From NCBI GenBank assembly GCA_016758965.1, contig JAEPRB010000088.1, positions 79,469 to 143,468 of the forward strand: 64,000 nt of DNA, read 5' to 3'. This document shows positions 1 to 64,000 of this stretch, piece after piece. The notes under the pieces were generated by a model that searched no databases, was not told where the DNA came from, and saw nothing but the letters and a program-made list of their open reading frames with translations. Made by a program: the position numbers and the translations under genes. Each line of letters begins with the position of its first letter. Position 1 is the stretch's first letter. Origin of the DNA: Circinella minor (Eukaryota > Mucoromycota > Mucoromycetes > Mucorales > Lichtheimiaceae).

Positions 1-247
1 TACGTTTTTCTGCCTCTTGATGAGCTAACTCTCGAAGTTGAGTATAATCAGCACTATCTTCTTCATGTGGATGATACTGATGAGAACTACTCGCGTTACC
101 ACCATAGCTTTGTTGTTGATGATGATAATTGTCGTTGTTATTATTACTGTTCTTATTGTTGTCGAATTCGTTTTGCAACTTTTTTAAAATCTTGAACAGC
201 TTTAAACCTTTATTAGCTGTACGTTCAAACGATTGTGAATTACCCAT
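1..247 (-). CDS. N-terminal part of a DUF1771/Smr-type protein (runs off the window)
   Basis: The ATG at 247-245 opens a frame that stays open to the window edge, giving about 82 residues. It starts MGNSQSFERTANKGLKLFKI, continues through an Asn/His/Gln-rich linker, and ends in DYTQLRELAHQEAEKR. This last segment resembles the start of the DUF1771 helix pair that precedes Smr domains in eukaryotic proteins (typically Y-x-x-LR-x-x-A-x-x-x-A-x-x-R). Smr proteins are implicated in RNA cleavage and mRNA surveillance, but no Smr domain is visible here because the rest lies outside the window. The Gly at position 2 could allow N-myristoylation (MGNS), which is inference. The name rests on one short motif, so confidence is moderate. 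The following 3.5 kb holds no gene on this strand. Confidence 0.6.
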   Translation of the reverse strand, partial: MGNSQSFERTANKGLKLFKILKKLQNEFDNNKNSNNNNDNYHHQQQSYGGNASSSHQYHPHEEDSADYTQLRELAHQEAEKR

Positions 248-3200
248 GATGTTATGAACAATAAACGAAAAAGCTTGGTGGAGAGGGTGAGTAGAAAGAA
301 AAGAAAAAAAAAAAAAAAAAAAGAAAAAAGTGAAAGAAAGGAAACAAAAAAAAAAAAATTAAAGGAGGAAAGGACATATAGACTTAATACAGATTCCATA
401 TTCAAATTTAGATGCCCGATAAATCTGCTTCATTACCGATTCTCCGCATGCAGTCGATGCAGTGGTCCATGCCAACTTTGTAACACTCTGAAACATGTTA
501 TATTTAGAAGGATGACAGTTGTACTTCTTTTAAGATAATAATCTTTATCCCCGACCAATCGGTATACAGCCCTTTTTATTCGAGTCAAAAAAAAAAAAAA
601 AAACTGATCTGAATACTTGACAACAGTTGATAGTAGATAAAAGCAGTAAGTAAGTAAAAGAAAACACCTTGAAACAATACATTTCTTTTAATTCAAATCA
701 TTTCATTATCATCATTATTCCTATATCCCCGTAACCATGAGGTAACATAGATTGCATATATGAGGCATTCTTTTCAGTACGTATCAATATGTCAGCTAGA
801 TATAAATACTATGTCAACAAGTCTTTGTTTTTACTTGCCCAAACATCAAATGTCTCTCTGGTGCTTGACCACCTAATAATTTAAGCAAACGTCGTGTCAC
901 ACGTGCAACATATGGTTATGGTGTTAAATATCATTAAGCAGTTGCATGATCAAATTTAGTCTTGATAAACTTGTTATACAGTAATAATAGTAAGTATTAT
1001 CACTTTGTGATAATTAACTGTTCATTCCTAAAAAATAGAATGCACTTGGCCAAAATGAAACGGCTTTTTGGTTGACGAGAAGTGTCACAATAAGTTAAAT
1101 CGTATTGTCCAGAAAAATGACTTTACGTAATATGAGACGTAGCGACCTTTTTTCTTTTTTTTTAAAAAAAAAAAAAGATGTACGTAATAACGAATACTTT
1201 CTTTTACGACTAGGGAAGATACTTTAAAATTGATTTTACGTATATTCTAAGTTTTCTGTTGATAGGGTAGAATTCATGACTAAATAATAAAAGATTTATA
1301 TAAAAATAGTGCAAAAAGAAAAAACTGTTTTTGAAGTGCCAGGGATGGAGGTAATAGACTTTTTGATTTTTTGATGTTTATAATCAGATTAAGGTCTGGT
1401 ATTATACCGAGACTGAAATCTCTTTTCTTGTGTTTTACCTTATTGAGTCTCAATACCACTGTCTTTGTTACAAACCATAATTTATTTTAAGCTATCAAAC
1501 CAACAAACTGACCAAGTGCGAAAATTGATCTAGATATATTCTAGCTGTCACATATTACGAGTAAAATTTCACTATTAAATATAAATCATCTACAGAACCA
1601 AAGAAGATAAATTGAAATAAAAGACCCTAGATCATAAAAAAAAAAAAAAGGTGTAATGAATTTGTATAAGGAAAGTCAAAAAATGGCATAACCCTTCTTG
1701 TCAAACTTTGAACTCTTACCGACAAAATCTATGCTGCAATTAAATAGCTTCTGAACTTTGCATTTCCAGTGCGTTCTTAAACAGGAGGCGGTTAATCATA
1801 TTATATCTTCATGGACTCGGTCGAATCCCTCTTTTTAAATTTGACTTTCACGAAATCGACTGAACAATTAATATTACTTTGCTTCATCTTGTAAGATATG
1901 AGGTGGAATATATGAAATTTGTAATAATATGGAAATAAGATACGGATAATAATATAATAGATATAGTAATAATTTATTTCAAACAAAAACAAATGGCATT
2001 TATATTTTTCTACGTACGTAACAATTATATTTCTGATAATTATATTTATGTATTTACTAACTTGACGATGGATATGAATATCTTGTACATTGGAAATGTA
2101 TAGTGATATCTATCTTGTTTATTATATTTGACATCCGTGTTTAAGAATCTCTTATATATTATGAATTTGGAATTATATAATACATATTGTCATTTCCTAT
2201 TCATCATAAAGATTATCAACAGTAGTGCTACGTATCAGCTTCTTCCTCGCTGCTAGACCTGTGTTTGTTTTTGTCAATATTATCTTCAGATCTTTGATTG
2301 TCAATATTCTACATTGAACGCTATTAGTACAAGTAATGTTATTTTATATATATATTTTACACAAGTTAAGCATCGACCTGGTTAGGGATGAAATCGTTTC
2401 CCAGTTGATTAACAAAAGTAGCAAGGGTATTCCAACCAAATTACTTGTTTAGTCCCGGAGAAGGATATGGAGTCAGATGTGTTCTCTCCCCCCCCAAAAA
2501 AAAAAACTTTTATTTTTAGTGAAAGTTAGATACAAGAAATTTTCGCATCATGGGAGAGAGAAGAAGAATAAAAAAAAAACCCGCAAAGTAAGTAGCATAA
2601 CCATTAGAAAATTCTTTTGTTAAAGATTCTGTTTCGATGTATGACCGTGTTAAAAAAATATACAACACGAAGAGGAAAGAAGAATAAACGTTAAGTAAAT
2701 AAGTAATAGTTTGTATAAAAGAAACAACAAGATGAATGGATAGAGATAAAGAATGAGAATGGTTATTAATAATATTTGTACGTATAAATGGTATTAGATG
2801 ACTTTTCTCGTTTTCTTATAAATATTCAGTTTGAAAGATTCATGCTTGTTATTTAACAGACAGCTATATATATTTTTTTTGAGAATGTTACACATTAAAA
2901 TTAAGCACTGTCCACATGATTGATCCATTGGACTGATATTTTTAAGTCATAATATATTTATTAATTCTCTCCAAACACATACAAGCTTTAAAAGTAATAA
3001 GGTTTTCAAAGAAAAATAAAATGATTTTTACTATCGTTAGCTGACATACCATGTAATATTGTATATCTAATAGACACTTAAACCCCTGCCCTCTGCGTCG
3101 CTCGGTCGAAGAGATGGGAAAGATATGTATACCGACTACTTCATTTGCCGAAGAGAATAATTATAAAATATTAAATAAGAAAAGACACAATATGGATAAG

Positions 3201-3731
3201 CTACTACAGATAGACCGGAATAAATAATGTAGATGAACTATGTGATTATCTATATAGTTTTGCATACGTAGTTATTAGTTTACATATGAAAGTAGTAACG
3301 TAAACGCCGCGTAGTGCCTTATTTCTTTCACTTAATAAGACACAATTAAATGATTGTAATAATAGTCCGTTTACATTTACGATAGTAAAAGTTGAAGTCA
3401 TGTGAGTTACTAATAAAAAGAGTTGTGTGGGTAAAAGACAACCTATGGAAAAATCAGCTGGGGTGTGTGTGTGTGTAAATTGTGTAATATGGGGTTCATA
3501 TAAGAAAAAAAAAATGAAGTCAGCCGATAAAGTTTAACCCTTTGGTTAATTGTAACTTATAGCTATCAAAGTATAGTCAACTTACTTTTTTTTTTTTTTC
3601 CCTCTTTTTCCTTTCTTGCTTAAATTATTTTTTTTAACAACCCTTCTCCTTCCTTTTGACCTCCTTTAAACAACACTTAATATAATAAACTCCCAACTCT
3701 CCTACTTTTTTTTTTTTTAAAAAAAAAACAT
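248..3731. other. Long AT-rich intergenic region
   Basis: I see no intact gene. The stretch holds A/T homopolymers, a short coding relic at 834-977 (listed separately), several TACGTA palindromes and a (GT)n run near 3464-3475. From about 3,580 to 3,731 it becomes pyrimidine-rich, which probably reflects the promoter and 5' UTR of the downstream gene at 3,732. Confidence 0.6.
834..977 (-). pseudogene. Short coding relic of unknown family
   Basis: On the minus strand one frame reads YNKFIKTKFDHATA, then stop codons, then PYVARVTRRLLKLLGGQAPE and RHLMFGQ. It is followed by a GTAAAA sequence that could be a splice donor. The amino acid composition is protein-like and unlike the surrounding A/T-rich DNA, but in-frame stops interrupt it and nothing around it extends it. 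I do not recognise the family. It could be a decayed exon of a lost gene or part of an old mobile element. Confidence 0.3.
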
Positions 3732-4652
3732 ATGCCATTGCCTGACATTTTCAGTTTAAAAAAACAACTTGTTGTTTACGGTGCACACCATAATAATAAA
3801 GTGAATGTCGCCATTCACATGGTCTTTGTACCAGTTATTTTTTGGACAGGTAAAATAATGAGTTTACAATTGTTCCTTGAACATAATAGTAAATAATAAA
3901 GGAATTTTTTTTTTAGTAATCTTGAAAAATAAAAAAAGGGAGAGAAGGGCGCGGGTTATGTGATATAATAACAAAGAATAACAAACGATAAAAAAAAACT
4001 AATTTAAATAATGATATACTTATTAGCATTGGTATTTGGAGCCAAGTCAGGACCTTTGATTAGTGGAGGACCACAATGGTTAAAAGCATTTGGTCCAAAT
4101 CTTAGTTTCTTTACTATTGTAGGATATCATTTATATTATTCAATCTTGGACCCTGTTGCTTCGGTAAAGTTATTATTTCTTAAAAAGGTTATTTAATAAT
4201 TTGTCATGCAAGCTGACCTAATTATTATTTATTTATTTTTTATTTAGACCTTGGCAGCTCCAATACTTTATGGTATGTGTTACACTGCTACAAAGTTTGA
4301 AAAATCCAATCCCAATGCTATTTCAATTGCCCTTGCAGGTCATATTGCTTCTTGGATTTTTCAATTCATTGGACATGGTGTTCATGAAAAACGTAGTCCC
4401 AAGTTGATGGATAATTTAGTTCAAGGTGAGTGTAGTTATATATATTACTGGTGTATAGTAAGTGATCTTAGTAATAAATTGAACCTTTTTAATTATCATT
4501 GTATTATAGCACTTGTTTCTGCACCTTATTTTGTATTTTTCGAAGTTTTATTCAAACTTGGTTATCGACCTCAATTGAGAAAAGAAGTTGAAACTGAAGT
4601 AGAGAAAGATGTTGCTGAATTCCGTGCTAAAAGAGCAAATAAGAATAAATAA
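3732..4652 (+). CDS. MPO1: MPO1-like (DUF962) 2-hydroxy fatty acid dioxygenase
   Basis: Four exons: 3732-3849, 4027-4163, 4248-4425 and 4510-4652, coding for 191 aa; introns 3850-4026, 4164-4247 and 4426-4509 are GT-AG. The yeast family member (174 aa) is an ER membrane Fe(II)-dependent dioxygenase that shortens 2-hydroxy fatty acids by one carbon in the alpha-oxidation step of phytosphingosine breakdown. The product starts MPLPDIFSLKKQLVVYGAHH and keeps the family's His-rich signature: H19/H20 before NNKVNVAIH (H29), H117, and the GHGVHEKRSPKLMDNLVQ block (H128, H131) near the third and fourth membrane segments. Hydrophobic stretches fit a four-pass protein, and the Lys/Arg-rich C-terminus (RAKRANKNK) would face the cytosol. 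The third intron has no in-frame stop and is a multiple of three, so intron retention would still leave an open frame. The ATG chosen is the first in the only frame that joins to the family N-terminus. Identification is secure on motif order. Confidence 0.9.
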
Positions 4653-5102
4653 TCATAATTATTTGTGCGGAGAGAATGATAATTCTTTAAAAATAACCTC
4701 CCCTCCCACTATAAAAAAACCACGCCACGGATTTTTTTTACTCTTATATAAATAATAAAATAAATTTTTGTTTACCCGATCAAGCAGTAAAGTATTATTA
4801 TTATTTTTTTTTTTTTTAATAGGGAAAAATAAAAAATCTTTATAACCAAAAAAAAAAAAAATACTACTTATAAAGTAACAACGGAAAAAAAAAGCAGAAA
4901 ATAGAATAGTTATATAGATATATATATATGTGTATGTATAAAGTAAAACAGAAAAATAATGTAAAAGAAGAGACAAGGAAGAGCGGGTAAAAATAACATG
5001 TGGAGAAAAATCGGGAATGGGAATGGGGGGGGGGGTTTTTTTTATATATATTTTATTTTGTGAAAATAATAAATAATATTAATAATGGTTTTTTTTTTTG
5101 CT
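4653..5102. other. Convergent intergenic spacer
   Basis: A spacer between the 3' ends of the MPO1-like gene (+) and the surface-protein gene (-). It is almost entirely A/T runs, with a (TA)n stretch near 4911-4929 and a G9-T8 junction near 5031. I see nothing coding. Confidence 0.5.
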
Positions 5103-6263
5103 TTATCGCTGACCCCATTGTTGTTGTTGTTGTTGTTGATCCATTGGTTGCATTGGAGGATGATATTGTTCGTGTGGATTAGGAACTTGGTATTTTCCTT
5201 GTTGTGAAGCTGTAATGGTAGATGGTGTAGTTGCTGTTGCATCATTATCATCATATGCATTTGGTTTGGTAGCACCAAGATCATTGGTTGCAAGAGCGGC
5301 ACCACCAACACCTGCTGCTGCACCCGCTGCACCCGCAGCATAGGGATCATAATGACCGTACGCGGAAGGATCGTAGTACTGCTGTGGTTGTTGAGGTTGA
5401 GCGTAATAAGCACCTGAAATAGCGGCGTCTGGATAACTCATGGCAGCGGCATTCGACATGGGTGGAGATGAATAATAGTTATCAGGTGGAAGTGTCGCTG
5501 GAGGAGGTTGAGGTGAATAACCACCATTATAATATTGCTGTTGTTGTTGTTGTTGTCCTTGTTGTTGTTGTTGTTGATCCCAATTCTGGTTGTTACTATA
5601 GTGAATATTATCAGCAGCAGCTACAGCAGCAGCAGCCATAGCAGGTGAAGGTCGACTGGCAGGATCGTTATAATCGTGACTAGGTGAATGGAACGCATCT
5701 TCACCACCATGTAATGGCTTACGGTTGGATTTTCGCTTTTTAGCAAGTAAAGCAATAGCCAAAGCACCACCAATAACAACGATAAATCCGACAACTGAAC
5801 CAGCAATAATCGCAGTATTATTATTATTATCATCATTTCCATCTTTATTAGCGTCACTACTATTTGTTGCTTCAGCTGTATCTGAACTTTTAGAAGCCAT
5901 GGCAGAATCCGTTTCTTTAGGTGAATCGTCTTTATCCTCTTTTGATTCTGAAGCAGTAGATGTTGGCTTAGCGGAGGTCTTTTCGGGTTCGTTTGATGAT
6001 GAAGGTGCGGGAGCTGGAGAATTAGATGGTGTAGTAGGACTATCAGATGGTTCTGGTGCATCCGTTGCACTTGCGCTAGGTTTAGGATCAACCGCTGAAC
6101 TTTCAGCGGGTGGACTATCTGATTGTGAAGCTACAGCGGATGAAGATTCATCTTTATCACCTCCACCAAATAAATCGTCAAAAATGCCTGCCTGTGCTTC
6201 TACAGCTAATAAGGCTATTATAAAAGTAGCTATCCAAATAATTTGTACTGTTTTAAATTTCAT
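5103..6263 (-). CDS. Mid2/Wsc-like single-pass cell-surface protein
   Basis: A single exon of 386 aa. Residues 1-25 form a signal peptide (MKFKTVQIIWIATFIIALLA then VEAQA/G). Residues 26-149 are a Ser/Thr/Pro/Ala-rich, acidic, probably O-mannosylated stalk without a Cys-rich WSC domain. Residues 151-174 (AIIAGSVVGFIVVIGGALAI plus ALLA) form one transmembrane helix, followed by the stop-transfer KKRKSNRK. The rest is a 200-residue cytoplasmic tail rich in Gln, Pro, Tyr and Ala. This layout is that of fungal cell-wall stress sensors such as Mid2/Mtl1, which signal from the plasma membrane to the cell-integrity pathway, but sequence similarity is only architectural. The gene has trinucleotide (CAA) runs coding poly-Gln near residues 230-245 and at the extreme C-terminus (QQQQQQWGQR), which are likely to vary in length between strains. 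Function as a sensor is inference. Confidence 0.75.
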   Translation of the reverse strand: MKFKTVQIIWIATFIIALLAVEAQAGIFDDLFGGGDKDESSSAVASQSDSPPAESSAVDPKPSASATDAPEPSDSPTTPSNSPAPAPSSSNEPEKTSAKPTSTASESKEDKDDSPKETDSAMASKSSDTAEATNSSDANKDGNDDNNNNTAIIAGSVVGFIVVIGGALAIALLAKKRKSNRKPLHGGEDAFHSPSHDYNDPASRPSPAMAAAAVAAADNIHYSNNQNWDQQQQQQGQQQQQQQYYNGGYSPQPPPATLPPDNYYSSPPMSNAAAMSYPDAAISGAYYAQPQQPQQYYDPSAYGHYDPYAAGAAGAAAGVGGAALATNDLGATKPNAYDDNDATATTPSTITASQQGKYQVPNPHEQYHPPMQPMDQQQQQQQWGQR

Positions 6264-7918
6264 GTGGGATGTTATAGTGCCTAGTTATTAATGATTATTT
6301 AATAAAATATAAAGGAATGGGAAGGGAATAAAATGAAAGGAAAGAAGGAATAATACGAAGTTAAAGTGAAAGTAGAAAAGAGGAGAAAAAGAAAAGGAGA
6401 GGCAAAAAAAAAAAAAAAAAACTGAGGGAGGTTGATTTTTTTGTGTTCAAAAAAAAAAAAAAAAAAATTACTTGATAATAAAAGGTTACGTTGTAAAATT
6501 AAATTTCACTTTTTTGATTTGGATTACCGTCCGCGTTTTTATGGTGTCACACAATACTAATCTCTTCATGGAAAGAAAAGGTAAGGACCCCCGACATACA
6601 TTGAACAGACCTGTAATAATAAACCCAAGTTACTATAATCTTTATTCTTACACATGCTAATTCATGTGTCGTTTTCTTTCTTTTCTTTTATCATGATATT
6701 GATATTCTACTTTTGGTAAATGGTACCTATTTATTTATTTATTTCTTTGACCTGCATGAAACAGTTACTGCTATTAGTATAAATTATTAATTAAAATGAA
6801 ACTCTTTTTTTTCGTCGATCATATAAATAAAATAAAAAAAAAGAATTTTCTATAAATTAGGTGTGTGGAGGGAGGGGGGAAACCAGAATCTCTTCTTTAC
6901 AGGTCCGCTCACAATGGTGTCCCTCATTAACAAAAAAAAAAATCAAATCAATTCAAAATAGTCTAAAATCCTTGGCTCTCAGACCAATTTACCAAGAAAT
7001 GACAAATTGATCTTAGTTTACTTTTTTTTTTTTTTTCCTTACCGATAACAACTAAAAAAAAAAAAACGTGTCTTTTACACATATTATAAGTTAAAAAAAA
7101 CGACACTCTCTTTCCATTGATGATGTAACCATAAGCCCTTTTATATATAATTCTTTCATGTGTAGATAGTGGAAATATAAACCCTACAACATGCACTAGG
7201 TTACCAGATATATAAAATAGAACACATAATATTGTTTTTGCTATTATTTTGATATACACTCTTATAACAAAATATTTCATTATAGTAAACTATGTAATGT
7301 GTATTTTTATATTTCTTACCAAACAGAATAATGGCAATGAAATTATTTTATTATTTACACCACGCTACGTACGTACTGTATTTATTTTACAGATAAAGGT
7401 TGTGTTTATTTACGTTGAATACATAATGATAAATGTACCATTGGGGGACGTCAACAACTTACTGAGTCTGGTGAAGAGTACATGTTGAACAAAGAATTAA
7501 TTTTTTTTTTATGAACGTCAGTCATTATAAATCGAATTTTATGAAGAGAGAAGAAGCTATCATATATGTATAATCTATCCATTCCTTTTAATCCAGATTA
7601 ATTTGAATTATCAAATAAATATTATAAATCATCAAAAAGAATAAACTATTATATATATCTGCGCAAAAAAAAAAAAAAAAAATACAAAATTAAAAAGTGG
7701 GTGGGAGGGGGGATAGAAAGGGTATGTAAATATATACTCGATATCAAATTATATCAAAAAGAAAAACCTACTATGTACACAAAGATACAATAAAGTAATG
7801 GGAATAATGTTATGTGATTGCTCCTCAAAAAAAAAAAATATAAAAAAAGAAAATGAATATGTAAAAGAAATAGATAAAAATCAGGTCACGTCAGGTTGTA
7901 AGACATATTGTTACACGC
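6264..7918. other. Intergenic region, no gene seen
   Basis: This lies between the 5' end of the surface-protein gene and the 3' end of the DUF3712 gene, both on the minus strand. It is AT-rich with frequent homopolymers. The open frames in it (for example around 6963-7280 and 7249-7488) consist of A/T-rich low-complexity codons and have no recognisable domain. The 150 bp upstream of 6,263 are purine-rich on the plus strand and probably hold the surface-protein promoter. Confidence 0.5.
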
Positions 7919-10900
7919 TTAAAAACCTTTTCTGATCTTGGCAGTTAAATTATCTCGTTCATATAAAAGATTATCTAACACCAATTCATCCACCTTGATA
8001 CTGACTAAACTATGTACCGATAGATCAATTTCACCACCAAGTGCTTTTCGAATTGGACCCCAACCCAATTTTTTGCTTTTTACTGGGATTTTTTGTGTTT
8101 CCACCACAATAGCGCTACAATTATGTTGTTGATCATCATCATCATTGTTATCCTTCTTTTGATATCGTTCATATTCACATGTTATCGGTGGTAATAGGAT
8201 GGGTCCAGTCCATCCTTCTCCTTCATGACTAAAATCTGCCAATGCAGTACCAATTTCCTGAGATTCGTATACGGCAGTAGCATTCATTTTTATCATTGTA
8301 ATTTCAATATCTTCAAATGGATTTCGTAACCAAAGAACTGTAGTAGATGATAAAACATTCATTTGCATTGCAGCAAGTAAAGGTTCTTCATCAAAACGTG
8401 GTGGTGTAACAATAAATTCCATTTGTTGAACAAGCCATTTTAAAAGAGGTGAAGAAGTGGCATCGGGATGTTTTCCGGATATTGTTAATTGTGTATCATT
8501 TTCTCCTATTAAAAAAAATAATCATATATATGAAAAAGCCATGGATAGTGCAAAATAATAATAATAATAATAATAATAATTTAGTGGACCATTGTATCAA
8601 TTTTCACATGAAATTCATTGTTTATCATTTCTTGTCATAAAATTTTTTTTTCCAAGACAGATGCCTCGTTGTCTTTGTTTCTTTTTCAAAACACGTGTTT
8701 TTTTTTTTTTTACTGTATATGTGTCAATACTTTACCAGATATGTAATTGCCAATGAAATCGACCATTCTGGAACTATCCTTCTTTTTAATAAGTCTTCCT
8801 GATATTTTCATTTTATTTTTTGATTCGGGATTAAGTTTGAGTTCAGGAACAGTCACTTCACCGATTGGTTCATCCTTGTACACCAATAAAAATCGTACCA
8901 GACCAAGGTTAACATGAACATCGGATGGATTATCAATGACCAGTTCATTTTTAATATGTAAAGAATCAGGATAACCTCTTGTTAATGATATGGAAGTTAC
9001 TTGAGGTGGTGGATTTTGCATTCCTTCCATACCTGCATTATATTTATATAGAAAAAAAAATGAATTATTATTTATTACAATAGAATAACAGAATGATAAA
9101 GTAAAAATGAAACGAGTGGCAAGCATTAACAAATTTGGATAGGTAAAGTGGAGGGCAAAAAAAAAAAAAAAAGAGAGAGAGAAAATATACAAAAATATAC
9201 AAAAAAAAAAAAAAATGGAAAGAAATAATAATAATAATTAGTTTTATAATGGGAATATACCTTTTGTTTCAATTTCACCATTGAATTCTAAATCATGCAC
9301 GGTGAGATGTCCAAACGCACTATCAACGGTTGCGTCAGCTGTTCCTTTAATATACACTGTAGCTCGATGACCATTAAATATACTATTTAAAAACTTTTGA
9401 AACTCTTTATCTTTTCCAGGTAATACTTGAAAGGGTGCTCGATGTAATTTTGAACTCACATCTACCAAACTGGATCCTTCTTTTTCCGTTGTCACTGCAG
9501 GACATGGTGTATTGGATGTCAGACGACCAAAAGGCTGACTAGAATTTGCTTCAAGGTATAAAAATACCTTTGGATCAATTTCAGTCACATTGATGGAAAA
9601 TTGCATTTCATCCGGTTTTTTTAATACAGCATCAATATCACCTGAGATGACTGGATTTCCCGTAATGGGTGAAAAATCAATGGCAATATGTGTCAATTCA
9701 AGTGATTGAATCATATCCGATTGTTTGGTTCCTGGAAAAGGAATTTGAATAGTCATTGATTCTAATGCCTTGCGTAACCATTCAGGAGTACTTGTTGCTT
9801 GATGATGACCATCAGGACCAAATGGACTTCCTCGAACATAAACAGTGGATGTGTTACCATGTAAATAAGCAGATAAAAATTCTTCCATTAAAAGTCGACG
9901 CTCAGGATCATTATCATCCATTGGAAGGGATCGTCCATGAATACTGAATACATTGAGTTGATTACCAAACAAATTGGCATCATTGGCTTGAACAACAGCA
10001 ATCATTTTATCTTCACGATTGTTTTGTTTGTCGTCGTTGTTGTTGTTTTTATTAGGTAAAAAAATTCCAAAATCAATGTTACCAAGTCGAAGACTCAACA
10101 TTTTGGAAGGGTTATATATACCCACTTCTCCTTGTAAAGATATACCACCCAAGGGATGAGCACCAGGAAAGGAGACTGATTGAAGATCTGCTTGTTTCAA
10201 ACCATCCATCCCTGAAAAAAACAAATTGTAAATGAAAAAAAAAATCAATTCAACTGACAAATATATATATATATCATAGTATCGATAAATCATCATCCAC
10301 CAGAATAATTTTACCTTCCAAATAGACTTGTTTTTCTAAATCTACATCAGCACCAAACCAACCGAACTTAAGAGCCAAAGGACCTTTTAATCGCCAAGAA
10401 ACCATTTTTTCCGACACTGCATTTTGAGCAAATCGAATCAACTCTTCATCATCATTTACTGTGAAATGGGTCACAAAATCAAAAGGTGTTATAGATGAAT
10501 CCGAAGCTAATGTGAGTGGTGGTAAATCAATCATCCCCATAGCAATCATACTATCGGCTTGATAAACCTCTAGTCTTGATTCACGAATACCCATATTATT
10601 ACCCAATAGCCAACTTGCTTTTCGAGTTAAACTATAAGCATCGTCTTTTAATGCTATTTCACCAGCGACATGCATTTGTAAATCATGTTCAGTCCCATTG
10701 ACGATAGAGGCTTGTTTAAAATTAAATTCGACACCTTCTTCAAAAGATCGTTGAGCAAATTCAGGTGTCAATAATACTAATAAGACGGTAGCAATACCGG
10801 ATAAACTCATAAGAATAATAAAAATTATACATAAACTACGTCGACATTGAGGTGTTGTTTCTATCAAGTGATCTTCACCATGAACGTTACTGTTACTGCT

Positions 10901-11164
10901 ACTATTATTCCTAGTGTGTGGATGTTGTTGGCTGTCAAGATTTTGACTTGTTGAGTTATTATAAAGATGGGGTTCCAATGGGGTTGCTCCATAATTAATA
11001 TTCTCTTGAGACGATCGAGCTGGACTTTTTTCTTTTCGTCGTAAACTATCATTATTATTATTTTGTTGGTTTCCAAGTAATGGTGCTGTTTCTTGTTCAT
11101 TGGTGGGTATCTTTAATTGGGACGACGAACTCTCGCCAATTGGAATGAACTTCATCGTACGCAT
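7919..11164 (-). CDS. Tag1-like DUF3712 vacuolar-type membrane protein
   Basis: Four exons on the minus strand: 11164-10315, 10211-9261, 9032-8736 and 8505-7919; 894 aa. The cytosolic N-terminus (1-108) carries an acidic dileucine signal, ETAPLL at residues 25-30, of the type read by AP-3 for delivery to the vacuole. One transmembrane helix follows at about 110-133. The remaining 760 residues form the lumenal part, built from repeated beta-rich DUF3712-type segments (for example SLRLGNIDFGIFLP, HLTVHDLEFNGEIE and SLHIKNELVIDNPSDVHVNL). This organisation matches the DUF3712 family that includes yeast Tag1, a vacuolar protein involved in ending autophagy. All three introns fall after the first base of a Gly codon and two of the junctions read GM(D/E)G, which suggests exon duplication. 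A second ATG lies at codon 4. Family assignment is good, but equivalence to Tag1 function is inferred. Confidence 0.8.
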
Positions 11165-12475
11165 TGAGTGTTGTTTCCTTCTCTCTCTCTATCTGTTCTG
11201 ACGACACACAAAAAAAAAGTGAAAAGCAGATAAAGAAACAAAGGTTGGGGTTGGTGGGAGGAATAGAATTTATTAGAGAATTTAAAAAAAAAAAGAGAAG
11301 AACAACAGTAAGTTGTTGTTATTTCAAGGGAAAGTGTAGAAAGAAAAAAAAAAGAAAGGAACTTACGCCTTATATCCCCCCCCGATTCTAAACACTCATA
11401 AAAGCTAATCCAGCAAAGTAAAATAGCTTATATTCCCAAATTATTGAGAAAATCCCGAATATTACTGTTTTACTTGCCATATATATTACCACGCTCTCTC
11501 AACTTTTGATCATTTTATAAATGTGGGTCATGGTTCAGTGAACAGTTTAAAACACTATATTGGGTAGAGTTATATTTAAGCATAAGAAGTTTTTTTTTTG
11601 GCGGAGAGAGTTACCTTCCTTATTACGCAAGTGAACGTGGTACAAACTGTAAGTATCATTATGCATTGTACTTTTTTTTTTTTATGATCATTATTTTTTT
11701 TTAAAACAAATCCATTTTGTTTCGCATAATACAATAAAACAATCTTTAAAATTTTCTAATGATATATAAAACAGCAGGGTCAGTGATTTTCAAAAGGAAA
11801 AATTCGATAGAGGTGAAGGTTATTTCACTTTTTTACAAGAAAGTATTCTAATTAATATGAATGATCGTTTTATCAGTTAAAATGATTACTGATCAGGTAA
11901 TTAATCAAAATACACTATTTTTATTTTGTTTTTCATTAAAAAAAATGAACTGGGTATAACGAAAAACAACAACTGTAAAATATTGCTGTGCATCAGATCA
12001 AGAAGATGTGCATTATTACTAAAAAGAACAACAGCTTGGAGTAAATGTTTCATAATCAAGTTTTTTTTTTTTTTTTGGTAAATATATAAGAAGGGTTTTC
12101 ATCATGATGGTAGACATTATTGAGAGGAAACATATCTAGTTCTCTTATTAACAATGTATACATTATAGCTTTTTTTAATAAAAAAGGGAATGTTACTTTA
12201 ACTTGTGTATTATTACTTTTTAATGTTCCAGACAACTTTTGTTGTCATGGTTACAAACAAAAGATAAAGATTGGCCTGGGAACATACATGGTAGTATAGC
12301 AACAATAGACCACATGATCAAAAAAAAAAAAATTCAAGTCACAACTATAAATTTTCATTTCTCCCCTCGCCACCCCAAATACTGTTTCTTCCTCTTCCGC
12401 GCGACTCATTTTTTTGCGTTATATACCTCCCTCCATCCATATAACTTTTGTCGCATCCATCCATCCTCTTTTATC
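11165..12475. other. Divergent promoter region between the DUF3712 gene and eL8
   Basis: About 1.3 kb separates two divergently transcribed genes. It is A/T-rich with long poly-A and poly-T runs. The last 120 bp before 12,476 are pyrimidine-rich with several CATCC repeats and a CCGCGCGAC patch, a plausible ribosomal-protein core promoter. No convincing coding sequence. Confidence 0.5.
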
Positions 12476-13682
12476 ATGGTAAGTACATTTAAATAATAAA
12501 TATCTATCCTTGTTACATTCCATTCTATACGTACAGAGATGACAAGATCAAGATGTATATACTTTTTTTTTTTGTAAAAAAGAAAGGGGTGTATTTTTTT
12601 TCTTGTGGCTGGAAAAAGCAATTGCAATTGTAATAGTCTTTTCTCCAAACCTCGCGTTTTTTTGTTTATTCAGAAGACCGGGCGTGTCATTCTCTCTTTT
12701 TTTTTTCTTTTCTTTTTGGCTGAAGTTGTATATTTTTTTTTATATACAACTTACTAGAGTGTCTTGTTTGCCATCAGAGTTGTGAATTTTTTTTCGAAAA
12801 AATTTGAATCTGATCGAACACAAAATTAAAAAAAAATTCTTTTTTTTTTTTTTTGGGGACACTCCATGATCCTTATATATAATACAGCCTCCAGCAAAGA
12901 AATCTGGCAAGAAGGTCGCTCCTGCTCCTTATCCTATCAAGAAAACTACTGGTAAAACCACCAAGGCCAATCCACTTTTTGAACGTAATGCCAAGAACTT
13001 TGGTATCGGTCAAGATATTCAACCTAAACGTGATGTGTCTCGTTTTATTAAATGGCCTCATTATGTTCGTTTGCAACGTCAAAAGCATATCTTGTGGACT
13101 CGTTTGAAGGTCCCTCCTGCTATTAACCAATTTACTCAACATTTGGACAAGAACACCACTGCTCAATTATTCAAGTTGGCTAACAAGTATCGTCCTGAAA
13201 CCAAGGTTGAAAAGCGTCAACGTTTACGTGCTGCTGCTGAAGCCAAGGCTAATAACAAGGAAGCTCCCAAGACGGATAAACCTGTTGTTGTCAAGTATGG
13301 TTTGAATCATATTACCGCTTTGGTTGAACAAAAGAAAGCTCAATTAGTTGTTATTGCCGCTGATATCAATCCTATTGAATTGGTTCTTTGGTTGCCTGCT
13401 TTGTGTCGTAAGATGGGTGTTCCTTATGCTATTGTGCCTAATAAGGGTCGTCTTGGTGAAGTGGTCAATAAGAAATCTGTCACTGCCATTGCTTTCACTG
13501 ACGTCAAGGATGCTGATAAGAATGAATTGGCTAACGTTGTTTCTGCTGTCAAGGTGAACTTTAATGACAAATGGGAAGAACATCGTAAGACTTGGGGTGG
13601 TGGTATTAATGGTCCTAAATCACAAGCTAAAATGGCTAAGCGTGCTGCTATTGTTGCCAAGGAAATTGCTGCTCGTCAGTAA
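12476..13682 (+). CDS. RPL8: Large-subunit ribosomal protein eL8 (Rpl8/L7a)
   Basis: Two exons: the start codon alone (12476-12478) and 12888-13682, joined across a 409-nt GT-AG intron (12479-12887); 265 aa, against about 256-266 in yeast and human. The joined protein begins [20 protein letters not shown] and contains the family core: [38 protein letters not shown], the L7Ae fold with [20 protein letters not shown], and [20 protein letters not shown]. It belongs to the 60S subunit and acts in 25S/5.8S rRNA processing and 27S pre-rRNA stability. An intron directly after the ATG is a common arrangement in fungal ribosomal-protein genes and is why the long in-frame ORF lacks its own start. Codon use is strongly biased (AAG, CGT, GGT, GCT), as expected for a highly expressed gene. 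I looked for box C/D snoRNA signals in the intron and found none that convince. Confidence 0.96.
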
Positions 13683-14144
13683 TTTTTTCTATATAAAAGA
13701 AACAAAAAGTTTCTTTCATTTAGCTAGATATATTTTTTAGTGAGTGTTTTAAAAAAAAATTTTTTTTCTTTATATATATATATATATGAAAATCATTATA
13801 TCCATTTTGAAATAAAAAGAAGCAATTTTTGATGGATGGAGGAGTTGCTTGTATCAAACTTGTACATAGTTATTAAATAATTTTATAATGTTTTTTTATC
13901 TTACGATTTTATTTTTTTTATTCATCATTTCTCATGTAAACAATGATTTTACATTTATTCTAATGATTTTCCAAAAAAAATAATCTGTCCATGACGTGTC
14001 GCGTAACTTGTATTTACAAAAACAGTTGATATGTATAAATGAGTATATATATAGAGAGAGAGAGAGAGCCAAAGAAAAAAGAAAAACCAATAATAATCAT
14101 AGAGTAAGAGTAGGGGGTGGGGTATCCGTTATTTGAATAATAAT
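13683..14144. other. Convergent spacer between eL8 and ARL5
   Basis: A 3'-to-3' spacer with (TA)n at about 13771-13786, (GA)n at about 14054-14068 and poly-A/T runs. An AATAAA hexamer near 13811 could serve eL8 polyadenylation. Nothing coding. Confidence 0.5.
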
Positions 14145-14298
14145 TTATGAACCTGCAATTTGGACAACAACCCAATCTAATCCTTCGTGTAACCTAAAAT
14201 TGCCATCATATTGAGTTAAACCTTTTTTTGTTCATCATTTTGAAAAAAAAAACATATTTCATATTTCTTACCCTTCTCCTGTTAATGCAGAACATGCC

Positions 14299-14362
<64 letters not shown>

Positions 14363-15240
14363 TCAGTTTTAATATATATCATTTCATTTCATTTTAAAAA
14401 ATAAAAAAAGCGATGATAGAACTTACTTGGATATGCCATTGTTTATCTTTTAGACTAGTTAAACTTAAAGCATCAGAAATTTGGGATGCTGTCATGGCCC
14501 CTTTTACATCTTGTTTATTAGCAAATACTAATAAACATGCATCTCCAAGTTGCTATTATAATAATAATAATCACATTAGGGCAAGAAATACAAATACAAA
14601 TATATATATATATATATTTGCTTTATATGTTATATACTTACCTCACTTTCCATCATTCGATGTAATTCTTCTTTAGCCAAATTAAGACGAATAGCATCTG
14701 TACTATCAATCACCATAATTACAGCCTATTTATAAATAAATGGATACGTTTATTATATAAATATATAATCCAAAAAAAAAAAAAAAATCAAACTCACCTT
14801 TGTATCAGTATAATATGTTTTCCATGTAGGTCGCATTGTATCTTGTCCAGCTATATCCTATATTACCAAAAAAAAAAAAAAAAAATTAATTAATTAATTA
14901 AAAAGAAAGGTAGTTATTATATAATAAAATAAAAAAAACTTGCCCACATCAGAAAACGAATATTTTTATATTCTACTGTTTCAACATTACTTCCAATCGT
15001 AGGTGTCGTAGTAACTACTTGATTGAGTAACCTATCGTTTCGTATTCAATATATATATATATATATAGACATATATGAGTCATCTCAAAAAGAACTAAAA
15101 ATACATTATATAAAATAATCTGTTTCTTACAGTTTATACAAGATGGTAGTTTTACCAGCATTATCAAGACCCACAATGATGATTTTAACTTGAGCTTTTG
15201 AAAATAATCGTGTCCATAAATTACTAAAGACAATACCCAT
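14145..15240 (-). CDS. ARL5: ARL5-family small GTPase
   Basis: Seven exons on the minus strand: 15240-15131, 15031-14944, 14857-14798, 14725-14642, 14552-14427, 14297-14272 (26 nt) and 14193-14145; 180 aa, matching the ~179 aa of animal ARL5. ARL5 GTPases sit on the trans-Golgi and recruit the GARP tether for endosome-to-Golgi traffic. Visible motifs: MG start for myristoylation, P-loop GLDNAGKT (24-31), switch [16 protein letters not shown] with the essential Thr, G4 NKQD (126-129), and the family's C-terminal [20 protein letters not shown]. Two oddities: G3 reads WDIAGQ instead of the Arf-type WDxGGQ, and intron 2 uses a GC donor (TGG|GCAAGT at 14943). Intron 5 ends in a long (ATT)n run directly before its AG. 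No lesion is seen; the gene looks functional. Confidence 0.92.
14299..14362. repeat. (TAA)n microsatellite in ARL5 intron 5
   Basis: About 20 uninterrupted TAA units on the plus strand. On the gene's own strand this is (ATT)n running straight into the acceptor AG of intron 5, where a polypyrimidine tract would normally be. Confidence 0.9.
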
Positions 15241-15765
15241 TATACTTTTTTTTTTCCCGAAAATGTTGTCTATTATATTAAAAAGTGTCACGGAGTAAAA
15301 AAAAAAAAAAAAAATAAAGTAATAAAAAAAACCCACTCGTATCCCTGTATATATGTACCTGTGTGTATATATGAAAGAGAGAGCAAAAAAAAAAAAAGAG
15401 AGTGAGGATCAACAAAAAACAAAAAAAAAAAAAGACTTTTAGTTTAGTTTTTTTTTTTTTATTCCAGACCTGTCTGAATAACTATATTTTATTTGTAAAA
15501 AAAAAAAAAAAAAAGGAAAAAAAAAAAAAAAAGATGGCGGTTGGGGGGGGGTACTTTCTTGTTTGGATTGGCAAAGTTAAAAATGAAATGATGGATGGAA
15601 AAGCTTATTTATAAGAGCAAAAAAAAAAAAAAAAAGTTATACAAAAGTTACTACACAAAATGATGCGGGGGTGGAGGGAAAAGGAAGAAAAATGATAAAA
15701 TAGTGTGTGTGTGTGTAAGAGAGAGAAAAGAGTCCTGCTCTATATGTTTTATCACATGACTTTAA
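15241..15765. other. Spacer between the ARL5 and F-box genes
   Basis: Poly-A rich DNA with a G9 run near 15544, a (GT)n at about 15704-15715 and many A12-A18 tracts. It must hold the ARL5 promoter and the F-box gene's 3' end. No coding potential seen. Confidence 0.5.
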
Positions 15766-16773
15766 TTAGGAAGAAGAAGAAGAAGTAGATCGAAGAATAA
15801 TCATATCTGTTGCCATATCAACACCATCATTTGGATCCCCTTCTTCACCATCACTATTAGGTTCTAAAGAAACTTCTTGAAGTTTGTTATTATTGGACAT
15901 CATTAATTGATGCATTTCTTGTCGAGCATCTTTTTCTTTTTTTAAATCAAGTCCTTTGGCTGCTGCTAAAAATAAACAGACTCGTTCAAGTTGTGGACAA
16001 AGATCTAATAGTTCAGCAACATGCCTTTGTGACCAAGTACGACGCGTTGCTAATTTTAATGAACGTAGTTGAATAGGTGATGATGATGATGATGATAAAT
16101 AATTTTCGTTATCTTCATTACTGTTGTTTGATTGTTGTTTCCTTTTTTTAAGTTCTTTTATTAATGTTTTTGCATGAATGTGTACTTGACAACCTAACAT
16201 TAATTCGGAGAGATTTGGACATTGAATTAATAAATCACCTAATGTCCGAGCATCAATAGCGGCATAATTAGGTTGTTGATCTGTTCCAATTAATTCTAAT
16301 CGTCTTAATGCAAGTTTTTTGGGTGTAGAGGATGATGATGATGATGGTATTTTGAAAGCATGATTGGAAAGTGTAGTCCATCCACATATAGTTAAATCAT
16401 TTAAATGCGGACAATGTTGAAGTAAATACCGAACAATGTTGTCACGTACACCCCATATTTGGATGGATCGGATGATATTCAGATGAGGTTTAAGAATACG
16501 TTCAAGATCATTCAGTTGCCATAAGACGATACCTGATTTATTATTAGGATTGTCTTGTTCTTGTTGATAGTGTTGTTGTGGAGGTACAAGTCGTAAATGT
16601 TTCCAATGAGATGGATGATCACAAAAATGGCGTAGTTTTTTTGACACAAGTCGTGCATGTGAAAGTTGTTCTAATGAAAAAAATGATATAATATTCCAAA
16701 GAATTTCAGATGGTAAATTATGAAGTGAACATGAAGGTGAATACATTGCTGTTGTTGTTGTTGTTGTTGTCAT
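15766..16773 (-). CDS. F-box protein with leucine-rich C-terminal region
   Basis: A single exon of 335 aa. An F-box lies at about residues 17-62 (SLHNLPSEILWNIISFFSLE, QLSHARLVSKKLRHFCDHPS, then HWKHL), which would bind Skp1 and place the protein in an SCF ubiquitin ligase as the substrate receptor. It is followed by irregular leucine-rich repeats (for example HCPHLNDLTICGWTTLS, QCPNLSELMLGCQVHI, and DLCPQLERVCLFL) typical of FBXL proteins in Mucoromycota, which have large expansions of this family. The N-terminus is an eight-Thr run coded by an ACA/ACC microsatellite, so the second Met (codon 10, MYSPSC) could be the real start. The C-terminus ends in Ser runs. The substrate cannot be told from sequence. 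Confidence 0.82.
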   Translation of the reverse strand: MTTTTTTTAMYSPSCSLHNLPSEILWNIISFFSLEQLSHARLVSKKLRHFCDHPSHWKHLRLVPPQQHYQQEQDNPNNKSGIVLWQLNDLERILKPHLNIIRSIQIWGVRDNIVRYLLQHCPHLNDLTICGWTTLSNHAFKIPSSSSSSTPKKLALRRLELIGTDQQPNYAAIDARTLGDLLIQCPNLSELMLGCQVHIHAKTLIKELKKRKQQSNNSNEDNENYLSSSSSSPIQLRSLKLATRRTWSQRHVAELLDLCPQLERVCLFLAAAKGLDLKKEKDARQEMHQLMMSNNNKLQEVSLEPNSDGEEGDPNDGVDMATDMIILRSTSSSSS

Positions 16774-17338
16774 TATTATATAAAAATGATCAAAAACAAT
16801 TTAGTGTATATATATATATATGTGTGTAAAGAAGAGAAAGGAAAGAATATGTGAAGTGCGCGGAGGAATGGAGTATGCTTTTATATTTATTTTAAAAGTA
16901 GGTTTGAAAGGGCGCGGGGCAGACCGAATAGAATATCAAGTAATATTTACATCTCACGCGATAAAAAAATTGATCCAATCTGAATGCTTTTTCCAACACA
17001 ACAAATTATTTATATTATGTATACAATGATGCATAGAAATAATTTTACTTAAATTGCCAAGAAATCTTTTAACATATAAACAACTTAAAAAATGATCACA
17101 ACAATAATTACTAAAATAATCCATCCATTTTTCTTATGAGTTTATGTTAAAATGTATTCTTTTTCTTTTCCTTTTTTTGTTTATAATTATATATGATTCA
17201 TGTGAATCCATTTTTATAATAGGGTGGAAAAACAATGCAGGGGTGAGGATGAAAAAGATTTATATTTTTTTTTTTTTTGGGGGGGGAGGGAGGGGAAGGA
17301 GAAGCGGATTTTTTATTATCATCCATGCATAATCTTGA
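16774..17338. other. Spacer between the F-box gene and TFIIH p44
   Basis: The 5' side of the F-box gene and 3' side of the SSL1 gene. A (TA)n(TG)n run lies at 16805-16826, and a T12-G9 junction lies at about 17266-17287 close to the SSL1 stop. No gene seen. Confidence 0.5.
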
Positions 17339-17691
17339 TTATTTTTTATTATTATCTTGGTTTTCACTCGCAATACTCCAACAACCAGGACAATTATGTA
17401 AAACTTCATGAATAAAGATATCACAATCCATACAAAATTCTTGCTTACATTTTGGACATGCATAATATTGTCCAGAACTTGTACCAGGTGTTGTAGTAGT
17501 TGTACCTGTCGTAGTTGTCGTATTGATATCTGATTTATCAAATGGAATTAAACAAGAAAAACAATGCATCGATTGTAAATTACTGTTGGTAATTTTCATG
17601 TCGGTGCAGGCCGAAATAACAAAAGTAAAAAAAGTAAAAAAAAAAAAATGAGTCATTATTATCTTTGTTATTAAGAAAAATATTTAATAGG

Positions 17692-17722
<31 letters not shown>

Positions 17723-19050
17723 GCAAAGAATCCATTTCTCTATATTTGTTTATATTTTATAGATACATAAAGACTTACCTGGTTCGGATTTCATCAAAGT
17801 TTTCTACAGGGAATAAATGATGATATGATCTTGCTAAATGGGGTGATGATACTAATGTTAATCCACAAACATCACAATCACTCGGAAGTTCACAAACTTT
17901 AGAACGACATCGAGGACAAATATATCCGACTGTCGTCAGTTTGGAATGACTATAATATATATATATTAAAGGTCAGTTGATGAAAAAGTGGATTTTTTCA
18001 TTTCATTTCACTTTACCATACACAGAATGTCGCCTGATTTTCTCTATGTTTTCGTGGAAATCCCATCATTACAAGATTAGATCTATTTTTGGTAGGTGCA
18101 ATTGCTGGTGGCGGTATTGCGTCAAATAATAAGTCTTTATAATGCGCCTCATTTAATACAATTCCATATGTTCCTGTTTTTTTTAAAATAAATGATTTGT
18201 TTATATTATTAAATGGACCCCATTATCCCAACACAACCTTCCTCCCCCCCTTCCCCCAAAAATATTACCTTTAGTTTTATTACATAATTCTCTACAAATT
18301 TGTACTTCTGCTGCCAATCCAACAATATTTACACGTACATTTTCTTTTTGTAATAAATAAACTGTATCATGAATATCTGAAGGATCACATGTTGTCAATG
18401 CACCAAATATCAATACAACTTCTTTTGATCCATGACTCGGTACGCCAATCATACTAGCTCTTGCTAAATTTAATGCATTTTGTAATGATGGTTCTCCACT
18501 TGTTTCTACATTATTTCTCGTTTCCAAAGCTGTAACATGATCTGTTGGGTTACCACTTAGTTCTGTCAATTTTTCAGCAATGCCATCGCGTGTAACAATA
18601 ATACCCAATTGTGAAATTGGATTTTGATCAAAATATTCAATGACGAATTGTTTTGCATAACTGATGGTCAAATCAATTCGATTGGGTCTTAAATCTTTTT
18701 CATTCATGGCTTCTGAAAGATCAATAATCAGGAACAAATGTCGAATTATACCACGTTGAATAACAGCTGTGTCTTTTAATAATCTATATATGAATATATA
18801 TGAATATATATTGAATCAAAGTGGGAAGATTACATTTATGACTTTATTAGGTTTACCTTCGTCTTTTTCGTTGTTGTTGTAATTGAGCAACTACACTACT
18901 TAATCGACCTTCTTCGTCTTCTTGAAGTACATCCCAACTTCTTTTATATTCTTCTTCCCAAGCATAACCTCCATTACCAGCATCGTCGTCTTGATTAAAA
19001 GTATCATCAATATCAATATATTCTTCGTCCATGGGGCGTCGTGTACCCAT
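17339..19050 (-). CDS. SSL1: TFIIH core subunit p44 (Ssl1/GTF2H2)
   Basis: Five exons on the minus strand: 19050-18857, 18783-18269, 18173-18017, 17949-17779 and 17582-17339; 426 aa (human 395, yeast 461). p44/Ssl1 stabilises TFIIH and stimulates the XPD/Rad3 helicase in nucleotide excision repair and RNA polymerase II initiation. The acidic N-terminus ([19 protein letters not shown]) leads into the von Willebrand A fold: [60 protein letters not shown], and [20 protein letters not shown]. Then comes the conserved Pro-rich stretch [10 protein letters not shown], the C4 zinc site ([19 protein letters not shown] plus [10 protein letters not shown]), and the C-terminal RING-like domain ending [20 protein letters not shown] then [10 protein letters not shown] Thr-rich insert (poly-T encoded by ACA/ACT) sits between the first and second Cys pairs of the RING-like domain. 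All phases agree, and the identification is firm. Confidence 0.94.
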
Positions 19051-20450
19051 ACTTGTAATAATAATAATATATAATTGAGTAAGAAAAAAATAATAATAAT
19101 GCAACCCGCGCAGTTTTTTGATACGAAGAGTGGCTGGAACAGAAATCGGTAAACGAAATATTTTTGGAAACAAGAAAGGGAAACCTAAATTTAACAATAA
19201 GGAACCTTGATCGTGGATACATTTTTACAGCATTTAAATGCTCTTGTTACCCAGATAGAAATTTATATATAATCTTCAAGTATGTATCATTTGAATGTTT
19301 TTATTTAGAAATTAAGCATATATTAACCATTATGTATACTATTAAAGATGAGTAAATACCTTCGTTGATTTATCAAGTGGCATCTTACGTATTTGAAACA
19401 AACAAGCTTTACTATATTAAACATATATATATATATATCTTGTAGATTATTTTTCAACAAAGTAAACTACTATGTATCCCATAGATTTGAGTTTTTCCTA
19501 TCATACATTAAAGAATTATAAATATACACATTTACTAGTTTTAAATATCTTTTATTTTAACAATATAAAAGTACCTAGAAAAGAAACAAAGATGCTTTCC
19601 AAAAAAAAAAAAAAAAAGAATAGAATGTCTGTGACTCCAAAAAAAAAAACAAAATTAGACAAGATAACTAGTAATTGAGTATAATTCTGGGCAGCCTAGA
19701 TTATGACCAGCAGTGTAGTATAAATTACATTCCCCATATCCAATGGAGGATTTCGATTTTTTTTCATAGGTAGATTAGATTCATTGATTTATAGTAATCA
19801 TAAAATATCTAAGTGTAAAGACACGTAAAAAAAAAAAAAAATCGATGATCCTTTTAAGCACTGGACAAGTTGAATTCCCTTGAAATAATGTTTTTTAAAA
19901 AAAAGTTATACGTACGTAGTCAAAAGGATTATATGAGGCTATGCTATTTTATTTTTATTTTTGATAATGATTTTAGCCTATTTATTACGTAGAAAAAATA
20001 AGTTTATAAGTGAGTACTTCTTTAAGTGCTTCTTTTTTTTTTTTATAAATTTTATTATATATAATTTGAACTTCTTGCTACCCATGTTAATAATCACCAC
20101 GCTTCCTCAATATAAATCAGCCGATTGAATCCGATTGTAAGTGTACAACAATAATGATCAATACATTATGCTAGCACGTAAGTATCATACATATTAACTT
20201 TGTTTTAGCCATATCCAACAAGCATTAATGGTCATATTTCTTACAGTAACTCAATGATTATGACACGAATAGATATCAAAATTAACTTTGTAATAATTTA
20301 CTGCTGTAGTATAAAAAATAGCTGTGCATGAATTTTTTTTTACGTGTTCCTTTATGCTTATTAAACTCAGTAAATATTCGTTTACATTTCTTTTCTTTTC
20401 TTTTTAAACACACTCAAGCGCGCACAAAGTAATTACTGAAGCTTCTATTT
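19051..20450. other. Start of the repeat-rich island; degenerate dispersed repeats
   Basis: Beyond the SSL1 promoter no gene is seen. Parts of this DNA recur elsewhere in the window: about 19,490-19,830 resembles about 26,255-26,525 (shared landmarks ACTAGTAA...AGTAT.ATTCTG and TAAGTGTAAAGACA), and about 19,866-20,050 resembles about 21,325-21,505 (AAGTTGAATT..CTTGAAATAA and TTCTTTAAGT.GTGCTTC). From about 20,230 it matches the upstream part of the inverted-repeat family. The copies are diverged with many indels, so these are old repeats. Confidence 0.45.
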
Positions 20451-20518
20451 TGTTATTCAATGTGAAATTAAGTCAAATACTAACCTTTATTTTTTTTTTA
20501 TTATAGTCAGCAAGAATA

Positions 20519-20965
20519 ATGACAAAACAAAATAAAAAACAAACAACAACAACAAGAAAAGAAAGAAGAAAAAATCAAATTGTCAAACATATCATTGCAA
20601 GAAAAGAAAAACAGCTCATTAATAAATTAAAAAGCCTAAATATTGCTGAATCCAGTGATAAGAAAAAAGAACAACAACAACAAGAAAAACAAGAAGATGA
20701 TGTTATGATGGGAGAAGTTGAAGAAGAAGGAGAAGCAGCAATAATAATAATCAGTAATAATAATAATAAACCTTTGACTTGCATTTTATTTTACTTTGCT
20801 ATACTAAAAAGAAGAAGAACCGTTTATAAAGAAGTACTGCTCACCCGAGAACGTGTTCTTCATGAGTTAAATCATTATTATAAGATAAAAGTAAATAGCA
20901 CAATTCAATATACTACTGTAATACTTTCGATTATAACTTCTTCAGTATTTATACAAATCATATAA
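20519..20965 (+). CDS. Hypothetical low-complexity protein, copy 1 of a local repeat family
   Basis: An ORF of 148 aa: a basic N-terminus (MTKQNKKQTTTTRKERRKNQ), a Lys/Leu helix (KEKQLINKLKSLNIAE), a Gln/Glu tract, an acidic stretch, a poly-Ile/Asn run, then a hydrophobic and basic C-terminal part. The upstream 70 bp (about 20,450-20,520) closely match the sequence before two other ORF starts at 21,955 (-) and 24,991 (+), including CAATGTGAAATTAAGTCAAA and a TTATTATA..TGACAAGAAT-like block right at the start codon. The family layout of basic, Gln-rich, acidic and poly-Asn parts is shared with the 21,584-21,955 ORF. The upstream TTATTATAG could also be a splice acceptor. I do not recognise a domain and whether it is translated is uncertain. 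Confidence 0.35.
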   Translation: MTKQNKKQTTTTRKERRKNQIVKHIIARKEKQLINKLKSLNIAESSDKKKEQQQQEKQEDDVMMGEVEEEGEAAIIIISNNNNKPLTCILFYFAILKRRRTVYKEVLLTRERVLHELNHYYKIKVNSTIQYTTVILSIITSSVFIQII

Positions 20966-21583
20966 GATCTCTTTATTATTAAAAGATATGCCTTATTATC
21001 CATCTCATAAAAAATAGAATTTATACGTAGATTAAAAATGAACATAAATACTATGATCCATTTACAATACTAAAGTATAATTTAAGGCATAAATATTTTA
21101 ATGATACGTAAATACGTACTTTCAATGTCTTTCAAAGTTCTATTAAAATTATTCCTTACACTTGTAATTAATATATAGCCTTTTAATCTACCATTTGTTT
21201 TTCTCTTTACGTATCTATTTTCTTTTTTTGCGCGCTTTCTTTTTAATTGTGAGATGGATGAGGAATATCTTGTCATTATAAAGTAACTCTTTCTATCTTT
21301 TAATAATAAAGAGATTTGATGATCTATTTGAATAGAAGTTGAATTATCTTGAAATAACATTTTGTTTTTTTTTTTTAAAAAAAAAAGAAGTTATATTCAA
21401 GAGCATATTATTGTTTTTTGAATGCTTTTTCTTTTATCTTATAATAATGATTTAATTCATTAACAATCTGTTTTTGAGTGAGTGCTTCTTTAAGTAGTGC
21501 TTCATAAAGAAAAACACTTTTATAATAATAATACGAACATACTTTGGCTATAAAAAAAAAGCAAATGTTTATAATGTTTATTT

Positions 21584-21955
21584 TTATACTACAGCAATTA
21601 AATTATTATTATTATTATCATAGTCATAGTCATAGTCATAGTCATCTTCATCATCATCTTCTTCTTCCTCTTCCTCTTCTTCTTCTCGTTCTTCTCGTTC
21701 TTCTCGTTCTTGTTGTTGTTGTTGATGTTTTCTTTCATTTAGCGATAAAAAAGCATATAAGTCTCTTAATTTTTTTTTGTTTTTTGTATATTTTTTGAAT
21801 GACGGTTTAAATGTTTTTAATATTTTGTTTCCTTTTCTTTTATAAATTATATTTTGAAGACGTGATTGTCTCTTTTTGCGGTGTTTTTTGTTTGTTTGTG
21901 TTGTTGTTGTTGAAGGTGGTGTAGATGGTGGTGTTGAAGGTGGTGTTGTTGACAT
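21584..21955 (-). CDS. Hypothetical low-complexity protein, copy 2 (left arm)
   Basis: An ORF of 123 aa from the ATG at 21,955 (MSTTPPSTPPSTPPSTTTTQ). A Ser/Thr/Pro leader is followed by a strongly basic middle (TNKKHRKKRQSRLQNIIYKR), a Gln run, an Arg-Glu-Glu repeat, a long Glu/Asp tract, Asp-Tyr repeats and five Asn. It lies head-to-head with the ORF at 22,028, with only 72 bp between the start codons. The right-arm copy of this frame is broken after 35 codons, so at most one arm copy is intact. No known domain; the charge-block layout could be that of a nuclear disordered protein, but that is speculation. Confidence 0.35.
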   Translation of the reverse strand: MSTTPPSTPPSTPPSTTTTQTNKKHRKKRQSRLQNIIYKRKGNKILKTFKPSFKKYTKNKKKLRDLYAFLSLNERKHQQQQQEREEREEREEEEEEEEEDDDEDDYDYDYDYDNNNNNLIAVV

Positions 21956-22027
21956 TCTTGTCAATTATAATAAAAAAAAACAGATGAAAAAATAACTGTT
22001 AAGATTAGTATTTGACTTAATTTCACA

Positions 22028-22495
22028 TTGGATAACAAAAAGAAAAACGCGAGTAATTACTTTGATATGTGTATTTTTAAAAAAGAAACACCACCAACAC
22101 CACCAACACCAACAAAAGAGAAAGAAGAGAAAGAAGAAAAAAGCGAAAAAGAGAAAACAAGAAAAGAGAAACGAAAAGCGAAAGAGAAGAGCGGAAAGAC
22201 AAGCAAAAAGAGAGGAGCAAAAGGCAAGCAACAAGAAAGGAAAAAGAAAAAGAAAAGTGCAAGGAGAGCGAAAGACAAGCAAATAAGAAAGCAACAAGAA
22301 ATGTGCGAAGGAAACCGAGAGAAAACCAAAAGAGAAAGCAAACAGACAAGCAAAAAGACAAGCAGCAATAAGGAAAGTAACAAGACAGACAAAAGAAGAG
22401 CAAAATATAAAGGAAAAGACAAGCGAGAAGAAAAGGGAAAGAAAAAGAAAAGCGAAAGAAGAGAAGAAAAGAAAGCGAAAGAAAAAGTTGAATAA
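22028..22495 (+). CDS. Hypothetical Lys/Glu-rich protein from a purine-only tract (left arm)
   Basis: An ORF of 155 aa, MDNKKKNASNYFDMCIFKKE then Pro-Thr repeats and about 110 residues made almost only of Lys, Glu, Arg, Ser and Gln. The DNA from about 22,115 to 22,490 is nearly pure purine (AAG/GAA/AGC) on the plus strand. Several frames stay open because purine tracts rarely form stops, so this may be a DNA feature and not a gene. The right-arm counterpart (minus strand, from about 24,921) starts MDNKMKNASDYFFVCMSKKK and diverges by frameshift into a shorter frame. Low confidence as a protein gene. Confidence 0.25.
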   Translation: MDNKKKNASNYFDMCIFKKETPPTPPTPTKEKEEKEEKSEKEKTRKEKRKAKEKSGKTSKKRGAKGKQQERKKKKKSARRAKDKQIRKQQEMCEGNREKTKRESKQTSKKTSSNKESNKTDKRRAKYKGKDKREEKGKKKKSERREEKKAKEKVE

Positions 22496-22954
22496 TGGAA
22501 AAGTTTGCTAAGAAGTCTAATAAGCTTAAAAATTCATGCGCAGCTATTTTTTTATACGTACAACAGCAGTAATCTTTATTTGAGTCATAATCATTAAGCT
22601 CTTCCTGTCAAATTATGTGCTTACTACTCTACTAAAATAATAGTTGATGATCTACATTCTAACCATATTTATTATTACTACGTATCCTGTAATAACTTTC
22701 TTATGATACAGTCTTTTCTCGATATTGATGTTAATATATCCATGCTTATACGTACACCTTTAAAAAAAATATAAATCTTTTATTCTTATCAAAAATGTAA
22801 ACGATAATGTAATGACGTCAATGTTCTTTACTCAACAAAACAAAAAAAATGTTTCACTTTTTTTCCCCAAATATTGTTTATATCATATATCATCATTGAA
22901 GGAGTAGAAAAACAAAAGGTGTCACACATTCCTTATACTCGAATAATATTCTGT

Positions 22955-24075
22955 TCAACTGAAACTGCTGTTGATGGATGGATATTTCAAAACAATCTTG
23001 ATAGGTATGATTAAATAAAAAACTATTTAAATGATTCAGGTGAATCAAAGATTAAGCGGGATGTGCAGCATCCGAACAACCATACCTTGTAACTTATTTA
23101 TTTTTAAAAGAAACTCGCCCCAGGTCATTTAGCGGTTGTCGTCTCAAGGGATTCTCCGTTGAACCTCAAATAATGCTTTACTCCTGGTGGCAGGTATGTT
23201 CAAGACTATATAATAACTTTTCCTTAATCAATATTATTTCTTCTAATAATATATTAGATACAAATAAATATAGGTTTTCCAAGACGATAGATAATAAAAT
23301 CCGTTTTACCGTAGTTTCCTTGCCTTACTGGCCACATTTCGAGTTAAGTCATAGCGAATTTTAATATATAAGTTTTTCAAGTACGTAATCCTTATCAAGC
23401 TAGATTCTTTTTGGTAATGTAAAAAAAAGAGTTAGCACCTATGTACTTTTCATACTGTAACAGTAGATACTTTACTATAATGTTTGTAGTTTCTCACTCT
23501 CTCTTACAGATCTCATTTTCGACGTTATCATGTATTACTCCAGCTGGTGTTATTTGAATATTATCAATAACTATATATATATATTTAATAGAGTTAGTAA
23601 AGGTGATAATTAATTAAGTGAATACTGTACAAATGCTTATCTTTAAAATTTCACACTTGGAATTATTGATAGCTTCATTAATAAATTCTATGATCAGGGG
23701 TTCCTCGGGAGGACACTCAGTTAATACTTACAGTATAAATGTATTTTGTCACTATTACATATAATACTAATGATAAATATCATTTAAATGACAAAAGATT
23801 GATCTTTTCTTTTGATTCTTATTCTTTTGTCTAATAATTAATATAATACTTATTCATCAATTTTAAAATAAAAATAATAGACCTGTTGATCTTGTTATAA
23901 GCACATATTTCTATAAGTAAAAATATAAATAAATGATAGATAACCACACCATCAATGGTGGAATCAATTCTTTTTTTAATTGGACATGGATTGTTTTTAT
24001 TCCTTATTAGCATGATAGTATCAAATAATAAAGAAGGTATTGATGAAAAGATAATGATGTTATCCGATTGTTACA
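22955..24075. other. Spacer between the inverted-repeat arms
   Basis: About 1.1 kb of unique AT-rich DNA. A GC-richer patch at about 23,110-23,195 reads as a short open stretch (LAPGHLAVVVSRDSPLNLK, stop, CFTPGGR on the plus strand) followed by a GTATGT donor-like sequence, possibly a dead exon. No tRNA structure could be folded from it by eye. Confidence 0.45.
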
Positions 24076-24675
24076 CAGAATATTATTCGAGTAGAAGGAA
24101 TGCGTGACACCTTTTGTTTTTCTACTCCTTGAATGATGACACATAAACAATATTTGGGGTAAAAAATGAAACATTTTTTTTTTGTTTTGTTGAGTAAGGA
24201 ACATTGACGTCATTACATTATTGTTTACATTTTTGATAAGAATAAAAGATTTATATTTTTTTTAAAGGTGTACGTATAAGCATGGATATATTAACATCAA
24301 TATCGAGAAAAGACTGTATCATAAGAAAGTTATTACAGGATACGTAGTAATAATAAATATGGTTAGAATGTAGATCATCAACTATTATTTTAATACGTAG
24401 AGTAGCAAGCACATAATTTGACAGAAAGAGCTCAAATAAATATTACTGCTGTTGTACGTATGAAAAATAGCTGCGCAGGAATTTTTAAGCTTATTAGACT
24501 TCTTAGTAGACTTTTGGCATTATTCAACTTTCTCTTTCGCTTTCTTTTCCTTTCCCTTTTCTTCTCGCTTGTCTTTTCCTTTATCTTTTACTCTTCTTTT
24601 GTCTGTCTTGTTGCTTTCCTTATTGCTTGTCTTTCGCTTCTCTCTTTTGGTTTTCTCTCGGTTTCCTTCGCGCAT

Positions 24676-24921
24676 TTATTGTTGCTTTCTTATTTGCTTG
24701 TCTTTTGCTCCTCTCTTTTTGCTTGTCTTTCCGCTCTTCTCTTTCGCTTTTCGTTTCTCTGTTCTCGTTTTCTCTTTTTCGCTTTTCTCTTCTTTCTCTT
24801 CTTTCTCTTCTTTCTCTTCTTTCTCTTCTTTCTCTTCTTTTTGTTGGTGTTGGTGGTGTTGTTTCTTTTTAGACATACACACAAAAAAGTAATCGCTCGC
24901 GTTTTTCATTTTGTTATCCAA
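24676..24921 (-). pseudogene. Right-arm copy of the Lys/Glu-rich ORF, truncated
   Basis: On the minus strand it starts MDNKMKNASDYFFVCMSKKK and passes through EEKEEKEEKEEKEEK repeats into a frame related to the left-arm ORF (KSEKEKTRTEKRKAKEKSGK). It stops after 81 residues where the left arm continues to 155. This is a length-diverged copy, and neither may be translated. Confidence 0.35.
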
Positions 24922-24990
24922 TGTAAAATTAATTCAAATACTAATCTTAACAATTATTCTTTCATCTTTTTTTTATTATAATTGACAAGA

Positions 24991-25315
24991 ATGACAACAC
25001 TCCCGTCAACACCGCCATCAACACCACCAACAACAACAACAACACCAACAGCAAGAAACATTTCAAAAAGAGACAATTACGTCTTCAAAATATAATTTAC
25101 AAAAGAAAAGGGTTAAAATTTTTATAAACATTTAAACCTTCATTTAGAAAATATGCAAAAAACAAAAAAAAAAATTAAAATATTTATATAGTTTTTTATC
25201 CATGAATGAAAGAAAACAGCAACAGCAACAGCAAGAACAAGAACGAGAAGAACAAGAAGAGGAAGAAAGGATGATGATGATGACTACAATAATAATAATT
25301 TCAACAGAATTGTAT
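24991..25315 (+). pseudogene. Right-arm copy of the charge-block ORF, broken
   Basis: It begins MTTLPSTPPSTPPTTTTTTP, clearly the same leader as the left-arm ORF, but the frame ends after 35 codons. Later DNA still resembles the lost part: a Gln-coding CAACAGCAACAGCAAG run, GAAGAGGAAG and GATGATGATG blocks, and a poly-Asn-like (AAT)n. Single-base indels and stops have ended the frame. Confidence 0.55.
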
Positions 25316-27186
25316 TAAATTATGTAACTTAAAAATAAAACATTTACTTTTTTATACGTAACAAAATAATTTGATTAAAAATTCCATTATTATTATTATT
25401 ATAAAACTGTACTTCTTTATAAAAAAAAATTAAGTACACACCCAAGAACTTATTTCTAATAAATAAATCATTATTAAAGATGTTGAAAGTAAATAACATA
25501 GTTTAATATATTAATCATGATTATACATATAACTTCTTTTTACATACAAAAAAAAAAAAAAAGAGTTACGTATTTGAAATGAACTTAATCTCTATGTACC
25601 GTTGTTTAAAATGAACGTCAATCTTCTTTTTATTATTTAAATACGTACGTAACATAACTATGAAAAGATATGCTTTCTTCGGGTCATATGTAATTAGTTG
25701 TTTGTCAGGATTAAATATATATAAGACGTAAATAAAAGAAGGATAGTACGTGAAAATTAAACATTGAGAAAAATGTATATAATAATATTGGTCAATTAAA
25801 TAACTTGCTTTCATTATCGGTTACATAATCTACCGAGTCTACTAGTATGACATGTTAAGTGAATGTCAATGCTATTGGAATTAGCTTAAAATTTGTTTAT
25901 TTAACTGAGAAATATAAAAGTTTTGTAGTTTTTGTATTGAAATGTACTAGAAGGTTCACTATAATCATTGATCTGTGGATTTGAATGTTATCAGTAAGTT
26001 TACTATGGAAAAAAAACATCTTGGAAGTTTAAAGAATTAGATTGATAAATTGATCTCTTTAAGAAATTTATATATATATACTATAGTCAACTCGCCCCTA
26101 CCCCCAATCCCGTTTTTGTATAACTTTCGTTTCTTTTTTGGAAATGTTAAAAAATACCTGATGGGTTTCATGTAACTTACAAGTTGCATTGAAAGTTTCG
26201 GAGTGTTGGATCTTATCAAAGGTAAACGATGTTAACTATTTTTATACGTACCTACCTATTTTCCTTATTATGCATCAAAGGATTATAACAAAAACATTAC
26301 TATACATTTGTTTGTTATAAATCGTATCTATTTCTTTTAAAGAAAAACAAAATACTGACATCAGTAATATGTACGTAAAGAGAAAAGAAAAGAAGAAGTC
26401 CATAGTTTTAGAAGAAACTAAAAATCTTACAAGATTACTAGTAAAGTAGTATGATTCTGTCTGGGGAATTAGTAGATAGCTTTACCGATGTATATTAATG
26501 ATGAAATATGTAAGTGTAAAGACATCGATGTTATAATTAAATACGCTGATACCTCTTATATTGCCCCTGTTTTAAAGTCAGTGGTGCATTTCTAATGTTC
26601 ATCTTTTTTTTTTTTTTTGTTCCTATATTTTCGTCTTTTTGCCCATATATATTCTACGCTTTTTCTTTATAAAAATATTATGTCAATAAAAAATAACTTT
26701 CTTTAAAAAAGACATTTCATCTATGATTTCTTTTCAATCATATACTTAACTTTCTTATCACTGACCTTAAGCTTGGAGCGAAGTGGAGTTGTCAAGTCAA
26801 AATAGAGGCAGTATAAAGATTTTTGCTCGTTCGACCCATAGCAGTTCTTTTTCCAGTAACGTAGAGATGGTAGAATGATTTAGCACTCCTCCATTCAGAT
26901 ATGTTGTAGTTTGTAAAATGGACCAATTTCTTATTTAGCATCCTTATACAACCAGTTGCATGTTATCCCCAAATAATGTTGTCTTCTCGGTCAATGGTAC
27001 CTTTGCTGAAGTAGGTTACACGTTTTCCCTTATATAAAAAAAAATAACTATAGAAAGATACGTAAATGTAAATCGATTAATACACTTTTATATTTAATTC
27101 TAAAAAATAGCATGACATACTCTGGTTAATTATATGTTCTCATCTGTATATGTAATGTTATTACACTTCTACCATATAAAAAAACA
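25316..27186. other. Repeat-island DNA without an intact gene
   Basis: AT-rich DNA with many TACGTA palindromes. About 26,255-26,525 is a diverged copy of 19,490-19,830. About 26,770-26,970 is less AT-rich and may be an upstream remnant of the decayed gene that follows, but every frame has stops. Confidence 0.4.
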
Positions 27187-28640
27187 ATGGATACGTATAT
27201 GATATGTTTTGTTATTGATAATATAGGAAAAAATGACAAGTCCTACTTGTTGCGAATCTGTGATTCTGCAACAAAAAATCCGGAGATCTCAAGGTTGCAC
27301 AGCTGGTCACTCGTGTGGAATCTTTGTCCTTTTCAAGAGACGTATTACGCCAGGAAGCTACAGCCATTATCATCAACATCAGCGATAATTATGCAAACAG
27401 CAACAAGGGCATGACTCTCTCTTTCTCTTCTTCACCAGTCATCCAGGATCACGAGACCATTCCACCAAGTTCAATACCCAAAACTTCCTCAACAATCCCA
27501 CTTGATACTATTGCTATCACCACTACCACTACCACAAAAGCACCTCCTTGATTTCGTTGGTTGATTGATGACTTTGACGCAGCTGATACATTTTACCAGC
27601 GCAAATGTTATCTGATACAACAAGCAACAGATAGCCTTGTTCACATTAAAAAAAATCGTGTACAAATTGCTATCTCTATCTCATATCCTCTTACTATGCC
27701 TCCATCAACACAGTGATACTATGCTATTTTTTTTTTTTGATCAAATCCAACGCCAGAAAATATATCATTCCCCTCTTGGCAGCATCATTGAATGGTAGCA
27801 TTACATGCCCAGATGACATTTAACTTGAAATTCGTCTATGTCGTCAATAATGTTGATGCCAAGGTCAAGTGTTCGTTATATCCATGGAAATAAAATAGAC
27901 AAAGAGACAGGAGAACCAAAAGAACAAAATTGGACATAAATTTATTAAAATAAAAAATTATCTCTCTATTTAGTATATTAAATTCTTATCATCGGTGGGA
28001 TACATCAATATGTATATGTGTATAGATAGATATAGTCTTTCGAGTTGTGAATTATGAAAATAATATAGATGATTCTTAAATTAGACTTTGTGTAGTTGAC
28101 AAGATGATCCGTCTACACAGCTGTTATCTGTTATCATTTAAAGAGAACAAATTTCTTTATTATGGAAAGTTATTGAAATATACCGAGAAATACCAAAAAG
28201 TAAGCTAAATATGTTTAATAATATGTTGTACTCATATATATAAAATAATGAATGACTGTCTTTATGAAACTATTGTAGGTTGGACACAACACCTCCAACA
28301 AGACAAGAGGTCATATATAAAATTCTATTGGTTTATTATGGCTCAAAACGTGAATATGCGCCAGCAGTTAGTAGTCTGAAGGATTGCATCCGCGTAAGAA
28401 GTATGATTAAAATTTATGATAACATAAGATTATAAATACTGATAATTGTCATTAAATTTATTACAAGTATAGTTTGCAGAAACTGCCTTTCATTGTCATC
28501 CAAAATGAAACAACCACTGGGAAAAGAGAACTCCTGACGACATACATTAGTTCCATCTTTGCCCAACATTATGGCCAACCCAAATAAAAATGTACTTCTA
28601 CATTAGGCAAACATCATTTGTGATGCAACCGGAGATAAGT
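27187..28640 (+). pseudogene. Decayed protein-coding gene of unknown family
   Basis: The DNA is clearly more GC-rich than its flanks and is coding-like in shifting frames. At 27,276-27,551 one frame reads VAQLVTRVESLSFSRDVLRQ, EATAIIINISDNYANSNKG, then a Ser/Thr/Pro linker and a stop. Immediately after, FRWLIDDFDAADTFYQRKCY then LIQQATDSLVHIKKNRVQ continues in the same frame past that stop. At 28,278-28,400 a frame reads LDTTPPTRQEVIYKILLVYY then GSKREYAPAVSSLKDCIR, ending at a GTAAGA donor-like site; after a gap it resumes as LQKLPFIVIQNETTTGKREL then LTTYISSIFAQHYGQPK, a stop, and, one frame over, YFYIRQTSFVMQPEISD. Stops and shifts between protein-like blocks indicate a pseudogene with at least one former intron. 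I do not recognise the family; a domesticated or mobile-element origin is possible. Confidence 0.5.
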
Positions 28641-29018
28641 GACTAGATATAACCAAAAATCGACATCGTTTATTATGTTTTATTATGATTTGGAATCATA
28701 AAATATCTTTTGATCTTTTTTTCCTTTCATTTATCCTTCTCTCAGTACTATCTCTACCTACGCTGCTCTTCCCTAAACTATGCATTATACAGTTGATAAT
28801 TTGTATGAAATAAAAAAAAATTATTCATCTTGGATTCAAAGTAGGCTAGCGTCTTACAATATTTTCCCAAGTGAATGTTATGACGTTTCGAAAGGGACAA
28901 ACATTTTTACACAAACGGACAATTAAATTTCGAACCGTGATTACTTATTTTATTATTTTTTTTTTTTCGCAAAATGTCAATATTTACCGGCTGCACTATA
29001 CCATGTACACACATGTGC

Positions 29019-29051
<33 letters not shown>

Positions 29052-30780
29052 GAATACAACAAAAATTGGTCGTGGAACCGTTTCATCAATGAGAACACAA
29101 AGTGATTCAAGACATTTTTACCATATATAACTTTCTACTCTTATATTTTGATGAGTATGTACAGTATACTCCAAACATATTTTTTTTTCTTGGGAAGGGT
29201 AAACTACTTGTCATCTGTTTGTGTTAGATATGATAATTGTGTTTTAAAAAAAAATAAAAATAAAAATAAAAATAAATAAATGATTACTGACTGGTCTTTT
29301 GCATTTAGAAGACAGTATTGTGATACTATATGTATAATAATACGTACTAACTAAAATAACATAATGAAAATATTAATGCTGACATGTCCGGGGTTTACCC
29401 TAGGAGGCGTAGTAATGACAATCTTTCTCTTCATATTTTATATATAACAATATACACCGAATTACAAGTAAAATAAAAAGACAACCCATATTTTTTTTCC
29501 CTTGAACTATACATTTGGTTAATATGATGTAATGGAAAAAAAAATAAACGCGTATTAGGTGGCTGAGGCATATCAAATGTACTTTTGAAAGCATATTTAC
29601 ATTACCGTTGATTGGACCCTGCTTTATATCAACGTTAATTCCGAAAGTCCCGGACCGTAAGAAAAAAGAAAAACGGGCTCTTCTTTTCTTGGAAAATGGA
29701 TATTACACAAACCAGTAATTATTCGTATCAGGATCAAATTATAGAAGAGTGTATACACTGGGAAAAGTTTTTAATCTATTGAGTTTAGAAGCCAGATTTA
29801 ATTTTACATTTTCAAATGCTGATTCATCTTCTTTATAATTAATAAATAAATAAAGTTGATCTGTTTTGTTGAACGTTCAAAAAAGAAACAAAAGAAAACT
29901 GAAGATTCCAGATACACAAAAAAAAAAAAAATGAGAGGCTGCAAAAAAAACGGGTAACGCTATCATACGTATAATAACGTTATGTATAGAATAAGGGTAA
30001 GCTATAGATTCTATTATTAGTAAAAATTATGCGAAATTTTAAAACTTTCAGAAATTAAGTTACACAAGTCAATTAGGAGTACTTGAGAAAAAAAATCATC
30101 CTTATGGTAATTACATATTAGTTATATCATCATGTTATACTCACATTATTTGTTTGTAATTCTTTCCCATTGAATATTGATGTTGTATAATATATAGTAA
30201 TGATAATCATGAAAAAATGGTTTGGATTTGATAAGATAATGTAACTACATTTAATATTTTTTAGTTTATATTATTTTACCAACTTTAACTTGTATAAACA
30301 TTTACTATTAATACTTACTGAATAATACTAGATTATAGAAATATTAATAATACGTATACATAAATATAATTCTATTGCTACATCTACTACGTATTATTTG
30401 ATGATCTATCAGTACATAGTAATAAAAGTAGAACTGTTATACTGATCGTTAATTTCTGCTAAAATTGTAATATTTATTACATTTGTTGGTGGATCATATG
30501 CCTCTTTTGACAAGATAATATTTTAATAATTGTTATTTATAGAACCACAGTAATAAGCAACAAAGATATAATCCCGCGGTTTACAATACAATAAAAACTT
30601 TTCCTGTGTGTACTCAATACAGTTACATTTAGTTGTACATAGTTAATAAAATGTTACAAACAAAGAACGTAGAAGAGTGTTTTTGTTATTATTATTTTTT
30701 TCGCGAGGCTTAGGTCAGGGTAAAGAAAAAACAATACTTCACCAAATGGAACAAGGAAAATAGGAGTATAATATAAAGTG
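28641..30780. other. Intergenic region upstream of the repeat-peptide gene
   Basis: AT-rich DNA with a (TC)n(AC)n microsatellite at about 29,019-29,051 and an (AAAAT)n-like run near 29,249-29,280. I see no gene. Small open frames (for example 29,400-29,594 on the minus strand) are AT-driven. Confidence 0.5.
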
Positions 30781-30838
30781 GTGATATCACGCACCATCAA
30801 TGATTTAAAACTATTTTTTTTTTTTGAAAACTATAAAA
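30781..30838 (+). promoter_or_regulatory. TATA box and upstream 10-bp palindrome of the peptide gene
   Basis: TATAAAA lies at 30,832-30,838, about 98 bp before the ATG at 30,936, a normal distance for a TATA-driven fungal gene. About 40 bp further upstream is a perfect palindrome, GTGATATCAC (30,781-30,790), which could bind a dimeric regulator. The TATA call is reasonable; the palindrome's role is inference. Confidence 0.55.
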
Positions 30839-30935
30839 AGGCCAAGATTTAAAAGTTATTTCAGTTTAAACACTATTTTCAAGTTATTGTCATATTACTT
30901 TTACAAGTCTTCTAAAAACAAGAATTTATAGTATC

Positions 30936-31511
30936 ATGCGTTTCACTTCAAGTAAACTATTTATTGCTGTCCTTGCTCTCTTTGCAGTCTCTACTGTAGC
31001 CGCTATGCCCGTCGCAGATCCCAATCAAGTACAAACAGAAGCAACCCATAAGCAAGCAAAAAGACAATGCTACATTGATGAAAACGGTGTTCAACATTGC
31101 ATCGACCCTAAACAAGCACATCAAAAACGACAATGTTACATTGATGAAAATGGTGTTCAACATTGTATCGACCCTAAACAAGCACATCAAAAACGACAAT
31201 GTTACATTGATGAAAACGGTGTACAGCACTGCATTGACCCAAAACAAGCACATCAAAAACGTCAATGCTACATTGATGAAAACGGTGTCCAGCATTGTAT
31301 CGACCCTAAACAAGCACATCAAAAACGACAATGCTACATTGATGAAAACGGTGTACAACATTGCATCGACCCTAAACAAGCACATCAAAAACGACAATGC
31401 TACATTGATGAAAACGGTGTACAACATTGCATCGACCCTAAACAAGCACATCAAAAACGTCAATGCTACATTGATGAAAACGGTGTACAACATTGCATCG
31501 ACCCAAAATAG
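30936..31511 (+). CDS. Secreted Kex2-processed repeat-peptide precursor
   Basis: A single exon of 191 aa. Residues 1-23 are a signal peptide (MRFTSSKLFIAVLALFAVST then VAA/M). Residues 24-43 are a propeptide ending THKQAKR. From residue 44 come seven units of 22 residues, each beginning QCYIDENGVQHCIDPK and, in the first six, ending QAHQ plus Lys-Arg; the seventh stops after the Lys of IDPK. Lys-Arg is the Kex2 site, so processing would release six 20-residue peptides (after carboxypeptidase trimming) and one of 16. Each has two Cys ten residues apart, able to form a disulfide loop, and an N-terminal Gln that could become pyroglutamate. The units are identical in protein but differ at nine synonymous codon positions. 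This is the layout of fungal KEP proteins, which include alpha-factor-type pheromones and dikaritin precursors. No modifying-enzyme gene (DUF3328/UstY type) lies in the window. The peptide's role is unknown. Confidence 0.9.
   Translation: MRFTSSKLFIAVLALFAVSTVAAMPVADPNQVQTEATHKQAKRQCYIDENGVQHCIDPKQAHQKRQCYIDENGVQHCIDPKQAHQKRQCYIDENGVQHCIDPKQAHQKRQCYIDENGVQHCIDPKQAHQKRQCYIDENGVQHCIDPKQAHQKRQCYIDENGVQHCIDPKQAHQKRQCYIDENGVQHCIDPK
31066..31509 (+). repeat. 66-bp tandem coding repeat, seven units
   Basis: Units start at 31,066, 31,132, 31,198, 31,264, 31,330, 31,396 and 31,462; the last is cut short by the stop codon. All base differences among units are synonymous: Cys TGC/TGT, Asn AAC/AAT, Val GTT/GTA/GTC, Gln CAA/CAG, His CAT/CAC, Ile ATC/ATT, Pro CCT/CCA and Arg CGA/CGT. 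Confidence 0.97.
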
Positions 31512-31547
31512 GCACTATAGTAACAACAATGTTAGGTCGATAAAAAC

Positions 31548-31553
31548 AATAAA
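31548..31553 (+). promoter_or_regulatory. Probable polyadenylation signal of the peptide gene
   Basis: An AATAAA hexamer lies 37 bp after the stop codon of the repeat-peptide precursor, followed by A/T-rich DNA. Confidence 0.45.
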
Positions 31554-33216
31554 CAATATATAAATTGTATAAATAATTAAATGCGTATCTATAAAAACAA
31601 GATATATATCTTTGTTTCTTTTTTTTTTTTTTTTTTATCAAAGTGACTTGGTCATAATCAATAAAAACACTCCATTTATGCTCGTTATTTATTATTCTTT
31701 TTAATGTTTGTTACACTTTATAAGGGAAAGTACGTACGTAGTAGTTGTTTATGTGATTAATAAGAATAATGGTACGTACTAGAGTATCTTTTTTATAATG
31801 AATATAATATATTACTGTAAAAGTACATAAATACCAATATAATGTGTTGAATCAATTTTAACAAAAAAAAAAAACAATTGGATAAACGCGAGCAAGAGAA
31901 CCAGCAATGATTACTATTTAGTATGTTGTACTAGATGAACAACTTTTATTTTCGAATGAAGTGTGAATTAAAGAATTGAGTCTCGTTCCAATAATAATGA
32001 TAAATGCGATACATCTTTAATGAGGATAGTAGTTTAATTTGATTTAGCAAGAGTATGGCTACTTGATTATGAATCCAGACGAGTTATATAATGTCAATAA
32101 AGACTGATCTTTTTATTTAGGCACAGGCATAAAATCAAAAAATTCGCATTGCATCAGAAAAAAGACATTACAATAGCTCCAAAAAGATGTACAATGTTGC
32201 CAATTTTTTTTTTTTTTTTTTTTTACGTTGAAGAGTTGAGAGCAATTACATAGTTAAAACATAGGTGGATATATAACAGGATATATATATATATATATAT
32301 TGATAGTTATGATATGTGTCTATTAAATCATAATCTGCTATTATGTTTTGACGTTGAAAAAAAAATTGGTATAATATATGTCATGTTAAACACACTTGTT
32401 AACAATTTTACAGTTCTTTCACTTTCAATTTGTTTCCAAGAGAAAAACATGATCACTTATGTCTTTCTTTTTATTTTTATTTTGCTTCGCGTCAAGTATT
32501 ATATATTTTACGTACCTATTTTTCATATCTAGTCTACGTACGTTACTAACCTACACAAATAACTTAACATTGTTGTAACGTTGTATACATGGACTCGAGT
32601 TGTCAAAGGAAAAAAAAAGAGCCGGTTTTATTTTTGTATGTAATAGGCATTTAGCAATTAATTTGATTTTATTATAGACGTTCTTTTATAAACGTTAACA
32701 AAATAATATTATGTATTTTAATTAATACGTATCTAAAAGTATATACCATAACGATATATCATTAGGAGATTTCACACTATTAAATTCTTGATATTAAACA
32801 ACGATGTTCATTCTATTTTTTTTTTTTTTTGGGAAATAAATCTCGATCATTCAAAGCATATATATATATAGATAGAGAGAGAGAGAGATATAGCAAACTA
32901 ATAAAAAAAAAGTGGATCGCAAATTGAATATATAGCCGAGATTATATAGTAGAGTTATCGATGTAGAGGGAGTTCATTCGCAAAGAAAAAAAAAAGGGTC
33001 GAGTAATATATGTTATGAAATGACGGGAAGGTAATAAGGGAAAAGGAAGTAAGAATAGAAGATGACAGCCATGTTAAAAAAGAAAGAAAGACAAAAAAAA
33101 AAAGTATAAGTTATTACTTTCTTTTTTTTTCACATGTGACATAAGATAAGATGAATTATATAAGAAGAAGAAGAAGAAAAAATAAAAGAGATAAAAAAGA
33201 GGGTTGTTTCAAAAGA

Positions 33217-33247
<31 letters not shown>

Positions 33248-33327
33248 ATATAATAATTGTAATTATTTGGAACGAAAAAATTGGGTACAAGAAAAATAAA
33301 AGGTAATATTGATGTATACTCTTTTGT
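31554..33327. other. Intergenic region downstream of the peptide gene
   Basis: AT-rich DNA with several overlapping TACGTACGTA palindromes (31,730 and 32,535), (TA)n at 32,280-32,300 and 33,219-33,232, and (GA)n at about 32,873-32,887. The 300 bp before 33,328 belong to the DSK2 3' side. No gene is seen. Confidence 0.5.
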
Positions 33328-35825
33328 TTAATTGGATAATAAATATTCAATAGCTGCCTGTACATCACCACCTGTAGCCAATAAAGCACGTACATTAGCT
33401 TGTCGTTCTGAAAATCCCATTTCTTCCAATTGTTCAAGTTGTGATCTGAATCGTGTTTCTGGAGGTTCAGTAGTTGATGTATTTGAACCAGCTAAAGTTG
33501 CTGATCCAGTATTATTAGCACTATTATTATTATTATTATTATTATTAGGATTTCTATATGTTGATGATTGTCCATTAGTAAGTCCTTCATGTCACTGACA
33601 AATCATCACCCCCCCCCCAATTCCTCTATCTGATTAATGATAATATATCTATTTAAGAACAAACTTTACCCTAAATTCCATAATCCTCCTCCTGAAAAAG
33701 GAAACATTGGCATTTGTTGTTGTTGATTACCCTCTTGTTGAGAGTTTTGTCTTTGACTTTCCGTCATAGCTTGTTGTAAACGCATACTAGCTTGAATAAA
33801 GTTTGGATCAGCCCAAAATGGAACCTGTTGTTGCTGTGTATTGGTATTGTTGTCCGTAGACGATGGAGGAGTCGATGTGGATGTATTCTAATATGACATA
33901 GAGTTAAGATGAATCATGTCAATAATTTTCAAAATTTAAAAAAGTTTCATGTATAATCTTATATAAGTGTTTTTTTTTGTCTCTTTTTTTTATTACCGAT
34001 TGTTGTTGTCCTTGTCCTTGTTGTGGGTTCATGAATGGAAACATGGATAAGCCTATATCAATTTCATAAATAATAATTTAGTAATTCAATCTACTTTAAA
34101 AGAAAAATTGTCTTTTCTCTCAAGATAATAAAAAAAAAATTGATTACTTACCAGCAAATGGGTTATTATTATTATTATTATTATTATTGGTTGAATCATT
34201 GTTGTCTGATGCATTGTTACCTCCCATACCACCTAAAGCACCCAAAGCACCTAATCCACCTAATCCACCAAGTCCACCTAAACCACTCAAAGCGGATGCA
34301 TCCAATCCACCTGCACTGGTGGGTGAAGATGAAGAATCTTGAGATCGAGATGGAGTAGCCCAAGGGTTTGGCAATGCCTGGGTATTTAATTGATTTTCTA
34401 AAAGAAGTTTTATCAGTGTACACATTAAAAAAAAAAAAAGATATGGGTTGATCACACTCATGCCTTCTTCTTTTTTTACCTGGAATACTAGTAACATTCA
34501 ATTCCCGTGCAAGTCGAGCATTTGCTTCTTCAGTAGAACGATCATCAGGTCGAGCAGCAGATTCTAAAGGATCTTGGAAAGTATTATACATTCGTCGTAA
34601 ATGATTGAAACCTCCTGGAAGTGCCTAATAATTGTGTATATACAATGTATTTAGATCTTTTCTCTCTCTCTCTTTCTCTCCTTTTTCCTTTCTTGTTTAT
34701 TTATCTTTCTTACTTCAATATTAGATAAAGCACGATCATTACTACGTTGCATTTGTCGCATCATTTCTGGGTTTCTATATAAAACAATAATTATTAATAT
34801 ACCTTTCCTCCAAAAAAAAAAAAAAAAAAAAAAAGGACAAGAATAGTGTGTAAACTTATTTTCTTTTTTTTTTACCTCATCATTTCTATTGATTGTCGTA
34901 AGAATGCAGGATCATTAATAACATGACCAATCTCTGGGTTTTGTTCTACTAATGTTCTCATTTGTGGATTACTCATAATAATGGACCGTACAAGATCTAT
35001 ATATAAAAATTAAATAAATAAATATAAACAGTTCAGTATTATACATCCTATTTCATATTATTATTATTATTATTATTTGTCACTGTGATTTTATTTTACC
35101 AGTATTGCCCAATAAATTTTGCATCATGGGTGAATCCATTAATCGTCGCATAGTTTCAGGTTCCATCATAGGTGTACGCATATTCCCACCACCAAACATA
35201 TCTAATGGATCTTGTCCTTGTTGTCCCAATCCGCCTAGACCGGGAAATCCTCCTAAACGTGGCGTATGTGTCGATTCATTTGTGGCACTATCGGCAGGTG
35301 TATTAGCATTAGTCGTATTTGTTGTTGTTGTTGTTGAAGGAGTTCCTGCTGTTGCTGTTGTTGTAGTATTAGCAGTAGTTGTAGTAGTAGTGTCATTATT
35401 AGGTGCAGTAGGTGTCGATGCTTTCGAAGTGTGTGGACTTGAAGAAGAAGAAGAAGTTTGTTGTTTTTTAGCTGTCGATCGAACCACATGAATTGTATGA
35501 CCTTGACTAATTTCTAAATTATTTTTGTTATTGTTATTAATATTATGAATAATTTTTTTTTTAAAAAAAGGGAAGTTTATCGATTGTGAAGAGAGATAAT
35601 TTTACTTAAAAAAAAAAAAAAAAACTTACTATAATCTTGACAAATATCGTCATCCTTTAGTATCCGACCCGAGTAAACAAGTCGAAGCTCATAAGGTTCT
35701 GCATTATCCATCTTATCAGCGATCAGTTGTTTAAGTTCAAGAATGGTAATTGATTCGGGATCAAACTCAACATCAATCAAGTTGCCATTGGATGGTCGAA
35801 TCTTTACGGTAATTGAAGTTCCCAT
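33328..35825 (-). CDS. DSK2: Ubiquilin/Dsk2 proteasome shuttle factor
   Basis: Nine exons on the minus strand: 35825-35630, 35513-35100, 34996-34876, 34774-34714, 34624-34480, 34397-34152, 34052-33997, 33887-33670 and 33553-33328; 560 aa (yeast Dsk2 373, human ubiquilins ~590). It has an N-terminal ubiquitin-like domain ([20 protein letters not shown] to [12 protein letters not shown]), a Ser/Thr/Asn linker, STI1-type helices ([54 protein letters not shown]), the conserved [20 protein letters not shown] block, a Gly-Leu repeat, Gln/Asn-rich parts, and a C-terminal UBA ([20 protein letters not shown] then [16 protein letters not shown]). Dsk2 carries ubiquitinated clients to the proteasome and works in ER-associated degradation and spindle-pole duplication. 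For the last junction I used the acceptor at 33,554, which has a TACTAAT branch site 24 nt upstream and keeps frame; the nearer AG at 33,585 would give a stop. Confidence 0.93.
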
Positions 35826-37091
35826 TATTATATATATATATATATATTTATAGTGGGAAGCCAAAGGGAGAAAAAAAAGAATTGAGGGGATATATATGTA
35901 TATATATATAAAAAAAAAAAAGAAGACCCTACAACGAGAGGAAGACTAAAAAAAAAAAAAAATCCCCACACGGAACACGCAACCTTTCCTTTTTTTTGCG
36001 TGGTTAGAAAAAAAAAAAAAAGACGTAATGCTGGGAATCCCCATGCGGAACAATCATTGGATAAATTGGTTAAATGACAATGAAACCCAAAAAAAAATCA
36101 GCACTGTCCCCCCCTTCCCTATTATAAGTTTTATGAGGCCCAAGTTTTTTTTTTTGCTCCTTTGTTACATTTCTTACATAATAGTCAAAGTTTCAGAAAA
36201 AAAAAACCTTTGTTTTTGTTTTTTGGTTTGTTTACATAATAAATATCATGCAATATAAATTTTTAAAGTGATTGATCAACTTAAATGAGTTTTGCATGAA
36301 GGAGACTAAAATCTGTCTGTTTATTATTATTGTTGTCATAATTATTATGTCTAAGGTAAAATACTTTTCTTCTTGGCATCATAAGTCGAAATTATAATTC
36401 GAAAGAAGTGAGGGAGAGGGGGGGGGATTCTAAGTGATCATGCTGTGTTATTATTCAATTATTTTAAAAACATAACTTTATGCCAAGCAATTTATTTCAT
36501 TACATTATTGTTCCGCACAGACAATTTTTTTTTTAAATAAGATTATTTACTAATAATAACAATATATCCTCATCTTCTTTTCATTTATTTCTTTATGGAC
36601 ACTTTGCATTCATTTGGAGTGTATTGGAAAAACAAAACAAAAAAAAAAAATGAGCTTGCGTAAAGTAGATCACAAAAGTGAGAGAACCGAAACAATTCTT
36701 GGATGATCCAAGTTTTCAAAATTATGAGTAACAATCCAATCATGTTGGTTCAATAATAATAAGGAGTCAATCATTCTTTCATTGTTTTTAATAGGTGAGT
36801 TAACAATTATTAGTAATCCACGCAAGGGTGATCATTCTTCAAAATTAAAAAAGTGTTCACATGTTTTTATTTTTATTTTTTCCCTGTGCGCCATAAAGTA
36901 TTGGATGTTCTATGCTATATAATTTGTTGACAACGGATAGAAAATAACCATGGCGCAACCTGGAGGAAAAATAATAATAATAATTTTTTTTTCCCCCGGT
37001 TTTTTTGTTTTAGTTGCCGAAGGATGGATTATTTAACTTTATAACCTTTTTTATTTCCTAGATCCAGGAGGAAAAAAAAAAAAAAAAAGTC
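35826..37091. other. Divergent promoter region of DSK2 and the rhodanese gene
   Basis: Shared upstream region of two divergent genes. It has (TA)n runs near 35,829-35,847 and 35,891-35,911, poly-A and poly-C/G runs, and an A16 tract just before the rhodanese ATG. No coding sequence seen. Confidence 0.5.
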
Positions 37092-37910
37092 ATGACCACA
37101 CAACGCATTCTAAATACTCGCGTATTTTCAACATTACAATGGACAGTACCATGTCGTCCAACTGTTATTCGAAATAATATTAGAGCCATTCATAACATTG
37201 TTTGTCGTTCATCAGCATTGTCTTCTCGACCCGTTGTTAAGAACAGTCCATTTACCATTGTCCCATTAATTAATAATCAACCACAAGGAATCCGTTTGTA
37301 TACTACCCATAATGAAAATGTTGATTTTGAAATAGTTCAACGCATTGTCAAAGAAAATGATACCGTAAGCGGGTCTTTTTTTTTTTTTTTTCTCGCGATG
37401 TGTGTCAAAAATAATAATTTTATGTTTTGTGGGGGCGGGGGGAAATAATTAATAGGATTATACTCTACTTGATGTACGAGAACCAGGTGAAGTTATGCAA
37501 GGATTTATACCATCTGCCATCAATATCCCTTTGGTAAGCGAAAAAAAATAATATAAAAAGCAAGGTGCATGCTATATATATATAATACTGATCACTTATT
37601 ATTATTATAAAATAGAGTAAAATGTTACCTGCATGGACTATGTCTTCAGAAGAATTTGAAGAAGAATTTGGTTTTAAAAGACCTAAAGAAGATGACAAAA
37701 TTATTGTTTACTGTCAAGCTGGTATTCGTAGTAATAATGCAGCCAACTTTTTACGTGAAATTGGTTATAAAAAGTAAAGTATTTATTCACATAAAGACAA
37801 AAAGATGCATGTTATTAAAAAAAAAAATTTTTTTTATCTATTTTATTTGTAGTATATTGAATTATCCAGGAAGTTATGCTGATTATGTCGATAAATCATC
37901 TCAAGCATAA
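37092..37910 (+). CDS. Mitochondrial single-domain rhodanese (thiosulfate sulfurtransferase)
   Basis: Four exons: 37092-37364, 37456-37533, 37616-37773 and 37853-37910; 188 aa. The first 80 residues are rich in Arg, Ser, Thr and hydroxylated residues with few acids (MTTQRILNTRVFSTLQWTVP), a typical mitochondrial presequence. The rhodanese fold follows: YTLLDVREPGEVMQGFIPSA then INIPL, a middle helix (SSEEFEEEFGFKRP), the active-site loop KIIVYCQAGIRSNNAANFLR with Cys150 as the sulfur-accepting residue, and the C-terminal NILNYPGSYADYV. It resembles yeast Rdl1/Rdl2 and animal TSTD1, which move sulfane sulfur between thiosulfate and thiols such as glutathione. All introns are GT-AG and all phases agree. 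Which of the Rdl proteins it matches best cannot be told by eye. Confidence 0.88.
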
Positions 37911-38400
37911 ATAATAGAAAATATATACATACATTATTTATATATATAAAAAATAACCAATAGTTCATAACCAACTGTGTGTAACCTTTGGTGGTTTTTT
38001 TTTTTTTTTATGAGTGGATTATGCATAATGCTAGTTTCTCTAATATGTTGTTATAGTAATTATGAACATAAAAAAAAAGTTAGGAGAGTAGATTCAAAGG
38101 GATCTTTTTTTATGCCCTGAATTATTATTCTCCCTCTCTCTCCCCCCCCCCCCAAACACATAAATCCACTTTTCCCTCCTAATTTTTTGTTGCCTTTTTT
38201 CCTTATTATTATTCCTATTATAGAGTCTTAAGTTAGTTCATTGATGTGTAAATAAACTCTCTCTTCTTCTTCCTTTCTTTTTTTTTTCTTTTTCTTTTTC
38301 TTCCTTGCTCTTTTTACTCTTTTTTTTTTTAAAAAAAAAAAAAAAAGTTTCATTGTCTCCATTCGTTTCACATTACCATTTCAACTGAAATAAATTTATA
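37911..38400. other. Spacer between the rhodanese and G-alpha genes
   Basis: Poly-T, poly-C and CT-rich tracts; a C10 run near 38,144 and a T10-A16 junction just before the G-alpha start. This is probably the G-alpha promoter and 5' UTR. Confidence 0.5.
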
Positions 38401-40270
38401 ATGGGTTTATGCATATCTTCAGATGAAAAAGCAGAAAAAGACCATAGTCAACATATTGATCGAATATTAGAAGAAGATTTTCAAAAACTTAAACGAGAAT
38501 GCAAGATATTATTGTTGGGTAATTATACTATTATTATAATTATAAAATATGAACAATGAAAATTTGATAATATTATATTTAGGAAGTGGAGAATCGGGCA
38601 AGTCAACTATTGTAAAACAAATGAAAATTATCCATCAAAATGGTTACACGGCCGATGAATTAATGGCATGGCGTGGTGCAGTTTATAAAAATTTAATCGA
38701 ATCCGCTCATACATTGATCGCCGGTGTTCGCAAATTTGATTACAATTTTGAAGAAGAAAAAAATCAAGTAAGCTCATCTTATTTCACTAAATTATTGGGG
38801 GGGAAAAAACAACCGATTTTTATCAATAATCAGTACTCATCTTATTTATTTGTTTAGTATCATGCACAGCAAATTTTGGAATATAAACTTAGTAACAAAA
38901 ATATGGAAGAACCAATATGTTCTGAAATTGCTATAGCTATAGCAAGTATTTGGAAAGATGCCATTGTTGCACGTCTATTGGATAAAGAAGGAAATGATTT
39001 TTATATGATGGATTCGGCACCTTAGTAAGTTCTATTTTATCTACCTCTTTAATATTCCTTTCTATTCACATAAAAAATATATAAAAGTTTTTTCGAAAAT
39101 GCAAGTCGAATAGGTGAAAACGAATATATTCCAAATGTTCAAGATGTACTACGTGCACGATGCAAAACAACCGGAATATCGGAGACTCGATTTAAGATGG
39201 GCCAGTTAAATATTCAGTATGTATGCATTTTTATTTTTGCAGGAAAGCAAGTAGCTTAATTAAGTCTTTTTTTGATAGCATGTTTGACGTAGGTGGTCAA
39301 CGTTCGGAACGTAAAAAATGGATTCATTGCTTTGAAGCTGTAACATCTATTATTTTTTGTGTATCCCTAAGTGAATATGATCAAGTTTTACTTGAGGAAT
39401 CTCGGCAGGTAAATTTTATTTATTTGTATATATTTGTATATATAACCCTTAGTTTTATTACATACTTCTCCTCGTTTTTCTCCCTTTGATCTTTCTTCAT
39501 ATGAGTGAAACATAATATATACGTAATGAAGAATGATAAAAAATTGTTACTCAAAAGATCTTTAACTATGATATGATATGATATATATTTTATTTTAGAA
39601 TCGTATGATGGAAAGCTTGGTATTATTCGAATCTGTTATTAATAGTCGATGGTTTTTAAGAACATCGATTATTCTTTTCTTAAACAAAATTGATGTTTTT
39701 AAAAAAAAGCTACCAAAAATACCATTGGAAAAATATTTTCCCGATTATGGAGGTAAAAAAAAAAAAAACATAATAGGATGATAATAAGCTTGGCAGTTGT
39801 AACTGAAAAATATATAACTGTTTATATATTATATATATAGGTGGTTCAGATATTAATAAAGCTGCAAAATATATTCTTTGGCGATTTAATCAAACAAATC
39901 GTGCTAAACTTCATATATTTCCACAGTAAGTCTGTAATTGATTCATCTCTATTGAAAAAAGAGGAATAACTATACTATTTCTGTTACATTTTTATTTTCA
40001 TTATTCTTTAACTTTCTCTCCCCCTTTTTTTTTGGCTCATCAACTTTAATTATAAAAAAAAAAAAGTCTTACTCAAGCAACTGATACACCTAATGTAAAG
40101 TATATAACTGCTACTAAAACTATTATTCTTTTTTTATTCTCAATTTACATTTAAAATATATGGTTTATATTACTTTTTTATTAACCCAATTATATTAGAT
40201 TCGACTCGTGTTTTCCGCCATTACTGATACGATTTTAAGGAACGCATTAAAAGATTCGGGTATCTTATAA
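38401..40270 (+). CDS. Heterotrimeric G-protein alpha subunit
   Basis: Nine exons: 38401-38518, 38583-38767, 38858-39024, 39088-39216, 39279-39408, 39599-39752, 39841-39925, 40067-40094 (28 nt) and 40199-40270; 355 aa, the usual G-alpha length. It couples seven-helix receptors to effectors at the plasma membrane. Motifs: MGLC start for myristoylation and palmitoylation (Gly2, Cys4), P-loop GSGESGKS (40-47), switch I RCKTTGI with catalytic Arg181, switch [14 protein letters not shown] with Gln207, NKID (272-275), and TQATD at the guanine-base loop (325-329) where Cys of the usual TCATD is replaced by Gln. The C-terminus is KDSGIL, so the Cys four from the end of Gi-type subunits is Ser and the pertussis-toxin acceptor is missing. 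Mucoromycota carry many G-alpha paralogs; I cannot say which class this is. Confidence 0.94.
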
Positions 40271-40793
40271 AAAATCATATTTCTTTTCGACTCCTTCTTC
40301 TTCTCTTGTCGCATATTTAAAGAAAAAATATCAACATATTCATATTACATGAGTATATAAATAGATAATTATATTATACTATTTTTTTTCTTTTACATTT
40401 TCTATATTATTATTATCTGCATTATTATTACTACTACTACTACTTACTACTACTATCGATTATTTTTACGTACTACGTAAAACATTATCATTGTTTTCCC
40501 CTTATTTTTTTTTTATATTTATTTTCCCTTAAAATTTTACCTTCCGTTCTCTTTCTATATATAAAATGACATTTTTTGTAAAAAGACTGAAAAAAAAAAA
40601 AAAGAAATGGCAGGAATTTACTCATAAAAATGTAATATTAATTATTCTATTTACAGAACAAAAAAAAAAAAAAAAAAGAAGGTGTTCAGTATGTACATAT
40701 TATTATAGTTATTACAGATTTATACAATCTATATGAATTAAATAAATATGTTGATTTAAGAGTCTAAAACTCTTCTTATTGATATTATAAATA
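40271..40793. other. Convergent spacer between G-alpha and the zinc-finger gene
   Basis: A 3'-to-3' spacer, AT-rich, with an (ACT)n run at about 40,431-40,455, a TTTTTACGTACTACGTAAAA dyad at 40,464-40,483 and two A13-A18 runs. No gene seen. Confidence 0.5.
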
Positions 40794-42303
40794 TTACTTT
40801 GTAATATTACAGTTCTCGAGATGTTGTTTCAAATTTTGAATTCTTGTATAACATTTTATTTCTCCACAACGATCGCAATAACCTGTTATATCAATCTTCT
40901 TATTTATCGTGTCATGATCAAGTATGTGATTTTCGTATTCTGATTCATTAGGAAATCTTTTGTCGCATTCATCAAAACAGCAACAATAGAAATTAGGTTT
41001 TTTGATAATGGTATATCCATCATTATTATTATCTTTGTCACCACTTCTAACTGTAGAATAAGGTTGTCTTGATGATGATTTTTTTTTATTCAGACAACCA
41101 CTATTCATATGTCGATTTATCAAATCACGACGAGGATACGTAAGATATTTGTGACATCCATGACATTGATATTGAACTTTTTCGTTTACTTTATCGTGTT
41201 TGCTTCGTATATGTCGTGGCAAATCAGATCGACGCCCGATTTTTTGACGACATGTACCAAAGAAGCAAACGTAAGAATCTTTTTTGGCGGTTGTTGGAAT
41301 AGAGTTGGCAGAAGATAAAGAGGAAGATATGGATAAAAGTTGAGATCTTTCTCCTGAAAAACAATGATTCTTGTTGTTGTTGCTATTGCTGCTATCAATT
41401 CCTATGTTCATACATCCCGTTGATGATGATGATGATGATGATAATGTTGTTCTTGACGACGATGGGTGACTACCGTTTTCTCTTGTAGACCATGGTTGTG
41501 ATGCTAAAGATTTCCCTGTTGACGAAGACGATAACGAATATTCAACATTATGACGAGGATAGTAAAGCTGTTGGTTCTAGTTTTTTTGTAGTGTAAAATC
41601 AAATATAATTAGTCACTCTATATCCTATTTATTTTTATGTACGTATAATAATTTATACCTGTAGTCTATTATTATCATCTTTTTACTTACCGAAGAAGAA
41701 GAAGAAGAAGAAGAAGAAGAAAATCTTTGGTTATTATTATGATTTTCTATCTTCTGTCTCCAATCATGTGGCTGTAGTAATTTCCATTCGTTACTTGTTT
41801 CTGTTGATAATAATGACGTGTCAATTGTCAATTGCTGTTGTTGATGCGAACTATTACCATTGGTATTATTACGACTAGCACTACTATTCGAATATAATGC
41901 CCACTCATGGTTGAGAGTTTCTGTTGTAAAACTGGTTAGGTCGTACTTCTCCCCAAAGTGGTTATCTTCGGATACTGATAATGGCTGTTGATGGGGACCA
42001 GATGACAAACCTGTTATGATTGATAATAAAACAAACAAGAGATATTATTTAATATAAAATCCTTTATAAAAGAAAAGGGGAGTTTGTATTTATACATACT
42101 TTTATTGTTTGAAGCAGGCAAATCAATAGATTGCTCTTGAGCCCACACGGGACTATTATTAATATTACTATTATGTGTGTTGTTAATATCACTGTAATCA
42201 TGACTCATTGGAAGACAAAAGTCAGATAATATTTGTGGTTCGTATTGCTGATCCCACCCGTAGTTAGATTCTTGAGAAAGCTGTTGACAAAAAAAAAACA
42301 AAT

Positions 42304-42338
<35 letters not shown>

Positions 42339-42682
42339 GTTAGTTTATTATATTAATTTATTAAATTTTGGAAGAATCAAGTTATTCACCGAATAGCTCA
42401 ATAGAATAACTGCATCAGATAGATTGTATTGAAATCTCTAAGATTAATTATACTTACCAGCTCAGTAGCATTGGTAGTATTAAAACAGTGGGTGTTTAAA
42501 ACATTGCTTGTACTGTTTACACTTGTTTCTTTCTGCTGCTGAATAGTAGAGATCGGAGACATCGGATTTGTTCCGGAACAATGATTTGTTTCCACCATGG
42601 TTGCATCACTTTGGATTGTCCTTGTTCCCAGTTCTTCGGGGAAGAATAATGACATGGTTTCAATATCACCATAATTATTCAA
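40794..42682 (-). CDS. Orphan C2H2 zinc-finger protein, probable transcription factor
   Basis: Four exons on the minus strand: 42682-42458, 42280-42100, 42010-41691 and 41576-40794; 502 aa. The first 340 residues are disordered, rich in Asn, Ser, Thr and Gln, with Trp-containing short motifs (ETLNHEWALYSN and ETSNEWKLLQPHDW), which look like repeated activation-type motifs. The last 160 residues carry four C2H2-like fingers: VCFFGTCRQKIGRRSDLPRH (C-x4-C, ending HIRSKH), YQCHGCHKYLTYPRRDLINR (ending HMNSGC), YCCCFDECDKRFPNESEYEN (ending HILDH), and YCDRCGEIKCYTRIQNLKQH (ending HLENC). The second and fourth end in Cys, giving a C2HC pattern. No close family is recognised. The start could also be the second Met (codon 10, MSLFFPEELG). 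Confidence 0.78.
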
Positions 42683-45600
42683 AAAAGATTCACAGAAAAA
42701 ATTATTTATAATGGTATGTAAATATCTTATGGTGGATGTTGTAGAATATGAATAATATACAAGTTCAATGAAAATAAAATAAGAAATCGTTTTTTAAACT
42801 ATTTTAAAATCTATCATTAGAGGCCTTATATTTATACCCGTTTTTTCTGACTATTTGTATTACTATTTTGATCCCCATGATGGACATCAATAGGATTAGA
42901 AAAACAATAACACAAGTTTATTGTTAACACCTAAAGAGAGTACAGGTATCGGAAAATGGTATTTTGTATCGGATCGCCATCCGTAAATAACGCCAACGGT
43001 GACAATGACGGACCCTCATCCGTCATATGCCCAATTTTCATTTCTTTTTTTTCGTATATCTATACTTTGAATATATAAATAATAACATTGTACGTACACA
43101 TTTAATTTGAAGTTCTAATACTAAAATGGATTTTTCTTCTATATGACGCGCTGCAAAATGATCACAGGACCTTTTGACCAGAATAAAAAAGTCATTGATA
43201 TTACCATCAAGTGTCAGGCGGATAAACAACAACAAGCTTTTGTTGATGTGTATTACTATATAAATAATAATTTAGACTATCACCAATCAACAAAAGAATG
43301 TTCTGCGGCGCGTCTGCTAGATAAGGTTGTTTATTTCCATTTTCATTTATATTTAATAACAACACCTGCACATAATTATTTATGTAACTTTAGGGACGGA
43401 CGCACAGAGGCAACAACAACAACAAGCCTACTTGCTGCGCCTCAGAAATAATATTATTACATTAACTCATTCATTGACATAAAAAAAAATATACCATTTT
43501 ACTTGTGATATGAATCTTCACGTTTTGAAATCCCCCCACCTCATCCCCTCACCCCCCAAAAAAAATATGATGGGATGCAAAGATCACACAAGATTTCTTA
43601 AAACTTTTGAATCTAGATCTTTCAATTTATTAATTTCTTTTGGTTTGTTACAAGTCTACTTGAATGATAAATTGTCTCGCTATACAATAATAATATTAGC
43701 ATACATAATAGCAACATATATTATCCAGTATAAGTACAGCTTGTGAAATTCTCAAATACATATTTCTACACCCAGGATTAATAATAACATAGAGATTAAA
43801 ATACGAACACTATAGGTACAATATCGGAAGAAAAATTATGTGTATTAAATTTCAAGGGCCGTGTGCCCCACATGCATGAATTTTTTTTTTTATAAATATA
43901 GCAAAAAAAAAAAAAAAAAAATAGTATGCTTTTTGGATTAACAACTGACATAAAAAAAGAACTGTAATACGAGGGGAATCAGCTTGTTGTTTATTTAAAT
44001 AGAAACCTGTTCACTTTTCTTCGTATCCATAAATTGATGAAATTTCTTTTTAAAAATACAAGTGCTATAAGTAACTATTTCTATTTATTTATTTTTATTG
44101 AATTTGGCTGTTATCAATGGAGGATATTATATGGATTTTTTTTTTGTTGATTATATGAGTACAACCAAGACATATCTATTTCAATCAATATTGGGGTTGC
44201 TAAATAACCACGTGCAGCCAATGCGTGATTATGTAAATCTTTCCTCTTTTGGATTGCTATACATACACCATATGATCTCATATCGGTTCAACTAAAAGAG
44301 TCATCGCTTTTGTTTGATGAATACATTATTACTCCCATCGATAATTTTTAACCAAGAGTTATTTTTTAGTTATTTTTATTTTCCTTCATTGGTGGGAAAG
44401 AATAGATTGAAGGAATATAAATTATCTTTGTCGCGAAAGTTCATTGAACCATAGTTATATAGTACTATGGTGTATACATTTTAAAATCGAAAATTTTTTT
44501 TATCTATTTTCAATGGCCTATTAATAAATACAAAACTAAACCCAAAACGAAAACGAAAACTAACCCACAAAAATGAAAGGTATAGCCATAGAGAACAATG
44601 TTTGTTGAATAGTTTGTTTGGTTTTCACAGATATTTTTTTTTTTTTGTGTGTCAAAGTTGATGGGTGGTTTTCCAACTTTGACTGGGGGGTATCTCATGA
44701 CTGAACAAGCAAAAGTTGAAACACTCACAAATCTAAATAAATTAACGTTTAAATATTTCCCCGTATATGATTGTGTGTGTATTGTCATTTAATACATAAA
44801 ATGGCGTCATAAAATGTGCAGCACAAAGCAAAAAAAAAAAAAAAAAAAATATGTCAGGTAAATTTGCTTCTAAAAGTTAAAATGTTGAAGAAAAGTACTA
44901 AAATGTGATTATTCATTCAAATTCTTTATAAGAAAAAATTCATAGGTTTTTTTGGATGCTGCTAGTAATATAAAAAAAAAAAACTTAGAAATTATTTTAA
45001 CATATATTAACGATATATTGAATTATATTGTTCAGTGATGAATGCTACGTATATATATATATATAATTGAAGTCATATAAATCCCACCCTAGAGTTACTG
45101 AACCAGTGGAACCTGTAACTCACCCAATAAAAGTCAGTATACCGACGGTGTTTTAAAAAATAAAATTGAAACATTACTTATAAAAATTTCGATTCTGAAA
45201 TGTATGCACCGCATTAATTATTATATAAGATGAACATTTTTTGACAATATTATTGTTACGTCCCGTTCGGATCGTAATTAATAAAATAATAAGAAATTCC
45301 GAGTAAAAGACTCAAGGAATAAGGAAAGTTATATCAATAGCTTATTTAACAAAAAGAAAAATAAATAAAAGGGCGGTTTTTATAACCAGTAAATTCAACC
45401 GATCAAATAGTCGGGAAAAGAGTTTATTTCAATAAAAATGAAAGACAGTGGACTAATTGGAATTTTGTTTGAAAGGAAGAAACTATCCTTTTTATACTAA
45501 TTATTTGATTATCTAACTTCTTAATTCGAATCTTATTTCAGGTAGAATCGAATCTTGTTCCAGGTAAAATCGATTATGGTTATGAGTAAAGATAAATCTT

Positions 45601-45749
45601 ATTGCATGAAGATAAAAATTAGGCAAAGCAAAATACTTATGATAATGATAATATTTATAGTAAAGAGATGATAATAATAAATAAAGTAAAAATGCATTAG
45701 AATTATAAAATAACAATCATGTAGTTGTAGTTCCTACAAGTCGGCCAAG
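42683..45749. other. 3 kb intergenic region without a supported gene
   Basis: It holds a few open frames; the longest (43,143-43,451, plus strand, 102 codons) begins MTRCKMITGPFDQNKKVIDI and ends in a Thr/Ala tail. It has no recognisable domain and its last third is AT-rich sequence. Two related short patches (GGCGGATAAACAACAACAAGC at 43,217 and GAGGCAACAACAACAACAAG at 43,406) may be a minor local repeat. The G/C-richer patch at 42,960-43,030 is not open. Confidence 0.45.
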
Positions 45750-48332
45750 TTAATATATACATTTAAATGTTGTTTTAAATGAAATACTTTTTCTTTCCCC
45801 GGTAAAAATAAGCGCAATAGGTGCTGATAAAAACATTACAAATGCTATGACAATACATAACCAAAGAAATCCAATACGATCGTATAAAAATCCACCAAGT
45901 AGTGGTCCACAGAAGGCACCTACATACATAATATGATTATAAAAAATCAATACAAAATATAAAACAACACATTCTTGGTATCGACTTATCCATGATTATT
46001 TAAATGAGTCACCCTATGCTTCTTTTTTCTAGATGAATACATACCCAACCCAAACACAGCTGTATATAGACCATAACTACGTGCATGTCCATCATTGCTT
46101 CCATTATTAATTCGAGTTACGCAATGTGCAATTTCTGGTAGTGACGGCACTGTAAATGCAACGGTGAAAGATCCTACTAAAACCAACGCAAAAACTAGAG
46201 GTATAATGCCACCTGCAGTATTATAATTTGGTATGCCCATGCCAATAATACTAATGCCACATGATAACATTGTTACAAAGGTAAACCATTTTGGACCATA
46301 ACGATCATACACTATGCCACTAATTGGTGCTGCTATTAACTTGAATATGTTTTGTGCAAGAAAAATGAGACCGATTTGACTTGAGTTATAATTCCATTCG
46401 TGAGCAAGATGGACAGTCAAAGTAGGCTACGTATAAGTCATTAATAACTTTGTTAAAACATATTTTGAAGAGAGCATATAGTAATAGATTATTTATCAAT
46501 CATGGTTGTTCACATGCATGGATATATAATACCTCAAAAATATTATATGACATGCCAGACAAAAAGTAAATATAGACTGCCGTCAGAAATCGTGGATAAA
46601 GTAAAAGTCGTGTCATTTTAAAGCCTTGTTGCTGGTTAATCTTATTCTTATTATTATTGTCGTCATCTTCAGAAATAAGTATTGAGTTTTCTGCTTTCTG
46701 TATTGTTTTATTTGTTTTTTCGCAGCTGAAATTATTAAACGTTGATGATAATGATTGACAGATTTGTTCTCTCGTTGTTTCTTTCTCTATATTAATTGAC
46801 GGTGTGTATTCTTGTAAAGTCTCATTACAGTCTCCTTTCAAAGATGATTCGAACCACTCCTTTGGACTGTTGCGACGTTCTACTAAGGTTAACCGTAGTA
46901 AAAGGTCCGTGGCCGTAAGAGCTATACAAAATAAAAATGGTGCTTCGTACCCAAAACGATAAAATAATACTTTTCAAAGTACGTGAAAGATTTTTAAATG
47001 TTAGTGAAAGTTCGGCACGTACGAAAACGTGACCATATGTTGAATCAATATATATGTTGTATATATATATCTTCACCCTTATGATGATTAACTACGTATT
47101 AAAGAAAAAAAATCAAATATATTAAACATTGATAACGAACCTCCTATAAAATCAAATAAATTGAATTTATTAAATATAAATAACATTATCAGAATACTAT
47201 CAATTATTTGTTTTTAGAGACAAAAAAGTACTTTTTGCATATAAGAGTTTTAGTTTTTTACAATCAAATATATTACCTCCAATAGGACTTCCAGTGGATA
47301 ATCCGATTGTATTGGCGACTGATACAATGCTCATCTTTTAATAATATTAGTAAATTGTAACACTTATTAGTAGACATGGCAACAGGAGTATTGAGGCTTT
47401 TGTGAAATGATAATAAGTAATGATAGTATGAAATCTCTTTGCAGACTTGTTATATTTATACATACTACTTTTCCAAGAACACGTTGCGGAAAATTATCAA
47501 CTAGCACACAAATACCAAGTATCCAAATACATGCGTTTGAAAGTCCTTGTAGAAAACGAGCTGCAGCAAAAAACCAAAGCTGTGTACCATACAAAAAAAG
47601 AAATGTGGATAGGAAAAGAGCCAAGATACCAACCATCATTGGCCATTTTCTTCCAGTCATTCGATCCCCTTTATGTTGTTTATGAATCGATAACATATCA
47701 AGTTAGCAAAAAGATATTAAAAATAATAAGTGTAACATCCCGGCTATTATTATTATTTCTTATTTCAAGTTGATTCACATAAAAAAAAGTTTTTATTATT
47801 TACTTACCCATGTATCCAAGTATTGGAGACCCTATTAATAAACCTATTCCATAAAACATAAGCAAAGTACCGGTAACTTTTGAAGTCTCTCCGGAATCAT
47901 GTATTTCAGCGCTATCTTTTTTTCCATCAAAACTACTCGGGGAAAGGCCATTTTGCATTGCATCAACCACAAACGCCACTATACATTATAATAAGAAGTA
48001 TAACATATTAATAAATAATACGTAGTGTTTTTTAGACTAATCATTATAGTTACTAGGTGTAATATATAGAAATGAGAATATGACTTACTTATAGGAATAA
48101 CGACAGTATAAGTAATCATCTAAATATAGTTTTTATTATCGGCTAATATACTGTATATATGGTAGCTATAAAAAGCATCATATTCTCTTATTTTTTTTTC
48201 TCAAAAGCATAAAAAAAAATGACTTACGTCAGTAAACAACGCAAAACTGACAGTGAAAAGTGCGAAAGCATTGGATGATCGATATTTTAATCCCAAGGGT
48301 CGTTTTCTATTCTGCTGACTTTGCAATATCAT
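45750..48332 (-). CDS. MFS transporter, DHA1/vesicular-amine (SLC18) type
   Basis: Eight exons on the minus strand: 48332-48228, 48119-48089, 47978-47808, 47668-47466, 47334-47277, 46969-46533, 46426-46045 and 45919-45750; 518 aa with about 12 hydrophobic segments. The protein has the MFS motif A between helices 2 and 3 (GYMGDRMTGRKWP, residues 100-112), the drug/proton antiporter segment SVANTIGLSTGSPIG, then LFYRFGYEAPFLFCIALTAT. A ~100-residue acidic and Asn-rich central loop is followed by the second half with a motif A-like SGIVYDRYGPKW and the C-terminal FCGPLLGGFLYDRIGFLWL. The YDRxG and GxEAPF features are those of vesicular monoamine transporter relatives, widespread in fungi as proton-driven exporters of small cationic or amine compounds. 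Substrate unknown. A pseudogene copy lies 1 kb upstream, also on the minus strand. Confidence 0.87.
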
Positions 48333-49369
48333 TTTTTATATTTAAACAGTAATAACAAACTGTTTAGTTGATAATACTTTAAAGAAAAAAAAATTAACGA
48401 ATTGTCTATTTATTACGTATCTTAAAAGAAAAACTGAGAACAAGAGAGAGGACAGAAAAAAGGGTGCCAATCATCTTTTTTTTTTTTTTTTTCGGAAAGA
48501 ATTTTTTTATTTTTTGTATATCTCACTATGATCCATGCAGGAGACGGGCTTGTGGCAAAGAAAGAAAAAAAAGGAGAAATGAAATAACCTTATGCATTAT
48601 AAATTTCTGTCAAAATACGTCAACTTATTTCTTATTATAATACTACTTTCAATTTTTGTTAGAATATTTTGGTAAGTATTTTCTTCAATACTTTCTTTGT
48701 TTACTTTTGTAGAGAGTCGAGAATTATAATGTGGTTATTTATCGTTACGTATCAGAACTTAACACTACTATTTTATGTGTATTGTATGTGCCAAAATATT
48801 AGCAAATACGTACATATATTTATATATGGTTTTTCTGAATTATTTAGCAGAAAACAATGCATATACGTATGTATAAATCGTTCTGCATTATGTAGTATAA
48901 GCCTGGATTACAAGCTTAAAGATAGATAATTAATGACGTGAGAGCATAAGTCCGTCTATATCAAAATCGTTTTTAATCTTAATACGTACTAAAAAAAGTA
49001 ATTAACGAGTGCTTATTTTTAATACCATCATAATATACTTATACACTTCATTACATTAGATGATACTATATCATATGTAAAAAAATACTGTTCCGATATA
49101 ATCTTTTGTAAAGCAAATCTAAAACTAATTTTATGATGTGAATAACTTTTTATATAGCTGACTTATCTTCTTACAGACACATGAATAAAGTAGAAATCTA
49201 AAAGAAAAGACTCATCAATAAGGGGATCGACAAAATCAATAATTTTTATCTACATAACAGCTTAAAATACTTGTTTGTTGCTCGATAGAGTATTTTTCAA
49301 TTGCATTCCATTTACCATCTTTGGGTTTATTAAAACTTTACTTATATTTTCTCACTTTACTATTATTAC
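48333..49369. other. Spacer between the two MFS copies
   Basis: This is the promoter side of the intact transporter and 3' side of the dead copy. AT-rich, with a T14 run near 48,478 and scattered TACGTA sites. No gene. Confidence 0.5.
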
Positions 49370-52273
49370 AGCACGTTGCAATGGCTACTTTTATTTTTAA
49401 AACACTTTTCAATTAAACAATTAAATGCGAGCATAGAATCACCAGTAAATATGAATGCAACTGGTGCACTTATAGATATAAAACTTGAAAGTACGATACA
49501 CATCCAAAAAAAAAAAACCAATTTTTTCGAAAAGAACTCCACTTATCAAAGGACCGCATACATGACCTTTTTTTTTTATAGCTATATAATAAAAATTAGT
49601 GTATTCTTCTTTTGCGGCTCATTTACATTACTACCAACATTGTCAACCGTTTGATCCTTTTATAAATCCACCTGCTATGTACTATTCACTACTTCTAGTT
49701 TTATTACATTTACCTAAAGCATAAGCAGTATTTGCAAAACCATAACATTGAGAAACACCAGGGTCACTACCATTTGCCAATGATTTAGCAGCGCATGATG
49801 CTTCCGAAAGGATAGCGGCATAGTATGGACAAGTAAAACATTTATTCATGCCTGCCAAAACAATCAAAGGTACAGGTCCTCCGACTGTTTGTGCATTGGG
49901 TAGACCCATCAATGACATTGTTACATTGTTCAATACAATGGTTACTTCCACAAAGCATCTTTGCTCCTATGCGATCAAATAGGCACCCGCTAATAGGCTG
50001 TACTAAAGATCCTGGAATTACTTGAGCAAGATAAGCCAAACCGATTTGACTTGAGTTTAAACCCCATATATTAGCAAGGTGGATGGGCATAGTCGACTGT
50101 ATATATACATATAAAGTTATTGCTTTTTAATAACTTATTGAACTAATTATTTATGCTACCTCATTATAATTACGAACCTCTAATACAGTAGCTACTATCC
50201 CGTGCGTAAGGGCTACCACTAATATGGCCAAGTAACATAAAAGCTGACATACACTCTCTATTGTTATTTTTTGTTGTTTATTATTATTTTTTGTTGTTGA
50301 CAGGAGTGATAACATAATAGTGCTCTTATTAGCACTGCTAAAATTCTGTGTGTATGGTATCACAGATTATACTGGACGGTATAATGTCAGTAACTGTTTC
50401 GCTCTCAATAGTACAATGGCAGTTCGTAGCGTCACTTTTCTCACTTTGGCTATTTATAGAAGAGTCACTTAGGAAACAATGGTTTGGCGGTATCGCCAAT
50501 AAAAATTTATTGTTGCTTTTTGGACTCAAAAAAATGTCGTTATTGTTATCATTACTGTTAATTTAGTTACTCAATCCGTGTATTATTGGTGAATCTTTTG
50601 TTGATGACAAGTTTTTTTGTTACCCTGTTCTTCAAAAAACCAATCAGATGAATTATTTCTTTTTTCAATTAAAAGAGAACGCAGCGCAAAATTAATGCTT
50701 GCAAATGACAAGGCAAATATAAACGGTGGTTTGTATCCATAGTAATTAAAAAAAAATATACATTAAAAAATGCAAAGTGTAAATCTTAGTTTCTACGTAA
50801 AGTGTTTATTTCGTACATTTTTATTGTTGTTATTATTATATTATGTGTGTAATATTAATTGAGCCCCGTTACTATTGTTACTGTACATATCTGTTTATTT
50901 TCCGTTATTTACTAACTACGTATTAAAAAAAAACTTACATTCTAAATAAAATTAAAAAATAAATGCAGATAAAATAAAATATGCATAGTTGTATCACATT
51001 CGTTTTTTTTTTACATATATTTTTGAAGATGAAGAACAACTATATATACGAACCTTTAACTGCGCTCCCAGTAGCAATTCCTGCTGTTTGAGCTACCAAA
51101 ACTATTCCCATGTATTAAATATGGAGGATTATTAACAAAAATAAAAATGAAAAAAGTCCATGTGTACATAATTTTGTGCTTAAAATAATATGTGATAACT
51201 ATAATTGAGAATCCTCAAACCAATACTATTACTATACCAACCTGTCTTCCAACTTTATCTTCAGGAAATGTATCGCTAATAAGTGTCTGTCATACCAAGT
51301 GTATATATACAAGCTCCAGAAAATCCTTGAATTATCAACCCTACCGTAAGCAGCAACTAATGAAAATTACCAAGTAAAAAGAAAAATACCGCTGCAAATA
51401 GTAAAAGTGACCCTCCTATTCTAAAGCTGTTTCGATGTTTTATTTTTCCACCTGAAATAAATATAGGCATAATTAATTCACCATAAACCAGAAAAAAAAA
51501 GCGTATAACTTGCAGTCATTCGTTAGTACCTATATAACCAAATATTGACGATTTTATCGCTAAAGAAATCGCAAACGATGATAATAATAATATACGTAAC
51601 AATGTGACTGGACACATTATTTGCAATATTATCAGTAATAATACCATTGGAACTATGATTGTTATTGCCGCTTTCCAAACTTTTGCATATTTTGTTCGCT
51701 TAAGCTAATATTAGTGACCAGTTCATCGCTTTTAGACGTAGTATCAATTACAAAAGGTACTAATAATTAGAGTATATTGTATATAATTATAGATACAAAT
51801 TCATTTATAAAATTAGTCAGCAGTAGTTGATATATATTACAGTACAACACAATAATTAACTCTGCATCGTTATTATATGAAATGGCTGCTTTTTTTTCCA
51901 TTTTTAAATATTTTGTCAAACGAAATGAATATTATTATGCGGTAGTACTTTACTGATTGGAATGATCGTGGTATAGGTAAGTAGCTAGAAGATTTATTAT
52001 ATGTTTTTTCAATCAATTTTTCTGTTATGCAATAACAGGAGCTATCTTTTACGTAACGAGAATGCGTGATTAAAATTCACTACAATAGCAAATAAGTCGA
52101 TTGGGACTTACATCGGTAAAAAAACCCCAACAATTACAGTGAGCATTACAAAAAAAAAAATCAGACGACCTGTATTTTACTAGGAATGGTTTTTTATTGA
52201 CCATTATTTTATTATAATTTTCTTTATATTGGGGTCGAATAATTAAATTGAAGGGATTCTTTGATGGTTCCAT
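49370..52273 (-). pseudogene. MFS transporter pseudogene, tandem paralog of 45,750-48,332
   Basis: Segments match the intact neighbour in order. The start (MEPSKNPFNL... to KYRSSDFFF) is frameshifted in a T11 run. The stretch VPFVIDTTSKSDELVTNISL is followed by a stop and a frame change before LRILLLSSFAISLAIKSSIF. GGKIKHRNSFRIGGSLLLFA leads to an in-frame stop before LLLTVGLIIQGFSGACIYTL, then a frame change to MTDTLISDTFPEDKVGRQ. Next come GIVLVAQTAGIATGSAVKG, YYGYKPPFIFALSFASINFA, STMPIHLANIWGLNSSQIGL then AYLAQVIPGSLVQPISGCLF (DRIGAKM), a frame change into the GMNKCF region, and finally VCGPLISGVLFEKIGFFF with a shift in an A12 run before SAPVAFIFTGDS. With at least five independent lesions it cannot code for the transporter. 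It was once expressed: intron positions parallel the intact copy. Confidence 0.88.
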
Positions 52274-53804
52274 TTCCGCTATTAATTATAGAATTATAAA
52301 AATTAGTATTATTCTTATTATCGATTAAAAAAAGATCTATCTTTGTCAAGTTATTCGCAGAGAGAATGTTTCAAAAGAAGCAACATCCTTTTTACAGGTA
52401 TGGTATGGTATTGAATGATAGAATTACCTAATTGTGATGATGAGGAAGAGAAAGAGGTGATATACTGTAGAAGTAGATATGATAAAATATGTTCGAAAAT
52501 GGAGAGTACGTAAGATAAAATAAAAAAGAAAAGGGATTAACAGGAACCAAAAATGGCTGCTGTATCATTAATTTGTATTATGTCAGTAGTATAGGGGTTT
52601 TTTTTTATTTTTCCTCTTCGTATTATCTAACACCACGAAAAATGGCTGATGATTGAATTTCGGTTTGATAATAATAATATTATGTGCATGCATCGTATAA
52701 TAAAACGTTTAAGCAAAAAGTCTGGAGCAGATCAAAATTAAGAAGTCAAAATCGTTTACATTAAAATCATTGTTTCGCAAAGAAAATATTATTTGTTGCT
52801 CTCTTTATCTTGAAATAATTGAAAAAAAAAAATGTCGAAGTGCGATCTTTATACATTTTAAAATAAGAGAGAAATATCATCAATGCTAAGACATTATTTT
52901 GCTATATCATTGAATTATTTTAACATGAATTTGTTTAATACGTATCCTTGTTATCACATGAAAAAGAAATACAATTTTTTAATTATGTAATCGCTCTACG
53001 TATAAGACTACGTACTTTTCCAAATTACTGATGATAACAAATATAATTATATAAGCATACATATGCAAAAGATTATGCTCTTCAAAATCGCCCGGATTAA
53101 AGCAGATCAATAAAACTAACATTCTGTAATATTCCAAAAAACGACAGCTTTACTTATTATTAATATTCTGTAAGCGGTGCGGGTACAAGTAATGCATAGA
53201 TACTTTAAATCTATTTCCATAACTTTATACGTGTTAAATTTGGTTGAAAAAATAAGCGGCTTCGATTCCCATACAATACTATAGTATATCTTGGTGGTAT
53301 ATTTAGCCCATATTTATTTTAAATTAAAGAATATCCACAATATGATATTATTTGTCAATCTAGCTTTCTCTTGACAGTTTCCATTCCAGCTGTTCTAGTA
53401 TTACGTATTGCTTTTCATAATGTTAAAAAGCATTAATGAAAAGATCAAATAGCTGAGAGTTGCATAAAAAAATGTCCATAGTGGTCCGTGCATATTTTAA
53501 AACTTTATTATTTCTAGATTAATATTCTTTGTTAAAATGAAGAATAAAAAGGATTTTTCTGAAAAAAGATATCATAATAGTTACAAATATATTAATAAGA
53601 ATATGTTATTATTTTTTATAGAAGTAATTTTAAGCCGACATAGTTTATTATTAAAATGTGTGTATGTATTTTAGTCTGTGGGTAACAGATAGCTGGCGGG
53701 GAATAAGGTTACAATGCAGCGATACATAAAATTAAATTTCTATGGTAACGCGTTTTTTCTTTCTTTCACTTTCTTTTCTCTCACCTCTTTTTTTTTTTTA
53801 CAGT
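52274..53804. other. Intergenic region, with a probable 5' UTR intron before 53,805
   Basis: Mostly AT-rich DNA without coding signal. At the right end, ATG|GTAACG (53,742-53,750), a long pyrimidine run and CAG (53,801-53,803) just before the ATG at 53,805 suggest a 59-nt intron (53,745-53,803) in the 5' leader of the next gene. Splicing it would not keep the upstream ATG in frame, so it is probably untranslated. Confidence 0.45.
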
Positions 53805-54668
53805 ATGATTCGCTCTACAAGATCTCTTACTTCACAAGCCACTACTGCACTTACTTCCATTGCCAATCCCACCAGCAATGTTCGTCGCATTCGCTTGGTG
53901 GTGAATCCACCTACCTCCATTCTTACTTCTTCTCCGATTTCTACTTCTGCTCCTGAACACGTCTTTGCTATTCCAGCTCCTGTTCGCAGGGTTGAAGATC
54001 ATTGGGCAGCAATTGGTAATGCTCATGCCTTTGCTCCCATTACTACATTGCCTGATCCTACTCCTGCCCGTTGGGTTAATGCTGGTCGGGTTGCCATGGG
54101 TAACGCTGTTCCCATTGCGCACGATTCTGTCTTTGCTCTTCCTGCTGTTGTCAGTAGAGCTGGTGCTGTCTCAACTGGTCCTGGCGTTCCTGCCACCACT
54201 TCTCGTGTTTCTGCTGTTGCTACGGATACTGTTACTACTTCTGCCGCCTCTCCTGTTACTACTTCTACTGCCGTCCCTATTACTACTTCTGCCGCCGTTC
54301 CTGCTACTATTCCTGCCGCTACCCCTACTACTACTTCTGAACCGACTCCTCCTGCTACGATTCCTGCTGCTACCCCAGCTATTACTTCTGCTCCGACTCC
54401 ACCTGCTCGACCTATCCTTACTCCCCGCCCAGTTCGTGCTCTTCGTGATGCTCGTGCTGCTCGTGCTGCTGCGGCTGTTGGTGCGCATGCGGGTGCTACT
54501 GGTGAAAATGGTGAAAATGAAGAAGAACGTGATGAAGATGATGACGCCGATGTAAAAATGGAAATAGATTGGAAGTTCGGCGACATGGAGTATATGGAAG
54601 TAGATTGGTGTGAGGGCGATATGGACGTCGATATCGTCCCACCCAATGCTACTTCCTTGTGGTTTTGA
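53805..54668 (+). CDS. Orphan Ala/Pro/Thr-rich protein with acidic C-terminus
   Basis: A single open exon of 287 aa, MIRSTRSLTSQATTALTSIA onward. The frame is open from 53,742, but I chose the ATG at 53,805 because a polypyrimidine tract and CAG precede it directly. The N-terminal third has a duplicated motif (PAPVRRVEDHWAAIGNAHAF and PTPARWVNAGRVAMGNAVPI, each followed by a conserved A(P)ITTLPDP- or AHDSVFALP-like segment). The middle is Ala/Thr/Pro repeat sequence (TIPAATP- units), then an Arg/Ala-rich part (VRALRDARAARAAAAVGAHA) and a very acidic tail with MEIDW and MEVDW. GC and codon use (GCT, CCT, ACT) differ sharply from neighbouring AT-rich DNA. I do not recognise it. The stop is followed by a spliced-looking tail, as in the orphan at 61,612, which also has VEMED/AMDID acidic motifs. 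Confidence 0.6.
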   Translation: MIRSTRSLTSQATTALTSIANPTSNVRRIRLVVNPPTSILTSSPISTSAPEHVFAIPAPVRRVEDHWAAIGNAHAFAPITTLPDPTPARWVNAGRVAMGNAVPIAHDSVFALPAVVSRAGAVSTGPGVPATTSRVSAVATDTVTTSAASPVTTSTAVPITTSAAVPATIPAATPTTTSEPTPPATIPAATPAITSAPTPPARPILTPRPVRALRDARAARAAAAVGAHAGATGENGENEEERDEDDDADVKMEIDWKFGDMEYMEVDWCEGDMDVDIVPPNATSLWF

Positions 54669-54911
54669 GTAGGACGGGTGTGGTAAGTTCTGTTTTTGTT
54701 GCATATAAAAACAATTCATTGTGCTTTCTAATTATATCTGTGGTATTTTGTAGTTTCTTTTTTCTTTCTTTTTTTTTTTTTATAATCCTAAAAAATTCAC
54801 AAAAGTAAGTTGTATAATACTTGTTTAAAACATGTTTTCTACTTGTCATAAAACAGCTTGTTACTGACACGTTTTTTTCAACAATTTAGAAAATATAAAA
54901 ACCAACAAAAA

Positions 54912-54985
54912 TCCCCAAAAAAAAATCGTAAAACCTCACAAAACCTTTAAAAAAATCGTAAAACCCCAAAAAACCTCAAAAAACA
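54912..54985. repeat. Short direct repeat of AATCGTAAAACC units
   Basis: Two copies of a unit around AAAAAAATCGTAAAACC, each followed by CCTC/CCCC-A-rich sequence, in an A/C-only stretch before the first tail donor. Confidence 0.6.
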
Positions 54986-55268
54986 TTCTTTCTTTTTTCT
55001 TGGTAAGTAACTTTTTATGTTGTTCTATGAATTATATATATAAAACAAATTAAGATATTGTATATTAACACGACAATCTTCTTCATTGTAGGCTCGTTCC
55101 CCTTTGCGTTCCCCTTTTCTTTTTTTGGTGTTGTTGGTCAGTTGGAGTGTTATTTTTTTTTTTTTTGTTAGAGGTAATTATTTGGTCGGGCGGAGACAAA
55201 TTGATGACAGTGTTAAGTTTGCAGTATACTAATATCATACCTTCATTGCTATCCATATATATATATAG

Positions 55269-56209
55269 GTCGAGTTTACTCCCGCTCTTTTTTTTTTTAT
55301 TGTTGAAAATACCCTATATCTATCAATATACCCTATCTATTTAAGGTAAATATTCTATGGATATTTGATACGGACAAGGTGATAAGTAAAAATAATATTG
55401 TAGTTACAGTACTAATTATACTTAACATAACTCATACTCATTTATGTAGGTCGAGCTGGCTCCCTCTTTATTTTCTTATACCCTTATTTTGTACATATAC
55501 CCTATTTATTTTTGTTGTTTTTTAAGGTAAATATTATGGCTATGAATATAGATAGAATGTTAAATGGAAATGATATGACAGGTACTAATTATACTTACCC
55601 TATTCCACATCCGTATATATAGGTCGAGCAGGCTCCCTCTTCTTTTTGTTATACCCTTATTTTTGTATCTTTACCCTATTTATTCCACATTTTTGCTGCT
55701 ATTATTGAGGTAAATATTTGATATGAGTATTATGAATACGGATATGGATAAGAATGTGAAATGGAATTGATACTATAATTACTAATAATACTTTTCATAC
55801 GTAATCCACATTCATATATATAGGTCGAGGTCGGGCTGGTTCCCTTCCTCCCTCCGTTATTTATTATTTATTTTTGAAGGTACTTATAAATATGCTTATA
55901 TAAATATAAAGATAATGGTAATCAATTATATTTTAAGCTACTAATGTCCATTTCTTCATGACATCTAATATATAGGTCGAGCAAGTCTCCCTCATTTTTG
56001 TTTCCTATTTATTTTTCCAATTTTGATATTTATTTATTAGAGGTATGTTGAATTAATTACATCGATAAAGAAATGTTAATGCTAGTTATTAATGGTATGG
56101 CAACTAATAAAATATTTATTATATATTTTATTATTAACTAGGTTGAGGTGACTCCCTCACAGTTTTGCTATTTTTCAATGGCGCAGTGCATGGTTTTGGA
56201 GCCATGGAG
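55269..56209 (+). repeat. Tandem array of six related exon-intron units
   Basis: Six units start right after an acceptor AG at 55,269, 55,450, 55,623, 55,824, 55,976 and 56,142 (spacings 181, 173, 201, 152 and 166). Each exon begins GTCGAG (the last GTTGAG), followed by a variant of GCTGGCTCCCTC, then T-rich sequence. Three contain ACCCTTATTTT- or TACCCTAT-type blocks, and each ends AAG or GAG just before a GTAAAT/GTACTT/GTATGT donor. The splice signals are the best-kept part while intron bodies drift. Confidence 0.8.
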
Positions 56210-56311
56210 GTATGTAAAATATAAATATATCAACATGTACATAATACGGGATTATGAGAATGACAATGACAATGGGTAACTAACCTAAAATTATACTTTT
56301 TATTTAAATAG

Positions 56312-56332
56312 ACCCGTGTTGGTGTCACGGGT
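56312..56332 (+). other. RNA hairpin at the start of the last tail exon
   Basis: A perfect 7-bp stem (ACCCGTG / CACGGGT) with a 7-nt loop begins at the first base after the acceptor at 56,310-56,311. It could be a structured RNA element; no poly-U follows, so it is not a Pol III terminator. Confidence 0.6.
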
Positions 56333-57300
56333 AGGTTCGTCCCGCTTGGTGGGGCGGAGGAGGATGGCATCTCGATGGATGGCTTGGTGAAGAGAAGGCA
56401 GGGTAGTGTATGTTCATACTATGGTTGATGGAAAAGTGAAGGGGCGCGTGCTCTGTGGCTAGCCAATGGTTAGGTGGCTGTGGGTGTGGGTAAGGGGGGA
56501 AGCAGAGTTTGGGATATGGATGGAACACTTGGTTTGGTTAGGTTCTTGGCATGAAAGTGATGACAAAGAAGCGTTTTTCTTTTCGATATAAATACTGTAA
56601 GTGATTTTTCTTTTTTTTCTTGTTTTTGAAAAATAAGCATAATGAATGCAACTCATTGATTGGATTTTACTAATTATTAAACGAGTTATTTTATAGACTC
56701 TTATATACTCCATTATAACAATTGCAAGTTTGTTATAATGGAAGCAGAATAATCAATTCCTAGTTTTAATCTTGTCATCAGCCTTATATCTATTCCAGAT
56801 AGAGGTAGCGGATTGCCAAGTAACTTATACCAGAACAGGTGGTCTTGAAGTTCTCTTACTTCTGTAGTACTCCCAAGCTTGCATTCATGGTCGTCAGCCA
56901 TGGGTGAGGTACACGGAGCGGGTAGCCTTGGAGCTTAGTACATCAACTGTAGTATGGACTGCACTATCTGTAAGTCCTTTTCTTCATCAAGTCCATCCGT
57001 TGAGGTGTCATCCTAGTGTGCGTGCAGGGTGCGCAGAGGCTTCGGCGCTTTTGGCGCTTTGTGGTTTTGGCGTGTGGCGCATGGAAGGCGCCACAAAGGT
57101 CTCCCGCGTTTTTGTTTGTGGGTGCAGACACCTATCATTAGAAGGTGCACATTCCGATCTTTTTGCGGAATGGTTCTTACACTTTTTTTTTGGCGTTTGC
57201 AAGATGTCCCGTATTGGGCAGAGGATTCTACTTGGTAGAATATAGGTTCATTGTGCGTTGACGCAGATGAACTTGGAGACATTGGTATGAATTCTGGCTT

Positions 57301-57689
57301 AGAGTGGCTGGATTATCAATATTAGGGTATTCTTTGGGGTTTTTACAAAGCTTTCACATTCTCTCTTTTGTTTTTACTATAACAAGAGCTCAAGTAATAT
57401 CGTGATGATTTATTTGGACCATCACAAACTGAACTAAATACATTGATATAAATTACGTCTTCTTCATGATATCGAAGTGAAGTCATAGTGGATGAATTAA
57501 TGAGGCACAAGATCTATATGACTTAATCAAGACTACTGTTTTGTAAGCCAACAAACCATATTTTTTATGCGGACTCACTACCAGCAAAAACCATGGTAAT
57601 AAAAAACAAGGAATAAACATTGGAACCACGGAAAAAAAAGCACCTATCAATATTACTCTATTTTTTTTCGCACACACCAAAAAAGAATG
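57301..57689. other. Intergenic DNA, nothing seen
   Basis: AT-rich stretch following the GC-rich tail; no coding or structural signal that I can support. Confidence 0.4.
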
Positions 57690-58735
57690 AACTTAACAAA
57701 AATGTCACAAGAACCATTTAATATTATGATTTATCAAAAGTACAACACCATTTTACAAAGCAAATGACAACACCATCAGTCAATTTATTACCAATAATTT
57801 TCGAATCAACACCACCTTTTTATATATCGAAAAAAGAAGGTTATTCAAAAACAAACACTCACAGCTCGTATTTTGACACCGAACACAAATCTTTTCAAAC
57901 CAAGCCAAACCATTCTTAAATATTGTACAACGAAACAGCGAGCGCTTGTCGCCATCTATGCAAACTTATCGAGAACAGTTAGAATTCTTATTACAACAAA
58001 TGATTTCTCAATCCACCTAAAAAGGGAACATATTGCTATTATAAAATAGACGAATAACGAGTATTGAAAAGAGCCAAGAAGATATCAGTTATTTAAAACA
58101 AGGACCATAGACCGTATCTCGATGGGTTACTATATTTCATCAATCAAGTGGTAATAGGATTATATACACCTGTTTCCAGTCGCAGCAGAATCGTCGTCGT
58201 CATTATCACAAATCTTGAAGAAATAATTATCACAATTAAACAACATATGAAAATTCAACATCTTATTATCAAGTAAAACGGGAGTCGTACGTATTAAAAA
58301 TACATTACTAAAATGTAATCGTCATGAGATATACGCATTAGTTACTTTAATACGTCAAATACCAAGTTATAATATTCAAGTGCAACAACCATTATGGGGG
58401 TCATCATCATTTAAAGTCTGAGTACATCGCTTATTGGGGTCATAACACAAGATAGAAAATATATACAGACACACTTTTACACTTTATGAATCAAAAATCA
58501 ACAGCTATTAATTGTTACACATCATCAACTTGTTAACAACAGCAACATCGCCATTAAAAAGAAAAAACGTAATATCTTTACGTATATCACTGTCATCGTC
58601 ATCGTCATTGCCATCTCCAAAAGACAAAGACAAAAAATCAAGTAAATTGTTATTGAAACACCAAAAAAGCATCACGTTTTGTCCTATTGAAAAATCAAGA
58701 CAGTCATATTTCGAAAATTAAAAACTCTAACTATT
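57690..58735 (+). pseudogene. Possible heavily decayed coding region
   Basis: Codon-like blocks in one strand broken by stops: MTTPSVNLLPIIFESTPPFY then ISKKEGYSKTNTHSSYFDTE (57,765-57,920), SERLSPSMQTYREQLEFLLQ then QMISQST (57,935-58,018), and SIEKSQEDISYLKQ (58,065-58,107). Base composition switches to A/C-rich, unlike the A/T-only flanks. The last open block (58,512-58,721) is Lys/Ser-rich. No family recognised; it could be a dead gene of the accessory region or chance. Confidence 0.3.
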
Positions 58736-60929
58736 ATATATTAATACAATTGATCTTTATATCATCAATTTAAATCACAAAGCCACATTTTCTTTTAAAA
58801 ACAACAACAAATCATCAAGACGTGTATATTCTAAAGGGATATGAAAAGCCATCAAGAAACACTATATATTTATACCAGCACTACGAAAATTGATACGGTC
58901 AAAGACACAGCATATATCACATATTAATAGAAACAGTAGCAGATAACAAGTTAGAAGACAATCAAAACCAAAAAGAAGAATAATTTAATACAGTAAATCA
59001 ATTTATTCCTGGATCGCATAGACATATTCAGGCAAGCATGATAGATGTTATCATTATCATCTTTCTTAACAACACATTAATACGTCCTATAACTAATAAG
59101 TAAATACATATTCAGTTTAATAGTAACTCTAGAAGTAACCTTTGCGTTTTTTGGAAAATACACAAACATATAAGTACCAAGAATAAAACACATTAAACAT
59201 GCAACATTTAACTATACAATTGTTGAATTTGGATAATAATAATGGCTTATTAGTACCAAGTATTTATTCATCCAATATCAATTATTATGATAACACATCT
59301 TGACCCGTGAAAATTTTTTCTGTTACACTATGTTTGTGACACGTGGCTATATGTGCAGCGACAGGGATAGTCGTGCCTATTTATTTTTTTCCTTCTTTTC
59401 TTAAAAAAACACAAACCTTGTCCTTTTGAATTTCAAAAATAACTAAGAAGCAACAACATGGGCAACTTCAAATAACATCATCATCAGTATAATAATATAA
59501 GCTGGGTCACTTGATATCAGTTAAAAAGGTGGCCAAAGACAACATTCAAAATATGACTTTTTTTTGGTAAAAAAAAAACTTCATCAGTCAGTCAATCTAC
59601 CCAATTGAACCTAGATTAACGTGTGGACAAGAAGGAATGCTAGTGTGGATAAGAATGAAGTAGGAAATAGCGTCACCATATTCAGTGTACAGACTGTGCT
59701 GATGCAATTATATTAATGGATCAGAGTTGTTCAACGCACCACTACCGACTTTTATCTGCTAGATTAGATAAAAAAAAAGCACTCACAATAATTTTGATGG
59801 ATATACTTTTGTGGACAATAACAGTGGGGATAAATTTGTGGATCTAGACATGGATGAGACAGCTGTAGTTATTTTTTTTTTGATGGATAATATACCACGG
59901 GCAGTAACAACTTTGACCTGTGATTAATTATACAAATCGAAATTTAATTAAAGGTACATTTTAGCAGCAGATGTTGACTCGACTATATTGTTATGATTGG
60001 GACATAACTGGGCAGTAGACATAGCAGTAGATATGGACAATTTTCTTAAATATCGGATGGATGGGACGAGGATTGATATTTTGGATATGTACTCGCTTGG
60101 AATAATGGTGGGATATAATCTCGAGATGAATTTCATATTTGCACATGGATGGTCATGATGATACAAAGTCTCTGCTTGTATAAACATAGTACCTGGGGGG
60201 TTTTTTCGGTGAATTTCAGACTTGTTTACCAGAAAGAATAAAAAGTTTAGTCAAGAACTTGGTAAAATGAGTAAATAGCTTTGGATAAATCTCAAAGGGG
60301 AGTCGTTATCATACAAAAGAAGAAAAAAAGGTAGAGATTCTTGGATATAAAAGTATTTATCTTTTTTTAATCTTTCTTATACTCTCTCTCTTTCTTTGAA
60401 TAATACACTTGAATTATTTTATTTCTTAAAACTTCATATTATATACGTATCCTTACCTTATTATGAGATCTGTACAATATGTTTAGTATCAAAATAAATA
60501 ACAAACAGAAACATATTCAATAGTTATATGTATATTTTATAATTAGATAACAGTTTATCCTGTTTTATTTTTTTGTTATGTCAAAGAGGGATATGTATCA
60601 TAGTGGCAAATTTCAATTTTTAAATGGTGGAACAACATAGATAATTGTGTTTATATGGGCAGCTCTTTTTTTTTAATAGTGATTTTGTTTCTGAATGTTA
60701 CTTCTAATACCACTGGGAAAATAACACCGTACTCATAATAAATACAACATTTTTATTAATTCATAAAAACAAGACAATAATAATAAAATACAACTGTACG
60801 TAAAAGTCCAATATGTATATTCAAATTGGATGAACATTTATTAAACTGCTTGACAATTCTTGCATAGTTTAAAGAAAAAACATTATCTCTTATAGTAAAA
60901 AAAAGGGGGGCGGGCAACGGGTGTAACAT
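58736..60929. other. Intergenic region without a supported gene
   Basis: AT-rich DNA. The A/C-rich character of the previous stretch continues to about 59,250. A patch at 59,287-59,375 and another at 59,580-60,190 (with repeated TGGATA/GTGGATA blocks) are less AT-rich but have stops in all frames. Confidence 0.4.
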
Positions 60930-61465
60930 CTACCAGAATGGACATAATGCGTGGGAAACTAAAATTAAATTGTGCCATTTCATTTCCATGATAATGTTAC
61001 TGCAGCAACCTTTTCACTTTATTAAAAGTATTCACGCTTTGACAGGCTCATAATACACATGTCGCGAAAATTACCAAGAAGAAAAAATTAGACACAAGTA
61101 TAAAATTCTACAGGAACTGAGTAATTCGTGACAAATAAAAGTCAAGTCGTGCCATTCCATCTCTATGACAATGTTGTCACTGCCACTTTTTTACTTTTAC
61201 TATAAACATACGTGTTTTCAACACGCTCATAGTAGCATGACGCGAAAAATATGAACAAAAAAGGAAAATGGAAAAAGAACGTTCATAAAGTAAAAAAAAA
61301 ATTAGACACGAGTGTAAATTCTACAGGAACTGAGCAATTCGTGGGAAACAAAGATTAGGTCGTGTCATTCCATCTCCATGACAATGCTGCCACTATGACT
61401 TTTTCACTTTTATTAAACCCATTCACGCTTTTGACACTTCCATAGTAACATAAAGCTAGAAAGAA
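60930..61465 (+). repeat. Threefold tandem repeat (about 178 and 213 bp spacing)
   Basis: Three diverged copies start at about 60,930, 61,108 and 61,321. Each runs: CTACAGGAACTGAG.AATTCG-like segment, GTGGGAAAC, a GTCGTGCCATTCCATCT block, ATGACAATG, then TTTTTCACTTTTATTA, TTCACGCTTTTGACA and CATAGTAACAT/TCGCGAAAA. Copy 2 carries an extra ~35-bp A/G-rich insertion. The array ends about 150 bp before the ATG at 61,612 and so lies in that gene's promoter or leader. Confidence 0.85.
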
Positions 61466-61611
61466 AGAAAAAATTGCCTAATGAAGAATCACATGGTTTT
61501 TTTTTTAAAATTTAAAAAATATATCCCGCCCTGATTTTCTTTTTCTTCTTTTTTCTTTTCCTTTTTTTTTTCTTTACACCTCAGAGCCTCTTTTTTTTTT
61601 ACTTGTTACTT

Positions 61612-63534
61612 ATGTATCGGCTACTTGAAGAATCCTTCCGTGAAGAACCTTTCGTTACTTTCGGTCTGGCTGTTTTTGCCTGCTACCTCGCACTCATTGC
61701 GATTAACGTTGCCTACCTGTACTATGTGTACTGTTTTCCGTGGTTTTGCTTTTGTGCATTCCTTGCCCTTGTGGCATTCATCTCTTTCTCGTCGTGTTGC
61801 AATTCATTGCGCACATTTATTGTTGGACAATGCTTGTCATTGGGACCTTTTTCCGTTTCGCCATTGCCGCCAAGTCCTGACTTTGCATTCGTTGCTCCTC
61901 GCCATGTGGAGGTTTCTCGTTTGCGGCGTGTGTTGTGTGAACCGCCTGTAATGGGCAAAAACCGAGAAGAAGAAAAGTCTGCTATTTCATATTTTAACTG
62001 GAATAATAACGCAGTTCGTCGTCGTGATAAGGGTTCATTACCTTTTCGTCACATTCTTGATTCTGACCCTATTGATGTACTTGGTGTGAATGTTGAAGTA
62101 TACTCATGGGCAGACATAATGCGTCGTATTAATGACTTTTATCGTCGACAGAATGATGACCGTAAAAAGTCTCATTCAAAAAACACATCGCCAACTGTGC
62201 TCCCTGATCCAGTTGATCTCTTGTGCGAACAGTTCGCGGCCATGGACTTAGGTCCTAGTGCCCAAGCTTCGGCTTCTGTTCAACATCAAGATGAGCCTGC
62301 ATCTCCGATGCTTGTTGATGTTATTTGCGATGATGTTCAAGTGCAATCATGGGAAGATGAAGCTGACGCTGATTCCTTAGCACTTACGAAAACTTTCTCT
62401 TCTTCTTCAGCAGGAACACCTTTCCCTGATTGCGATGTGGAAATGGAAGATTCTTTTGAAAATGATTCCAATGAAATCCCTTCTGCAGCTGCTGGAGAGA
62501 TTGGTCCTGTTGCCATGGATATTGATGGTGATTCCGTATCCATGGATAACCGCGTACAAGAACAGGAACAACAACAAGAACAACAACAAAGCTCAGTTGG
62601 CTTTGATGCCACTGATGCTATGGACACTGCTGCTGAGTTGGCATTCATGTCACCAGCACAAGAGCAGTCAATCCCAGATGGACACACTCCTGTAGTTGGT
62701 ACTGTTGATGATTCGGACGACTTTAGTCCTGAAGTATTTGCTGATACTGCTGCAGTTGAGGCCTCTGAACATGCGCAAGATGTGGGTGATTCCACAGCAT
62801 CAATTGATGCACTTGCTTTGGCTATTTTAGCCAACATGTTACCACCTTTGGAGCAATCCAATATCATTACTGATGGTTTTGCTAGTCTTGCGGATGTGTC
62901 TTCGGATTTCCCTGCTATGACAAATGCTGCCACTTTAGTTGAGGAATCCAATGGTGAAGAAGTTCGTGTAGGTGTCGATGAACTTGTAGAAAGAGAAGCA
63001 CTTACAAGTGCTATGCAAACTGCTGCTGAGTTGGCTTTCATGCCACCAGCACAAGAGCAGTCAATGCCAGAGGAATACACTCCTGTATTCAGCACTGATG
63101 ATTATTCAGATATAATCGCTGCTGCTGTTGCAGTCGAGAACTCTGAACATGTGCAAGATGTAGGTGATTCTACAGCATTGTATAATGCACTTGCTTTGGC
63201 TATGGAAGCCAACATGTTACCATCTTTGGATTTATCCAATATGACTACTGATGGTTATGCTAGCCTTGTAGATGTGTCTTCGGACTTCCCTACTATGGCC
63301 AATGCTGCCTCTTTAGTTGAGGTATTCAATGATGAAGAAGTTCGTGTAGGTGTCGACGAACTTGCAGAAGGTGACGCCTCAGTGCTGATCCCTGCTAATG
63401 AAGAAGACCGTGTAGGTGTCGACGGTCATATGAACGACGTTGAAACTCCTTTCCTCCCACCACCAGAAGCTGCACGACTTCCTGAAATTGATGATATTCT
63501 TGCTGAAATCCTTGGGGATGATGATGATGATTGA
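61612..63534 (+). CDS. Orphan 640-aa membrane-anchored acidic protein
   Basis: A single open exon of 640 aa from the ATG at 61,612 (MYRLLEESFREEPFVTFGLA); the frame is open slightly further upstream, but this is its first ATG and it follows a T-rich leader. Two hydrophobic helices (about residues 13-38 and 43-63, Cys/Phe-rich) form a hairpin anchor. About 580 residues of acidic, Ala/Ser/Glu-rich, mostly disordered sequence follow. Residues 336-466 and 467-590 are an internal duplication (131-residue period; 393 bp) with AELAFM(S/P)PAQEQS, EHAQDVGDSTA, ALALA, ANMLP, DVSSDFP, and EEVRVGVDEL. It ends in an Asp run. GC content and codon use (GCT, GTT, GAA, TCT) are unlike the flanks. No family recognised. 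The stop is followed by at least two good introns. Confidence 0.7.
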   Translation: MYRLLEESFREEPFVTFGLAVFACYLALIAINVAYLYYVYCFPWFCFCAFLALVAFISFSSCCNSLRTFIVGQCLSLGPFSVSPLPPSPDFAFVAPRHVEVSRLRRVLCEPPVMGKNREEEKSAISYFNWNNNAVRRRDKGSLPFRHILDSDPIDVLGVNVEVYSWADIMRRINDFYRRQNDDRKKSHSKNTSPTVLPDPVDLLCEQFAAMDLGPSAQASASVQHQDEPASPMLVDVICDDVQVQSWEDEADADSLALTKTFSSSSAGTPFPDCDVEMEDSFENDSNEIPSAAAGEIGPVAMDIDGDSVSMDNRVQEQEQQQEQQQSSVGFDATDAMDTAAELAFMSPAQEQSIPDGHTPVVGTVDDSDDFSPEVFADTAAVEASEHAQDVGDSTASIDALALAILANMLPPLEQSNIITDGFASLADVSSDFPAMTNAATLVEESNGEEVRVGVDELVEREALTSAMQTAAELAFMPPAQEQSMPEEYTPVFSTDDYSDIIAAAVAVENSEHVQDVGDSTALYNALALAMEANMLPSLDLSNMTTDGYASLVDVSSDFPTMANAASLVEVFNDEEVRVGVDELAEGDASVLIPANEEDRVGVDGHMNDVETPFLPPPEAARLPEIDDILAEILGDDDDD

Positions 63535-64000
63535 GGCAGAATAATTCGTAAGTATTATTTTTTTTTTTATATTTATAATTTTTTTTTTTACTTTACTTTT
63601 TATAAATATTAACTTTTTTTCTACGTAATTATTTTTTTTTTCTTTTATTTATAGATGATGGGTGACTGTGTTAGTTTGCTGGCTTGAAGGAATTCTCGCG
63701 TTCTCTTTTTTTTTTTACTCTTTTTTTCTATCTCTCTCTCTCTCTCTCTTTCTCAACATGTGTTTGTGTGTGTACCTCTGTTGCTGATTGCTTCTACGTC
63801 CGTGTGTGTGTGTGCGGTTTTTTCTTTCTTTTTTCGACGCCTTCGGCATTTCTGGTAAGTCTATTGAAAAAAAAAATAATTACACTGTACGTACATAAAA
63901 AACTAATGGACAATATATTTCTATTTTTTTTTTCTTATAGCTGTTGCGCGGCAGCCCGGTGTGTAATGCTTTTCTGTGTCTCCTTTGACACCTTTTTCTT
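63535..64000 (+). other. Spliced 3' tail of the 640-aa orphan (continues past the window)
   Basis: Thirteen bases after the stop, a GTAAGT donor (63,548) opens an intron ending at TTATAG (63,654). The next exon (63,655-63,854) has TC and TG repeats and ends TTTCTG before GTAAGT; a second intron (63,855-63,940) ends TTATAG, followed by a GC-rich exon start (CTGTTGCGCGGCAGCCCGGT). The exons have stops, so this is untranslated. It repeats the arrangement seen after the 287-aa orphan. Confidence 0.5.

What the first reader, a model, noticed from the sequence alone, without database searches (positions are those of the whole stretch)
30936..31511. Secreted precursor of seven identical Cys-loop peptides released by Kex2
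The sequence shows a signal peptide, a propeptide ending in Lys-Arg, and seven 22-residue units each flanked by Lys-Arg. The core QCYIDENGVQHCIDPK has two Cys ten residues apart and an N-terminal Gln. Known: Kex2-processed repeat proteins give rise to fungal pheromones and some ribosomal peptides. Known: mating in Mucoromycota is controlled by trisporoids, and no peptide pheromone of this sequence is known to me. Inference: the gene makes a multi-copy secreted disulfide peptide, possibly a signal, self-signal or interaction peptide. No cyclising or modifying enzyme gene lies within the window.
Basis: partly seen in the sequence, partly recalled or inferred. Interest (0 to 1): 0.88.

Follow-up and report, generated by a model that had tools for sequence, protein, structure and literature searches.

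The report
Seven-copy secreted disulfide-hairpin peptide precursor
A fungal gene encodes one secreted-type protein that is predicted to be cut into seven copies of the same small, disulfide-closed hairpin peptide, and very similar units occur in distantly related plant-associated fungi and in one nematode, so it is a good candidate for an unstudied extracellular signal or interaction peptide.

Summary
Window 30936-31511 (+) is a 191-residue ORF: a signal-peptide-like start, a short propeptide ending in KR, six 22-residue units QCYIDENGVQHCIDPKQAHQKR and a seventh, 16-residue unit ending at the stop. The six full units differ at 9 DNA columns, all third codon positions (63 synonymous, 0 non-synonymous pairwise codon differences), so the peptide is held by selection. 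Genome searches found one copy and two kexin-type protease loci.

[quoted passage not shown] PMC6339444, PMC7329392); the unit was not found in paper texts. New here is a family: KR|QC[YF][IV]xxxGxQxC recurs in a close ortholog (P0001), in Cercospora, Zymoseptoria, Ramularia and Sphaerulina, and, without KR, as a single-copy secreted-type miniprotein in the nematode Steinernema carpocapsae. All 60 CX9C motifs counted in 13 proteins carry Gly at the same place; 4 units of two relatives have other Cys spacings. AlphaFold2 draws a beta-hairpin for every window unit, at modest confidence.

Best reading: a disulfide hairpin with N-terminal pyroglutamate, released in seven copies, most likely as an extracellular ligand. 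Processing is inferred; the role is open.

The parts
30832..30841 (+). TATA-like element TATAAAAAGG about 95-104 bases before the ATG
   Evidence: 3 copies in the window against 0.57 expected, 0 of 100 shuffles reach 3. The P0001 match extends into this upstream stretch. Function inferred.
30936..31511 (+). whole precursor ORF, 191 aa plus stop TAG
30936..31004 (+). signal-peptide-like leader MRFTSSKLFIAVLALFAVSTVAA
   Evidence: read from the sequence: basic n-region, hydrophobic core, V-A-A at -3 to -1; no SignalP run
31005..31064 (+). propeptide MPVADPNQVQTEATHKQAKR ending in KR
   Evidence: leader plus propeptide 36 of 43 residues identical in P0001
31065..31130 (+). unit 1, QCYIDENGVQHCIDPKQAHQKR
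31131..31196 (+). unit 2, same peptide
31197..31262 (+). unit 3, same peptide
31263..31328 (+). unit 4, same peptide
31329..31394 (+). unit 5, same peptide
31395..31460 (+). unit 6, same peptide
31461..31508 (+). unit 7, 16 residues only (QCYIDENGVQHCIDPK), no QAHQKR tail

Best explanation
A Kex2-processed repeat protein. The leader takes it into the secretory pathway (inferred from sequence). In the ER each unit's C2 and C12 pair, closing a beta-hairpin whose turn is D-E-N-G with the family's conserved Gly at the bulge position (predicted). A kexin cuts after each KR (inferred; kexin-type genes are present), and a Kex1-like carboxypeptidase removes KR or the terminal K (inferred). The exposed N-terminal Gln becomes pyroglutamate (inferred). 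One translation thus yields seven copies of an acidic, hydrophilic 15-20-residue disulfide peptide. Its most likely role is an extracellular ligand, between fungal cells or towards another organism; making many identical copies of a conserved small peptide is the logic of alpha-factor-type ligands. I give about 0.9 to the precursor and processing reading, about 0.7 to the hairpin, and about 0.45 to a signal between fungal cells.
For: Anatomy and unit identity. Selection on the peptide: 63 synonymous to 0 non-synonymous pairwise codon differences, null about 1e-6. Ortholog P0001 keeps leader, KR sites and five units. The last unit stops right behind the core in both. Over 29 distinct first-hairpin CX9C motifs of 13 proteins, C2 and C12 (by choice) and G8 are in all 29, and Q1 and Q10 each in 27 of 29. 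35 CX9C motifs follow KR or RR plus one residue, which is Q in 33. AlphaFold2 gives two strands (unit positions 1-4 and 10-13) in each of seven units. Two genomic loci with S8 and P domains; Peptidase_S10 stretches. Net charge about -2 and GRAVY -1.08 for the 20-mer, unlike a cationic membrane-active peptide.
Against: No expression, proteomic or phenotype data. The AlphaFold2 model has mean pLDDT 59.4 and pTM 0.19; no residue reaches 90. Four units of relatives break the spacing: three of P0005 are CX13C and one of P0014 is CX8C. STE2 and STE3 searches found nothing in the genome, but their controls also found nothing, so a receptor of known type is neither shown nor excluded. Dothideomycete units differ within a protein, which is less ligand-like than the window's array. 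Window and ortholog units differ at 7 of 22 residues.
Confidence: 0.62

Rival explanations
1. The released hairpin acts on another organism (plant, animal, competing microbe), for instance as an interaction peptide, enzyme inhibitor or antagonist, rather than as a signal between fungal cells.
For: Named relatives are in Cercospora zeina, Zymoseptoria brevis, Ramularia collo-cygni and Sphaerulina musiva (plant-associated; lifestyle recalled) and in Steinernema carpocapsae, an insect-parasitic nematode (recalled). Between window and ortholog P0001 the differences inside the core are at positions 5, 7, 9, 11 and 14, with C2, Y3, I4, G8, Q10 and C12 kept, which suits a stable frame with a changing face.
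Against: The array is perfectly homogeneous within the species, and divergence of units (7 of 22) is not significantly above leader and propeptide divergence (7 of 43; Fisher p 0.20). Nothing shows host contact.
Confidence: 0.35
2. It is a structural cell-wall or hyphal-surface repeat protein (Rep1- or PIR-like), processed or not.
For: Kex2-cut repeat proteins that attach to hyphae exist (Rep1 of Ustilago maydis, as cited in PMC6339444). Repeats and Gln residues are common in wall proteins (recalled).
Against: The 20-mer is hydrophilic (GRAVY -1.08), unlike repellents (recalled as hydrophobic). By eye there is no membrane segment beyond the leader. Cys, Gly and the start right behind KR are kept across relatives, which a wall repeat does not need.
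Confidence: 0.12
3. A ustiloxin-like modified cyclic peptide (dikaritin-type RiPP).
For: KEP precursor with a Tyr in each unit.
Against: No UstYa (PF11807) match in the genome, though controls were silent too. No UstYa among the 25 scanned window ORFs. The family keeps Cys, Gly and Gln most strictly; Tyr is in 23 of 29 motifs.
Confidence: 0.04
4. About ancestry, not function: the similarity to Dothideomycete and nematode units is convergence on an easy disulfide-hairpin sequence, not common descent or transfer.
For: The shared stretch is only 12-14 residues; the nematode-to-window match is 28.5 bits. The Dothideomycete units and the nematode protein have a second hairpin that the window lacks. 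Few relatives were found. A similar short stretch turns up in avidin by chance-level match.
Against: Identity goes beyond structural residues (QCYIDEQGVQHCVD of P0003 against QCYIDENGVQHCID, 12 of 14). Searching the 46.6-Mb genome with P0009 at E<=10 returned seven matches, all seven in this gene. P0011 was found at E 6.9e-4 by a profile that did not contain it.
Confidence: 0.35

Closest known systems
Kex2-processed repeat proteins (KEPs), PMC6339444 and PMC7329392
   Same: Leader, at least three repeats of at least 8 residues between KR sites, repeats fill most of the protein
   Different: This unit sequence was not found in the paper texts searched; the papers' supplementary tables could not be read, so it may already be listed there
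Ascomycete alpha-type sexual pheromone precursors (two-Cys subgroup)
   Same: Multi-copy, KR-flanked short peptides with two Cys (PMC6339444) and an internal Gly-Gln (recalled; also in its RFCHLPGQGCSK example)
   Different: Loop is CX9C; no STE13 XA/XP dipeptide after KR; no STE2 match in the genome (uncalibrated)
Unnamed secreted-type proteins of Dothideomycetes: P0002, P0003, P0006, P0007 (named species) and P0004, P0008-P0010 (unnamed sources, alike in sequence)
   Same: QC[YF][IV]xxxGxQxC first hairpin, mostly right behind KR
   Different: They add a second hairpin (such as PTCxxxEDGSVxCV) to most units, and units vary within a protein
Steinernema carpocapsae L596_022482 (P0011)
   Same: QCYIDENGKQHC directly behind a signal-peptide-like leader, 11 of 12 identical
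   Different: One copy only, no KR, four Cys (two CX9C hairpins), an animal
Rep1 repellent peptides of Ustilago maydis (recalled, and as cited in PMC6339444)
   Same: Kex2-cut repeat precursor
   Different: This peptide is hydrophilic and disulfide-bearing

Membership tests
KEP | N-terminal signal peptide | tested here: inconclusive
   Read by eye from residues 1-23; the papers used SignalP, not available here
KEP | At least 3 repeats of at least 8 aa between KR/KK/RK/RR sites, none over 100 aa (PMC7329392 methods) | tested here: met
   Seven units of 22 aa (last 16), KR between all
KEP | Repeats occupy at least 15% of the protein (PMC6339444 methods) | tested here: met
   148 of 191 residues, counted from the coordinates
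KEP | A kexin that cuts the precursor | not testable with these tools
   Two kexin-type loci present; cleavage itself needs proteomics
Ascomycete alpha pheromone | STE13 signature XA or XP after KR (PMC6339444) | tested here: not met
   KR is followed by QC in all seven units
Ascomycete alpha pheromone | Cognate STE2 receptor | tested here: inconclusive
   No PF02116 match, but none in any of 14 control genomes either
Ustiloxin-type RiPP | UstYa/DUF3328 enzyme gene near the precursor | tested here: inconclusive
   No PF11807 in the genome search (silent controls) nor in 25 scanned window ORFs
Any Pfam family | A domain match that stands on its own | tested here: not met
   Nine names at E<=1, three of them above the curated cut-off, all with 0 stretches passing alone, i.e. 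inflated by repetition
Twin-CX9C mitochondrial proteins (recalled) | Two CX9C in a helical hairpin | tested here: not met
   One CX9C per unit, leader of secretory type, strands across each CX9C in the modest-confidence model

The most novel reading that the evidence does not exclude
A family of pyroglutamate-starting CX9C hairpin peptides used as extracellular messengers or interaction molecules spans Mucoromycota, Dothideomycetes and an insect-parasitic nematode. In fungi it is freed from polyprotein precursors by kexin, in the nematode directly by signal peptidase, so that the same N-terminus QCYIDENG is exposed by two routes; one lineage may mimic, or have acquired, the peptide of another.
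Probability: 0.15. Interest if true: 0.82.

Novelty: new member of a known kind. Interest (0 to 1): 0.52.

Why it matters
PMC6339444 (discussion) says that Mucoromycotina use apocarotenoids as sexual pheromones and that the role of KEPs in early-diverging fungi will have to be determined. This gene gives an exact peptide, exact masses and an apparently single-copy gene to delete, so a peptide ligand in such a fungus becomes directly testable. The shared unit in plant-associated Dothideomycetes and in a nematode would, if homologous, make it a KEP peptide with an unusually wide and recognisable family.

Tried and rejected
Pfam and NCBIfam scans gave only repeat-inflated or weak names, not used; these include an IL8 and a defensin-like name that do not stand alone or lie below cut-off. 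PDB sequence searches: family profile best fibronectin at E 0.88; window protein best E 1.4; P0011 matched an avidin chain at 4.3e-5 over residues 42-60, but that chain carries the stretch twice and each stretch alone has E 1.7, single avidin chains 0.1-0.3, so taken as chance. No relatives confirmed in viral contigs or prokaryote genomes by the patterns used (none, 4 pattern hits, 19 pattern hits; none confirmed). Structure library searches were not run because both models have mean pLDDT below 60. Faster divergence of units than of the leader: tested, not significant (p 0.20). Twin-CX9C mitochondrial and cationic antimicrobial readings set aside on leader, predicted strands and net charge. 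Of the 21 proteins listed (P0001-P0011, P0014) plus the window were used in the motif counts; nine were dropped: P0012 and P0021 (unrelated long repeats), P0020 (no CX9C unit), P0013 and P0015-P0019 (same leader as P0006 and then a different frame, perhaps unspliced introns). The motif counts took CX9C spacings only; one search lists the 4 of 32 KR/RR-led starts in relatives that have other spacings.

Literature: search listings. Of PMC6339444 I read abstract, Results, Discussion and the pipeline section; of PMC7329392 abstract, passages found by terms, part 1 of 2 of section 6, and the KEP detection method. All other papers were seen only in listings.

Full report
Observation. It has a leader MRFTSSKLFIAVLALFAVSTVAA, a propeptide ending in AKR, and units beginning at residues 44, 66, 88, 110, 132, 154 and 176. 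Six units are QCYIDENGVQHCIDPKQAHQKR; the seventh ends at QCYIDENGVQHCIDPK. Tandem Repeats Finder gives the array the highest score of its 65 rows (785).

More than chance. The six full units differ at nine DNA columns, every one a third codon position; pairwise codon differences are 63 synonymous and 0 non-synonymous. Ten distinct changes in the seven units, counted from the consensus of the six full ones and drawn with the same base types at random places, would all be synonymous with probability about 1.1e-6. So the units have drifted at silent sites while the peptide was held. Read one base later, the same units differ in amino acids, and two bases later they hold stops; the open frame on the other strand was not analysed further.

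Genome setting. The window lies in G000:C88 of an unnamed 46.6-Mb genome. Only one copy of the precursor was found: the protein search gave 1 match, a K-[RS]-Q-C-Y-[IVM] DNA pattern gave 8 hits, 7 of them the units, against 1 for the reversed control, and P0009 gave 7 matches, all in this gene; the tool scores only its best candidates. Two loci carry Peptidase_S8 plus the P domain of kexins, with a hydrophobic segment in the open frame behind each, by eye. Peptidase_S10 stretches (32 matches, exon by exon) may include Kex1-like enzymes. Searches for UstYa, STE2 and STE3 found nothing, but neither did their controls, so they say little. Neighbours look ordinary: a ubiquilin-like gene (ubiquitin-like and UBA domains, about 33.3-35.9 kb, -), a G-alpha gene (38.5-39.5 kb, +), an Ssl1 gene, an L7Ae-family ribosomal protein and others. 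In all, 25 window ORFs besides the precursor were scanned; genes with introns were not modelled.

Relatives. The protein search returned 6 proteins at E<=10. P0001 (72% identity; source ENA, 932-base contig) shares 36 of 43 leader and propeptide residues and has five units, four of them with the core QCYINEKGEQICIN. Its match to the genome runs on upstream of the start codon into the TATA-like region, so it is an ortholog from a near relative and its contig probably genomic. P0002 (Cercospora zeina, E 2.4e-21), P0003 (Zymoseptoria brevis, 2.0e-15), P0004, P0005 and P0006 (Sphaerulina musiva, 9.3e-3) follow; repetition inflates these E-values. A search with P0002 returned 4 proteins at E<=1 and added P0007 of Ramularia collo-cygni. 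A profile search with A1 gave 21 proteins at E<=10, among them Steinernema carpocapsae P0011 at E 6.9e-4, which was not in the profile. Its contig is 4.4 Mb long, which speaks against contamination. P0011 aligns to P0009 over 31 residues with 19 identical and to the window unit with 11 of 12 identical. All three protein searches passed on only word-sharing candidates, so the real spread may be wider.

Common frame. In 13 proteins I counted 60 CX9C motifs; all 60 have Gly six residues after the first Cys. The proteins were chosen by similarity and the motifs by Cys spacing, so this describes the family and is not an independent test. Against it, 4 of 32 KR/RR-led starts in the 12 relatives have another spacing: three CX13C in P0005 and one CX8C in P0014. 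Over 29 distinct first-hairpin motifs, G8 is in all 29, Q1 and Q10 each in 27, while positions 7, 9 and 11 vary most. The alternation on the second strand (9 high, 10 low, 11 high, 12 none) suits a beta-strand; the first strand shows it less. A three-residue loop E-N-G with a type I turn and G1 bulge would put C2 opposite C12 (my own geometry, from recalled hairpin rules). AlphaFold2 on the eight-sequence alignment gives strands at unit positions 1-4 and 10-13 in all seven units, with ten-residue block means of 51-75 pLDDT over the repeats, overall 59.4 and pTM 0.19. The two-unit, eight-Cys relative P0009 gives four hairpin-like strand pairs at mean pLDDT 58.1. The hairpin is thus a consistent, modest-confidence prediction.

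Mechanism. Entry into the secretory pathway, disulfide closure, kexin cuts after KR, carboxypeptidase trimming and pyroglutamate formation would give seven equal peptides. The last unit ends just behind the core in window and ortholog, which suggests that QAHQ/KTHQ is spacer and that the active part is about QCYIDENGVQHCID(PK). Shown: sequence, selection, one copy found, kexin-type loci, relatives. Inferred: secretion, cleavage, disulfide, pyroglutamate, role. A ligand role is favoured by homogeneity, multiplicity and hydrophilicity (charge about -2, GRAVY -1.08); an outward-directed role is favoured by the company of plant- and insect-associated species (recalled lifestyles). I cannot separate these with sequence alone.

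Known or new. KEPs were surveyed in 250 secretomes (PMC6339444) and 1461 strains (PMC7329392), and Mucoromycota had 357 KEPs in 38 of 39 strains (PMC7329392). No paper text in the library holds the unit strings that I searched; figures and supplementary tables were not covered. The alpha-pheromone reading fails on the STE13 signature. So this is a new member of a known kind, with an unusual spread of relatives as its most interesting trait.

Noticed in passing
window 38546-39489 (+): Pieces of a heterotrimeric G-protein alpha subunit gene lie about 7 kb downstream of the peptide gene (PF00503); probably coincidence.
   Followed up: partly
window 33328-35945 (-): Ubiquilin/Dsk2-like gene: ubiquitin-like domain at one end, UBA domain at the other.
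   Followed up: partly
window 61516-63531 (+): A 672-residue open frame (stop to stop) near the most GC-rich 2 kb of the window (0.41), with internally similar segments by eye and no Pfam match.
   Followed up: no
window 22016-22495 (+) and 24676-24933 (-): Two lysine/glutamate-rich low-complexity frames in opposite orientation with similar segments by eye, possibly an inverted duplication.
   Followed up: no
window 31065-31460: Silent variation among the units lies in the core and the last Arg codon; the codons for QAHQK show none. With so few changes this may be chance.
   Followed up: partly
P0002, P0003, P0004, P0006-P0010: These fungal relatives carry a second CX9C hairpin in most units (often CX9C-X5-CX9C) with a conserved DG and V-C-V pattern.
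   Followed up: partly
G000:C83 and G000:C293 (L002, L003): Two kexin-type protease loci rather than one in this genome.
   Followed up: partly
P0011 residues 42-60: The nematode stretch VTGQCYIDENGK resembles avidin's TGQCFIDRNGK; each match is at chance level, but the avidin segment is solved and could show how such a stretch folds.
   Followed up: no
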